Below, piece by piece: positions 1 through 28,821 of a stretch of DNA of 28,821 nt. The notes under the pieces are model-generated. The model was not told where the DNA came from. It ran no database searches and worked only from the letters and a program-made list of their open reading frames with translations. Location: the IMG/VR virus record IMGVR_UViG_3300020395_000073, positions 1 to 28,821 of that record; one strand, 5' to 3'. The stretch is from a virus. Made by a program: the position numbers and the translations under genes. Positions within the stretch are counted from its first letter, which is position 1. Every line of letters starts with the position of its first letter.

Positions 1-1
1 T

Positions 2-1024
2 GTTGGTGCAAAAGTTGGTAACTTAGCTAACGCTTCAATTCAAAAGGGTGTTACATCCGATGATATACAAATGATTGTAAGGGAAAATCTGGTTGATCTA
101 AAAGACAGCCCACAGGCACAACTCGATTTTTTGCAAAGAAACGGAGTGATATCAGAAGACTTTCAAACTACCTTAGTCAAACATAAAGGAAGATTGTCTG
201 ATCCAAACAAAACAGATATTGACGATGAAGATAGATTTGCAATCATGTTGTTTAGAAACATGGAACTTAGAGATGATTTGCTACACAAACATCTTAACAA
301 AACTGATTTAGCTTGGTGGCAAAGTTTTGAGACTTTATCAGACATTTATGGTGATGAAGGGGCTTTGCAACAAATGCGATTGCAGAGAGATATTGATCCA
401 GAAAAGTTTTCAAAAGAGCTAGATAACGCTCTGGATGTAACAGAGGCACAACTTACAAAACAGCCTTGGTACAAGTTTGATTTAGATCCGCCTCAAAACA
501 CTGGCTATCTAAAACAAGAGATACGAGATTTAGCTAAAGAGTATCTGAAACAAAGTATGCAAGTAGTTCCAGCTTTGGAAAGGGCAGGAGATCAAATACA
601 AAAGAGACATATTTTGATAGGCTCTGTTTTAGTTCCTAAGTTGCCAGAATTTGATCAAGGTGGGGAGTTGCAAAACATTAAAGAAATATCAGAGTTGGTT
701 ATAGATGATTTTTCAGAAACATACTCTCAGCTTTTAGAAGACAGTGAGTTGGAAAAAGAAAACATTGGGCTTTTAAACATTGAGGGAACGGCAGATAGGT
801 TTTATCTGGTAAGAGATGGCGGTTTTCCAATACAAACCCCAGATGGCAAGTATGTATCTTTTACAAAGCAAGAATTACTGAAACTCGATAAGCAAGCAAA
901 AGCCAAACAAATTGAAGATGCAAGAAACCAGATTAATGAAGCGATAAGACAAAATGCTTTGAAAAAACAACGGCAAGCAAATGTAGAAGATATAGATGCT
1001 TTTGAAATAGAAGTAATCAACTAA
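2..1024 (+). CDS. Putative internal virion protein, 5'-truncated by window edge
   Basis: The reading frame is open from base 2 through the ATG at 71 to the TAA at 1022-1024, so the ATG at 71 is probably internal and the true start lies outside the window; 340 residues are visible. The sequence is soluble, highly charged and mostly helical by eye (runs rich in D, E, K, Q), with no signal peptide or membrane segment. No catalytic motif is recognised. Its stop overlaps the start of the 1112-residue protein by one base (TAATG), indicating translational coupling. In T7-like phages the genes after tail tubular protein B encode internal virion (ejection) proteins of this kind; the assignment as the gp15-position protein is inferred from position, size and composition, not homology. 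It could instead be another large structural protein. Confidence 0.5.
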   Translation, partial: VGAKVGNLANASIQKGVTSDDIQMIVRENLVDLKDSPQAQLDFLQRNGVISEDFQTTLVKHKGRLSDPNKTDIDDEDRFAIMLFRNMELRDDLLHKHLNKTDLAWWQSFETLSDIYGDEGALQQMRLQRDIDPEKFSKELDNALDVTEAQLTKQPWYKFDLDPPQNTGYLKQEIRDLAKEYLKQSMQVVPALERAGDQIQKRHILIGSVLVPKLPEFDQGGELQNIKEISELVIDDFSETYSQLLEDSELEKENIGLLNIEGTADRFYLVRDGGFPIQTPDGKYVSFTKQELLKLDKQAKAKQIEDARNQINEAIRQNALKKQRQANVEDIDAFEIEVIN

Positions 1025-4000
1025 TGGCTGAAGACAAAACTTTTTTAACACCGTCAAAGTCTGCACCGATTGGAACGCCAGAGTTCCAGGCTTTTCAAGA
1101 GGCAGAGCAACAGAGGACGTTAGAAGAACAGAACCCTCAGGCATCTTTTTCTGAGTTTATAGGCGCAAGTGTAGAAGAAGATTGGATGACCTCTTATGCC
1201 TTTCAAGGCAAAGAAGAGTTTGCGCCTGATTTGAATTATCTTAGAGAAGGTCTGGATCAGGATCAATTCAATGAACTTACTGCTGACATACCAGAAAGAT
1301 ATCACAACTTTCTTGAAGAAACTGTAAGTTTTGATCACGCAAAACAGTTGCGTGAAAAAGTTTTGCAGTCTGTTGAGAATGAAAAAAAGATGCAGTCTTG
1401 GGGGTGGAGTGGAGTTCCCTTAAGAATCGGTGTAAATATGGCTGACCCAGCGGCTATTGGTTTGACAGTTATGACTGAAGGTGTTGCTGCTCCTTTAATT
1501 TGGGGTAACAAACTTTCAAGAGTAGGGCGAATCATAAGAGGTGCTGTGGGTGGTGCGGCAACAAATGCTGCTGTAGAGGGCTACATTGCCTCTGAGAGCG
1601 TCACAAGGGATGAATATGATATCTTGTACGCTGGGGTAGCAGGAATGCTGCTAGGGGGCGGTGTAGGCGCAATAAGCAGGGGTGTAGGAAATGAGCCAGA
1701 GTTGCGTCAGGCGCATGAAAACTTGCTTCAAGAGGTAGAAGGCGCACAAAAAGCGGAATTGGAGGCTAGAGCAAAACAAGATTTGCTAGGAGAAAAAAGT
1801 GTTGGCGCAGCAGAAAATCCTTACGATCCGCCTTTGCTGGAAAGAGATCTAAGAGATGTAGAGCAACAAGAAAAAATCATTGAAGATTTAGGAGAAATTC
1901 AAAAGTCTGAATTTTCTGGGCTTAGATTTGACATGGCAAACTATCTTCTAAGCTCTGACAATCCCATAATCAATGGTTTGGGTAGGCGTTTGGCAGAAGA
2001 TGCAGTTGGTGTGCGTGGTGATAATGTTATAGAATCAACTGCTGACCTTCTTAAAACAAATGCTTTCAAAGGCAAACTTGCTCGTTTTTATCAAACATAC
2101 GGTGTAGAATATAAGGCTTGGGCTAAGGAAAATAATATTGGTTTTTTCCGTAGATCACAGTCAAAACAAAGAACGTCTTTCGGAGAGCAAGTAGCAGATG
2201 CTATTGAAAACCCAAATGGCATACATTCTCCTGCTGTAAAGCGAATGGCTCAAAGAAATGCAGAATTGTATAGAGACATTTTGCGTGAAGCTAAAGAAGC
2301 AGGGGTAAAGGGTTTTGAGAACATCCCAGAAAATCTGACATATTTTACCCATAGATGGAATAAATATAAGTTTGACAATTTAAGGAATAAGATTGGTGAC
2401 AATGGAATTGAAGCGTTGCTCACACAAGGTCTTGTAAACGGTACAACAGACCTTACCGAAGAAGCTGCTGCACAAATAGCTAGAGCAATGAATATTAAAA
2501 TCAAAAGCGATCTTGCTGGCATTGATTCAGGATTTTCACGTTTGTTTACATCCGACAGCAGAGAAACTCTAAAACAAATAATGAAAGAGGAGCGTTTTGG
2601 CAAAGAAGTTGATGGCAGATTTAAAGAGTTTAGTGATGAAGAAATTGACAGTCTTCTAGGTTTGTTTGAGCAAAAACAAACAGGTGTGCCGTCAAGAGCA
2701 AAGTACAGACTAAGATTTGATATGGAAACAAATCTAAGGGCTGTAAACAAAGAAACAGGAATCTTAGAAGAATTTTCTATAAAAGACTTGCAAGAGCGTG
2801 ATGCAGAGCAAGTATTTACCCTTTATGCAAACGAAATGTCTGGACGTATAGCTCTTGCTAAGAAGGGCATCAAATCAGAAACAGACTTTGAAAAATTAAT
2901 TAATCAAGCAAAAAATTATGCTTTGAATGAAGGTGTTGGAAAAGCAAGGCAAAGAAACAGAAAAAGAATTGAAAAAGAAGAAGAGGTTTCTCGTACAATA
3001 TTCAATATGCTTCTTGGCAGGAGACCGCCAAACTCAGGCGATCCAAACGCTGCTTACATGAGAATATCTCGTCTTATACAAGATTTTAACTTCATCAGAC
3101 TAATGAACCAAGTTGGCTTTGCACAGTTTGCAGAACTTGGGAACGCTGTCCAAGTTGGTGGCATACGAGGTTTGATAAGAGTTGTGCCTGAGTTTAAGGC
3201 TATGATTACACGCGCTAAGAATGGCGAATTGACTGATCCTGTTTTGCGTGACATTGAGGCTTTTTTCGGCACTGGTGCAGAACGTATGACAAATCAGATG
3301 ATTCATAGATTAGATCAGCTTGAAACCAATTCCCCTTATGGGCGTAGTATATTGGATGGCATCCAAAGGACGGCAGATAGAGCTAAAAGAATCACTGCTG
3401 ACATATCAGGAATGGCCCCGATCACTTTGGGCTTAGAGCGTGGCACTTCCAGAATAGTTATGCAAACCATTGCTGATATGGCTTTTTCTGGAAAAAAACT
3501 TAGTCGTTTTTCTTCACGGCACATGGCAAGAATGAAAAGTCTTGGTCTTGGAGAAGAAGAAGCCAATCTTGTTTTTAAATATATGAAAAAACACGCAACT
3601 CTTGAAAATTCTTTCTTGTTTCAAACAAAAAAACTACGACAAATCAATTTAGAAGAGTGGGGGCAAACTGCCGAGGGAGCAAAGGCAAGAGATATTCTTG
3701 GAATAGCAGTTGCAAGATGGACAAGAAGGGCTATACAACAAAACGATTTAGGCAATCTAAGTTTATTTATGACCAAAGAATACGGCAAAGTTTTAGTTCA
3801 GTTTAGGACTTTTATGGTTGTGTCTCATGCAAAGCAACTTCTCCACAATATCAAGATGCGTGACATGAGAGCCTTTCAAGCCATGATGTATTCTTCTATT
3901 TCTGCTGGTTTAGCCTACACTGCACAGCAACAGATACAAATGATTGGCTTGAGCGAAAAAGAAAAGAAAGAAAGAAGAGAAGAAAGACTTTCGGCTTCTG

Positions 4001-4362
4001 CTATTGCAAAGGCCACTTTTGCAAGATCAAGTTATGCTGCATTTATTCCAGGCACTCTTGACACAGCGTTAGATTTTTATGGGCCAAATGACTATTTTGA
4101 TGGCTTTGGAAGTTACAGAAGCAGTGGACTTGAAAGCAACTTTTTAACAGGCAACCCCAGTTACCAAATTGTGTTCGGTGCGTCTGGTATAGAATCTTCT
4201 TTGAAGTCCATATCTAGAGCTACTTTAAATCCTAATATACAGATGACACAGGGAAGGGCTAGATCGCTTTTGACTGCGCTGCCTTACTCAAATGCTATTG
4301 GAGTTCAAAATGCTTTGAGAATAGCAACAGAGGACTTGCCTACAGAAAGTAGAGTTGACTAG
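1024..4362 (+). CDS. Putative large internal virion / DNA-ejection protein
   Basis: This 1112-residue protein is the longest in the window and sits between the preceding virion-type gene and the tail fibre, where T7-like phages carry their gp16-type ejection protein. A hydrophobic, glycine- and alanine-rich stretch at roughly residues 139-225 (includes AGMLLGGGVGAISRG) could insert in membranes, and a second weakly hydrophobic stretch lies near residue 960 (SAGLAYTAQQ). The rest is charged and helical. I see no lytic transglycosylase motif such as the one at the N terminus of T7 gp16. The start is fixed by one-base overlap with the upstream stop. The ejection role is inferred from position, size and membrane-active segments; a tape-measure-like role is the main alternative but is less likely given the podovirus-type tail genes. 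Confidence 0.6.
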   Translation: MAEDKTFLTPSKSAPIGTPEFQAFQEAEQQRTLEEQNPQASFSEFIGASVEEDWMTSYAFQGKEEFAPDLNYLREGLDQDQFNELTADIPERYHNFLEETVSFDHAKQLREKVLQSVENEKKMQSWGWSGVPLRIGVNMADPAAIGLTVMTEGVAAPLIWGNKLSRVGRIIRGAVGGAATNAAVEGYIASESVTRDEYDILYAGVAGMLLGGGVGAISRGVGNEPELRQAHENLLQEVEGAQKAELEARAKQDLLGEKSVGAAENPYDPPLLERDLRDVEQQEKIIEDLGEIQKSEFSGLRFDMANYLLSSDNPIINGLGRRLAEDAVGVRGDNVIESTADLLKTNAFKGKLARFYQTYGVEYKAWAKENNIGFFRRSQSKQRTSFGEQVADAIENPNGIHSPAVKRMAQRNAELYRDILREAKEAGVKGFENIPENLTYFTHRWNKYKFDNLRNKIGDNGIEALLTQGLVNGTTDLTEEAAAQIARAMNIKIKSDLAGIDSGFSRLFTSDSRETLKQIMKEERFGKEVDGRFKEFSDEEIDSLLGLFEQKQTGVPSRAKYRLRFDMETNLRAVNKETGILEEFSIKDLQERDAEQVFTLYANEMSGRIALAKKGIKSETDFEKLINQAKNYALNEGVGKARQRNRKRIEKEEEVSRTIFNMLLGRRPPNSGDPNAAYMRISRLIQDFNFIRLMNQVGFAQFAELGNAVQVGGIRGLIRVVPEFKAMITRAKNGELTDPVLRDIEAFFGTGAERMTNQMIHRLDQLETNSPYGRSILDGIQRTADRAKRITADISGMAPITLGLERGTSRIVMQTIADMAFSGKKLSRFSSRHMARMKSLGLGEEEANLVFKYMKKHATLENSFLFQTKKLRQINLEEWGQTAEGAKARDILGIAVARWTRRAIQQNDLGNLSLFMTKEYGKVLVQFRTFMVVSHAKQLLHNIKMRDMRAFQAMMYSSISAGLAYTAQQQIQMIGLSEKEKKERREERLSASAIAKATFARSSYAAFIPGTLDTALDFYGPNDYFDGFGSYRSSGLESNFLTGNPSYQIVFGASGIESSLKSISRATLNPNIQMTQGRARSLLTALPYSNAIGVQNALRIATEDLPTESRVD

Positions 4363-4411
4363 CGTAAGCAGTTTAGAAATGGTAATATGCAAATAACTTG
4401 GAGACAAGAGC

Positions 4412-6205
4412 ATGACAGTAAGTAGCGCAACAACTAGAAACAGCTATAGCGGTAATGGCAGTACCGATGTCTTTGCTTATGGGTTCAAAATCTTTGATGA
4501 TGATGACATCACTGTAATCATCAGAACTGATTCTACTGGTGCAGAAACAACCAAGACCAAGACAACCCATTACACAGTCTCAGGTGTTGGTAGCTCTAGT
4601 GGTGGCAACGTAACCTTTACGTCAGGCAACATACCAGCAAGCGGTGAGACAGTGGTGTTGCTACGCACAACTGCAAGAACACAGCTTACAGATTATGTGC
4701 CTAACGATCCATTCCCAGCAGCTACACATGAAGATGCACTAGACAAGCTGACTTTCATAGCACAAGAGTTAGAAGAAGAAATTGGAAGAACACTCAAAGT
4801 ATCCCAAACAAATGTTATTGCTACAGCAGAGTTTACAGAAGACGCAACAGCTAGAGCAAACAAGTTACTTGGCTTTGATGGCAGTGGCAATCTACAGGTA
4901 AGTGAAGGCAAGGTAGACACTGTTACAGCCTCAGTGTCGGCGGTATCTGCTGGTGGCAGTCCTACAGCTAGTGCAACCTACACAGCGTCTACTGGTGCGC
5001 TTGCTTTGGCCTTTGGTCTTGTTACAGGCAACACTGGCGCAACAGGGAATAGTGCTGGATTGCAGATGACCTTCAACAACAGTACATCTGATGCAGATCC
5101 AGGTGCAGGAAAGCTTGCATTGAACAACGGTACGTTGGCATCAGTTACAGAAATGTACTTTGATGATGCGGATGATAACAGTGCAGATATATCTAGTTTT
5201 GTGCAAAGCTTTGATGATGTTGCAAACGCAACTGGCAGAGGCATCGTACATATAGAAAAAGAGGGAACGCCAGCCACCTTTGCTTTGTATAAAGTTACAG
5301 GTTCAGTAACAGATGCTTCTGGTTACACAAAAGTTCCCGTGTCACATCTTGTGTCTAATGGCACATTTAGTAATTCAGATGGCATCAGAGTAGATTTCTC
5401 ATACTCAGGCAATGACGGTGTGGGGGGCATTACCGAATTATCTGGCGATACATCACCGCAACTTGGTGGCGATTTGGACATGGTGACGTTTGACATTGTC
5501 ACCACAAGTAATCGTGACATTGAGTTAAATCCAAATGGCACTGGCAAAGTTGTTATTAAAGGCAATACAAATCAAGGTTCTATTACTCTTAACTGTGAAA
5601 ATAATAGTCACGGACAAAAAATTATTGCAGCATCGCATAGTGCGTTGAGCAGCAGTTCTGGTAACCCTTCTACCTTAACACTTCCAAGCACTGGCGACGC
5701 TAGTCAAGAATTAGTTTCTACAAGTGCTACTCAAACTTTGACAAACAAAACTATTGCTGTATCGCAGCTATCAGGACAGGTAGCGATATCAAAAGGTGGC
5801 ACTGGTGCAACAAGTTTAGCTGGCGCAAACATTGTTACAACTAATACACAAAATACTTTTACGAAAGCGCAACTGCCAAGCACATATACAGCGGCTTTAT
5901 CTGCAACATCTGGTGTCTTAGATTTTGACACTTATCAAAACTTTATAATAACTTTAGCGGCTGGCTCAAACACATTAGCTGCGCCTACTACAGAAGCAAG
6001 TCAAATAGGCCAAACAGGGGTAATAATATTTATACAGCCATCGAGTGGTTCTGCTGCAACTTTATCACTTAATGGCGATTATGAAACTGCTGGGGCGGCT
6101 GGTCTTACAATATCTTCAGCAAACGGCGACTACGATGTAGTTCCTTATTTTATAAAAGCTGACAACAGTATTTTGCTTGGCACACCGCAACTTAACTTTG
6201 GATAG
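4412..6205 (+). CDS. Tail fibre protein with T7-type N-terminal adaptor domain
   Basis: 597 residues, start supported by a GGAG ribosome site before the ATG. Residues 1-135 resemble the phage T7 tail-fibre N-terminal domain (Pfam Phage_T7_tail): a beta-rich opening followed by DPFPAATHEDALDKLTFI and a helical stretch ending near KVSQTN, which attaches the fibre to the tail. The remainder is low-complexity, rich in S, T, G, N and A. It includes a collagen-like TGATGNSAG piece near residue 210, a GDTSPQLGGDLDM motif near residue 350 common in marine phage fibres, and a beta-rich C-terminal domain. It probably forms a trimeric fibre for receptor contact. No endosialidase-type self-cleaving chaperone motif is seen. 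The next gene follows after four bases. The adaptor assignment is solid; the receptor is unknown. Confidence 0.88.
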   Translation: MTVSSATTRNSYSGNGSTDVFAYGFKIFDDDDITVIIRTDSTGAETTKTKTTHYTVSGVGSSSGGNVTFTSGNIPASGETVVLLRTTARTQLTDYVPNDPFPAATHEDALDKLTFIAQELEEEIGRTLKVSQTNVIATAEFTEDATARANKLLGFDGSGNLQVSEGKVDTVTASVSAVSAGGSPTASATYTASTGALALAFGLVTGNTGATGNSAGLQMTFNNSTSDADPGAGKLALNNGTLASVTEMYFDDADDNSADISSFVQSFDDVANATGRGIVHIEKEGTPATFALYKVTGSVTDASGYTKVPVSHLVSNGTFSNSDGIRVDFSYSGNDGVGGITELSGDTSPQLGGDLDMVTFDIVTTSNRDIELNPNGTGKVVIKGNTNQGSITLNCENNSHGQKIIAASHSALSSSSGNPSTLTLPSTGDASQELVSTSATQTLTNKTIAVSQLSGQVAISKGGTGATSLAGANIVTTNTQNTFTKAQLPSTYTAALSATSGVLDFDTYQNFIITLAAGSNTLAAPTTEASQIGQTGVIIFIQPSSGSAATLSLNGDYETAGAAGLTISSANGDYDVVPYFIKADNSILLGTPQLNFG

Positions 6206-6209
6206 TTGA

Positions 6210-8675
6210 ATGTTTAGTTCTGAGAAATGGTTTGGCGGCGGTGCGGATAATTTTTACTCACATACCATAAACCAATCCCTGCGTTTGAATGATGCAGATG
6301 CTTCATATCTAAGCCGCACTCATGATACTGGTGATAGAGAAAAATGGACATTTAGTTTTTGGGTTAAAAGAGGTGATATAACAAAAACATTGGTTTCTCC
6401 AAAGTATGAGTATATCCTACACACTAGTTTAACTGGGGGTACTGCTCATGGTTATATTTATTTTGATAACGATAGACTAACATATTGGGAAGGTGCTGTA
6501 GTGTTTAGAACAACTGCGGTCTTTAGAGATCCTTCTAGTTGGTACAATATTGTTGTTGCTCGTGACTCAGCCCAGAGTGGCAATGCAAAATGTAAGATTT
6601 ATGTCAATGGCACAGAGTTAACAAGTTTCGAGACAGATAATAGAAGTTCAAATACAGGCACTTCATACTTTAATCAAAATATTGGACATTATATAAGCAC
6701 TAGCCAAGCGTATAGCATTGATGGTTACTTAGCAGAAATTAATTTTATAGATGGTGCAATGTTGACTCAATCATCCTTTGGAGAAACCAAAGCTGGTATT
6801 TGGATTGCTAAAGACACATCTAATCTAAGTTTTGGAACCAACGGATTTAGATTAACTTTTCAAGGCACAGGCACAAGTACAACATCTCAAGGCACAACTG
6901 CACAGACAAATATTGGTGATGATCAATCTGGTGGCGGTCATAATTGGGCAGTAACAAGCATTGTTTCGGCAGACGTTGTTTTAGACAGTCCAAATAGAAA
7001 TTTTGCTGTTTTTAATTCTATACTTCCAATAGTTCAAGACTTTCATGAAGGAAATTTAAAATGTAATTCCACTGAAAATAATTTTGAAATTCAAGCGGCA
7101 ACAGTTTTTCCTTCTAATGTTTCTGGAAAATGGTACGCAGAATTTTATATTCACACTGTAAATGGTAGCACTTTGCGGGTCGGTGTTGGGGTAACAAGTA
7201 TAAACACAAATCCAACTCTGTATTTAGGAGAAGCTGCTGATGACATAGGTTATTATGAAGTTAACGACATTTATCGTGGAGGCAGTAAAATTGCAGATAC
7301 AGACGCATCTTTTACTGCTGGTGATATTGTTAGCGTCTCTTTAGATTTAGATGCTGGTGAAGTAACTTTTAGAAAAAATAATTCAACAATGAGTAATGGT
7401 ACTCAAAGCCTTACTTCAAATAAGTTATATACCATTGCGACTACAAACTATGGAAACACAGCAGGTGTAATTGCAAATTTTGGTCAAGATAATACTTTCT
7501 CTAACACGAAAAGTGACGGCGCAGGTGCAGCTGATGCAAACGGTGTAGGAGAGTTTTATTACAGTCCACCGTCTGGTTACCTAGCCCTTTGTGCAGCCAA
7601 CCTGTCCAACCCAGGTATAGACCCTGCGCAAGACGAAGAGCCAGCAGACTTTTTTAACACGGTGCTTTATACTGGTAACGGAAGCAGTTACACAGACACG
7701 CAAGCGATTTCTGGAGTGGGTTTTTCTCCTGATTTTACATGGATTAAAGCCAGAAGTGCATCATATTCTCATGTTTTAAATGACAGAGTTCGGGGTGCTG
7801 GTAAAAATTTATTTTCAGATTCTGATACAACAGAAAATGTTGGGGGCAGTACGGGAGATTTATTTACATCATTTGACAGCGATGGTTTTACTGTTAACTA
7901 CAAATACGGTGGCGGTTCAAATGCTGCTGTAAATGGAAATGGTACAACCTATGTAGCATGGAACTGGCTGGCTGGCGGTTCTGCGGTAAGCAACAGTAAC
8001 GGCACAATCACATCATCTGCATCTGCAAATACAAAAGCAGGGTTTAGTATAGTTAGCTATACTGGCAACGGTTCTGCTGGGGCTACGGTGGGTCACGGCC
8101 TAGCTAGTGCGCCTGAGCTTTTTATTACTAAAAGACGAAGCCAAACCGACCCTTGGCAAACTTATGTTGCATCATTAGGCGCAACTAAAAGACTTGAACT
8201 TGATGCAACTAGTGCTGCAATAACATCAACCGCATCATTCAATGATACCGAACCTAATTCTTCTGTTTTCACTTTAGGTTCTGGTGGTTATGGCAATGCG
8301 TCTAGTGCTACTTACATAGCCTACTGTTTCCACAGCGTTGATGGTTACAGCAAAGTTGGCTCATTTACCGGCAATGGGTCTGCTGATGGTGCGTTTATTT
8401 ATACAGGATTTAGGCCAGCGTGGCTTATGATAAAAAGTTATGACCAAACAAGAAATTGGACAATCTTTGACAACAAGCGCACGCCATTCAATTTAATGGA
8501 CGGGCATCTTCATGCTAACGCATCTGTCGCTGAACAGACAGGGTCAGATGAAATAGATTTTTTAAGCAATGGCTTTAAGTTTCGCAGCCCAGATGCTGAT
8601 TCAAATTACAGTAATTTCAATTACATTTACCTCGCTTTTTCAGAGCAACCCTTTAAGTACGCTAATGCCCGATGA
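6210..8675 (+). CDS. Large tail fibre/receptor-binding candidate with LamG-like, SPRY-like and DUF7483-like regions
   Basis: 821 residues, beginning four bases after the tail fibre stop. Residues about 20-215 look like a concanavalin A/LamG-type sandwich (ASYLSRT, WTFSFWVKRG, IDGYLAEINFIDG). Residues about 240-445 resemble a SPRY/B30.2-type module (GKWYAEFYIH, DIVSVSLDLDAGEVTFRKN). Residues about 480-821 resemble the DUF7483 region of marine phage proteins and contain three spaced copies of a (Y/F)TGNGS motif near residues 487, 616 and 717, each followed by a W- or F-containing strand (FTWIKARS, LFITKRRS, WLMIKSY). These folds commonly bind carbohydrate or protein, so a role in host recognition or particle decoration is likely. 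No membrane segment or signal peptide. Domain calls are from sequence appearance only. Confidence 0.72.
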   Translation: MFSSEKWFGGGADNFYSHTINQSLRLNDADASYLSRTHDTGDREKWTFSFWVKRGDITKTLVSPKYEYILHTSLTGGTAHGYIYFDNDRLTYWEGAVVFRTTAVFRDPSSWYNIVVARDSAQSGNAKCKIYVNGTELTSFETDNRSSNTGTSYFNQNIGHYISTSQAYSIDGYLAEINFIDGAMLTQSSFGETKAGIWIAKDTSNLSFGTNGFRLTFQGTGTSTTSQGTTAQTNIGDDQSGGGHNWAVTSIVSADVVLDSPNRNFAVFNSILPIVQDFHEGNLKCNSTENNFEIQAATVFPSNVSGKWYAEFYIHTVNGSTLRVGVGVTSINTNPTLYLGEAADDIGYYEVNDIYRGGSKIADTDASFTAGDIVSVSLDLDAGEVTFRKNNSTMSNGTQSLTSNKLYTIATTNYGNTAGVIANFGQDNTFSNTKSDGAGAADANGVGEFYYSPPSGYLALCAANLSNPGIDPAQDEEPADFFNTVLYTGNGSSYTDTQAISGVGFSPDFTWIKARSASYSHVLNDRVRGAGKNLFSDSDTTENVGGSTGDLFTSFDSDGFTVNYKYGGGSNAAVNGNGTTYVAWNWLAGGSAVSNSNGTITSSASANTKAGFSIVSYTGNGSAGATVGHGLASAPELFITKRRSQTDPWQTYVASLGATKRLELDATSAAITSTASFNDTEPNSSVFTLGSGGYGNASSATYIAYCFHSVDGYSKVGSFTGNGSADGAFIYTGFRPAWLMIKSYDQTRNWTIFDNKRTPFNLMDGHLHANASVAEQTGSDEIDFLSNGFKFRSPDADSNYSNFNYIYLAFSEQPFKYANAR

Positions 8676-8687
8676 TAGGAGACAGCC

Positions 8688-9242
8688 ATGCCTTGGAAAC
8701 TAGGTGACAAGATAATTAGAGAAGGACGTAGCTGGTCTAACGATGGCGTTACGCATCCTACAAACTGGGCTATCTGGTCAGATGCAGATAAGAAAGCGGC
8801 AGGGCTTACCTGGGAAGACCCACCAGCATTGTATGACAATCGTTTCTACTGGGATGCAAAAACACCCAAAGCATTGGATGATGTAAACGATGTTGATGAA
8901 AACGGCAAGGCAGTTATTGACCCTTTAACAGGAAAACAGAGTGTCACAAAAGGATTAAAAACAATTTACATTGAGCAAACAAAACAAACTGCTAATAATA
9001 AATTATCCGCAACAGATTGGTACGTCACACGGAAAGCAGAGGACAGCAAAGCAACAATACCATCTGACGTTACAACGTACAGGGCGGCTGTTCGCACAAA
9101 GTCTGGCACAATAGAAAAAGCCATTACAGATGCAGCAGACCATGCTGCTTTTATGGCTTTGTTTGATACGCCGATGGACAGCCAAGACCCGCCACAACCT
9201 ACTGGCAACGCGCCTATAAATGACTGGCCTGATGAGTTATAA
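8688..9242 (+). CDS. Tail-fibre-assembly-like protein
   Basis: 184 residues, preceded by a strong GGAG site five bases before the ATG. The N terminus (MPWKLGDKIIREG) and the C-terminal region (ATDWYVTRKAEDS, IPSDVTTYRAAVR, followed by an IEKAITDAAD helix) match a type of protein often found just after marine phage fibre genes and resembling DUF4376/tail-fibre-assembly proteins: a beta region followed by a helical 'DWYVTRK' module. Such proteins are thought to help fold or attach fibres, or to be minor virion components. Position directly downstream of two fibre genes supports this. No enzymatic motif is visible. Family membership is recognised moderately well; function is inferred. Confidence 0.65.
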   Translation: MPWKLGDKIIREGRSWSNDGVTHPTNWAIWSDADKKAAGLTWEDPPALYDNRFYWDAKTPKALDDVNDVDENGKAVIDPLTGKQSVTKGLKTIYIEQTKQTANNKLSATDWYVTRKAEDSKATIPSDVTTYRAAVRTKSGTIEKAITDAADHAAFMALFDTPMDSQDPPQPTGNAPINDWPDEL

Positions 9243-9244
9243 AA

Positions 9245-9691
9245 ATGCTTGCAGAGTTAGCAGCAGCCAACGCTGCATTTGCAATAATAAAAAAGACTAT
9301 ACAGAATACAGGTGACTTAACTAGATGCGGCAAAGCAATATCTGACCTAATTATTGCCAAAGAAGAACTCAAGCGTAAAGGTAACAAAAAAAGAAGAGGA
9401 AGTATAAGGAAGGGTGATTTAGAAGAGTTTATTGCCCTTGAAAAACTTAGACAGCAAGAGAACGACTTGCGTAGCTGGATGCAGCTTTATGGTCGTGCTG
9501 GCCTATACAGGGATTGGCAAGAGTTTCAAGCAAAGGCTCGTAAGGAACGCAGAGTGCAAGAGGAGCTTGCTAGACGCAGACGAGAAGAAATCATGGAGAT
9601 GTTGGGGCTTGGATTTCTTGTTGTAGTTATAGCCAGCATGATTGGCGGTTTGGTTGCTTGGGTTGCTTGGCTGAAGGGATGGTTTGAATGA
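9245..9691 (+). CDS. Small protein with coiled coil and C-terminal membrane anchor
   Basis: 148 residues. The N-terminal 30 residues are alanine-rich and helical, residues about 40-118 are very charged (KGNKKRRGS, ARKERRVQEELARRRRE) and likely form a long helix, and residues about 122-145 form one strongly hydrophobic segment (FLVVVIASMIGGLVAWVAW). Proteins of this layout occur in the same position in marine podophages and myophages, between fibres and lysis genes, but their function is not established to my knowledge. The stop overlaps the next ATG by four bases (ATGA). A structural, membrane-contact or lysis-accessory role is possible. Confidence 0.6.
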   Translation: MLAELAAANAAFAIIKKTIQNTGDLTRCGKAISDLIIAKEELKRKGNKKRRGSIRKGDLEEFIALEKLRQQENDLRSWMQLYGRAGLYRDWQEFQAKARKERRVQEELARRRREEIMEMLGLGFLVVVIASMIGGLVAWVAWLKGWFE

Positions 9692-9894
9692 GTGCAGAAG
9701 AAGTTGCTAGAAAGTTATTAGAGTTAAAAATACTGCCGCGTTTTATGATGCTGTGCATGACAGGCGTGTACATTAGATGCATTGAGTGGGCATTGTCACA
9801 GCCTGATCTTACGACACAACAAGCAAGTTTGATATCTGTTGTAACTGGTGCGATGACGGGCAGCCTAGCAGTTTGGCTCAACTCCGAGAAGTAA
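9688..9894 (+). CDS. Small two-helix membrane protein, holin-like candidate
   Basis: 68 residues with two hydrophobic segments, about residues 19-36 (FMMLCMTGVYIRCIEWAL) and 45-64 (ASLISVVTGAMTGSLAVWL), a charged N terminus and a short tail ending NSEK. The ATG overlaps the previous stop (ATGA). The size and topology fit a class II holin, a pore former that releases endolysin, and the endolysin gene lies 1.4 kb downstream in the same transcription unit. The 125-residue protein at 10456-10833 is a competing holin candidate, so the pair could be holin and antiholin. Confidence 0.55.
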   Translation: MSAEEVARKLLELKILPRFMMLCMTGVYIRCIEWALSQPDLTTQQASLISVVTGAMTGSLAVWLNSEK

Positions 9895-10257
9895 ATGCCA
9901 GCAAAGCTGAATGAGAACACAGAGGTAGCATTACCGCTACGGAATATCATCAGCATGGTTGCGGCGGCTAGTCTAGCAACGTGGGCTTACTTTGGAGTAA
10001 TAGAAAGACTTAACACGTTAGAGACTTCTAGAGAATTAATGAACGCTGACTTGCTTAAAAAATCTGAACAGACGACTACGGATTCTGAACAGTATATGCT
10101 AATTGAGCATTTGGCTGGTGAGCTAGAAAAACTACAGACAGACATAGAAAGCGGCAAAGCACCCTTTGACCAACAACAAAAACTAACGCTAGACTTTTAT
10201 GAAAGACGAATTACAAGTTTAGAAGAAAGCATGGAGAAGTTGCGGAACGGTGGTTGA
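9895..10257 (+). CDS. Membrane-anchored coiled-coil protein, i-spanin-like candidate
   Basis: 120 residues starting immediately after the previous stop. A hydrophobic segment at about residues 19-35 (ISMVAAASLATWAYFGV) is followed by a long charged helix (residues 36-118) with heptad-like leucines. This N-in, single-membrane-segment, coiled-coil layout is that of Rz-type inner-membrane spanins, which help disrupt the outer membrane after endolysin acts. No outer-membrane lipoprotein partner (lipobox) was found nested in or beside it, so the spanin reading remains a topology-based inference. Confidence 0.5.
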   Translation: MPAKLNENTEVALPLRNIISMVAAASLATWAYFGVIERLNTLETSRELMNADLLKKSEQTTTDSEQYMLIEHLAGELEKLQTDIESGKAPFDQQQKLTLDFYERRITSLEESMEKLRNGG

Positions 10258-10459
10258 GGTTACGTTTGTCTTATTGCTGGTTATGGGTGGGCAGAAGGTA
10301 GAATATACGCCCTATGAATCTCTAGGCGAATGTTTGGCGATTAGGCGTAAGATTAAACGTAATGTCGGGCATACAAACAACTTTGATCAGAAGTGGTCAT
10401 GCAAGCAGTTCAAAGTAATGATGCTAAACGGTGAGATATTGGAGTTTATAGAGGAATGA
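10250..10459 (+). CDS. Small hypothetical protein with hydrophobic N terminus
   Basis: 69 residues using a GTG start at 10250 that overlaps the previous gene by eight bases; its stop overlaps the next ATG by four bases. Residues 2-13 (VEVTFVLLLVMG) are hydrophobic and could be a short signal or beta strand. Two cysteines (in GECLAIRR and KWSCKQFK) are spaced as in a small disulfide-stabilised secreted protein. The protein is not recognised. Its place in the lysis chain suggests a periplasmic accessory, but nothing shows this directly. Confidence 0.5.
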   Translation: MVEVTFVLLLVMGGQKVEYTPYESLGECLAIRRKIKRNVGHTNNFDQKWSCKQFKVMMLNGEILEFIEE

Positions 10460-10833
10460 TACAGGCATTGATAGGCCCAATAGCTTCACTAGCTGGGTCA
10501 TGGATGGAGTCCAAGGTAGAGCAGACAAAGGCCAAAGGTGCTGTTGCCAAGGCAAAGGCAGAGGCAGAAGCGGAAGTGATGAAGGTTGCTGCTACGCATG
10601 AAGCTGGCTGGGAAAAGATTATGGCACAGGCCAGTGACAATAGCTGGAAAGACGAAGCGTGGACAATTTTGTTTATTATTATCATAGCTATGTGCTTCAT
10701 TCCGTTTACACAGCCTTATGTGGAGCAGGGTTTTGCAGCCTTAGAAAACACCCCACAGTGGTTTCAGTGGGCTATGTATGCTAGTATTGGAGCAAGCTTT
10801 GGCATACGAGGCATAAAGGGTTTTAAGAAATGA
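10456..10833 (+). CDS. Holin-like membrane protein
   Basis: 125 residues. The N terminus is weakly hydrophobic (IQALIGPIASLAGSWM), then an alanine/lysine/glutamate-rich helix (residues 20-50), a strong membrane segment at about 72-92 (WTILFIIIIAMCFIPF), and a second weaker one at about 104-119 (WAMYASIGASFGIRG) ending in a basic tail GIKGFKK. The order amphipathic helix, charged linker, then two hydrophobic segments resembles the 3TM holin family of gene transfer agents and phages. It lies upstream of the endolysin in the same overlapping gene chain. I favour this as the main holin, with the 68-residue protein as the alternative. Confidence 0.6.
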   Translation: MIQALIGPIASLAGSWMESKVEQTKAKGAVAKAKAEAEAEVMKVAATHEAGWEKIMAQASDNSWKDEAWTILFIIIIAMCFIPFTQPYVEQGFAALENTPQWFQWAMYASIGASFGIRGIKGFKK

Positions 10834-11015
10834 GCAAGAGAAAGTTTCCAAAAGTACCCAAGACAAAGGGCGGTGTGCCAAAAAAGTATGTGCGTGGCGC
10901 AAAGAACCCGAAGAAACGTGAGGCAGAAATAAAGCGTACTGCCAAGCTTTACAGACAGGGCAAGCTTACCAAAGCTATGATGGATAAAATAAGCAAGCAA
11001 AGGAGTAGGGGATGA
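10830..11015 (+). CDS. Very basic small protein
   Basis: 61 residues with 23 lysines or arginines and only three acidic residues. The middle (VPKKYVRGAKNPKKREAEIK) is a pattern I have seen in marine phage and algal virus small proteins, without a firm function. The start overlaps the previous stop by four bases (ATGA), and its own stop overlaps the next ATG. High charge suggests nucleic-acid binding or packaging with DNA, which is inference. It is the first of five basic proteins around the endolysin. Confidence 0.6.
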   Translation: MSKRKFPKVPKTKGGVPKKYVRGAKNPKKREAEIKRTAKLYRQGKLTKAMMDKISKQRSRG

Positions 11016-11281
11016 GCAAAGCTGCTGTAATAGCAAAATATTCTAAGTCTTCTGGAATATCAAAATCTACTCTAAGCAAAGTTTATTCAAGGGGATTAGG
11101 CGCATACTACGGCTCTGGATCTAGGCCGAAGGTTTCAGCGCATCAGTGGGCTGCTGGTCGTGTCCGGTCTTTTGCCACTGGCAAGGGTGGAGCTAGGCGT
11201 GCAGATGCAGATTTGCTTAGGGGTGGCAAGAAGAAAAAGAAGCCAGCAACAAAGAAAACAACAAAGCGCAGAAAAGCATGA
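11012..11281 (+). CDS. DUF5824-like basic protein
   Basis: 89 residues. Residues about 33-72 (RPKVSAHQWAAGRVRSF and GGARRADADLL) match the pattern of DUF5824 proteins of marine phages and large viruses: a conserved HQWA-x-RV-x-SF core followed by a glycine-rich ADxDL segment. The last 18 residues are a lysine-rich tail. It overlaps both neighbours by four bases. The function of the family is unknown; DNA association is suggested only by charge. It lies directly before the endolysin. Confidence 0.65.
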   Translation: MSKAAVIAKYSKSSGISKSTLSKVYSRGLGAYYGSGSRPKVSAHQWAAGRVRSFATGKGGARRADADLLRGGKKKKKPATKKTTKRRKA

Positions 11282-11733
11282 ATGTAGATCAATTACGCAT
11301 AGAACTCGCTGAAGACGAGGGTTGTAAGTATGAGATATACTTAGACCATCTTGGCTTGCCAACTTGTGGCATAGGTCATTTGGTTACAGCACAAGACCCA
11401 GAATCAGCTTTGAGCGTTGGTACAGCCATATCAGAAGAGCGTGTTGATACGTTGTTTCGCAGAGATGTTGCAGTAACTCTTGAGGATTGCAAAAGGTTGT
11501 ATGAAAACTTTGATGAGTTGCCAGAAGAAGTGCAGCTTATCGTAGCCAATATGATGTTCAACATGGGGCTTCCCCGTCTGTCAAAATTCAAAGGCATGAA
11601 GGCTGGTGTTGATGCTAAAGATTGGAATAAAGCAGCAGATGAAATGGTGGACAGCAACTGGTTTGACCAAGTGCCTAATCGTGCAAAGCGTCTGGTTGCT
11701 CGTATGAGGGCCGTGGAGAGCGACCATGGCTAA
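11278..11733 (+). CDS. Endolysin, T4 lysozyme type (GH24)
   Basis: 151 residues. The N terminus carries the catalytic layout of T4-type lysozymes, E-8x-D-5x-T: Glu14 (in AEDEGCKYEIY), Asp23 (LDHLG) and Thr29 (PTCGIGHL). Later conserved features include NMMFNMG near residues 90-96 and a NRAKRLVARMR helix near the C terminus, equivalent to the arginine-rich segment of the family. It hydrolyses peptidoglycan glycan strands at the end of infection. There is no signal peptide or signal-anchor, so it would need a holin for export, in line with the membrane proteins upstream. The ATG overlaps the previous stop (ATGA), and the next gene overlaps its end by eight bases. Confidence 0.93.
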   Translation: MNVDQLRIELAEDEGCKYEIYLDHLGLPTCGIGHLVTAQDPESALSVGTAISEERVDTLFRRDVAVTLEDCKRLYENFDELPEEVQLIVANMMFNMGLPRLSKFKGMKAGVDAKDWNKAADEMVDSNWFDQVPNRAKRLVARMRAVESDHG

Positions 11734-12034
11734 AACCCCTGCTTGGCAGCGCAAAGAAGGGAAGAACCCTAGAGGGGGCTTAAACGCCAAGGGAAGGGCA
11801 TCTGCCAGAAGACAGGGCATGAATTTGAAGCCGCCTGTAAAGAAGGGTGACAACCCACGCAGGGCTAGTTTCCTAGCTAGAATGGGCAACATGAGAGGCC
11901 CAGAGTACAAGAACGGCAAGCCAACCAGATTGCTTCTATCCCTGAGAGCATGGGGTGCAAGCAGTAAAGCTGATGCAAGAAAAAAGGCAGCAGCTATATC
12001 CAAGCGCAACAAAGCGAAGAAGAGGAAAGCATAA
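11726..12034 (+). CDS. DUF6321-like basic protein
   Basis: 102 residues, extremely basic. The pattern PRGGLNAKGRASARRQGMN, then LKPPVKKGDNPRRASFLARM and a GPEYKNGKPTRLLLSLRAWG segment, matches DUF6321 proteins found in many phages, which share a GL-x-x-KGR, SF-x-ARM and G(R/K)PTR core. The C-terminal 25 residues are lysine/arginine rich. Function is not known; charge suggests DNA or RNA binding. It overlaps the endolysin by eight bases, and its TAA stop overlaps the next ATG by one base. Confidence 0.68.
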   Translation: MAKTPAWQRKEGKNPRGGLNAKGRASARRQGMNLKPPVKKGDNPRRASFLARMGNMRGPEYKNGKPTRLLLSLRAWGASSKADARKKAAAISKRNKAKKRKA

Positions 12035-12156
12035 TGCCTGGTCATAAAAAGAAGGGTATGAAAAAGAACGGCAACGGTATGCTGACTGCAAAACAAAAGA
12101 CTTTGCCAGCAGCATTACAGAAGAAAATCATTGCAGCAAAGAAGAGGAAGAAGTAA
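12034..12156 (+). CDS. MPGH micro-protein 1 (40 residues, polybasic)
   Basis: This 40-residue reading frame begins ATG-CCT-GGT-CAT (MPGHKKKG) and ends KKRKK. It holds 14 lysines or arginines and no aspartate or glutamate. Its ATG overlaps the previous stop by one base, and the next gene starts immediately after its TAA, the same close coupling as the rest of the operon. The MPGH start is shared with the following gene, so the two look like paralogues. Short MPGHY/MPGHK lysine-rich proteins are familiar from marine phages; their role is unknown. A translated product is likely but not proven. Confidence 0.6.
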   Translation: MPGHKKKGMKKNGNGMLTAKQKTLPAALQKKIIAAKKRKK

Positions 12157-12273
12157 ATGCCTGGACATTACGGTGGTAAAAAAGGTGGCATGAAATCTGC
12201 CAAGATGAAGAAGCAAGCAGCTACGGCTATTGCTATGAAGAAAGCTGGCAAGAAGCCAAAGAAAAAACGGTAG
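12157..12273 (+). CDS. MPGH micro-protein 2 (38 residues, polybasic)
   Basis: 38 residues starting MPGHYGGKKGGMKS and ending KKPKKKR, with 14 lysines or arginines and no acidic residue. It follows the first MPGH protein without a gap and is the last gene of the plus-strand block; the terminator begins three bases after its stop. The N-terminal MPGH and the alternating lysine/alanine middle (KKQAATAIAMKKAGKK) make it a probable tandem paralogue of its neighbour. It could bind DNA or membranes; no function is established. Confidence 0.6.
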   Translation: MPGHYGGKKGGMKSAKMKKQAATAIAMKKAGKKPKKKR

Positions 12274-12276
12274 AAT

Positions 12277-12300
12277 AAAGGGGGCTGTTACGCCCCCTTT
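12277..12300. terminator. Strong hairpin terminator between convergent gene blocks
   Basis: A perfect 9-bp stem (AAAGGGGGC at 12277-12285 pairing with GCCCCCTTT at 12292-12300) with a six-base loop, followed on the plus strand by TTC. It sits three bases after the last plus-strand gene and two bases before the stop of the minus-strand operon. It should end plus-strand transcription and may also act on the other strand, where the T-run is weaker. Confidence 0.9.
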
Positions 12301-12302
12301 TC

Positions 12303-12563
12303 TTAGATTACAAACTCTCCACCGTTGTAGAGATACTGGGTGAGTTGGTCTATCATATACTCTTCAGTCCATATCCCCCCAGCCATTGTGCCATCTGGCA
12401 GCATCCCCTTTCCTTTGGGATAGTAAGGCTCAATCCCATGCGCCTCACCGATTCGATACATACCCCAGCCAGAGACAACAAGGAAGCGATAGTACGCATC
12501 AGCTTGATCCCTCGCCTGATTCCATTTCTCTGTCTTTACGGTACTTAGTGAAACAACAGTCAT
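12303..12563 (-). CDS. Hypothetical protein, last gene of the recombination operon
   Basis: 86 residues from the ATG at 12563 (MTVVSLSTVKTEKWNQARDQ), ending EEYMIDQLTQYLYNGGEFVI. The frame is open further upstream to a possible start at 12620, and a later ATG at 12461 would give 52 residues. The sequence KWNQARDQADAYYRFLVVSGWGMYRIGE looks genuinely coding, so I prefer 12563, although this makes a 65-base overlap with the preceding gene and the ribosome site is weak. The C-terminal half is aromatic- and glycine-rich. No family is recognised and no membrane segment is present. Confidence 0.5.
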   Translation of the reverse strand: MTVVSLSTVKTEKWNQARDQADAYYRFLVVSGWGMYRIGEAHGIEPYYPKGKGMLPDGTMAGGIWTEEYMIDQLTQYLYNGGEFVI

Positions 12564-12717
12564 CAGAAACCCCAGAGTGACATAGAGGGATCTGGTTTCC
12601 GTTGTACACCCACTCCCCACTCATCACGTTGTGGGTCTTGCCACAATACTCGCATTGCACAGTCCTTGCAGAAGTAACCATGTTTGACTTGTTTTGCTGC
12701 TTCTTTTTCGCAGTCAT
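12499..12717 (-). CDS. Small putative zinc-binding protein
   Basis: 72 residues from the ATG at 12717, which shares one base with the stop of the upstream gene (TGATG). After a lysine-rich N terminus comes VQCEYCGKTHNVMSGEW and then PLCHSG with a later CC pair. The CxxC plus distal cysteine/histidine arrangement suggests a small zinc ribbon. Such mini zinc fingers are frequent in phage early operons, but no partner is known. Its 3' end overlaps the next gene in another frame. Confidence 0.6.
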   Translation of the reverse strand: MTAKKKQQNKSNMVTSARTVQCEYCGKTHNVMSGEWVYNGNQIPLCHSGVSDDCCFTKYRKDREMESGEGSS

Positions 12718-12929
12718 CACAAATTATCTTGTCCATACAGTTCTACCAGAGCTTTGCGTGGTATCAACCAAGTGCCACCAACACGCTCTGCCTCTAGCTT
12801 TCCTGACTTGAGCATCCTGTACATCAAGTTAAGCTTTGTTTTATCATCTGTGCCAAACAGGATAAGACACGCTTCCTTTGCTGTATATAACAGCTTGCCA
12901 TCAGCACTTTTAAAATGGGATGTCATCAT
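12717..12929 (-). CDS. Small helix-turn-helix (excisionase/MerR-like) DNA-binding protein
   Basis: 70 residues. The start at 12929 is chosen because AAGGA lies eight bases upstream and it leaves only a 20-base overlap with the SSB-like gene; a longer frame to 12977 would run deep into that gene. The region YTAKEACLILFG, then NLMYRMLKSGKLEAERVGG, TWLIPRKALVELYG is the classic excisionase/HTH_17 pattern: the helix reading 'MYRMLKSGKL' is followed by a wing strand ending W-x-IP-x-x-AL. It probably binds DNA as a regulator or recombination accessory. No integrase is seen here, so an excision role is not supported. Confidence 0.72.
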   Translation of the reverse strand: MMTSHFKSADGKLLYTAKEACLILFGTDDKTKLNLMYRMLKSGKLEAERVGGTWLIPRKALVELYGQDNL

Positions 12930-13242
12930 CGTCCGTTTCCTTGACTGCTGGCTGATACTTCTGATTGATGGCATCACCGACAGGCCTCAAACCGCCTTGC
13001 GATATACCGTCAGCAATGTTGTCTTTTGATTCGTAATCTCTCACCTCAGATATTGCTATGGATAAACTGTTGTCATCGTTTTCAAAGACTGCAACAGAAT
13101 ATCTTGAATCACCTCGCAAGTGTATGTCTGCTGGCGATCCATCTACAAATGGTTTCCAGTTACCATTGCCATGTGTGCCTCGCTTATGGTCATCATTTGG
13201 AAACACTTTGATTGTGGTAACTTTGATATATTTTCTAGCCAT
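12910..13242 (-). CDS. SSB-like protein with acidic DDDDIPF C-terminal tip
   Basis: 110 residues. Start at 13242 supported by AGGAG seven bases upstream and a one-base overlap with the annealase stop (TAATG). The last ten residues, KETDDDDIPF, match the acidic C-terminal tip by which bacterial and phage single-stranded-DNA-binding proteins recruit partner enzymes. The body (residues 1-70; KYIKVTTIKVF, GSPADIHLRGD, YSVAVFENDDNSLSIAISEV) is beta-rich and could be an OB-like or other small beta fold, but I do not recognise the usual SSB core. Residues 71-103 form a flexible linker. Role: coat ssDNA beside the annealase and exonuclease encoded just upstream. The tip is seen directly; the fold is inferred. 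Confidence 0.7.
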   Translation of the reverse strand: MARKYIKVTTIKVFPNDDHKRGTHGNGNWKPFVDGSPADIHLRGDSRYSVAVFENDDNSLSIAISEVRDYESKDNIADGISQGGLRPVGDAINQKYQPAVKETDDDDIPF

Positions 13243-13913
13243 TACGCCTCTCCTTTGAGTTGTTTCATTTTGAGTTGTATTCTATCAACAGCCATCTTTG
13301 CCAAGTCAGGGTTGTGTTGTCTCATATGGGCGATGCCATTCTTGACATGATCAGTGTTACACCAAGCAATAAAGTTACCTTTGTCAGTCACCTCACCAAC
13401 CTTTTTGTTGACCTCACCAAAAAAGTCTTGCGTCTTGCGTACTTCTGGATCGTCATCACGCTTGGCTGGCACAGGGTTTTCTGGGTCAACTACAGGCTTA
13501 TTCTCTGCTTCTGCCTGTGCCTCACGCTTACGGCCTACACCGTCCATCTCGTTGGCAGATGCGTACTCACCACCAGCTAGACCAATAGATGCAAGCGCAC
13601 GGCCTACAGCAGATGTCTCACAGTTCTCTAAGGCTGATGTCTGGTTGACATGGCCCTGACCTCTAATCTCTTCAGCCATGCCGGACCCGACAACTATGCC
13701 GTCAAGGTTTGTGATTGTAGCTTTGACAACTACACGCTGCCCATCATCAACAAGGATCTGTGTGTCCACGCCATACTCAGTACCATAGAACCGCCTAAAC
13801 GCTTCCATCCGATGCACTACCTGTGTGTACATCTTACCGCCACGTTGCTTCACGCCATGAGTTTTGTTTAGCTCATGCACAAAATCCATGACATCACTAA
13901 ACTTATTTGCCAT
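13242..13913 (-). CDS. Putative single-strand annealing recombinase (ERF/Rad52-like)
   Basis: 223 residues, with GGAG seven bases before the ATG. The core includes VVHRMEAFRRFYG (residues 30-42), beta strands VVVKATITN and IVVGSGMAEE, and then a highly characteristic TSALENCETSAVGRALASIG segment with GGEYASANE after it. This block is shared by many phage proteins next to exonuclease and SSB genes and related by profile methods to Rad52/ERF-type annealing proteins. A proline- and charge-rich linker follows (residues 128-165), then a C-terminal helical domain ending KMKQLKGEA that may contact partners. Likely role: anneal complementary ssDNA during phage recombination. Family assignment rests on motif memory plus context; it could be a related uncharacterised DUF. 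Confidence 0.68.
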   Translation of the reverse strand: MANKFSDVMDFVHELNKTHGVKQRGGKMYTQVVHRMEAFRRFYGTEYGVDTQILVDDGQRVVVKATITNLDGIVVGSGMAEEIRGQGHVNQTSALENCETSAVGRALASIGLAGGEYASANEMDGVGRKREAQAEAENKPVVDPENPVPAKRDDDPEVRKTQDFFGEVNKKVGEVTDKGNFIAWCNTDHVKNGIAHMRQHNPDLAKMAVDRIQLKMKQLKGEA

Positions 13914-14055
13914 TCTTTTTCTCCAACAATTCTTGAATTATTCTGATAGCATCTGTAAATTTCCTGATTTGATCATCCATCAATTTTTCAAGATGCTCGA
14001 TCCTATCCCCCATCACATCAATCCGCTGATGTATTTCCATTTCTGATTCAGTCAT
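13903..14055 (-). CDS. Small coiled-coil protein
   Basis: 50 residues, starting at the ATG at 14055, which lies inside the end of the upstream gene (eight-base overlap). The longer frame to 14133 is rejected because it would run through that gene. The sequence (MTESEMEIHQRIDVMGDRIE, then HLEKLMDDQIRKFTDAIRII and QELLEKKNGK) is one continuous amphipathic helix with heptad spacing and no cysteines. It probably oligomerises. It is translated just before the annealase, whose start it overlaps by eleven bases. No family is recognised. Confidence 0.6.
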   Translation of the reverse strand: MTESEMEIHQRIDVMGDRIEHLEKLMDDQIRKFTDAIRIIQELLEKKNGK

Positions 14056-14377
14056 TTGCTTGCTCCCTGTAAAAATCTTTGTGCCACATAATGTGCTGTT
14101 GCCTACCTGATTCGGCCTTCTGCTTGCGGTCATCTACACAGATGATACCTTTCTCCTTCAACTGCTTGTATCTGGCAGTGATTGTGCTATATCGGAGATG
14201 CGGCAGTGCATCTACTATCTGGTCAGATATTGCTCCTGCCGCACCAAACTTTGCTATAGTATCAGCTACAATCTTTTCCATATCACTGACAGGCAATGAC
14301 TCAGCCGCATCGTGACTTGTGTCTGGGTCATCACGCCTGACCAGCTTGTAGGCTGGTGTGTCGAATAAATCATTCAT
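14048..14377 (-). CDS. Winged-helix DNA-binding protein
   Basis: 109 residues. The ATG at 14377 overlaps the previous stop (ATGA) and has GGAG six bases upstream, better than the TTG at 14389. The N-terminal DPDTSHDAAESL motif followed by a helical region, then GAISDQIVDALPHLRYSTITARYKQL and EKGIICVDDRK, is a widespread phage pattern of a winged helix-turn-helix: the recognition helix is RYSTITARYKQLKEKG and the wing is the ICVDD segment. It probably acts as a small regulator or replication/recombination accessory. The family has no settled function that I know of. Confidence 0.68.
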   Translation of the reverse strand: MNDLFDTPAYKLVRRDDPDTSHDAAESLPVSDMEKIVADTIAKFGAAGAISDQIVDALPHLRYSTITARYKQLKEKGIICVDDRKQKAESGRQQHIMWHKDFYREQAND

Positions 14378-14598
14378 TTTACTCTCCAAAGTCTAAAACC
14401 GTCTTCTTTAAGGGTTCTGCTCATCAGACGAAGCCCCTTGCGATAGGCTTTTTGTTGACACTTTGATTTTTGTGCTGCTGTCTTGACAACAAAGCTATCG
14501 CCAATCTCCATATCAAAGATGATGTTGTAATGCTCACCAGCCGCCTCTGGGTCATACTTGGGAACTGGTACGCCTTTCTCTATCTCAAAGTATTTCAT
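14374..14598 (-). CDS. DUF7303-like small protein
   Basis: 74 residues from the ATG at 14598, which overlaps the previous stop by four bases and follows GGAG at a six-base spacing. It contains the phage pattern FEIEKGVPVP near the start, a middle FDMEIGDSFVV strand, a basic helix (AQKSKCQQKAYRKGLRLMSR) and the C-terminal strand FRLWRVK. This matches small DUF7303-type proteins of phage early operons. The basic helix and terminal WRVK suggest nucleic-acid contact. It resembles the next gene upstream (14595-14867), which ends IKVWRIR, so the two may be old tandem paralogues. Confidence 0.6.
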   Translation of the reverse strand: MKYFEIEKGVPVPKYDPEAAGEHYNIIFDMEIGDSFVVKTAAQKSKCQQKAYRKGLRLMSRTLKEDGFRLWRVK

Positions 14599-14867
14599 CT
14601 GATTCTCCACACCTTGATTGCCTCTTTGCCATTGTGCATCACAGAGCGTGTCATAACATCACCTTCCGCTTTGCTTTTCCTATGTCGTTTTATGAAACCG
14701 TAAATGCGTTGAGCTTGCTTTCTATCGGGACAGATAACATAGTCATTTACATCCATTTCGTATGCAATTTGTCTTGCCTCTGCCATCGATGGCTGACGAT
14801 CCATAGGGTAAGGTATTTGCCTTCCCTCTTTCACGCCCTTTAGTTTTCCCCACAAAATATCAAACAT
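14595..14867 (-). CDS. Small protein related to the downstream DUF7303-like neighbour
   Basis: 90 residues from the ATG at 14867, which shares one base with the exonuclease stop (TAATG) and has GGAGAG four bases upstream. After a variable N terminus (MFDILWGKLKGVKEG) comes PYPMDRQPSMAEARQIAYEM, then DVNDYVICPDRKQAQRIYGF and IKRHRKSK, ending EAIKVWRIR. The order, an acidic 'x-M-x-x-x-D' strand, a basic helix and a terminal VWR strand, parallels the neighbouring 74-residue protein. Probably a nucleic-acid-binding accessory of the recombination operon; no firm function. Confidence 0.58.
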   Translation of the reverse strand: MFDILWGKLKGVKEGRQIPYPMDRQPSMAEARQIAYEMDVNDYVICPDRKQAQRIYGFIKRHRKSKAEGDVMTRSVMHNGKEAIKVWRIR

Positions 14868-15751
14868 TAGTCTCTCCATAATTGTTTTGCGAGTTCAAGG
14901 ATATTTGGGCCATGCCGCCTTGCTATCTCATTGAAATCTGGCTGTACCAGACCAGCAAGTGTGTGCCAGTTGCCCCTTGCAGCCCTTACAAGATTTTGTG
15001 TGGTTTTCCATGACCGGACTGCATGATTGTAAGCACGTTCAAGACTTTCATCTGTGAGTGCTTCACAATTCTTAGAATTTGCTATGTGGTAGCCTGATGC
15101 TGTGACATACAGCAGTGATGGTGACTGACCTGACGCTTTCCAATAAACAGCCATCTGCACAGTCTGATTCCAGGAAGGTGTAGTCTGTGGCTTTGGTATG
15201 CGCCAACTTCTTGTGCCATCTTTTTTAGGGGGATTGCGTAACGGTAGCTGACACTTCAGATCAGCAAACTCACCGCCAGCATGGTAGTCTCTGTAATACA
15301 TAATTTGAACATCAAGGCCATCAACCTTGTGCCAACTCTGATGCTCACCTTCTAAAAGGTTTGCTTTTGCTGACCATTCTTTTACAGCTGCCACAGCGTT
15401 TGCAATCATTTCTGGGATATGTTCACGAAAAGCCTCATGTTCCTCAGCGTCTTTCTCTTCCCATGTTCTAGGCTTGTATTCATCATAACGTGACATCGTG
15501 TGACGGATTGCCTCTGCTACAGGCATACCTTCTTGCTGCCCAATAAGCTCATTGTATTTATGAGTTCCGCAGATTAAATCAGCCCCACCTTGTATGCACG
15601 TTCCAGCGTTCATCCTAGCTGACCCAGGTGTACGCATATTGTGAACTTTTTGCAGCCATTTCTTCAACACCCACTCTGCCTTCTCTTGATTAGCCCCATA
15701 AGCACTATCATAGCCGTATCCAAAGTCATCATAAAAATCTGGTAAAGTCAT
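14867..15751 (-). CDS. Putative PD-(D/E)XK exonuclease (RecB/Cas4/lambda-exo-like)
   Basis: 294 residues and first gene of the leftward operon; AGGA lies ten bases before the ATG. The nuclease layout is visible: a G-T-x-x-Q segment near residues 50-54 (motif I region), an acidic strand LDVQI near residue 147, the core GEFADLKCQ at residues 160-168 giving Asp164-x-Lys166, and QTVQMAVYW at 196-204, the Q-x-x-x-Y motif typical of RecB/Cas4-type nucleases. Such enzymes resect double-stranded ends to leave ssDNA for the annealase encoded 1 kb downstream. The histidine often found in motif I is not obvious, so which end-type it attacks cannot be said. A Cas4-like protein without CRISPR is the alternative description. 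Confidence 0.72.
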   Translation of the reverse strand: MTLPDFYDDFGYGYDSAYGANQEKAEWVLKKWLQKVHNMRTPGSARMNAGTCIQGGADLICGTHKYNELIGQQEGMPVAEAIRHTMSRYDEYKPRTWEEKDAEEHEAFREHIPEMIANAVAAVKEWSAKANLLEGEHQSWHKVDGLDVQIMYYRDYHAGGEFADLKCQLPLRNPPKKDGTRSWRIPKPQTTPSWNQTVQMAVYWKASGQSPSLLYVTASGYHIANSKNCEALTDESLERAYNHAVRSWKTTQNLVRAARGNWHTLAGLVQPDFNEIARRHGPNILELAKQLWRD

Positions 15752-15767
15752 GTTAATTCATTCCTAT

Positions 15768-15787
15768 TAGTGTAAGATAGTGTAAGA
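15768..15787. repeat. Perfect 10-bp tandem direct repeat
   Basis: TAGTGTAAGA occurs twice without a gap, placing the two copies one helical turn apart on the same DNA face, between the palindrome and the exonuclease start. This is typical of a site bound cooperatively by a small regulator. Confidence 0.75.
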
Positions 15788-15797
15788 ACTAATTATG

Positions 15798-15816
15798 TAT
15801 TGACCAGTTGTCAATA
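15798..15816. promoter_or_regulatory. Palindromic operator candidate
   Basis: Two 7-base arms, TATTGAC and GTCAATA, with a five-base spacer, 20 bases before the Cro-like start codon. The perfect symmetry and the size fit a dimeric HTH repressor. It also covers a minus-strand TTGACA hexamer, so binding there could shut off the leftward recombination operon. Confidence 0.65.
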
Positions 15817-15835
15817 ATTATTTTAGGGTAAAAGC

Positions 15836-16024
15836 ATGAAGTTAAAACAATACATACGTCAGGCAAGAATGACACAAACGCAGTTTGCAAAACAAACTGG
15901 CTTGTCTCTGTCTTCTGTAAGCCGCATCATCAGCGGTGAGAGACAACCAAGCCTGAAGGTGATGCAAATTATCTTTAGGGCTACAGATGGAAAGGTGAGA
16001 GCAGATGACTTCTTTACAGACTGA
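15836..16024 (+). CDS. Cro/XRE-type HTH regulator
   Basis: 62 residues. An XRE-type helix-turn-helix covers residues 4-40: MTQTQFAKQTGLSLSSVSRI is helix-turn-helix, then GERQPSLKVMQIIF, the usual GxxxPS following helix. The short C terminus (ATDGKVRADDFF) contains the A-DG-x-V-x-x-x-DF pattern common in Cro-like regulators. The size is that of a Cro protein rather than a two-domain CI repressor. It faces the palindrome and the leftward operon across an 84-base gap, so it is probably the regulator of both. Start set by AGGG at seven-base spacing. Confidence 0.85.
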   Translation: MKLKQYIRQARMTQTQFAKQTGLSLSSVSRIISGERQPSLKVMQIIFRATDGKVRADDFFTD

Positions 16025-16193
16025 TTGCATGAAATGCCAAGGCAAGGGCTGGGTCTATGTGCGTAACAACTTTGACCCAACGGGCGGTGATGTAGTGCCT
16101 GATTCCTGCTGGGATTGCGACGGGACAGGTAAAGAGCCTGTAAAAGATCAAAAAACTTTGGAGTTAATTAACAATGCAGGAGCAATCAAATGA
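16005..16193 (+). CDS. DnaJ-type zinc-finger mini-protein
   Basis: 62 residues, overlapping the Cro-like gene by 20 bases. Two CxxCxGxG elements are visible: Cys8-MK-Cys11-QGKG and Cys35-WD-Cys38-DGTG. In DnaJ, repeats of this kind bind zinc through paired motifs; here just one pair is present, enough for a single zinc site. No J-domain is present, so chaperone recruitment of DnaK is not indicated. Isolated CxxCxGxG proteins are common in phage early regions and their partners are unknown. Confidence 0.75.
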   Translation: MTSLQTDCMKCQGKGWVYVRNNFDPTGGDVVPDSCWDCDGTGKEPVKDQKTLELINNAGAIK

Positions 16194-16821
16194 GAGTAAG
16201 TTTCCGATCCTTTGTCGCTACTCGCATAAAGATAACCCTATACCTGATGGCTGGAAGTTTACTTTACTACATGGTCATCATGGCTACAATGGGTATGGTG
16301 TCTTGACGAGACAAAAGGATGATTTCTATCCTACGCCACCAGAGGCCGTAGAAGCCCTCATGAGGGCTGAGAAGCTACCAAAGGATATATGGGAGTGCGC
16401 CTGTGGTGATGGGGCTATCAGCAAGCCTCTAATCGCCAACAATCATAATGTTATATCTACAGACCTAAACGATTTTGGGTATGGCAAGTCAGGTGTGGAC
16501 TTTCTCATGGAGTGTAAGCCACTTGCACCAGCCGTTGTTACGAATCCACCGTACAAGTTAGCTAATGAGTTTGTTATCAAGTGTATGGATATGAAGCTGC
16601 CATACTTTGCCATGCTGCTGCGTCTGGCTTTTTTGGAAGGCAAGCAGCGCAGGGCTGAGATATATGACAGGCAACCGCCAGCCCGTGTCCATGTTTTTAG
16701 TGAACGCCTGACCATGTGGCGTGGTGATGAAGAACAGCCGGAAGGATCAACTGGTTTTATAGCTTTCGCGTGGTATATCTGGCAACAGGGCAACACAGAT
16801 ACAAGATTGGATTGGATATGA
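16174..16821 (+). CDS. Putative N6-adenine DNA methyltransferase
   Basis: 215 residues. Visible class I methyltransferase features: DFYPTPPEAVEALM (residues 50-63), the SAM-binding motif I ECACGDGAISKPL (74-86), an acidic residue after strand 2 (STDLND, 95-100), and the catalytic motif IV TNPPYKLANEF (123-133). The (N/D)PP(Y/F) motif indicates an amino methyltransferase, usually adenine N6. The likely roles are protecting phage DNA from host restriction or marking it for packaging or regulation. No restriction partner adjoins, although an endonuclease lies 0.6 kb downstream. The start at 16174 has GGAG at ten bases; a stronger ribosome site further in serves a different frame. Target sequence unknown. 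Confidence 0.82.
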   Translation: MQEQSNESKFPILCRYSHKDNPIPDGWKFTLLHGHHGYNGYGVLTRQKDDFYPTPPEAVEALMRAEKLPKDIWECACGDGAISKPLIANNHNVISTDLNDFGYGKSGVDFLMECKPLAPAVVTNPPYKLANEFVIKCMDMKLPYFAMLLRLAFLEGKQRRAEIYDRQPPARVHVFSERLTMWRGDEEQPEGSTGFIAFAWYIWQQGNTDTRLDWI

Positions 16822-17432
16822 ATTTAGATTTATGTGTCCAGCCAGCAACGATAGGTGATCTTAAATATATAGACCATTTACAAAGGAAAAACGCTGAAGA
16901 ATTAGCATTTTACCCTAATCAAGTTTTCGAGCGTGAAGTATCTAATCATAGAGTGTTGTTAGCAAAGGTAAACAGTGAGCCAGCAGGATATATTTATCAT
17001 GGTGCGCTTGGTCAAGTATGCAAGATTCATCAAGCCTGTATAGAGTATGACCTAAGAGGTCAGCTTTATGGGGCGGCTTTAATTAGAAATTTATTTTCAT
17101 TGGCTGATGCATCTAATGTTTTATCTATTACATTGCGTTGCGGCTCAGACATTGAAGCAAATATGTTTTGGAAAGCTATGGGTTTTTATTGCGAGGCTGT
17201 GACTGCTGGCGGTGTTCGTAGAATGAGAGACATAAATTGTTGGCGGTACGATTTACAGCAACCACTGTTCGTTATCAATCAAGAGCCTAGCGACAAAAAG
17301 AAAGATGCAAGCGTGTGGCAGAAAAGGAAATCATCTGCTGACAGTTCCTTTCAAAGAGGCAAGAAGATGCGTCAATATAGAGAAAAAATTTTAGCAGAGG
17401 CGATGGCAGATGGGCAAGAAAAGCAGAGATAA
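16818..17432 (+). CDS. GNAT-family acetyltransferase with basic C-terminal tail
   Basis: 204 residues from the ATG at 16818, which overlaps the methyltransferase stop by four bases (ATGA); an upstream start at 16770 would extend deep into that gene. The GNAT fold is indicated by HRVLLAKVNSEPAGYIYHG (strands 2-4), the acetyl-CoA loop LRGQLYGAAL (residues 79-88, Q-x-x-G-x-A), and ANMFWKAMGFY (strand/helix at about 115-125). Residues about 155-204 form an added lysine- and arginine-rich tail (KKKDASVWQKRKSS, RGKKMRQYREKI) not part of the usual fold. Substrate unknown; candidates include host proteins, a toxin-like target or a modified nucleobase made with the neighbouring methyltransferase. Confidence 0.78.
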   Translation: MNLDLCVQPATIGDLKYIDHLQRKNAEELAFYPNQVFEREVSNHRVLLAKVNSEPAGYIYHGALGQVCKIHQACIEYDLRGQLYGAALIRNLFSLADASNVLSITLRCGSDIEANMFWKAMGFYCEAVTAGGVRRMRDINCWRYDLQQPLFVINQEPSDKKKDASVWQKRKSSADSSFQRGKKMRQYREKILAEAMADGQEKQR

Positions 17433-17817
17433 AGGTGCGGCATTTGAACGATGGCTATGCAATGAGATAGATCAGCATCTAGGGTTCAAGCCGAAACGCA
17501 ATCTTTCTCAATACCAGACCAAGGGACAGCCAGATATTATCATACCTGGCTTTGCCATCGAGTGTAAGGCTTATGCCAAAGGTTACACGCATAAAGCAGA
17601 CTGGTGGGTACAAGCCTGTGAACAGGCTGGGGATAATGAGCCTGTGCTTGTGTATAAGTATGACTATCAAGAGCCAAGGGCCGTCATTTCTCTTTCAGTT
17701 ATCAACATTGATTACGACTATACGGGCATAACTTGCACTCTTTCTCTGCCAGATCTTTGGTACATCATCCGTGAAAAAATATCTGAACAGGGACTTGGCG
17801 AAGGCAAAAATATATGA
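17410..17817 (+). CDS. PD-(D/E)XK endonuclease, Holliday-junction-resolvase-like
   Basis: 135 residues overlapping the acetyltransferase by 23 bases in another frame, with GAGG nine bases before the ATG. The N terminus KKSRDKGAAFERWLCNEI supplies the conserved Glu13, followed by Asp42 in GQPDIIIPG and Glu51-x-Lys53 in FAIECKAYAKG: a complete E...D-8x-E-x-K nuclease signature. The layout and size match archaeal-type Hjc or phage junction resolvases and the VRR-NUC-like group. A probable function is cutting branched DNA before packaging. It is the last gene of the plus block, followed by a pyrimidine-tailed hairpin. A restriction-type nuclease paired with the methyltransferase is less likely but possible. 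Confidence 0.8.
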   Translation: MGKKSRDKGAAFERWLCNEIDQHLGFKPKRNLSQYQTKGQPDIIIPGFAIECKAYAKGYTHKADWWVQACEQAGDNEPVLVYKYDYQEPRAVISLSVINIDYDYTGITCTLSLPDLWYIIREKISEQGLGEGKNI

Positions 17818-17835
17818 TATTTAGATTTCTCTATA

Positions 17836-17866
17836 CATTGCTGTGCGGCAGAACTGCAAGGCAATG
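17836..17866 (+). terminator. Hairpin terminator candidate after the plus-strand cluster
   Basis: CATTGC (17836-17841) pairs with GCAATG (17861-17866), with an additional inner TGC/GCA pairing. It is followed by a C5 run and then a pyrimidine tract that includes six T residues at 17884-17889. It sits 18 bases after the endonuclease stop. The T-run is not immediately adjacent, so efficiency is uncertain. Confidence 0.5.
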
Positions 17867-17901
17867 CCCCCTTTCTCTTCTTCTTTTTTATAAATAAAAA
17901 A

Positions 17902-17933
17902 AGCAATGCTCTGCATCATTGCAAAGCATTGCT
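17902..17933 (-). terminator. Strong intrinsic terminator of the leftward accessory operon
   Basis: Arms AGCAATGCT (17902-17910) and AGCATTGCT (17925-17933) are perfect complements. Inside, TGCA/TGCA pairs around a four-base TCAT loop after one C/A mismatch, giving about 13 pairs. On the minus strand the hairpin is followed directly by TTTTTTTATTTAT, a textbook intrinsic terminator, 30 bases after the last leftward gene. Confidence 0.88.
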
Positions 17934-17962
17934 ATGTGCCGTGCGGCATTGATATTTCTCTG

Positions 17963-18184
17963 CTAGTCTACGACTGCGTGTTTGATTCTTTTGTGAAGTT
18001 TTGTAGCAACCTCATCATTTACATCATAAATGTTTGCTCTGCCCTCTGGTGGAAACTTGCTTTCTCTCTCGCTTTTCCGTTTAGCCATTTTATTCTTTTG
18101 CTTAAATATAGACAAACTTCTGAGAAGAATGTTTCTCTCTTGTGAGGTAAGAATATTGAAGTTTATGGGATATGTATTCTGCAT
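17963..18184 (-). CDS. Small hypothetical protein, last gene of accessory block
   Basis: 73 residues, with AAGG nine bases before the ATG at 18184; an internal ATG at 18088 would give 41 residues. ILTSQERNILLRSLSIF near the N terminus forms an amphipathic helix, followed by a basic stretch (KMAKRKSERESKF) and an acidic helix. The C terminus, KHAVVD, nearly repeats the end of the next gene upstream (KHAVVE), and the DNA there matches at 16 of 17 bases. No family is recognised. It ends 30 bases before the operon terminator. Confidence 0.6.
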   Translation of the reverse strand: MQNTYPINFNILTSQERNILLRSLSIFKQKNKMAKRKSERESKFPPEGRANIYDVNDEVATKLHKRIKHAVVD

Positions 18185-18203
18185 TAGTTTGAGCCTTTCT
18201 CTT

Positions 18204-18395
18204 CTACTCTACAACTGCGTGTTTTTTATACAGCAGCACTAGAAGCTGCACTGGCTTGGGTATCTTTCTTTGACCATGTTCATAGTAAAACACTGCCCTC
18301 TCTGATACACCCAGTAGTTGACCAAATTGTTTAGCTGTAATTTTCAGCCTCTCTCTTTCGGCCTTAAATTCTTGTGGCGTCATTTCTTTATTCAT
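18204..18395 (-). CDS. XRE-type HTH regulator
   Basis: 63 residues with AAGGG five bases before the ATG. MTPQEFKAERERLKITAKQF, then GQLLGVSERAVFYYEHGQRK and IPKPVQLLVLLYK form an XRE-like helix-turn-helix; the AVFYYEHGQRKIP segment is the recognition helix and following loop. Such mini-repressors regulate phage or plasmid operons, and this one is encoded within the accessory block, so it may control it. It is distinct from the Cro-like protein at 15836. The last six codons are near-identical to those of the following gene. Confidence 0.78.
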   Translation of the reverse strand: MNKEMTPQEFKAERERLKITAKQFGQLLGVSERAVFYYEHGQRKIPKPVQLLVLLYKKHAVVE

Positions 18396-18483
18396 GTTAT
18401 CCCTTTCTCATAGGCCTTGATCCGCCTATGTTTGCTAGTATTGGGCGGCTAGGTAATCCAACGACTTAGCCGCCCTTTCTCTT
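18396..18483 (-). promoter_or_regulatory. Gap with two stem-loops and shared leader
   Basis: Reading leftward after the gene at 18484: a perfect 9-bp stem GGGCGGCTA/TAGCCGCCC (18443-18451 with 18467-18475, 15-base loop), then ACTAGCAAACA, a leader motif also used at 18780-18790, then a second stem CATAGGC/GCCTATG (18409-18415 with 18424-18430), then AAGGGAT and the next start codon. The first stem is followed by TTTCTCTTTT only on the plus strand, so it is not a convincing leftward terminator. Confidence 0.65.
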
Positions 18484-18771
18484 TTAACTTGCGATTTTTT
18501 CGTATTCTTTCCAAGTCATTGAACAAACTACAGCCCATTGACCACCAGCCAGATCCCAAATCATAGCTGCATGATAAGGCTGATCTAAAACTTTAAATGC
18601 GGTTAATGCCTCAAGCCTTGTTTCGTAAAACAGCATCATGGCTTGATCATCACTTAAAACATTTTTAGATTCTTTATGAATCTCAAACCGATCTTTCTGC
18701 TCTGAATAAAAGTTTTTACAGGCTGCATGAGATAGATCTAAAACATCCTGTATTGAGTATTCAATAATCAT
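18484..18771 (-). CDS. Hypothetical acidic protein of accessory block
   Basis: 95 residues, preceded by AGAAAGG in a leader sharing CTAGCAAAC with its neighbours. Mostly helical at the N terminus (YSIQDVLDLSHAACKNFY), with a central SDDQAMMLFYETRLEALTAF helix and a C-terminal aromatic part (AAMIWDLAGGQWAVVCSMTW). Two cysteines, no CxxC. No family recognised and no membrane segment. Its context among small regulator and accessory genes suggests a non-essential function. Confidence 0.62.
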   Translation of the reverse strand: MIIEYSIQDVLDLSHAACKNFYSEQKDRFEIHKESKNVLSDDQAMMLFYETRLEALTAFKVLDQPYHAAMIWDLAGGQWAVVCSMTWKEYEKIAS

Positions 18772-18892
18772 TATTAAAGCCTTTCTGTTTGCTAGTTATG
18801 CCATTGCTGGCGATTTAAACGCTGCTCAGCGTTTATCACTGCCTTGCCGGTAGGTATACACCAGACAAGGCAGTCATAAAAGCTGACGGGCT
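18772..18892 (-). promoter_or_regulatory. 121-nt gap with two perfect hairpins and leader
   Basis: Reading leftward: a 9-bp stem ACTGCCTTG/CAAGGCAGT (18838-18846 with 18866-18874, 19-base loop), then a second 9-bp stem TAAACGCTG/CAGCGTTTA with a two-base loop (18816-18835), then GCCA-GCAA-TGGC, then the CTAGCAAAC leader and ribosome site. No reading frame of note. These may stabilise mRNA ends or mark cassette boundaries; no T-run follows either stem. Confidence 0.65.
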
Positions 18893-18997
18893 TTAAATCA
18901 TCATTAAAACTGTGAAGCCCCATATTGTAAGAGCAAAGATAGCACCCACAAAAAAGTTTTCATGCTTGTTTAAAAAGTTGTTTATCTTTTTAAGCAT
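18893..18997 (-). CDS. 34-residue membrane micro-protein
   Basis: A short reading frame with ATG at 18997 and TAA ending at 18893. The ribosome site AAGGGG lies seven bases before the ATG, within the same GGGATCAA-like leader used by neighbouring genes and directly beyond the stop of the 246-residue gene. The product begins MLKKINNFLNKHENF, a positively charged segment, followed by one hydrophobic helix, FVGAIFALTIWGFTVLMMI, that reaches the C terminus. A single-pass N-in peptide of this kind could be a small membrane effector, such as a holin-like, superinfection-exclusion or toxin peptide. Function not known. Confidence 0.62.
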   Translation of the reverse strand: MLKKINNFLNKHENFFVGAIFALTIWGFTVLMMI

Positions 18998-19008
18998 TGT
19001 TGATCCCC

Positions 19009-19749
19009 TTACGCTGCAAAGTGTTTTGATCCATTGCCATGAACGACAATAGCAATGTTTTTAGCTTTTGTTTCTGATCCAGAACACAAGCCACACTTGA
19101 GGCAATTAGTTTTCTTTCCAGCCTCTTCACTTGCTGGACATAAGATTTCTTTACCCTTCACAATCTGATCAAGGCTTGTGATTGTTCTAAATGTCCTATG
19201 ACCAGACTGCCAAGCTTGCCTTGCCTCTTGTTCAGTGTCGGCAGACTGCATCATGATTGCTGGTTTAAATTCAGCAGATTTTAAGCTTTTTTGATGACTA
19301 TAGGCAGTATGACCAGCAGCGTCTGCTAGTAAAGATGACCAGATATAGCTTGGCACTGCTGCCGGATCTCCATAAGTACCAAGACGTACAAACCAACCTG
19401 ATCCCAACTCTCTGATCTGGTCATGGCCTTGTGCTGTCTCATATGATCCTACCTGTACATTTTTGAATACAATGTTAGGCCCATGCATCAAAGTGACATA
19501 GCAAGATCGATTTTTTGCGGTAGCACGATCCGGATCGTTATGTGATTCACCGCGATGGATGCAATCACCGCAGATCGAATAGTCAGATCCATTCTTGCTG
19601 TTTTCCATAGGTGATAGGCCGTTATCACACAAAATATACGTTTGCATCATTGCGCCTGTTTTTGTGTTCTTACTCTTGCCAGTTAATGCGACTACCACAA
19701 TTGGCGATCCGTCAATAAGTGATGGGCCTCTATAAATAATTTTAGACAT
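19009..19749 (-). CDS. DUF7227-like cysteine-rich protein
   Basis: 246 residues, largest gene in the accessory block; leader contains AAAGGGATCAATT before the ATG. Conserved-looking blocks are IYRGPSLIDGSPIVVVALTG (N terminus), YSICGDCIHRG (CxxC), SCYVTLMHGPNIVF, WFVRLGTYGDPAAVP, and a C-terminal cysteine cluster CPASEEAGKKTNCLKCGLC with IVVHGNGSKHFAA at the end. I recall this layout from a phage- and plasmid-borne family (DUF7227-like) of unknown function. The cysteines (CxxC plus C-x12-CxxCxxC) could bind zinc or an iron-sulfur cluster. The small membrane protein follows after 11 bases, so they are co-translated. Confidence 0.68.
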   Translation of the reverse strand: MSKIIYRGPSLIDGSPIVVVALTGKSKNTKTGAMMQTYILCDNGLSPMENSKNGSDYSICGDCIHRGESHNDPDRATAKNRSCYVTLMHGPNIVFKNVQVGSYETAQGHDQIRELGSGWFVRLGTYGDPAAVPSYIWSSLLADAAGHTAYSHQKSLKSAEFKPAIMMQSADTEQEARQAWQSGHRTFRTITSLDQIVKGKEILCPASEEAGKKTNCLKCGLCSGSETKAKNIAIVVHGNGSKHFAA

Positions 19750-19852
19750 AATTGATCCCTTTTGTCTGCTGTTGGCGGTATTGCCATTTCAATACCTTAT
19801 CAAGATATTGAAAAGGCAAGGCAGCGTGAAGCTGCCTAGCCATTTTTGTGTT
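19750..19852 (-). promoter_or_regulatory. 103-nt gap with two adjacent stem-loops and leader
   Basis: Reading leftward from the stop at 19853: a stem GGC-AGGCAGC paired with GCTGCCT-GCC around one A/A bulge (19815-19841), followed by CTTTTCAATAT; then TTTCAATA/TATTGAAA, extendable to ten pairs with one G-T (19787-19813); then GGCAATACCGCC and the ribosome leader. The first stem could be a weak leftward terminator or an mRNA-stabilising element. Confidence 0.68.
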
Positions 19853-20146
19853 TTATACTTCGTATTCTCTCCAATCATAGCCTTCTGGGTCGGCTAGGCT
19901 GTCCAAGTTAAACCACATGCCCCAATCACTGTTGACAGAATGTGATCCGTCTTCCCCTCGAATAAAGCCTAATGCGTCAGGCTTATATCCCTTGCTATGC
20001 TGCCACAAGAAAAACTTTTGATCTTTTGTGATAATGCCAGCTTTGCGGCAAAAGTCATTGAGCTTATCAATTCTGGACAACAACAGATCTTTATTTGATG
20101 TTTTTTCTATTTCAATCCAAATTCGTGATTGCTTTTTAAGTGTCAT
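19853..20146 (-). CDS. Hypothetical protein of accessory block
   Basis: 97 residues. Its leader is the first of two copies of a 25-base sequence that ends in the start codon. The N-terminal half is helical and basic (MTLKKQSRIWIEIEKTSNKD, DLLLSRIDKLNDFCRKAGI); the C-terminal half is aromatic and acidic (WQHSKGYKPDALGFIRGEDG, WGMWFNLDSLADPEGYDW). Possibly a small alpha/beta protein; no family recognised. It lies 24 bases after the preceding gene and before the 103-base structured gap. Confidence 0.6.
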   Translation of the reverse strand: MTLKKQSRIWIEIEKTSNKDLLLSRIDKLNDFCRKAGIITKDQKFFLWQHSKGYKPDALGFIRGEDGSHSVNSDWGMWFNLDSLADPEGYDWREYEV

Positions 20147-20168
20147 TGTTTTGATCCCTTCGTTTGCT
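20144..20168 (-). repeat. Shared translation leader, copy 1
   Basis: A 25-base sequence, including the start codon of the gene at 19853-20146, identical to 20624-20648. On the minus strand it reads AGCAAACGAAGGGATCAA followed by AACATG-like bases, giving ribosome site AAGGGA eight or so bases before ATG. Related, less exact copies precede the genes starting at 20898, 19749, 18997, 18771 and 18395. Confidence 0.85.
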
Positions 20169-20170
20169 GA

Positions 20171-20626
20171 TTAGTCATTAATAGTAAGATAGCCATAAGC
20201 CTCTTTTCCAGCTTGTTCATCTTCATCTTCTTCTGGATAGTAATGAGCTATATGTTCAGCTCTTATAGCGGCTATGGTCTGAGGCCATGCAGATGAATCT
20301 TTATTAGTTTGAGTCAACTGGTAACAAGCGATCAAGTGTTCACCAAATGCAGCGGCATCATGTAAGGCGTTCCCATAACTACGCAACCGATCAAACGTGC
20401 TACATTCTGCATAGCCGCCCGATGAAGTATGCATTTCCATATCTCCAGTCTTAACATTTACTTTACAGTTCAATGGGCCGCCGCTTTTCCAAAAGCCTTC
20501 GATTATATACGACCATTGAATCTCATCGATGTTTTCTGCGCCTTGATCGCCTGTTTCTGGAATTTCAGACAACCTGTTGCGTATTGATTGCGGATAGCTA
20601 TAAACCCTTTTAAATCCCCTAGACAT
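20171..20626 (-). CDS. Hypothetical protein of accessory block
   Basis: 151 residues, translated from the second copy of the shared leader. The N terminus is basic (MSRGFKRVYSYPQSIRNRLS), the middle contains WSYIIEGFWKSGGPLNCKVN and an MEMHTSSGGYAECSTFDR segment, then helices (NALHDAAAFGEHLIACYQLT) and a highly acidic EEDEDEQAGKEAY stretch before the end. Three cysteines without a clear metal motif. No recognised family and no membrane segment; probably a cytoplasmic accessory protein. Confidence 0.6.
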   Translation of the reverse strand: MSRGFKRVYSYPQSIRNRLSEIPETGDQGAENIDEIQWSYIIEGFWKSGGPLNCKVNVKTGDMEMHTSSGGYAECSTFDRLRSYGNALHDAAAFGEHLIACYQLTQTNKDSSAWPQTIAAIRAEHIAHYYPEEDEDEQAGKEAYGYLTIND

Positions 20627-20648
20627 TGTTTTGATCCCTTCGTTTGCT
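20624..20648 (-). repeat. Shared translation leader, copy 2
   Basis: Identical over 25 bases, including the start codon, to 20144-20168. It starts immediately after the stem-loop at the end of the gene at 20665-20898, showing the module order stop, hairpin, leader, start. Confidence 0.85.
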
Positions 20649-20652
20649 AATT

Positions 20653-20678
20653 GGATTGAGGCTGTTAAGCCTCAGTCC
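20653..20678. repeat. Stem-loop across a stop codon
   Basis: Left arm GGATTGAGGC (20653-20662) and right arm GCCTCAGTCC (20669-20678) pair over ten positions with one G-T/C-A position and a six-base loop. The stop codon of the gene at 20665-20898 lies inside it. It may protect or attenuate the leftward message. Confidence 0.65.
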
Positions 20679-20898
20679 ATTCCTCTATTGTCATTGTGAT
20701 TTCTTCCTCAGTGGCATTGTCTTGATATTTTAGAATTGCGCCTTTTAATGCGTACCATGCCCAACCAGAATAGTTATCTTTGCAAGGCAGCATGATTAAG
20801 GCGTTATTTGTTGAATAATCACCGCCAACCATCCATTTGCCACCGCTGTCTTTTTTGGCCTTCATCTTTGCGCCAAGGTGAAAAGCTTTGTATATCAT
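20665..20898 (-). CDS. Hypothetical protein, first gene of leftward accessory operon
   Basis: 77 residues, with AAAGGGATC ten to twelve bases before the ATG. N-terminal MIYKAFHLGAKMKAKKDSGG is basic, followed by KWMVGGDYSTNNALIMLPCK and a SGWAWYALKGAILKY strand-helix, then an acidic tail (TEEEITMTIEEWTEA). It is the gene nearest the promoter at 20988-21016, so it should be the most highly expressed of the block. No family recognised; small size and charge segregation fit an early phage host-takeover or inhibitor protein, which is only a guess. Confidence 0.6.
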   Translation of the reverse strand: MIYKAFHLGAKMKAKKDSGGKWMVGGDYSTNNALIMLPCKDNYSGWAWYALKGAILKYQDNATEEEITMTIEEWTEA

Positions 20899-20987
20899 CT
20901 TTTTTGATCCCTTTGATTCGGCGGCATTTTTCGCAGTTTTCCGCCAGTTTTGCTAGTTTGGCCCGTTTTTTGGCCGGTTTTTTTCAG

Positions 20988-21016
20988 TATATAATGAACA
21001 ATGGTCAAATAGTCAA
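20988..21016 (-). promoter_or_regulatory. Sigma70-type promoter for the leftward accessory operon
   Basis: On the minus strand: TTGACT (-35; 21016-21011), 17-base spacer, then TATATA (-10; 20993-20988). The -35 differs from consensus at one base; the -10 matches at four of six and the spacing is ideal. Transcription would begin near 20981, leaving a leader of about 80 bases before the first ATG. Confidence 0.72.
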
Positions 21017-21061
21017 GCATAAAAATATATGATATTAAATAATGCATACATTGATTAGCAA

Positions 21062-21223
21062 ACATTGCTCACAATTTAAGGCAAACATTACCCACATTAT
21101 TATGCAGACATTGCAGCTGGATCAGTCAGGTTTATTTTTGATTGATTGGTGTTGGATTTTCACAAAACTTTCACAGACAAACACACATTGCTTTACGCGG
21201 CACTGCATAGCCATCAACATTGC
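21062..21223 (+). repeat. Iteron-like ACATTGC direct repeats
   Basis: Four exact copies of ACATTGC in the same orientation at 21062, 21108, 21185 and 21217, with near copies (ACATTGA at 21048). The copy at 21185 is followed by GCGGCA and CTGCA, an order also found at 17835-17858 on the far side of the accessory block. Spacing is irregular. Confidence 0.5.
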
Positions 21224-21340
21224 TTGTCATGTTGCTATGGGGGGTGCTGCAAAACGGCGTCACACCCAAAACCGCGCACCACTCTACATATGTGTTAATT
21301 ACTACATTTACACACACAGTCTGAATGACTATGTTAAGGC

Positions 21341-21727
21341 ATGGCAAAGCTTACAAAGACAAGGATTGATGACTTGGTTGGCATGATTATGGAGGGTCAT
21401 AGTCTTGCTAAGTCATGTACTGAGTTGAGTATAAGTAGGCGTAACATTTATAGCCGTATGGGTAAGGATGCTGAGTTAGAGCGTAGGATTAGAACGGCCC
21501 AGCAGCAGAGTGCTGAGAAGGCTGTTGAAGAGTTGGATGAGTTATACCAGCAGCGTTTGAGGGGTGAGAAGGATTATGACCCTAATGTGCTGAGGGATTA
21601 TGCTACCCATGTTAGATGGAAGGTTGGGAAGTTATTGCCTGACAGGTATGGTGAGCAGAAGAACAGGGCTGGTGTTGAGATAGGTGATGGCACTGTTCGG
21701 ATAGTCTGGGAAACAGATGCAGGTTAA
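21341..21727 (+). CDS. terS: Terminase small subunit
   Basis: 128 residues directly before the large terminase. An N-terminal helix-turn-helix covers residues 6-40 (DDLVGMIMEGHSLAKSCTEL, then SISRRNIYSRMG), followed by helices with RRIRTAQQQSAEKAVEELDEL and a C-terminal region containing RDYATHVRWKVGKLLPDRYG, a signature of Terminase_5-like small subunits. It recognises the packaging site on phage DNA and oligomerises to load the large subunit. The ribosome site is poor (AAGG one base before the ATG), so the start is less certain. Its stop overlaps the next gene by eleven bases. Confidence 0.85.
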   Translation: MAKLTKTRIDDLVGMIMEGHSLAKSCTELSISRRNIYSRMGKDAELERRIRTAQQQSAEKAVEELDELYQQRLRGEKDYDPNVLRDYATHVRWKVGKLLPDRYGEQKNRAGVEIGDGTVRIVWETDAG

Positions 21728-23003
21728 GATACCTTACAAGCCTAGAGTATTACAGGCTGAGATGCATGAGAGTTTAAAGCGTTGGAATGTGCTTGTGATG
21801 CACAGGCGTTTCGGTAAGACGGTCTGGGCTGTAAATCATTTAATCAGACATTGTTTGACTTGCGAGTTACCAAGGCCGAGGGTTGCTTTTGTAGCCCCTA
21901 CCTTTACACAGGCTAAGAGAATAGCTTGGGATTATGTAAAGTATTACGCCAGTGTAATACCAGGTGTTAGTTTCAATGAGACAGAACTGCGTGTAGACTT
22001 TCCGAATGGGGGGCGGTTGATGCTGTTGTCGGCTGAGAACCCTGACAGCTTGCGTGGTATTTATCTAGACCTGTGTGTATTTGATGAGTTTGGGATGCAG
22101 AACCCTAGAGTATGGGGGGAGGTGGTGAGGCCAGCCCTGTCAGATAGAGAGGGTGCGGCTGTATTTTTAGGTACGCCGGCAGGACATAATCATTTTTATG
22201 ATTTGCTGGAGACTGCCAAGAATGAAACACAGAATGGCTCTGACCAGTGGTATTGGAAGATCGTAAAGGCATCTGAAAGCAATCTTGTAAAAGAAGAAGA
22301 GTTAGAGGCTGCCAGCAATCAAATGACGCTGGAGCAGTATGAGCAAGAGTATGAGTGTTCGTTTACAGCAGCCATCATAGGTGCATACTATGGGCGGTTG
22401 CTGACAGAGGCAGAAGACAACGGCAGGGTAACAAGAGTGCCGTATGATCCTGCATACCCTGTACATACCGCATGGGATCTGGGTATAAATGATAGCACAG
22501 CTATTTGGTTTGCACAGATATTTAGAAGTGGAGCAGTAAATGTCATTGATTATTACGAAAGCTCTGGAGTGGGCCTCGAACACTACGCAGAGATTTTACG
22601 GCAAAAAGACTACCACTGGGGAGACCATCTCGCCCCCCACGACATTGAAGTCAGGGAACTCGGCACGGGCAAAAGCCGCCTCGAAACGGCGTTCAGCCTC
22701 GGCATCAGGTTCAAAGTCATCCCGAAAATGAAAGTTGCTGACGGTATCAATGCAGCACGTTTATTGATACCCAAGTGTCATTTTGACCGTGATAGATGCG
22801 CTGAAGGCGTAGAAATGCTCAAGCAATACAGGCAAGAGTGGGATGAACGTAAAAAAATATTTAGGGATCATCCAAGGCATGATTTCACAAGCCATGCTGC
22901 GGATGCATTTAGGTATCTGGCTGTTGGGTTGGAGAATAGACAAAGTTATACTAAGCCCCCTCAACAAGTCGCAGTTAATGAGTATAATCCGTTTACTTTG
23001 TAA
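21717..23003 (+). CDS. terL: Terminase large subunit (packaging ATPase/nuclease)
   Basis: 428 residues. The ATPase half shows an adapted Walker A, MHRRFGKT (residues 28-35), and Walker B VFDEF (121-125) after LDLC; GTPAGHNHFYD (152-162) is the coupling motif. The nuclease half has AWDLGINDSTAIW (252-264) with Asp254 and Asp259, HDIEVRELGTGKSR (about 306-320), and HAADAFRYL near the C terminus, the three acid positions of an RNase H fold. It pumps DNA into the prohead and cuts it. Codons 281-339 lie in a GC-rich patch of unlike codon use. The start overlaps the small-subunit gene; the next gene begins 46 bases after the stop. Confidence 0.95.
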   Translation: MQVKIPYKPRVLQAEMHESLKRWNVLVMHRRFGKTVWAVNHLIRHCLTCELPRPRVAFVAPTFTQAKRIAWDYVKYYASVIPGVSFNETELRVDFPNGGRLMLLSAENPDSLRGIYLDLCVFDEFGMQNPRVWGEVVRPALSDREGAAVFLGTPAGHNHFYDLLETAKNETQNGSDQWYWKIVKASESNLVKEEELEAASNQMTLEQYEQEYECSFTAAIIGAYYGRLLTEAEDNGRVTRVPYDPAYPVHTAWDLGINDSTAIWFAQIFRSGAVNVIDYYESSGVGLEHYAEILRQKDYHWGDHLAPHDIEVRELGTGKSRLETAFSLGIRFKVIPKMKVADGINAARLLIPKCHFDRDRCAEGVEMLKQYRQEWDERKKIFRDHPRHDFTSHAADAFRYLAVGLENRQSYTKPPQQVAVNEYNPFTL

Positions 23004-23049
23004 AAAGTTGAAAAGATGATAGTATGGCATCAAACAAGGAGATACAGCC

Positions 23050-23277
23050 ATGTCATTCCTAAGACCCAAGACAGTCACACCACCACCACCTCCACCACCA
23101 CCTCCCCCACCTATGGAAATGGGCAGGGAGGACACTGTTCGTGCAGAGGCTATGGCAGATGAGGCGGTAAGAACACAGCGTAGGAAAAGAGGCCGTAGGT
23201 CAACTATTGTTGCTGGCGGCTTGGTAGAAGGTGATGGATCTCCTTCATACGGTGGCACTCCAACCATACTGGGATAA
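23050..23277 (+). CDS. Small poly-proline virion-locus protein
   Basis: 75 residues with a strong GGAG site before the ATG. Residues 11-21 are eleven consecutive prolines, followed by a helix (VRAEAMADEAVRTQ), a basic run RRKRGRRSTIV and a glycine-rich end. A short protein of the form MSF-x-PPPPP...RRGRxxTI...LG between terminase and portal is widely conserved in podophages, but I know no assigned function; it is often a minor virion candidate. Eleven prolines should make translation depend on EF-P. It ends three bases before the portal start. Confidence 0.75.
   Translation: MSFLRPKTVTPPPPPPPPPPPMEMGREDTVRAEAMADEAVRTQRRKRGRRSTIVAGGLVEGDGSPSYGGTPTILG
23080..23112 (+). repeat. CCA/CCT/CCC proline-codon tract
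   Basis: Eleven in-frame proline codons, mostly CCA with interspersed CCT and CCC. It is a low-complexity tract prone to length change, and its reverse strand produces a poly-glycine reading frame that is an artefact. Confidence 0.85.
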
Positions 23278-23280
23278 GTT

Positions 23281-24873
23281 ATGGACAAAAATTTTACCAA
23301 GGCTCTTGTTAGCAGATACGAGCATGTTAAAACGCAAAGAGACAACTGGAACAGCCACTATCAGGAGTTGGCTGACTTTATGCTCCCCAGAAAAGCTGAC
23401 GTTGTTAAAAGTCGCTCCAAGGGCGATAAACGCATGGAACTTATCTTTGACAGCACAGCTTTACAAGCCGTAGACCTGTTGTCATCTAGCTTACACGGTA
23501 TGTTGACCAGTGGGGCTATGCCTTGGTTTCACCTTGATCTTAAAGAAGAAAACTTAGGCAGAGATGATGACGTAAAAGAATGGCTGCAAGATACCAGTAT
23601 GCGTATGATGAGAGCCTTCAATCAGTCAAACTTTGGTACTGAAGTGCATGAGATGTATGTAGACCTTGTTGTGTTTGGCACAGGTTGTATGTTTGTTGAG
23701 ATGGAAGAAGATGCTTTACGTTTTAGCACCAGACATATCTCAGAGTTTTATGTGCAAGAAAACCAGTTTGGCATAGTTGATACAGTATTCAGATCATACA
23801 AAAGCCCATCACGACAGGTTGTGCAAAGGTTTGGGCAAGAGAATGTAACTGAATACATTATGAAGAAGTTTCAAGACAAACCAGATGAAGACATTGAGTT
23901 ACTTCATATTGTTATGCCTAGAGAGGATAGAGATTCGGAAAAGATAGACAATAAGAATATGCCTTTCGCATCTATTTATATAGATATGGAATCATCTTCT
24001 ATGTTGTCAGAGAGTGGCTTTCAAGAGTTCCCTTACATTGTCCCACGGTTTCTAAAGGCAACAGGTGAGATAATGGGGCGTTCCCCTGCTATGGTGGCGT
24101 TGCCTGACGTAAAGATGTTAAATCTTATGTCTAAGACCATCATACAAGCTGCTCAGAAACAAATAGATCCCCCTCTACTTGTGCCTGATGACGGATTCCT
24201 CCTCCCGATCCGAACACAGCCAGGGGGATTGAACTTCTTCAGAAGCGGTACAAGAGATACCATTACACCGCTAAACACAGGCGCAAACATCCCTATCGGT
24301 TTGAATATGGAGCAACAGCGCAGAGAAGCAATCAGGTCAGCGTTTTATGTAGACCAGCTTCTTACAGGCGGTGGGCCAAACATGACTGCAACAGAAGTAG
24401 TGCAGCGTCAGCAAGAACAGATGAGAGTGATAGGCCCAGCCTTAGACCGCCTCAAGAATGAAATGTTACGTCCACTTATAGACCGTGTGTTTTCGCTTAT
24501 GCTTAGAGCAGATATGTTGCAGCAAGCACCAGAAATATTACAGGGGCGTGATGTAGATATAGAATATGTATCGCCACTGGCCCGCGCACAGAAGTCTAGC
24601 GGTCTGAACAGTACAATGAAGGCATTGGAAATACTTATGCCACTGGCGCAAGCACTTCCTGTTGGCGATCACATAGACCCAGACGGATTAGTAAGGCACG
24701 TTACAGAAGCCCTTGGCGTTCCAAAAACAACACTAAGGTCAGAGGCAGAAATACAACAGACAAGACAGGCAAGGGCAGAAGAGCAAGCAAGACAGGCAGA
24801 GGCCATGCAAGATTCTGAAGATGTGCAGAATGTAGCACAGCTTGCACAGGCCAGCAGAATGATAAGCAAGTGA
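23281..24873 (+). CDS. Portal protein (T7-type head-tail connector)
   Basis: 530 residues, three bases after the previous stop. The N terminus (FTKALVSRYEHVKTQRDNWN, then ELADFMLPRKADV) and the middle (SMLSESGFQEFPYIVPRFLK, EIMGRSPAMVALPDVKMLNL, MSKTIIQAAQKQIDPPLLVP) are characteristic of the Pfam Head-tail_con family used by T7-like phages. The C terminus is a long helical barrel-like region with repeated glutamine/arginine (QRQQEQMRV, EIQQTRQARAEEQARQAE). Twelve copies would form the DNA entry and exit ring at the capsid vertex. Placement after the terminase and before scaffold and capsid agrees. Confidence 0.94.
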   Translation: MDKNFTKALVSRYEHVKTQRDNWNSHYQELADFMLPRKADVVKSRSKGDKRMELIFDSTALQAVDLLSSSLHGMLTSGAMPWFHLDLKEENLGRDDDVKEWLQDTSMRMMRAFNQSNFGTEVHEMYVDLVVFGTGCMFVEMEEDALRFSTRHISEFYVQENQFGIVDTVFRSYKSPSRQVVQRFGQENVTEYIMKKFQDKPDEDIELLHIVMPREDRDSEKIDNKNMPFASIYIDMESSSMLSESGFQEFPYIVPRFLKATGEIMGRSPAMVALPDVKMLNLMSKTIIQAAQKQIDPPLLVPDDGFLLPIRTQPGGLNFFRSGTRDTITPLNTGANIPIGLNMEQQRREAIRSAFYVDQLLTGGGPNMTATEVVQRQQEQMRVIGPALDRLKNEMLRPLIDRVFSLMLRADMLQQAPEILQGRDVDIEYVSPLARAQKSSGLNSTMKALEILMPLAQALPVGDHIDPDGLVRHVTEALGVPKTTLRSEAEIQQTRQARAEEQARQAEAMQDSEDVQNVAQLAQASRMISK

Positions 24874-24880
24874 GGCAACA

Positions 24881-25120
24881 ATGAGGCAAATTTTACGAGC
24901 AAACCCAAAGCCTAAAAAAGATATCCTAAAGAAAGTATCTGGTGATTATATGTACGCTGAAAAAATTTTGGGTAGGTACAGCCAAGGAAGGCTAACCGCA
25001 CGTCAAACCCAAAAAGAACTCGCAAAAAAAGGTTTAAAGGCTGATTTGCGTGGCATAAAAGGCGCAGAAGCATTTGTCTATCCTATAGACGGTGAAGGTG
25101 GTTTTGAGGTTGAGTTTTGA
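24881..25120 (+). CDS. Small hypothetical head-locus protein
   Basis: 79 residues, with GAGG five bases before the ATG and overlapping the portal stop region. Basic N terminus (MRQILRANPKPKKDILKK), then a helix LGRYSQGRLTARQTQKELAK that resembles a small helical DNA- or protein-binding motif, and a beta end (AEAFVYPIDGEGGFEVEF). No family recognised. Its stop overlaps the next ATG by one base. The position between portal and Bbp19-like gene suggests a head-associated or accessory role. Confidence 0.62.
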   Translation: MRQILRANPKPKKDILKKVSGDYMYAEKILGRYSQGRLTARQTQKELAKKGLKADLRGIKGAEAFVYPIDGEGGFEVEF

Positions 25121-25323
25121 TGGAAGACCCAAAGAAACTGCGCCTGATGTATAACGATGTGTTTACATCTGAATCTGGTGTAAAGGTTTTGACGGATCTT
25201 GAAGCACGTTGTAACTGGCGTACTTCAAGTTATGTAGCTGGTGATGCCAATGCTACAGCCTTTGAGGAAGGCAAACGAGCCGTGCTATTGCACATTTTTA
25301 ATATGATGAAAGAGGAAACCTAA
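25120..25323 (+). CDS. Bbp19-like phage protein
   Basis: 67 residues from the ATG at 25120, which shares one base with the previous stop (TGATG); an alternative TTG lies one codon upstream. LRLMYNDVFTSESGVKVLTD, then LEARCNWRTSSYVAGDANAT, AFEEGKRAVLLHIFNMM match the conserved core of Bbp19-type proteins (named for Bordetella phage BPP-1), short proteins found next to scaffold and capsid genes of many podophages. The function is not firmly established. The TAA end overlaps the scaffold gene by one base. Confidence 0.8.
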   Translation: MEDPKKLRLMYNDVFTSESGVKVLTDLEARCNWRTSSYVAGDANATAFEEGKRAVLLHIFNMMKEET

Positions 25324-26165
25324 TGTCAGAAGCAGAACAGGTAGTCCAGCCAGAGGTAACAGAAGCACCAGTTTCTACTATAGAAACCCCTGCTGAAGTT
25401 GCATCAGGCGGATCTGGTAACGACTTCTTAAACTCAATACCAGAGGATCTAAGACAACACCCAAGTTTATCGCCTATCAAGGATGTGGGAAACCTTGCTA
25501 GGTCTTATGTAAATGCACAGCGTTTGATTGGTGCAGACAAAATACCAATGCCTATAAATCCTACAGATGAGGATCTAGACAGGATTTATGGCAAGCTGGG
25601 CAGACCAGAAACACCTGATCAGTATCAGATTGCTGCTGATGGAAACATCGTTACAGAAGAAATCGCAACAGGATATGCAGATGTAGCACACAAGCTGCGG
25701 CTTACTCCTGATCAAGCAAACGGTATTCTTGAGTATTATCGTTCTGTGACGCAGGGCAACATAGAAAGCATGAACGCTACGAACCAACAGTCTTTAGAGG
25801 AAACAACTTCTGCTTTACAGGCTGAGTGGGGCGATAAGTTTGATGCAAAGGTTGACGCTGCACAGAAAGTTGTAGACCAATTTGAAGCTGGCAACATTAT
25901 GGAAATGCAGTTAGCTGACGGCACAAAACTTGGGAATCATCCAGATGTTATCAGAGCATTTGCAAAGTTTGCAGAGTTCAAACAATCTGTGACAAGTGAA
26001 GACACAGTTAAAGAAAGCTCACAGGTAAATTACATGACAAAGCAAACAGCACAAGCTGAAGTAGATGCAATCATGCGAGGCCCAGATTACACCAGCAGAG
26101 ATGCTATTGCCAGAGACAGGGCAGTTAATCGAGTGCAAGAGTTGATGGAAATCATACATGGATGA
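25323..26165 (+). CDS. Capsid scaffolding-like protein
   Basis: 280 residues, acidic and low in aromatic residues, directly before the capsid gene. After a disordered N terminus comes GNDFLNSIPEDLRQHPSLSP, ARSYVNAQRLIGADKIPMP and YGKLGRPETPDQYQ, the usual opening blocks of podophage scaffold/assembly proteins; residues 120-245 are long helices with AEWGDKFDAKVDAAQKVVDQ; the C terminus is AIARDRAVNRVQELMEIIHG, basic-helical, typical of capsid-contact ends. It directs prohead assembly and leaves before packaging. No protease is visible. It overlaps the following small gene by eight bases. Confidence 0.82.
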   Translation: MSEAEQVVQPEVTEAPVSTIETPAEVASGGSGNDFLNSIPEDLRQHPSLSPIKDVGNLARSYVNAQRLIGADKIPMPINPTDEDLDRIYGKLGRPETPDQYQIAADGNIVTEEIATGYADVAHKLRLTPDQANGILEYYRSVTQGNIESMNATNQQSLEETTSALQAEWGDKFDAKVDAAQKVVDQFEAGNIMEMQLADGTKLGNHPDVIRAFAKFAEFKQSVTSEDTVKESSQVNYMTKQTAQAEVDAIMRGPDYTSRDAIARDRAVNRVQELMEIIHG

Positions 26166-26376
26166 AGGTTTGACAAAAAAAGAAATTAGGTTGGAGTGTT
26201 TAAGACTTGCTGTTGAAAATGGCAAAAGTCGTGATATACTCCAACCACACCTACTTGCAGACTTGTACTATGAGTGGGTAATGCAGGGGAGCGAGGAAAC
26301 TCGTCCTGATGACAATCGGAAAGACGAAGGCCACAAGAAGGCCAAAAATTCTAGGAGTGTCCGAGCTATCGGGTAG
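26158..26376 (+). CDS. Small hypothetical protein before the capsid gene
   Basis: 72 residues, overlapping the scaffold stop by eight bases. The first half is one predicted helical unit (LTKKEIRLECLRLAVENGKS, then LLADLYYEWVMQG), and the second half is a disordered, charged tail (SEETRPDDNRKDEGHKKAKN). Proteins of this 'E-I-R-L-x-C-L-x-L-A ... L-A-D-x-Y-x-E-W' kind are frequent beside phage capsid genes with unknown role. No catalytic motif. A 42-base gap with a strong ribosome site separates it from the capsid gene. Confidence 0.65.
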   Translation: MDEGLTKKEIRLECLRLAVENGKSRDILQPHLLADLYYEWVMQGSEETRPDDNRKDEGHKKAKNSRSVRAIG

Positions 26377-26418
26377 CAATCTGCAAAATCAAATGTAACT
26401 TGGTAAAAGGAGACAGAG

Positions 26419-27282
26419 ATGTCTATCGAAGTAACCACGGCATTTGTCCAGCAATACTCTGCAAACGTGCAGATGCTATCACAGCAAAAAGGTTCTCTTT
26501 TGCGTGATGCTGTGCGTGTAGAAAGTATGCAGGGCAAAAATGCTTTCTTTGATCAGGTGGGCAAGGCAACAGCGCAGAAGCGTACAACGAGACACGCCGA
26601 CACTCCCCAGATCGACACACCCCATGCAAGGCGTCGCGTGACCCTTGTGGACTACGAATATGCTGATCTCATTGATGAGCAGGATAAAGTTCGTATGTTG
26701 ATTGACCCGACATCGGCTTATGCACAGGCGGCTGCTTTTGCACTGGGCAGAGCGATGGACGATGAAATCATCTCAGCGGCTTTAGGCACAGCATTTACTG
26801 GTGAGACAGGCAGCACATCAACTGCGCTTCCTGCTGGTCAGCAGATCGCTGATGGTAGTGCTGACTTGACTGTTGCAAAACTAAGGACTGCAAAGAAGAC
26901 CTTAGACTTGGCATCAGTTGATCCGTCAATACCACGCTATATCGCTGTTGGTCCAGATCAGATTGAAGCACTGTTAGGCGATACAAACGTCACAAGCAGC
27001 GACTTCAACACGGTCAAAGCGTTAGTCCAAGGTGAGGTAAACCAGTTCATGGGCTTTACCTTTATCGTATCAAATCGTTTGTCAAAAACTGGCAACATCC
27101 GTTCATGCTTTGCATGGGCAGAGGATGGTCTTGCTCTGGCGATTGGTAAAGATGTAATGGCAAGAATAGACGAGCGTTCCGACAAAGGTTACGCAACACA
27201 AGTCTACTATTGCATGAGCATCGGCTCTACTCGCATGGAAGAAGAAAAAGTTGTCCAGATTGACTGTGACGAATCAGCGTAA
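26419..27282 (+). CDS. Major capsid protein
   Basis: 287 residues, preceded by AAAAGGAGA at ideal distance, the best ribosome site in the block. It resembles the Phage_capsid_2 family: N-terminal EVTTAFVQQYSANVQMLSQQ, followed by AFFDQVGKATAQKRTTRHAD, the conserved TLVDYEYADLIDEQDKVRML, DPTSAYAQAAAFALGRAMDD, and a C-terminal block MARIDERSDKGYATQVYY followed by STRMEEEKVVQIDC. This is a HK97-fold-type shell protein without a long N-terminal delta domain, in line with a separate scaffold gene. A patch at 26570-26650 is more GC-rich than its surroundings. High expression expected. Confidence 0.9.
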   Translation: MSIEVTTAFVQQYSANVQMLSQQKGSLLRDAVRVESMQGKNAFFDQVGKATAQKRTTRHADTPQIDTPHARRRVTLVDYEYADLIDEQDKVRMLIDPTSAYAQAAAFALGRAMDDEIISAALGTAFTGETGSTSTALPAGQQIADGSADLTVAKLRTAKKTLDLASVDPSIPRYIAVGPDQIEALLGDTNVTSSDFNTVKALVQGEVNQFMGFTFIVSNRLSKTGNIRSCFAWAEDGLALAIGKDVMARIDERSDKGYATQVYYCMSIGSTRMEEEKVVQIDCDESA

Positions 27283-27295
27283 GGAGTGGTAAATT

Positions 27296-27778
27296 ATGAC
27301 TACGAAAAATTCAGATCTTGTAGCTAATTTTGAAGCCTCTCCACAGATTGCCAACGACAGCCAAGAGCTTCACGGTGTTTTGCGTGTTGCTCAAGGAACT
27401 GTGGCGTTAGCTGCTGGTGATAGCACAGACAATGATATTGTCATGTTAGCACCTATCCCAAGTAACGCATCTATTACAGCCATACAGGTTGCGGCAGATG
27501 CTTTGGGTGGTAGCTGTACGTTTAATGTTGGCATCTATCAGACAGACGGCACTGTTGTTGACGAAGATTTCTTTGCAACATCAGTGGCAGACGGCACAAC
27601 AGCCGTAGCTGATCTGAGGACAGAGGCAGCAGACATCAACACGATTGGTGCGAAACTGTACACAAATGCAGGAGCGTCAACTGATCCAGGTGGATATTAC
27701 TACATAGCCGCAACATTCAATGCCACTGGTGGCACTGGCGGTGATATGTCGTTCATTATTCACTACGTTGTAAACTAA
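27296..27778 (+). CDS. Putative virion-associated/decoration protein
   Basis: 160 residues immediately after the capsid gene, with AAGGAG nine bases before the ATG. Small, acidic and beta-rich with many A, T, D and G (VAQGTVALAAGDSTDNDIVM, TFNVGIYQTDGTVVDEDFFA, ending GGTGGDMSFIIHYVVN). No cysteine motif or membrane segment. Genes in this place commonly encode capsid-decorating or head-completion proteins; the jelly-roll-like composition agrees, but no family is recognised. It is followed by a stem-loop. Confidence 0.65.
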   Translation: MTTKNSDLVANFEASPQIANDSQELHGVLRVAQGTVALAAGDSTDNDIVMLAPIPSNASITAIQVAADALGGSCTFNVGIYQTDGTVVDEDFFATSVADGTTAVADLRTEAADINTIGAKLYTNAGASTDPGGYYYIAATFNATGGTGGDMSFIIHYVVN

Positions 27779-27785
27779 GAATGTT

Positions 27786-27824
27786 TGGGCAACTGACGTA
27801 ACGCCGATCCTAGTTGGTTGCCCA
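27786..27824 (+). terminator. Stem-loop between capsid pair and tail genes
   Basis: TGGGCAAC (27786-27793) pairs with GTTGCCCA (27817-27824), extendable to twelve pairs with two G-T, around a 15-base loop. It lies seven bases after the preceding stop. No T-run follows, so a leaky terminator, RNase stop or mRNA-stability element is likelier than full termination. It may set capsid mRNA above tail mRNA. Confidence 0.6.
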
Positions 27825-27851
27825 TTCACCTTATTGTAAAAGGTTTTTGCT

Positions 27852-28448
27852 ATGGCATCAGTTGTAGATTTATGTAACAGAGCTTTGGATCTTCTGGGTG
27901 CTGCAAATATCACATCTCTTACAGAAAACTCAAAAGAAGCTAGATTATGCAATGGCAACTTTGACGATGTCAGGGATGCTGTTTTACGCTCACACCCTTG
28001 GAATATAGCAATCACCAGAAGAGCGTTAGCAAAAGACACAGATACGCCAGCTTTCGGCTTTTCATTTCAATATTCTTTGCCTACAGATCCTTTTTGTTTG
28101 CGTGTGCTGTCCTTCTGGAATAGCAATGTAAACAATGATGTTGCAGCTTATGACAGCAACGTGATGTTCAAAATAGAAGGCCGTAAGGTTTTATCTAACG
28201 AAGGCACTTGTAATATTATTTACATAGGCCGTGTAACAGACACAGAACAGTATGACAGCCTTCTTAATAAGGCCATATCAGCGAGGTTAGCAGCAGAGAT
28301 AGCCTACAACATCACAGGTAGTAACAGCGTGTCTCAGGGCATGATAGCAATCTACGAAGACCGCTTGAAAGAGGCAAAAGGTGTTGACAGTATGGAAGGC
28401 TTCCCAGAGCAGCCACAAGCAGATGACTTTACGAACATCAGGTTGTAA
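27852..28448 (+). CDS. Tail tubular protein A (T7 gp11-like)
   Basis: 198 residues with AAAGG eight bases before the ATG. The N terminus ASVVDLCNRALDLLGAANIT, with SLTENSKEARLCNGNFDDVR and DAVLRSHPWNIAITRRALAK, is the signature of T7 tail tubular protein A-type adaptor proteins: a helical bundle with an R-x-x-x-L-x-x-HPW-N core. The C-terminal half contains AISARLAAEIAYNITGSN. It forms the upper tail ring between portal and nozzle. Next gene starts two bases after its stop. Confidence 0.9.
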   Translation: MASVVDLCNRALDLLGAANITSLTENSKEARLCNGNFDDVRDAVLRSHPWNIAITRRALAKDTDTPAFGFSFQYSLPTDPFCLRVLSFWNSNVNNDVAAYDSNVMFKIEGRKVLSNEGTCNIIYIGRVTDTEQYDSLLNKAISARLAAEIAYNITGSNSVSQGMIAIYEDRLKEAKGVDSMEGFPEQPQADDFTNIRL

Positions 28449-28450
28449 GC

Positions 28451-28821
28451 ATGGCAAGAGTTTCTACCATCATCACCAACTTTCGGGCTGGGGAGATATC
28501 GCCTAAACTTGAAGGCAGGATAGACCTTCAGAAATATAACGAGGCAGCACAGACGGTAAATAATATGATGGGCTTTCCTTCTGGTGGTGTAACTAGAAGG
28601 CCAGGTTCTTTCTTTGCTGGACGCTCAAAAGACGGTGGCAAAGTAAGGCTTATCAACTTTGAGTTTAGCGATGAGCAAGCCTATGTGCTTGAGTTTGGCG
28701 CAACCTACATAAGATTCTACAAAGATGGCGGCATACTTACAGAAGCAACCACCAACATAACTGCAATCACAAAAGCAAACCCAGCAGTGGTCACTGCAAA
28801 CTCACATGGCTTGAGCGATGG
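28451..28821 (+). CDS. Tail tubular protein B (T7 gp12-like), 3'-truncated by window edge
   Basis: The frame runs to the end of the window (123 residues visible). MARVSTIITNFRAGEISPKL, GRIDLQKYNEAAQTVNNMMG and GGVTRRPGSFFAG are the characteristic opening of T7-type nozzle proteins, followed by VRLINFEFSDEQAYVLEFGA and TYIRFYKDGG. The final visible part (ITAITKANPAVVTANSHGLS) resembles the ubiquitin-activating-type insert found in many such proteins. It makes the hexameric tail nozzle. Full family members are about 700-900 residues, so over 1.5 kb is missing to the right. Confidence 0.93.
   Translation, partial: MARVSTIITNFRAGEISPKLEGRIDLQKYNEAAQTVNNMMGFPSGGVTRRPGSFFAGRSKDGGKVRLINFEFSDEQAYVLEFGATYIRFYKDGGILTEATTNITAITKANPAVVTANSHGLSD

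Follow-up and report, generated by a model that had tools for sequence, protein, structure and literature searches.

Organization of the Locus

The window considered here is the whole 28,821-base IMG/VR virus record. Judging from its genes, the phage is podovirus-like, with a T7-like connector/portal gene (PF12236) and a terminase resembling that of pelagiphage HTVC010P, to which it is approximately 51% identical over 99% of its length; at the DNA level, the only match among phage records was Hodr. The terminase, the portal, a scaffold-like gene and a probable capsid gene are located at 21.3–28.8 kb, and the internal, fibre-like and lysis genes occupy 1–12.3 kb, all on the plus strand. An 821-aa protein carrying a SPRY domain and DUF7483 (6210–8675; 4.4e-119) is probably a host-binding, fibre-like protein, and a small ORF with an 11-proline run (23050–23277) stands directly upstream of the portal gene.

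The last genes of this plus-strand late series encode five small basic proteins, here called P1, P2, P4, P5 and P6, interrupted only by the lysozyme. Their upstream border is a probable holin (10456–10833, plus strand), GTA holin-like and of the 3-TM type, matched by phrog_2524 (3.4e-27) and, weakly, by PF11351 (0.0011, below the cut-off) and the holin family phrog_3427 (0.0019). It is followed by P1 (10830–11015, 61 aa) and P2 (11012–11281, 89 aa), then by the endolysin, a phage lysozyme (11278–11733; PF00959, 3.4e-10) that divides the group in two, and finally by P4 (11726–12034, 102 aa), P5 (12034–12156, 40 aa) and P6 (12157–12273, 38 aa), all on the plus strand. Successive reading frames overlap by 4 nt (ATGA type) at 10830, 11012 and 11278, by 8 nt at 11726 and by a single nucleotide at 12034, and they abut at 12157. 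The operon ends at an intrinsic-terminator-like hairpin (GGGGGC-TGTTAC-GCCCCC and a T-rich stretch; 12277–12304, plus strand), read by eye and missed by the automatic scan, beyond which the genes lie on the minus strand.

The first-pass annotation had described five strongly basic small proteins around the lysozyme, and the ORFs bear this out in both position and length. Net charges are +20, +23, +27, +14 and +14 for P1, P2, P4, P5 and P6 (+0.33, +0.26, +0.26, +0.35 and +0.37 per residue), and the lysozyme itself is acidic (net −10). No other called gene of the window reaches 0.15 net charge per residue, except for a dubious 41-aa ORF (20895–21020), and the occurrence of five basic genes among six consecutive ones has a permutation P of 0.0004 within the window.

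Coding Status and Constraint

All six ORFs, the five basic ones and the lysozyme, are found by a codon-based gene caller. When compared with homologues 60–97% identical, each of the five basic genes has a pN of 0.15–0.19 and a pS of 0.71–0.83 (0.18 and 0.82 for P5, with 7 homologues; 0.19 and 0.71 for P6, with 6), and purifying selection acts on all of them. With pS close to saturation, an exact dN/dS would carry little meaning, but the constraint at the protein level is clear. The start/stop overlaps of 1–8 nt, together with a pN far below pS, identify these ORFs as real genes. Their shortness, low-complexity ends and frequent lack of annotation, as in S-CBP4, could be taken as signs of spurious or vestigial ORFs within K-rich DNA; that reading is refuted by a pN/pS of about 0.2 in all five, and the conserved motifs, coupled starts and hundreds of homologues also make it barely credible. 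In Synechococcus phage S-CBP4 (KC310804), a DUF6321-like coding stretch at 17861–18133 has no annotated gene over it, and small basic genes are easily missed in this way.

Features of the Individual Proteins

P1 belongs to the 'VPKKY' family (phrog_38321, 4.6e-7), and P2 comprises the C-terminal half of DUF5824 and a Lys-rich tail (PF19141, 5.1e-13; 49.7 bits, above the curated cut-off of 25). As only profile positions 63–123 are covered, P2 alone is not a full-length DUF5824. Of the 131 unique DUF5824-C genes, 115 are directly preceded by a member of the P1 family, mostly with an overlap of −1 or −4 nt, and when P1 and P2 are joined in silico, the match begins at profile position 1, with the PKKY motif, the join adding no score (49.8 bits, compared to 49.7 for P2 alone). 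Compared to the Pfam family, DUF5824 thus seems to be split over two coupled genes, P1 being likely, although not proven, its detached N-terminal half. The AF2 model of P2 has a helical domain (pLDDT 76) and a disordered tail, and confident fold matches of the P2/DUF5824 model were to other DUF5824-like viral proteins only (BFVD). Searches of phage records by tblastn with P1 and P5 returned no match. Among DUF5824 loci of the HTVC111P type (L378–L457), approximately 50 of the 57 that are non-redundant have a metallophosphoesterase gene flanking the cassette on its downstream side.

P4 is a full-length DUF6321 (PF19846, 1.4e-19; 71 bits, curated cut-off 28.5, profile 1–72; phrog_4689, 2.9e-28) with a basic C-terminal helix. 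The assignments to DUF5824 and DUF6321 had been proposed earlier and are confirmed by these profile matches; Pfam states no function for either family. The AF2 model of P4 has a pLDDT of 85.5 and a pTM of 0.66, and a fold search with the DUF6321 model returned no match. Structure prediction, suggested at the outset as a check, has provided predicted folds for P4 and P2, but no confident match beyond other DUF5824-like proteins. The invariant residues of DUF6321 are G18, G23, R45, S48, A51, R52, R68 and W76; together with the predicted folds, they are suggestive of binding domains that are folded and bear basic tails, and the conserved DUF6321 residues argue against a purely protamine-like role. 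DUF6321 matches 495 of 50,697 phage records, with aquatic organism names, and is absent from P-SS2 and HTVC008M. A scan of bacterial genomes with a single sequence found 13 contigs, all with MAG or draft-bin titles; phage-like genes are present on several of them. The label 'RecA-like recombination protein', given to the DUF6321 mini-proteins of Synechococcus phage MinM2 (L009:5001-5246) and of Pelagibacter phage Greip (MT375525), is probably a misannotation that has propagated.

Regarding P5 and P6, neither contains Asp or Glu, as had been noted for this pair. Their description as MPGH paralogues stands for the first four residues, which are identical, but the remainder is not significantly similar (shuffle P = 0.10 without MPGH). 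Their cores resemble different recurrent motifs, 'LPxALQKKI' in P5 and 'KQAATAIAMKKAGKK' in P6, although one in-house HMM scores both; paralogy of the two appears unconvincing at the sequence level. P5 has counterparts in Hodr (39 aa) and HTVC201P (35 aa), which share a cluster with DUF6321 and were found only by reading DUF6321 neighbours. In relatives of P6, an RGRP (AT-hook-like) motif precedes the 'KQAATAIAMKKAGKK' core.

A Recurrent and Swappable Cassette

Relatives were retrieved from IMG/VR by four queries and redundant loci were removed, locus counts still containing related contigs; a small basic gene was defined as one of at most 180 aa with a net charge of at least 0.15 per residue. 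Co-occurrence around DUF5824 and DUF6321, also proposed as a check, was confirmed: in the four seed sets, small basic genes make up 30%, 52%, 44% and 47% of the genes within three genes of the DUF6321 or DUF5824 seed, compared to 2.3%, 1.6%, 7.1% and 3.0% at eight genes or more. Adjacent basic pairs numbered 277, against a maximum of 116 in 1000 permutations. The basic genes fall into 30 families, each present in at least five loci, including DUF6321, DUF5824, a DUF6496 family (7.2e-11), a Tlr6F/DUF5754-like family (weak, 0.0039) and unnamed motifs. In relatives, the genes flanking the cassette include those for portal, scaffold, terminase, major capsid, head closure, holin and endolysin. In two loci of the HTVC027P type (L359 and L173), a GroES co-chaperonin homologue adjoins it.

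The most informative pattern here is that of the slot between holin and lysozyme, compared among loci having homologues of both window genes. In the window lineage, this slot holds the P1-type N-terminal gene and DUF5824, as in the window, or the same pair with one to three more basic genes; alternatively, it is filled by GLYANIH alone (L199, L051) or by two basic genes that we take to be DUF5872-like (L056, L022, L087), for which a Pfam scan of family representatives gave no match. Downstream of the lysozyme, window-lineage loci have DUF6321 and/or the P6 type. Selection thus keeps a basic complement, and the succession of unrelated families in one slot, with charge as the main common trait, fits a nucleic-acid or charge-based role.

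The modules also occur joined to one another. GLYANIH is fused to DUF6321 in a 285-aa protein (L473; also phrog_11180 and phrog_28131), a KDACY-module to DUF6321 in the 495-aa SSM1_115 of S-SM1 (also phrog_727 and phrog_3477), and DUF5824 to a Tlr6F-like module in a 650-aa Melnitz protein; such fused modules are carried by larger phages. A 287-aa protein (L466:5-868) likewise joins a c3-type module to DUF6321. The five genes are the window's version of a modular cassette that is non-random, recurrent, conserved at the protein level and composed of interchangeable families. The local cluster noticed at first is real, but what had been taken as five genes around an endolysin extends to a multi-family, swappable cassette recurring in other phages.

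Association with Virions and DNA

As described for CsCl-purified virions of cyanophage S-CREM2, mass spectrometry detected ORF137 (108049–109521; 4 unique peptides, 4.1% coverage) and ORF160 (128342–129235; 7 unique peptides, 13.1% coverage), both listed as hypothetical (PMC10665884, Table 3). In our searches, gp137 (490 aa) has a C-terminal DUF6321 (PF19846, 3.5e-10), and gp160 (297 aa) carries the KDACY module (3.9e-23). This detection is the first virion evidence found for these families and comes, at low coverage, from distant relatives that are large fused proteins, in which the peptides may lie outside DUF6321; some of the detected proteins may also be carry-over. The terminase small subunit (gp135, encoded nearby) and large subunit are absent from the same table (PMC10665884), which speaks against indiscriminate contamination. 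In the same phage (OR473000), gp12 (7704–10313), a Cas9-like nuclease annotated as a virion protein, has 28 unique peptides in that table.

In P-SCSP1i, which belongs to the same phage group as P-SCSP1u, a DUF6321/GLYANIH gene pair immediately follows the capsid gene. The cryo-EM structure of P-SCSP1u includes capsid, portal, adaptor, nozzle and fibre, the icosahedral capsid being without decoration proteins (PMC10575957). It is considered neutral to mildly negative evidence, because disordered DNA-bound proteins would stay invisible. A further link, between DUF5824 and the virion cytidylyltransferase of S-SM1 (PMC3037559), had been prompted by the presence of DUF5824 in such a protein of Melnitz, and was dropped because most of the listed cyanophage matches span only the enzyme part (approximately residues 5–274).

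The RGRP motif is found in 24 of 989 basic proteins (2.1 expected), mainly P6 relatives and with related copies counted, compared to 7 of 3968 non-basic ones. With a net charge over length of 0.26–0.37, the five proteins are small and strongly basic, as are protamine-like core proteins. By simple arithmetic, offsetting 10% of the phosphates in a 28.8-kb genome would take approximately 59 copies of each. Neither single proteins nor profiles gave a useful match to PDB sequences; no recognisable DNA-binding fold was found, as PDB sequence and fold searches lacked a confident match, and neither Pfam and NCBIfam nor the PDB sequence and fold searches showed any relation to HU, H-NS and similar proteins. 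The early suggestion of packaged, DNA-compacting proteins gains from the S-CREM2 virion detection of fused relatives, the head, packaging and lysis gene context and the RGRP enrichment, but not from any DNA-binding fold.

Proposed Role and Alternatives

The best explanation, to which we would give an even chance, is that these are nucleic-acid-binding proteins that either accompany the genome into the head or function at the packaging step. Each mini-protein would be a small nucleic-acid-binding module, produced alongside the virion proteins, that binds phage DNA during or after packaging and enters the head with it, where it could serve as counter-ion or compaction protein and/or as a tether for cargo; alternatively, it may act at packaging itself. 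The flanking holin and lysozyme would then mark the end of the late operon rather than being partners.

The membrane-active peptides suggested at first are disfavoured. Lysis accessories, cationic peptides that disrupt membrane or murein and aid holin and endolysin, would suit the genes flanking holin and lysozyme in the window lineage, and the HTVC111P relatives are likewise near an endolysin. However, no segment of the five proteins is membrane-spanning or strongly hydrophobic: over 19 residues, their Kyte-Doolittle mean never exceeds 0.21, whereas that of the adjacent holin reaches 2.15. Many homologues are found next to head or terminase genes, away from lysis genes, and the fused forms were detected in virions, leaving this role very improbable. 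A host-takeover role, in which basic proteins made late would target the host nucleoid (the nucleoid disruption suggested at first), RNA polymerase or ribosomes and stay out of the virion, is unlikely. Small, basic, rapidly exchanged genes lacking an assigned function are typical of takeover, and some weak matches of the DUF5824 model, none of them significant, are to chains of sigma factors and ribosomes. Most takeover genes, however, are early, the genes here are at the late operon end or amid head genes, and again the fused forms were detected in virions.

Assembly or packaging factors that leave the virion, for example after binding terminase, scaffold or capsid during filling, would agree with the cyanomyovirus DUF6321 gene located between the terminase subunits and with DUF6321 genes elsewhere bordering portal, scaffold or capsid genes. 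The detection of gp137 in finished S-CREM2 virions and the position of the window-lineage genes at the lysis end, far from the head genes, make such transient factors a minor possibility. Within the preferred reading of packaged nucleic-acid-binding proteins, a broader proposal is more doubtful than not: aquatic tailed phages would possess swappable basic core proteins, in approximately 30 mini-families with links to a module of giant and polinton-like viruses, that coat or condense packaged DNA or tether cargo, as the phage equivalent of viral chromatin, in particles presumed to depend on metal ions and polyamines.

Relation to Known Systems and Significance

Phage T4 is known to package small internal proteins in its head alongside the DNA, and these carry a cleaved capsid-targeting sequence; the cassette is alike in its small proteins and proposed head packaging, with no sequence match seen. 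Basic DNA-associated virion proteins are already known in eukaryotic viruses, such as PBCV-1, where very basic proteins include A278L, A282L (with the PBCV-1 basic adaptor domain) and A437L (PMC3281028). As in the cassette, these are virus-coded, and some join a basic module to other domains; however, PBCV-1 is a eukaryotic giant virus, and no sequence relation to the cassette is shown. Regarding Tlr6F/DUF5754, it is present in polinton-like viruses, in virophages and giant viruses, and in some phages (PMC4642659, PMC12220804), and is noted as widespread among viruses and of unknown role (PMC4642659). A sister cassette family weakly matches DUF5754 and has a DUF6321-like end, in addition to the Melnitz fusion with DUF5824, whereas Tlr6F-like genes are missing from the window.

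In the open-licence literature, no paper was found that names DUF5824 or DUF6321, or that describes the cassette as a system, an absence that is not proof; its families are catalogued DUFs without a function, and what differs from the Pfam entries DUF5824 (PF19141) and DUF6321 (PF19846) is that both are here part of a multi-family cassette. Hundreds of sequenced cyanophages and pelagiphages, which rank among the commonest viruses of the ocean, contain these modules, and the cassette recurs in the late genes of both marine and freshwater phages. Their proteins are small, often unannotated and ill-suited to trypsin proteomics, and are thus easily missed.

For phages, there is said to be no evidence of basic proteins contributing much to the neutralisation of dsDNA (PMC3281028). 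If the cassette proteins do travel with the genome, neutralisation of tailed-phage DNA without basic proteins would become a directly testable assumption, several families lacking a function would obtain a common hypothesis, and packaged basic proteins, unusual for tailed phages, would be part of the particle.

Follow-up and report, generated by a model that had tools for sequence, protein, structure and literature searches.

Spacers and leaders as candidate sockets for exchanged genes in the accessory block of a podovirus-type phage

How can small accessory genes be exchanged between phages while their expression is kept? The question is raised by a leftward block of eight small genes in the IMG/VR virus record IMGVR_UViG_3300020395_000073, of which the whole stretch of 28,821 nucleotides, here called the window, was analysed. 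An earlier note on this DNA had described the block as a possibly recombination-prone locus with one promoter, one terminator and recurring hairpins and leaders. This observation is partly confirmed here and largely real. The terL of the window is 50.9% identical to that of HTVC010P, and the phages Greip and Lederberg carry a leftward small-gene block at the same place. The HTVC010P-type phage group shares this terminase type, with an accessory small-gene block beside it. The phages are probably marine, a description that rests on relatedness to pelagiphages, and a host and prophage search returned one weak MAG match only.

The features of the block are collected in Table 1. The single promoter at its head is borne out on the minus strand, as a site of the form TTGAC[AT]-N15-18-TA[TG] lies within 480 nt of the start of the block in 28 of 43 compared blocks, including that of the window, against 1.2 expected. 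A generic promoter scan of the window did not list this site. Between positions 14000 and 25000, 22 promoter-like sites stand against 23.5 expected by chance, and thus nothing points to a promoter for each gene. The strong terminator is also present, at 17933 to 17902.

Table 1. Features of the leftward block, with positions in the window
Feature	Position	Strand	Remark
Promoter, sigma70-like	20988..21016	-	TTGACT-17 nt-TATATA in sequence
A77 leader	20899..20913	-	GGGATCAA part only
A77	20665..20898	-	among loci searched, in the window's own locus only
B151 leader	20627..20648	-	AGCAAACGAAGGGATCAAAACA
B151	20171..20626	-	ORF
C97 leader	20147..20168	-	22 nt same as B151 leader
C97	19853..20146	-	weak phrog_12905 match, E 0.003
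Spacer 1, three-way junction	19774..19841	-	GGC, two hairpins, GCC; C97-D246 gap z -4.8
D246 leader	19750..19770	-	AGCAGACAAAAGGGATCAATT
D246	19009..19749	-	DUF7227/phrog_2554; present in 147 phage records
E34	18893..18997	-	34-aa protein, one hydrophobic stretch
Spacer 2 (H2), pseudoknot-like RNA	18799..18897	-	E34-F95 gap z -5.0; covariation; model match 85.1 bits
F95 leader	18772..18793	-	AGCAAACAGAAAGGCTTTAATA
F95	18484..18771	-	family f11 among shuffled set
Spacer 3, first hairpin	18443..18475	-	F95-G63 gap z -4.5; inverted repeat I12
Spacer 3, second hairpin	18409..18430	-	leader motif GGATCAA displayed in loop
G63	18204..18395	-	Xre/Cro-type HTH protein, family f0
H73	17963..18184	-	window only among loci searched
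Intrinsic terminator, end of block	17902..17933	-	14-bp stem and T-run

The comparison set consists of 43 blocks, namely that of the window and 42 from relatives, of which 25 are complete; near-copies (L003/L004, L029/L030, L063-L065/L068) are partly retained in the counts. Genes were called with a simple model of our own, which missed the HTH gene of L022, and the HTH family of G63 was called in 24 of the 25 complete blocks. Across the set, the flanks are constant and the genes are swapped, with gene families in changing order. The terS and terL DNA of the window is 95.8-97.4% identical to that of L009 and L011-L014, while the block aligns over 4-31% only, L009 and L013 holding it in part. 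For L011, L012 and L014, the terminase DNA is 95.8-97.2% identical and 17-31% of the block is in common. D246 has its own history, since its DNA is 88.0% identical in L003 and 84.6% identical over the 46% held in L013, opposed to terminase identities of 80.1% and 96.7%, respectively. Within eight group-1 blocks, homology ends at most 10 nt from a start codon in 94 of 181 cases (11.4 expected) and starts at most 10 nt from a stop codon in 106 of 172 (10.7 expected). The near-identical terminases, the limited sharing and the breakpoints at start and stop codons support the proposal of an accessory block that is prone to recombination and has recurring spacers and leaders, in a phage of podovirus type. 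A reading frame at 13242-13913, once labelled Erf, was dropped as the phage recombinase, as family, structure and similarity to the Greip annealing protein lent it no support, and the same three comparisons gave no recombinase of the phage's own.

The leaders had been described as variants of one sequence at most start codons. GGGATCAA precedes five of the eight window genes (A77, B151, C97, D246 and E34), and AGCAAAC or AGCAGAC also precedes five (B151, C97, D246, F95 and G63). The tandem arrangement is confined to B151, C97 and D246, and H73 is without either part. Upstream of B151 and C97, the two stretches share 97% identity over 29 nt. An exact scan of IMG/VR for the leader of the window, AGCAAACGAAGGGATCAA, returned no stretches, and relatives have variants of it.

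Comparison with other genes of the same genomes indicates that the leader is specific to the block, in group 1 to a far greater degree than their other ribosome sites. In group 1, the motif GG[AG]?ATCAA precedes 40 of 54 block genes and none of 107 others. The group 2 motif GGAATCAA precedes 11 of 38 block genes versus 0 of 46 others, and the group 6 motif GGATCA[AG] 23 of 45 versus 0 of 92. This tabulation covers groups 1, 2 and 6, with groups 3, 4 and 5 left out. Here and in the other leader comparisons, leaders were omitted if their gene has a call score below 20 or starts less than 330 nt into the block. Control genes were taken from the first ATG of ORFs of at least 70 aa, so that some of their starts may be misassigned. 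The ribosome part of the leader varies in groups 3 and 4. Neither of the findings named beforehand as fatal to the cassette idea, a fixed gene order and an ordinary leader, was obtained.

Leader type follows phage lineage. Leader types agree in 444 of 921 comparisons (0.482) at a terminase identity of at least 97%, and in 3531 of 16693 (0.212) below 85%; none of 500 permutations of the genome labels gave an effect as large. Raw leader similarity had been tried as a measure of whether the leader follows its genome, in genomes with at least four leaders, and was mixed: leaders of the same genome were closer than the orthologue's leader from a different clade in 90 of 224 cases, less close in 126 and equal in 8. 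Motif classes took the place of this measure, followed by terminase identity. The motif-class clades were set by eye after the leaders were seen, a circularity from which terminase identity is free; in 31 of 33 cases, the nearest terminase neighbour belongs to the same clade.

The interpretation in the earlier note is partly supported. It had the hairpin and leader moving with their gene as a cassette; for this part support is lacking, as leader type tracks lineage and one spacer precedes different genes in different blocks. From the constant flanks, the breakpoints at start and stop codons and the block- and lineage-specific leader, it follows that the socket formed by spacer and leader is retained and that the ORFs are what changes. 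The cassette is in this way turned round, with the socket kept and the ORF exchanged from start to stop codon. It would provide a concrete rule for the exchange of small accessory genes with expression kept.

Four gaps of the block had been reported to contain one to three stem-loops, with a recurring order of stop, hairpin, leader, start. Three of the seven window gaps (C97-D246, E34-F95 and F95-G63) are strongly structured, with z of -4.5 to -5.0 from 300 dinucleotide shuffles per gap, the folded gaps being offset by one base. The stretch behind H73 that contains the terminator is a fourth structured stretch (z -4.5). The other four gaps have no structured spacer: those with the best leaders, ahead of B151 and C97, are unstructured (z +0.5 and +0.1), and the remaining two are shorter than 20 nt. 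The order therefore stands for three genes and not for most. Across blocks, z falls below -2 in 43 of 55 distinct gaps with a length of 50-180 nt, versus 6 of 94 coding stretches. The three structured spacers of the window are unlike one another, and the block hairpins are not one motif but at least four kinds of RNA, with predicted hammerhead ribozymes among them in relatives. An Rfam search of the window with E up to 5 gave three chance-like matches and nothing convincing.

Spacer 1 occupies the position held by hammerhead ribozymes in some relatives. It was ruled out as a hammerhead itself, as the core is absent. At a score cut of 20, chosen after weaker matches (14-18) had appeared on both strands, several of them inside terminase genes, 14 three-way junctions were found on the block strand, 0 on the opposite strand and 0 in three Markov replicates of the 43 blocks. 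The distance from junction to ATG is 24-31 nt for 12 of the 14. Searched alone in Rfam, the junction had a best match of E 0.047 on the opposite strand (18.5 of 84 bits).

The second spacer, H2, also occurs in many IMG/VR phage contigs. It shows strong covariation with compensatory changes in 22 copies, which were picked from 42 non-redundant contexts because a long stem is common to them; among the remaining 20 are chance matches and forms with a short stem. Helix 4 and part of helix 3 are imposed by the search pattern, the structure was derived from the same sequences, and of five shuffle measures the one for further pair types is unremarkable (70/500). H2 has no Rfam family (best E 1.1 for the copy of L231). 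The window is one of the sequences of the H2 model, which matches well in group 1 only (84.7-88.2 bits). It gives 19-25 bits on L023, L036, L043 and L052, and no match up to E 1 in other clade members; it also hits the opposite strand of several copies with 28-45 bits, as hairpins do. H2 is an RNA element with clear covariation and a candidate for cleavage. A small membrane ORF ahead of H2 was dropped as a general rule, as 26 of 62 contexts pass the hydropathy cut.

The third spacer bears on a different explanation, in which the leader is mainly a translation signal for a trans-acting factor, perhaps G63, the HTH protein of the block, or an RNA-binding protein specific to the lineage, and the structured spacers modulate it. 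Such a factor would suit a leader motif that is specific to block and lineage. Furthermore, the hairpin before the G63 family displays GGATCA in its loop in clade 1 (4/4 rows), clade 6 (5/5) and clade 5 (1/2). The same search found it in 0 of 10 rows in clades 2, 3 and 4, HTH_3 proteins usually bind DNA, and the hammerheads would be left unexplained. This explanation is very unlikely.

Hammerheads with an intact core, defined as CUGANGA, GAAA and UH joined by three helices, number 16 in 90 loci (15 in loci of the terminase group and one in L007), versus 2 in six Markov replicates. Some are near-copies (L076, L080, L082 and L083; L028, L043 and L059), and the window has none by the same core scan. 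A gene was called behind 13 hammerheads, and 11 of these lie 29-33 nt from the ATG. In Rfam, the L061 element matches Hammerhead_II with 25.8 bits (E 0.0016 on a 171-base stretch), below the gathering score of 37, and that of L023 reaches 23.3 of 56.3 and 17.4 of 34, also below gathering; a scan of 20 loci gave no family at gathering score. The hammerheads of relatives are predicted ribozymes, from which cleavage in the cell is inferred.

These elements weigh on two simpler explanations. One holds that the spacers are recombination linkers only, kept for gene exchange in the manner proposed for boundary sequences or PeSL, and that their RNA structure arises incidentally from DNA that is palindromic or terminator-like. 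Homology does end at spacer edges and different genes do lie behind the same spacer, but hammerhead cores, compensatory changes in H2, a near-constant distance to the ATG and the restriction of junctions to one strand are features of RNA, and linkers alone are unlikely. The other is an ordinary compact phage operon, with strong ribosome sites and stability hairpins that are alike by descent and composition. Some leaders are indeed plain AGAAAGG-type ribosome sites, and the unstructured B151 and C97 gaps fit as well. The confinement of the group-1 motif to block genes, the codon precision of the breakpoints and the Markov controls have already disfavoured this operon, which is highly improbable.

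The preferred reading, held with a probability of about 0.6, is an accessory operon of sockets in which the spacers cut or shape a polycistronic mRNA and each gene obtains its own 5' end and leader. A socket would consist of an A-rich leader, about 20-33 nt long and with a lineage-specific extended ribosome site, which is preceded in some gaps by a structured RNA. Related phages would exchange ORFs from start to stop codon, with spacers and leaders remaining, and the repeated spacers may also provide short homology for the exchange. The structured RNAs most likely act on the transcript. The hammerheads of relatives would cut the polycistronic mRNA just ahead of the leader, leaving a hairpin near the new 5' end, and the junction and H2 of the window, at an equivalent place, probably do the same job. 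Possible routes for these two are self-cleavage, recruitment of a nuclease such as RNase III or RNase E, or protection of the new 5' end. Each foreign ORF would in this manner be given its own mRNA end and a leader functional in this phage. The sockets would then mark where fast-changing, possibly host-targeting genes can be gathered. H2 and the junction were compared with pistol, twister and hatchet by eye. That the two represent new RNA classes, self-cleaving or processing, which replace hammerheads in the same socket, is quite unlikely; if true, accessory operons would run with a set of interchangeable RNA cutters.

Several known systems resemble this arrangement. In T7 early mRNA, RNase III sites between the early genes yield single-gene mRNAs. 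These sites share structured RNA between genes with the present block, and differ from it in the predicted ribozymes of relatives, the gene swapping and the lineage-specific leaders. T4-type PeSL are promoter-stem-loop cassettes (PMC4503421). They and the present block both have short regulatory spacers where small genes shuffle, with breakpoints at the spacer in the eight group-1 blocks; here, no promoter is evident for each cassette, a ribosome leader stands in its place, and ribozymes are predicted among the RNA elements of relatives.

SAS and ESAS leaders occur in Cluster K mycobacteriophages (PMC3203893) and Cluster EF Microbacterium phages (PMC7302621). The likeness lies in a repeated extended ribosome-site leader before many starts, with genes of differing families, and, for SAS, in its rarity at other starts. 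The systems differ in sequence, host and phage type, and several RNA classes, one with compensatory changes, occur here. The 13-bp GGGATAGGAGCCC of Cluster K is absent from the eight window leaders on reading, where GGGATCAA and variants stand instead. About half of the Cluster K SAS leaders have inverted repeats in front (PMC3203893); unlike there, the window has differing spacers and no single conserved 17-bp inverted repeat before its leaders. The ESAS authors find little support for mRNA hairpins, and the mycobacteriophage literature leaves a trans-acting factor for SAS open.

Prophage hammerheads flank single genes, and they were proposed to process long phage transcripts into mRNAs the length of an operon or of a gene (Perreault et al. 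2011, PMC3088659). That survey leaves their purpose open, and the present work ties phage hammerheads to gene turnover in an HTVC010P-related group. As there, type I and type II elements lie between genes, and some phages have several in succession, with seven in L100 among the matches listed, in a listing of at least 120 stretches. Unlike there, a lineage-specific leader follows, ORFs are swapped at codon precision, as seen in group 1, itself without a hammerhead, and the position is shared with another RNA class in related phages. The f8 family lies behind type I (L023, L038), type II (L061) and a junction (L079), and the f13 family behind type II (L028) and a junction (L029, L030).

The window is a complete IMG/VR virus record of 28,821 bases. 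Among its products are a Phage_capsid_2 head protein, a Head-tail_con portal, a tail tubular protein and a terminase, whose large subunit shares 50.9% identity with that of pelagiphage HTVC010P. The G+C content of the window is 43%, compared with 30-34% in stretches of three HTVC010P-type isolates. The block comprises eight genes on the minus strand, A77 to H73 (letters follow transcription order, numbers give length in amino acids). A PHROGs and Pfam search of seven of them (all but the 34-aa E34) gave clear matches for D246 (DUF7227, phrog_2554) and G63 (HTH_3), and a weak match only for C97. The promoter and terminator named in the earlier note are both present. That note had also described a two-part leader before most starts and structured gaps. 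GGGATCAA precedes five of the eight starts, as does AGCAAAC or AGCAGAC, but the tandem of both occurs before three genes only; of the seven gaps, three show strong structure (z -4.8, -5.0 and -4.5), two show none and two are shorter than 20 nt. The hairpin/leader pattern is therefore real, yet less regular than had been stated.

Features of the block, its flanks and compared phages
Feature	Sequence	Positions	Strand	Remark
RusA/PDDEXK-like gene	window	17410-17817	+	flanks block on one side
terS	window	starts 21341	+	flanks block on other side
Hairpin with motif in loop	window	18409-18430		before f0 gene
H2	window	18799-18897	-	covariation, model
Small ORF with one hydrophobic stretch	window	18893-18997		precedes H2
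Three-way junction	window	19774-19841	-	pattern scan
AATGTTTGC / GCAAACATT repeats	window	21042-21224		between terS and block promoter
Junction resembling H2	L003	9882-9977		H2 model
Type II hammerhead	L007	11249-11304		high-G+C phage with D246
Leaders TAACACTTAC...AAAGGGAAC	L092 (CRP-403)	39483-40475		before gp51, gp52 (DUF7227), and third copy

For comparison, the best 80 of 484 loci from a terminase search were kept, and 43 blocks of at least 900 nt, 25 of them complete, were cut from these, from D246 loci and from the window. Gene families return in varying combinations across the 43 blocks. Gene calling picked up the HTH family f0, that of G63, in 24 of 25 complete blocks, and the family can be seen in the remaining one, L022, as well. 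Three loci with terS+terL DNA 96.5%, 97.2% and 95.8% identical to the window (L011, L012, L014) have no more than 25%, 17% and 31% of the block in common with it; for L009 and L013, both of which hold the block partially, the values are 97.4% and 96.7%, with 4% and 12% shared. D246 DNA is 88.0% identical in L003 (terminase 80.1%), compared with 84.6% over 46% of the gene in L013 (terminase 96.7%). Since D246 is closer in L003 and the terminase in L013, these identities point to independent transfer of D246. The phage collection contains D246 relatives in 147 records.

The boundaries of exchange were located in eight blocks of group 1, the lineage of the window, from internal ends and starts of homology, with a uniform spread as expectation. 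A start codon lies within 10 nt of the homology end in 94 of 181 cases (11.4 expected), and a stop codon within 10 nt of the homology start in 106 of 172 (10.7 expected); counted as distinct sites, the figures are 52 of 115 and 58 of 104. L014 and L019 have in common a 103-nt spacer (91% identity), reaching from 6-8 nt past one stop to 3 nt inside the next gene; the gene after it is of a different family in each of the two. In group 1, the spacer is therefore kept and the ORF exchanged.

The leader is specific to the block. In group 1, 40 of 54 block genes have the motif GG[AG]?ATCAA in front of them, as against 0 of 107 genes elsewhere in these genomes; the counts are 11 of 38 versus 0 of 46 for GGAATCAA in group 2, and 23 of 45 versus 0 of 92 for GGATCA[AG] in group 6. 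Instead of a fixed ribosome part, groups 3 and 4 have an upstream CACTAGC in common (8 of 24 and 25 of 54). Mean leader similarity is higher for block genes than for other genes in all 23 genomes with both computed. Pairs of leaders from different gene families have the same motif class in 444 of 921 cases (0.482) at terminase identity of at least 97%, versus 3531 of 16693 (0.212) below 85%, a difference matched in 0 of 500 permutations of genome labels. Where families are shared between clades (21 of them), the agreement between different families of one clade is 0.490 and that within one family in different clades 0.201, versus 0.257 and 0.256 in shuffles. Judged by motif class, leader type thus goes mainly with the phage lineage; a cruder leader-similarity measure gave a mixed answer (90 for, 126 against and 8 equal, of 224).

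Something similar is seen in the cultured Roseobacter phage CRP-403, in which TAACACTTAC-type leaders precede gp51 and the DUF7227 gene gp52, and a third, less similar copy stands behind gp52, before an ATG without an annotated gene. Greip, Lederberg and HTVC010P have a small-gene block at the same place; by eye, none has a long leader of this kind, and Greip repeats only AAGGGGAAAAT and Lederberg only AAGGGAAACA, each before two starts. Eight blocks (L009, L011-L014, L018, L019 and the window) carry one or two exact copies each of the AATGTTTGC / GCAAACATT repeats in their heads; the other 35 have none. The repeats are a possible operator for an HTH protein.

Most spacers are structured: among gaps of 50-180 nt in all blocks, 43 of 55 distinct ones have z below -2 (median -3.46), versus 6 of 94 coding stretches (median -0.58). 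Four kinds of RNA are clear, namely hammerheads, a three-way junction, the pseudoknot-like H2 and a double hairpin before G63. The second loop of the double hairpin displays the leader motif, as is the case in 4 of 4 rows of clade 1, 5 of 5 of clade 6 and 1 of 2 of clade 5 (10 of 11 in total), and in 0 of 10 rows before the HTH gene in clades 2-4. It is as if the HTH gene were autoregulated. In the window and L061, L063, L069, L079, L080 and L082, the loop before f0 carries the clade's own motif (GGATCAA or GGATCAG), on stems unrelated to each other.

Scanned on both strands for an intact hammerhead core with three helices, 90 loci (951 kb) yielded 16 copies, 5 of type I and 11 of type II, versus 2 in six Markov replicates; group 1, window included, has none. 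Fifteen lie on the block strand of terminase-group loci; the other lies about 500 nt behind D246 in L007, another phage. Rfam gave no match at gathering scores in 20 loci. On short stretches it returned Hammerhead_II for L061 (25.8 bits, E 0.0016, gathering 37), and RAGATH-1-hammerhead (23.3 bits, E 0.027, gathering 56.3) and Hammerhead_1 (17.4 bits, E 0.051, gathering 34) for L023. Among the IMG/VR pattern matches listed, L100, L108, L116, L132 and L166 each have a row of 3-7 type II hammerheads in one phage stretch, at spacings of a few hundred bases or above.

A tail N'UCAG is able to pair with the core CUGANGA of type II hammerheads. Among 116 distinct copies with a GGCC stem II, taken from the IMG/VR pattern matches listed and the group loci, the tail lies within 9 nt in 44 and is absent in 72; at a control offset it was present in 4 of 117. 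N pairs with N' in 43 of the 44 (C-G 32, U-A 11), some of which are closely related, so that the independent cases are fewer. Covarying examples are L098, L109, L110 and L069. By eye, the stretch after the cut in the five type I copies is UGUC-AUAA-GACA or a paired variant. The N'UCAG hairpin is possibly formed by refolding after cleavage; a hairpin arising at that stage could prevent re-ligation and cap the new 5' end.

The junction pattern (GGC or GGT, a hairpin, a longer hairpin, 4-6 nt, GCC) occurs 14 times on the block strand of the 43 blocks, and never on the other strand or in three Markov replicates. Type I hammerheads (L023, L038), a type II hammerhead (L061) and a junction (L079) all occur in front of family f8, which in L052 has no long gap before it (26 nt); f13 follows a type II hammerhead (L028) and junctions (L029, L030). 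Measured from the end of the element, the ATG is 29-33 nt away in 11 of the 13 hammerheads for which a downstream gene was called, and 24-31 nt away in 12 of 14 junctions; start calls are doubtful in the outliers (59 and 105, and 279 and 233). By gene families and distances, hammerheads and junction look interchangeable. In Perreault et al. 2011 (PMC3088659), clustered hammerheads flank single prophage genes and transcript processing is proposed. Mainly because the elements look interchangeable, we infer that the window's spacer elements are processing sites too.

SAS/ESAS leaders (PMC3203893, PMC7302621) are the nearest known leader system and PeSLs (via PMC4503421) the nearest known gene-shuffling system. 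What is new is that codon-precise exchange of ORFs is joined with a leader specific to the lineage and with RNA classes that look interchangeable; among the open-licence papers listed in literature searches, none deals with this combination in HTVC010P-type phages, going by titles and the opening lines of abstracts.

H2 is likewise new. An Rfam search gave chance-like matches only. In 22 copies, picked for a long stem from 42 non-redundant contexts, 97.0% of pair cells hold standard pairs and both sides change in 14 of 23 pairs. The covariation score is 0.472, versus 0.196 in shuffles, 0 of 500 of which reached it; slid versions gave no more than 0.127. In the pseudoknot, helix 15-19:74-78 crosses helix 68-72:84-88. 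Among the clades compared, the H2 model scores strongly in group 1 only (84.7-88.2 bits, 6 loci) and reaches 19-25 bits in L023, L036, L043 and L052; with it, L242 and L259 each show two same-strand copies. Blocks of clades 1-5 carry a similar 3' motif at the corresponding place, and a pattern for this part matched 76 IMG/VR stretches, a few evidently by chance. The L003 junction gives a weak hit to the H2 model (29.5 bits, E 0.002), hinting that junction and H2 may be related. A small ORF with one hydrophobic stretch often directly precedes H2 (26 of 62 contexts by hydropathy), its sequence unlike between clades.
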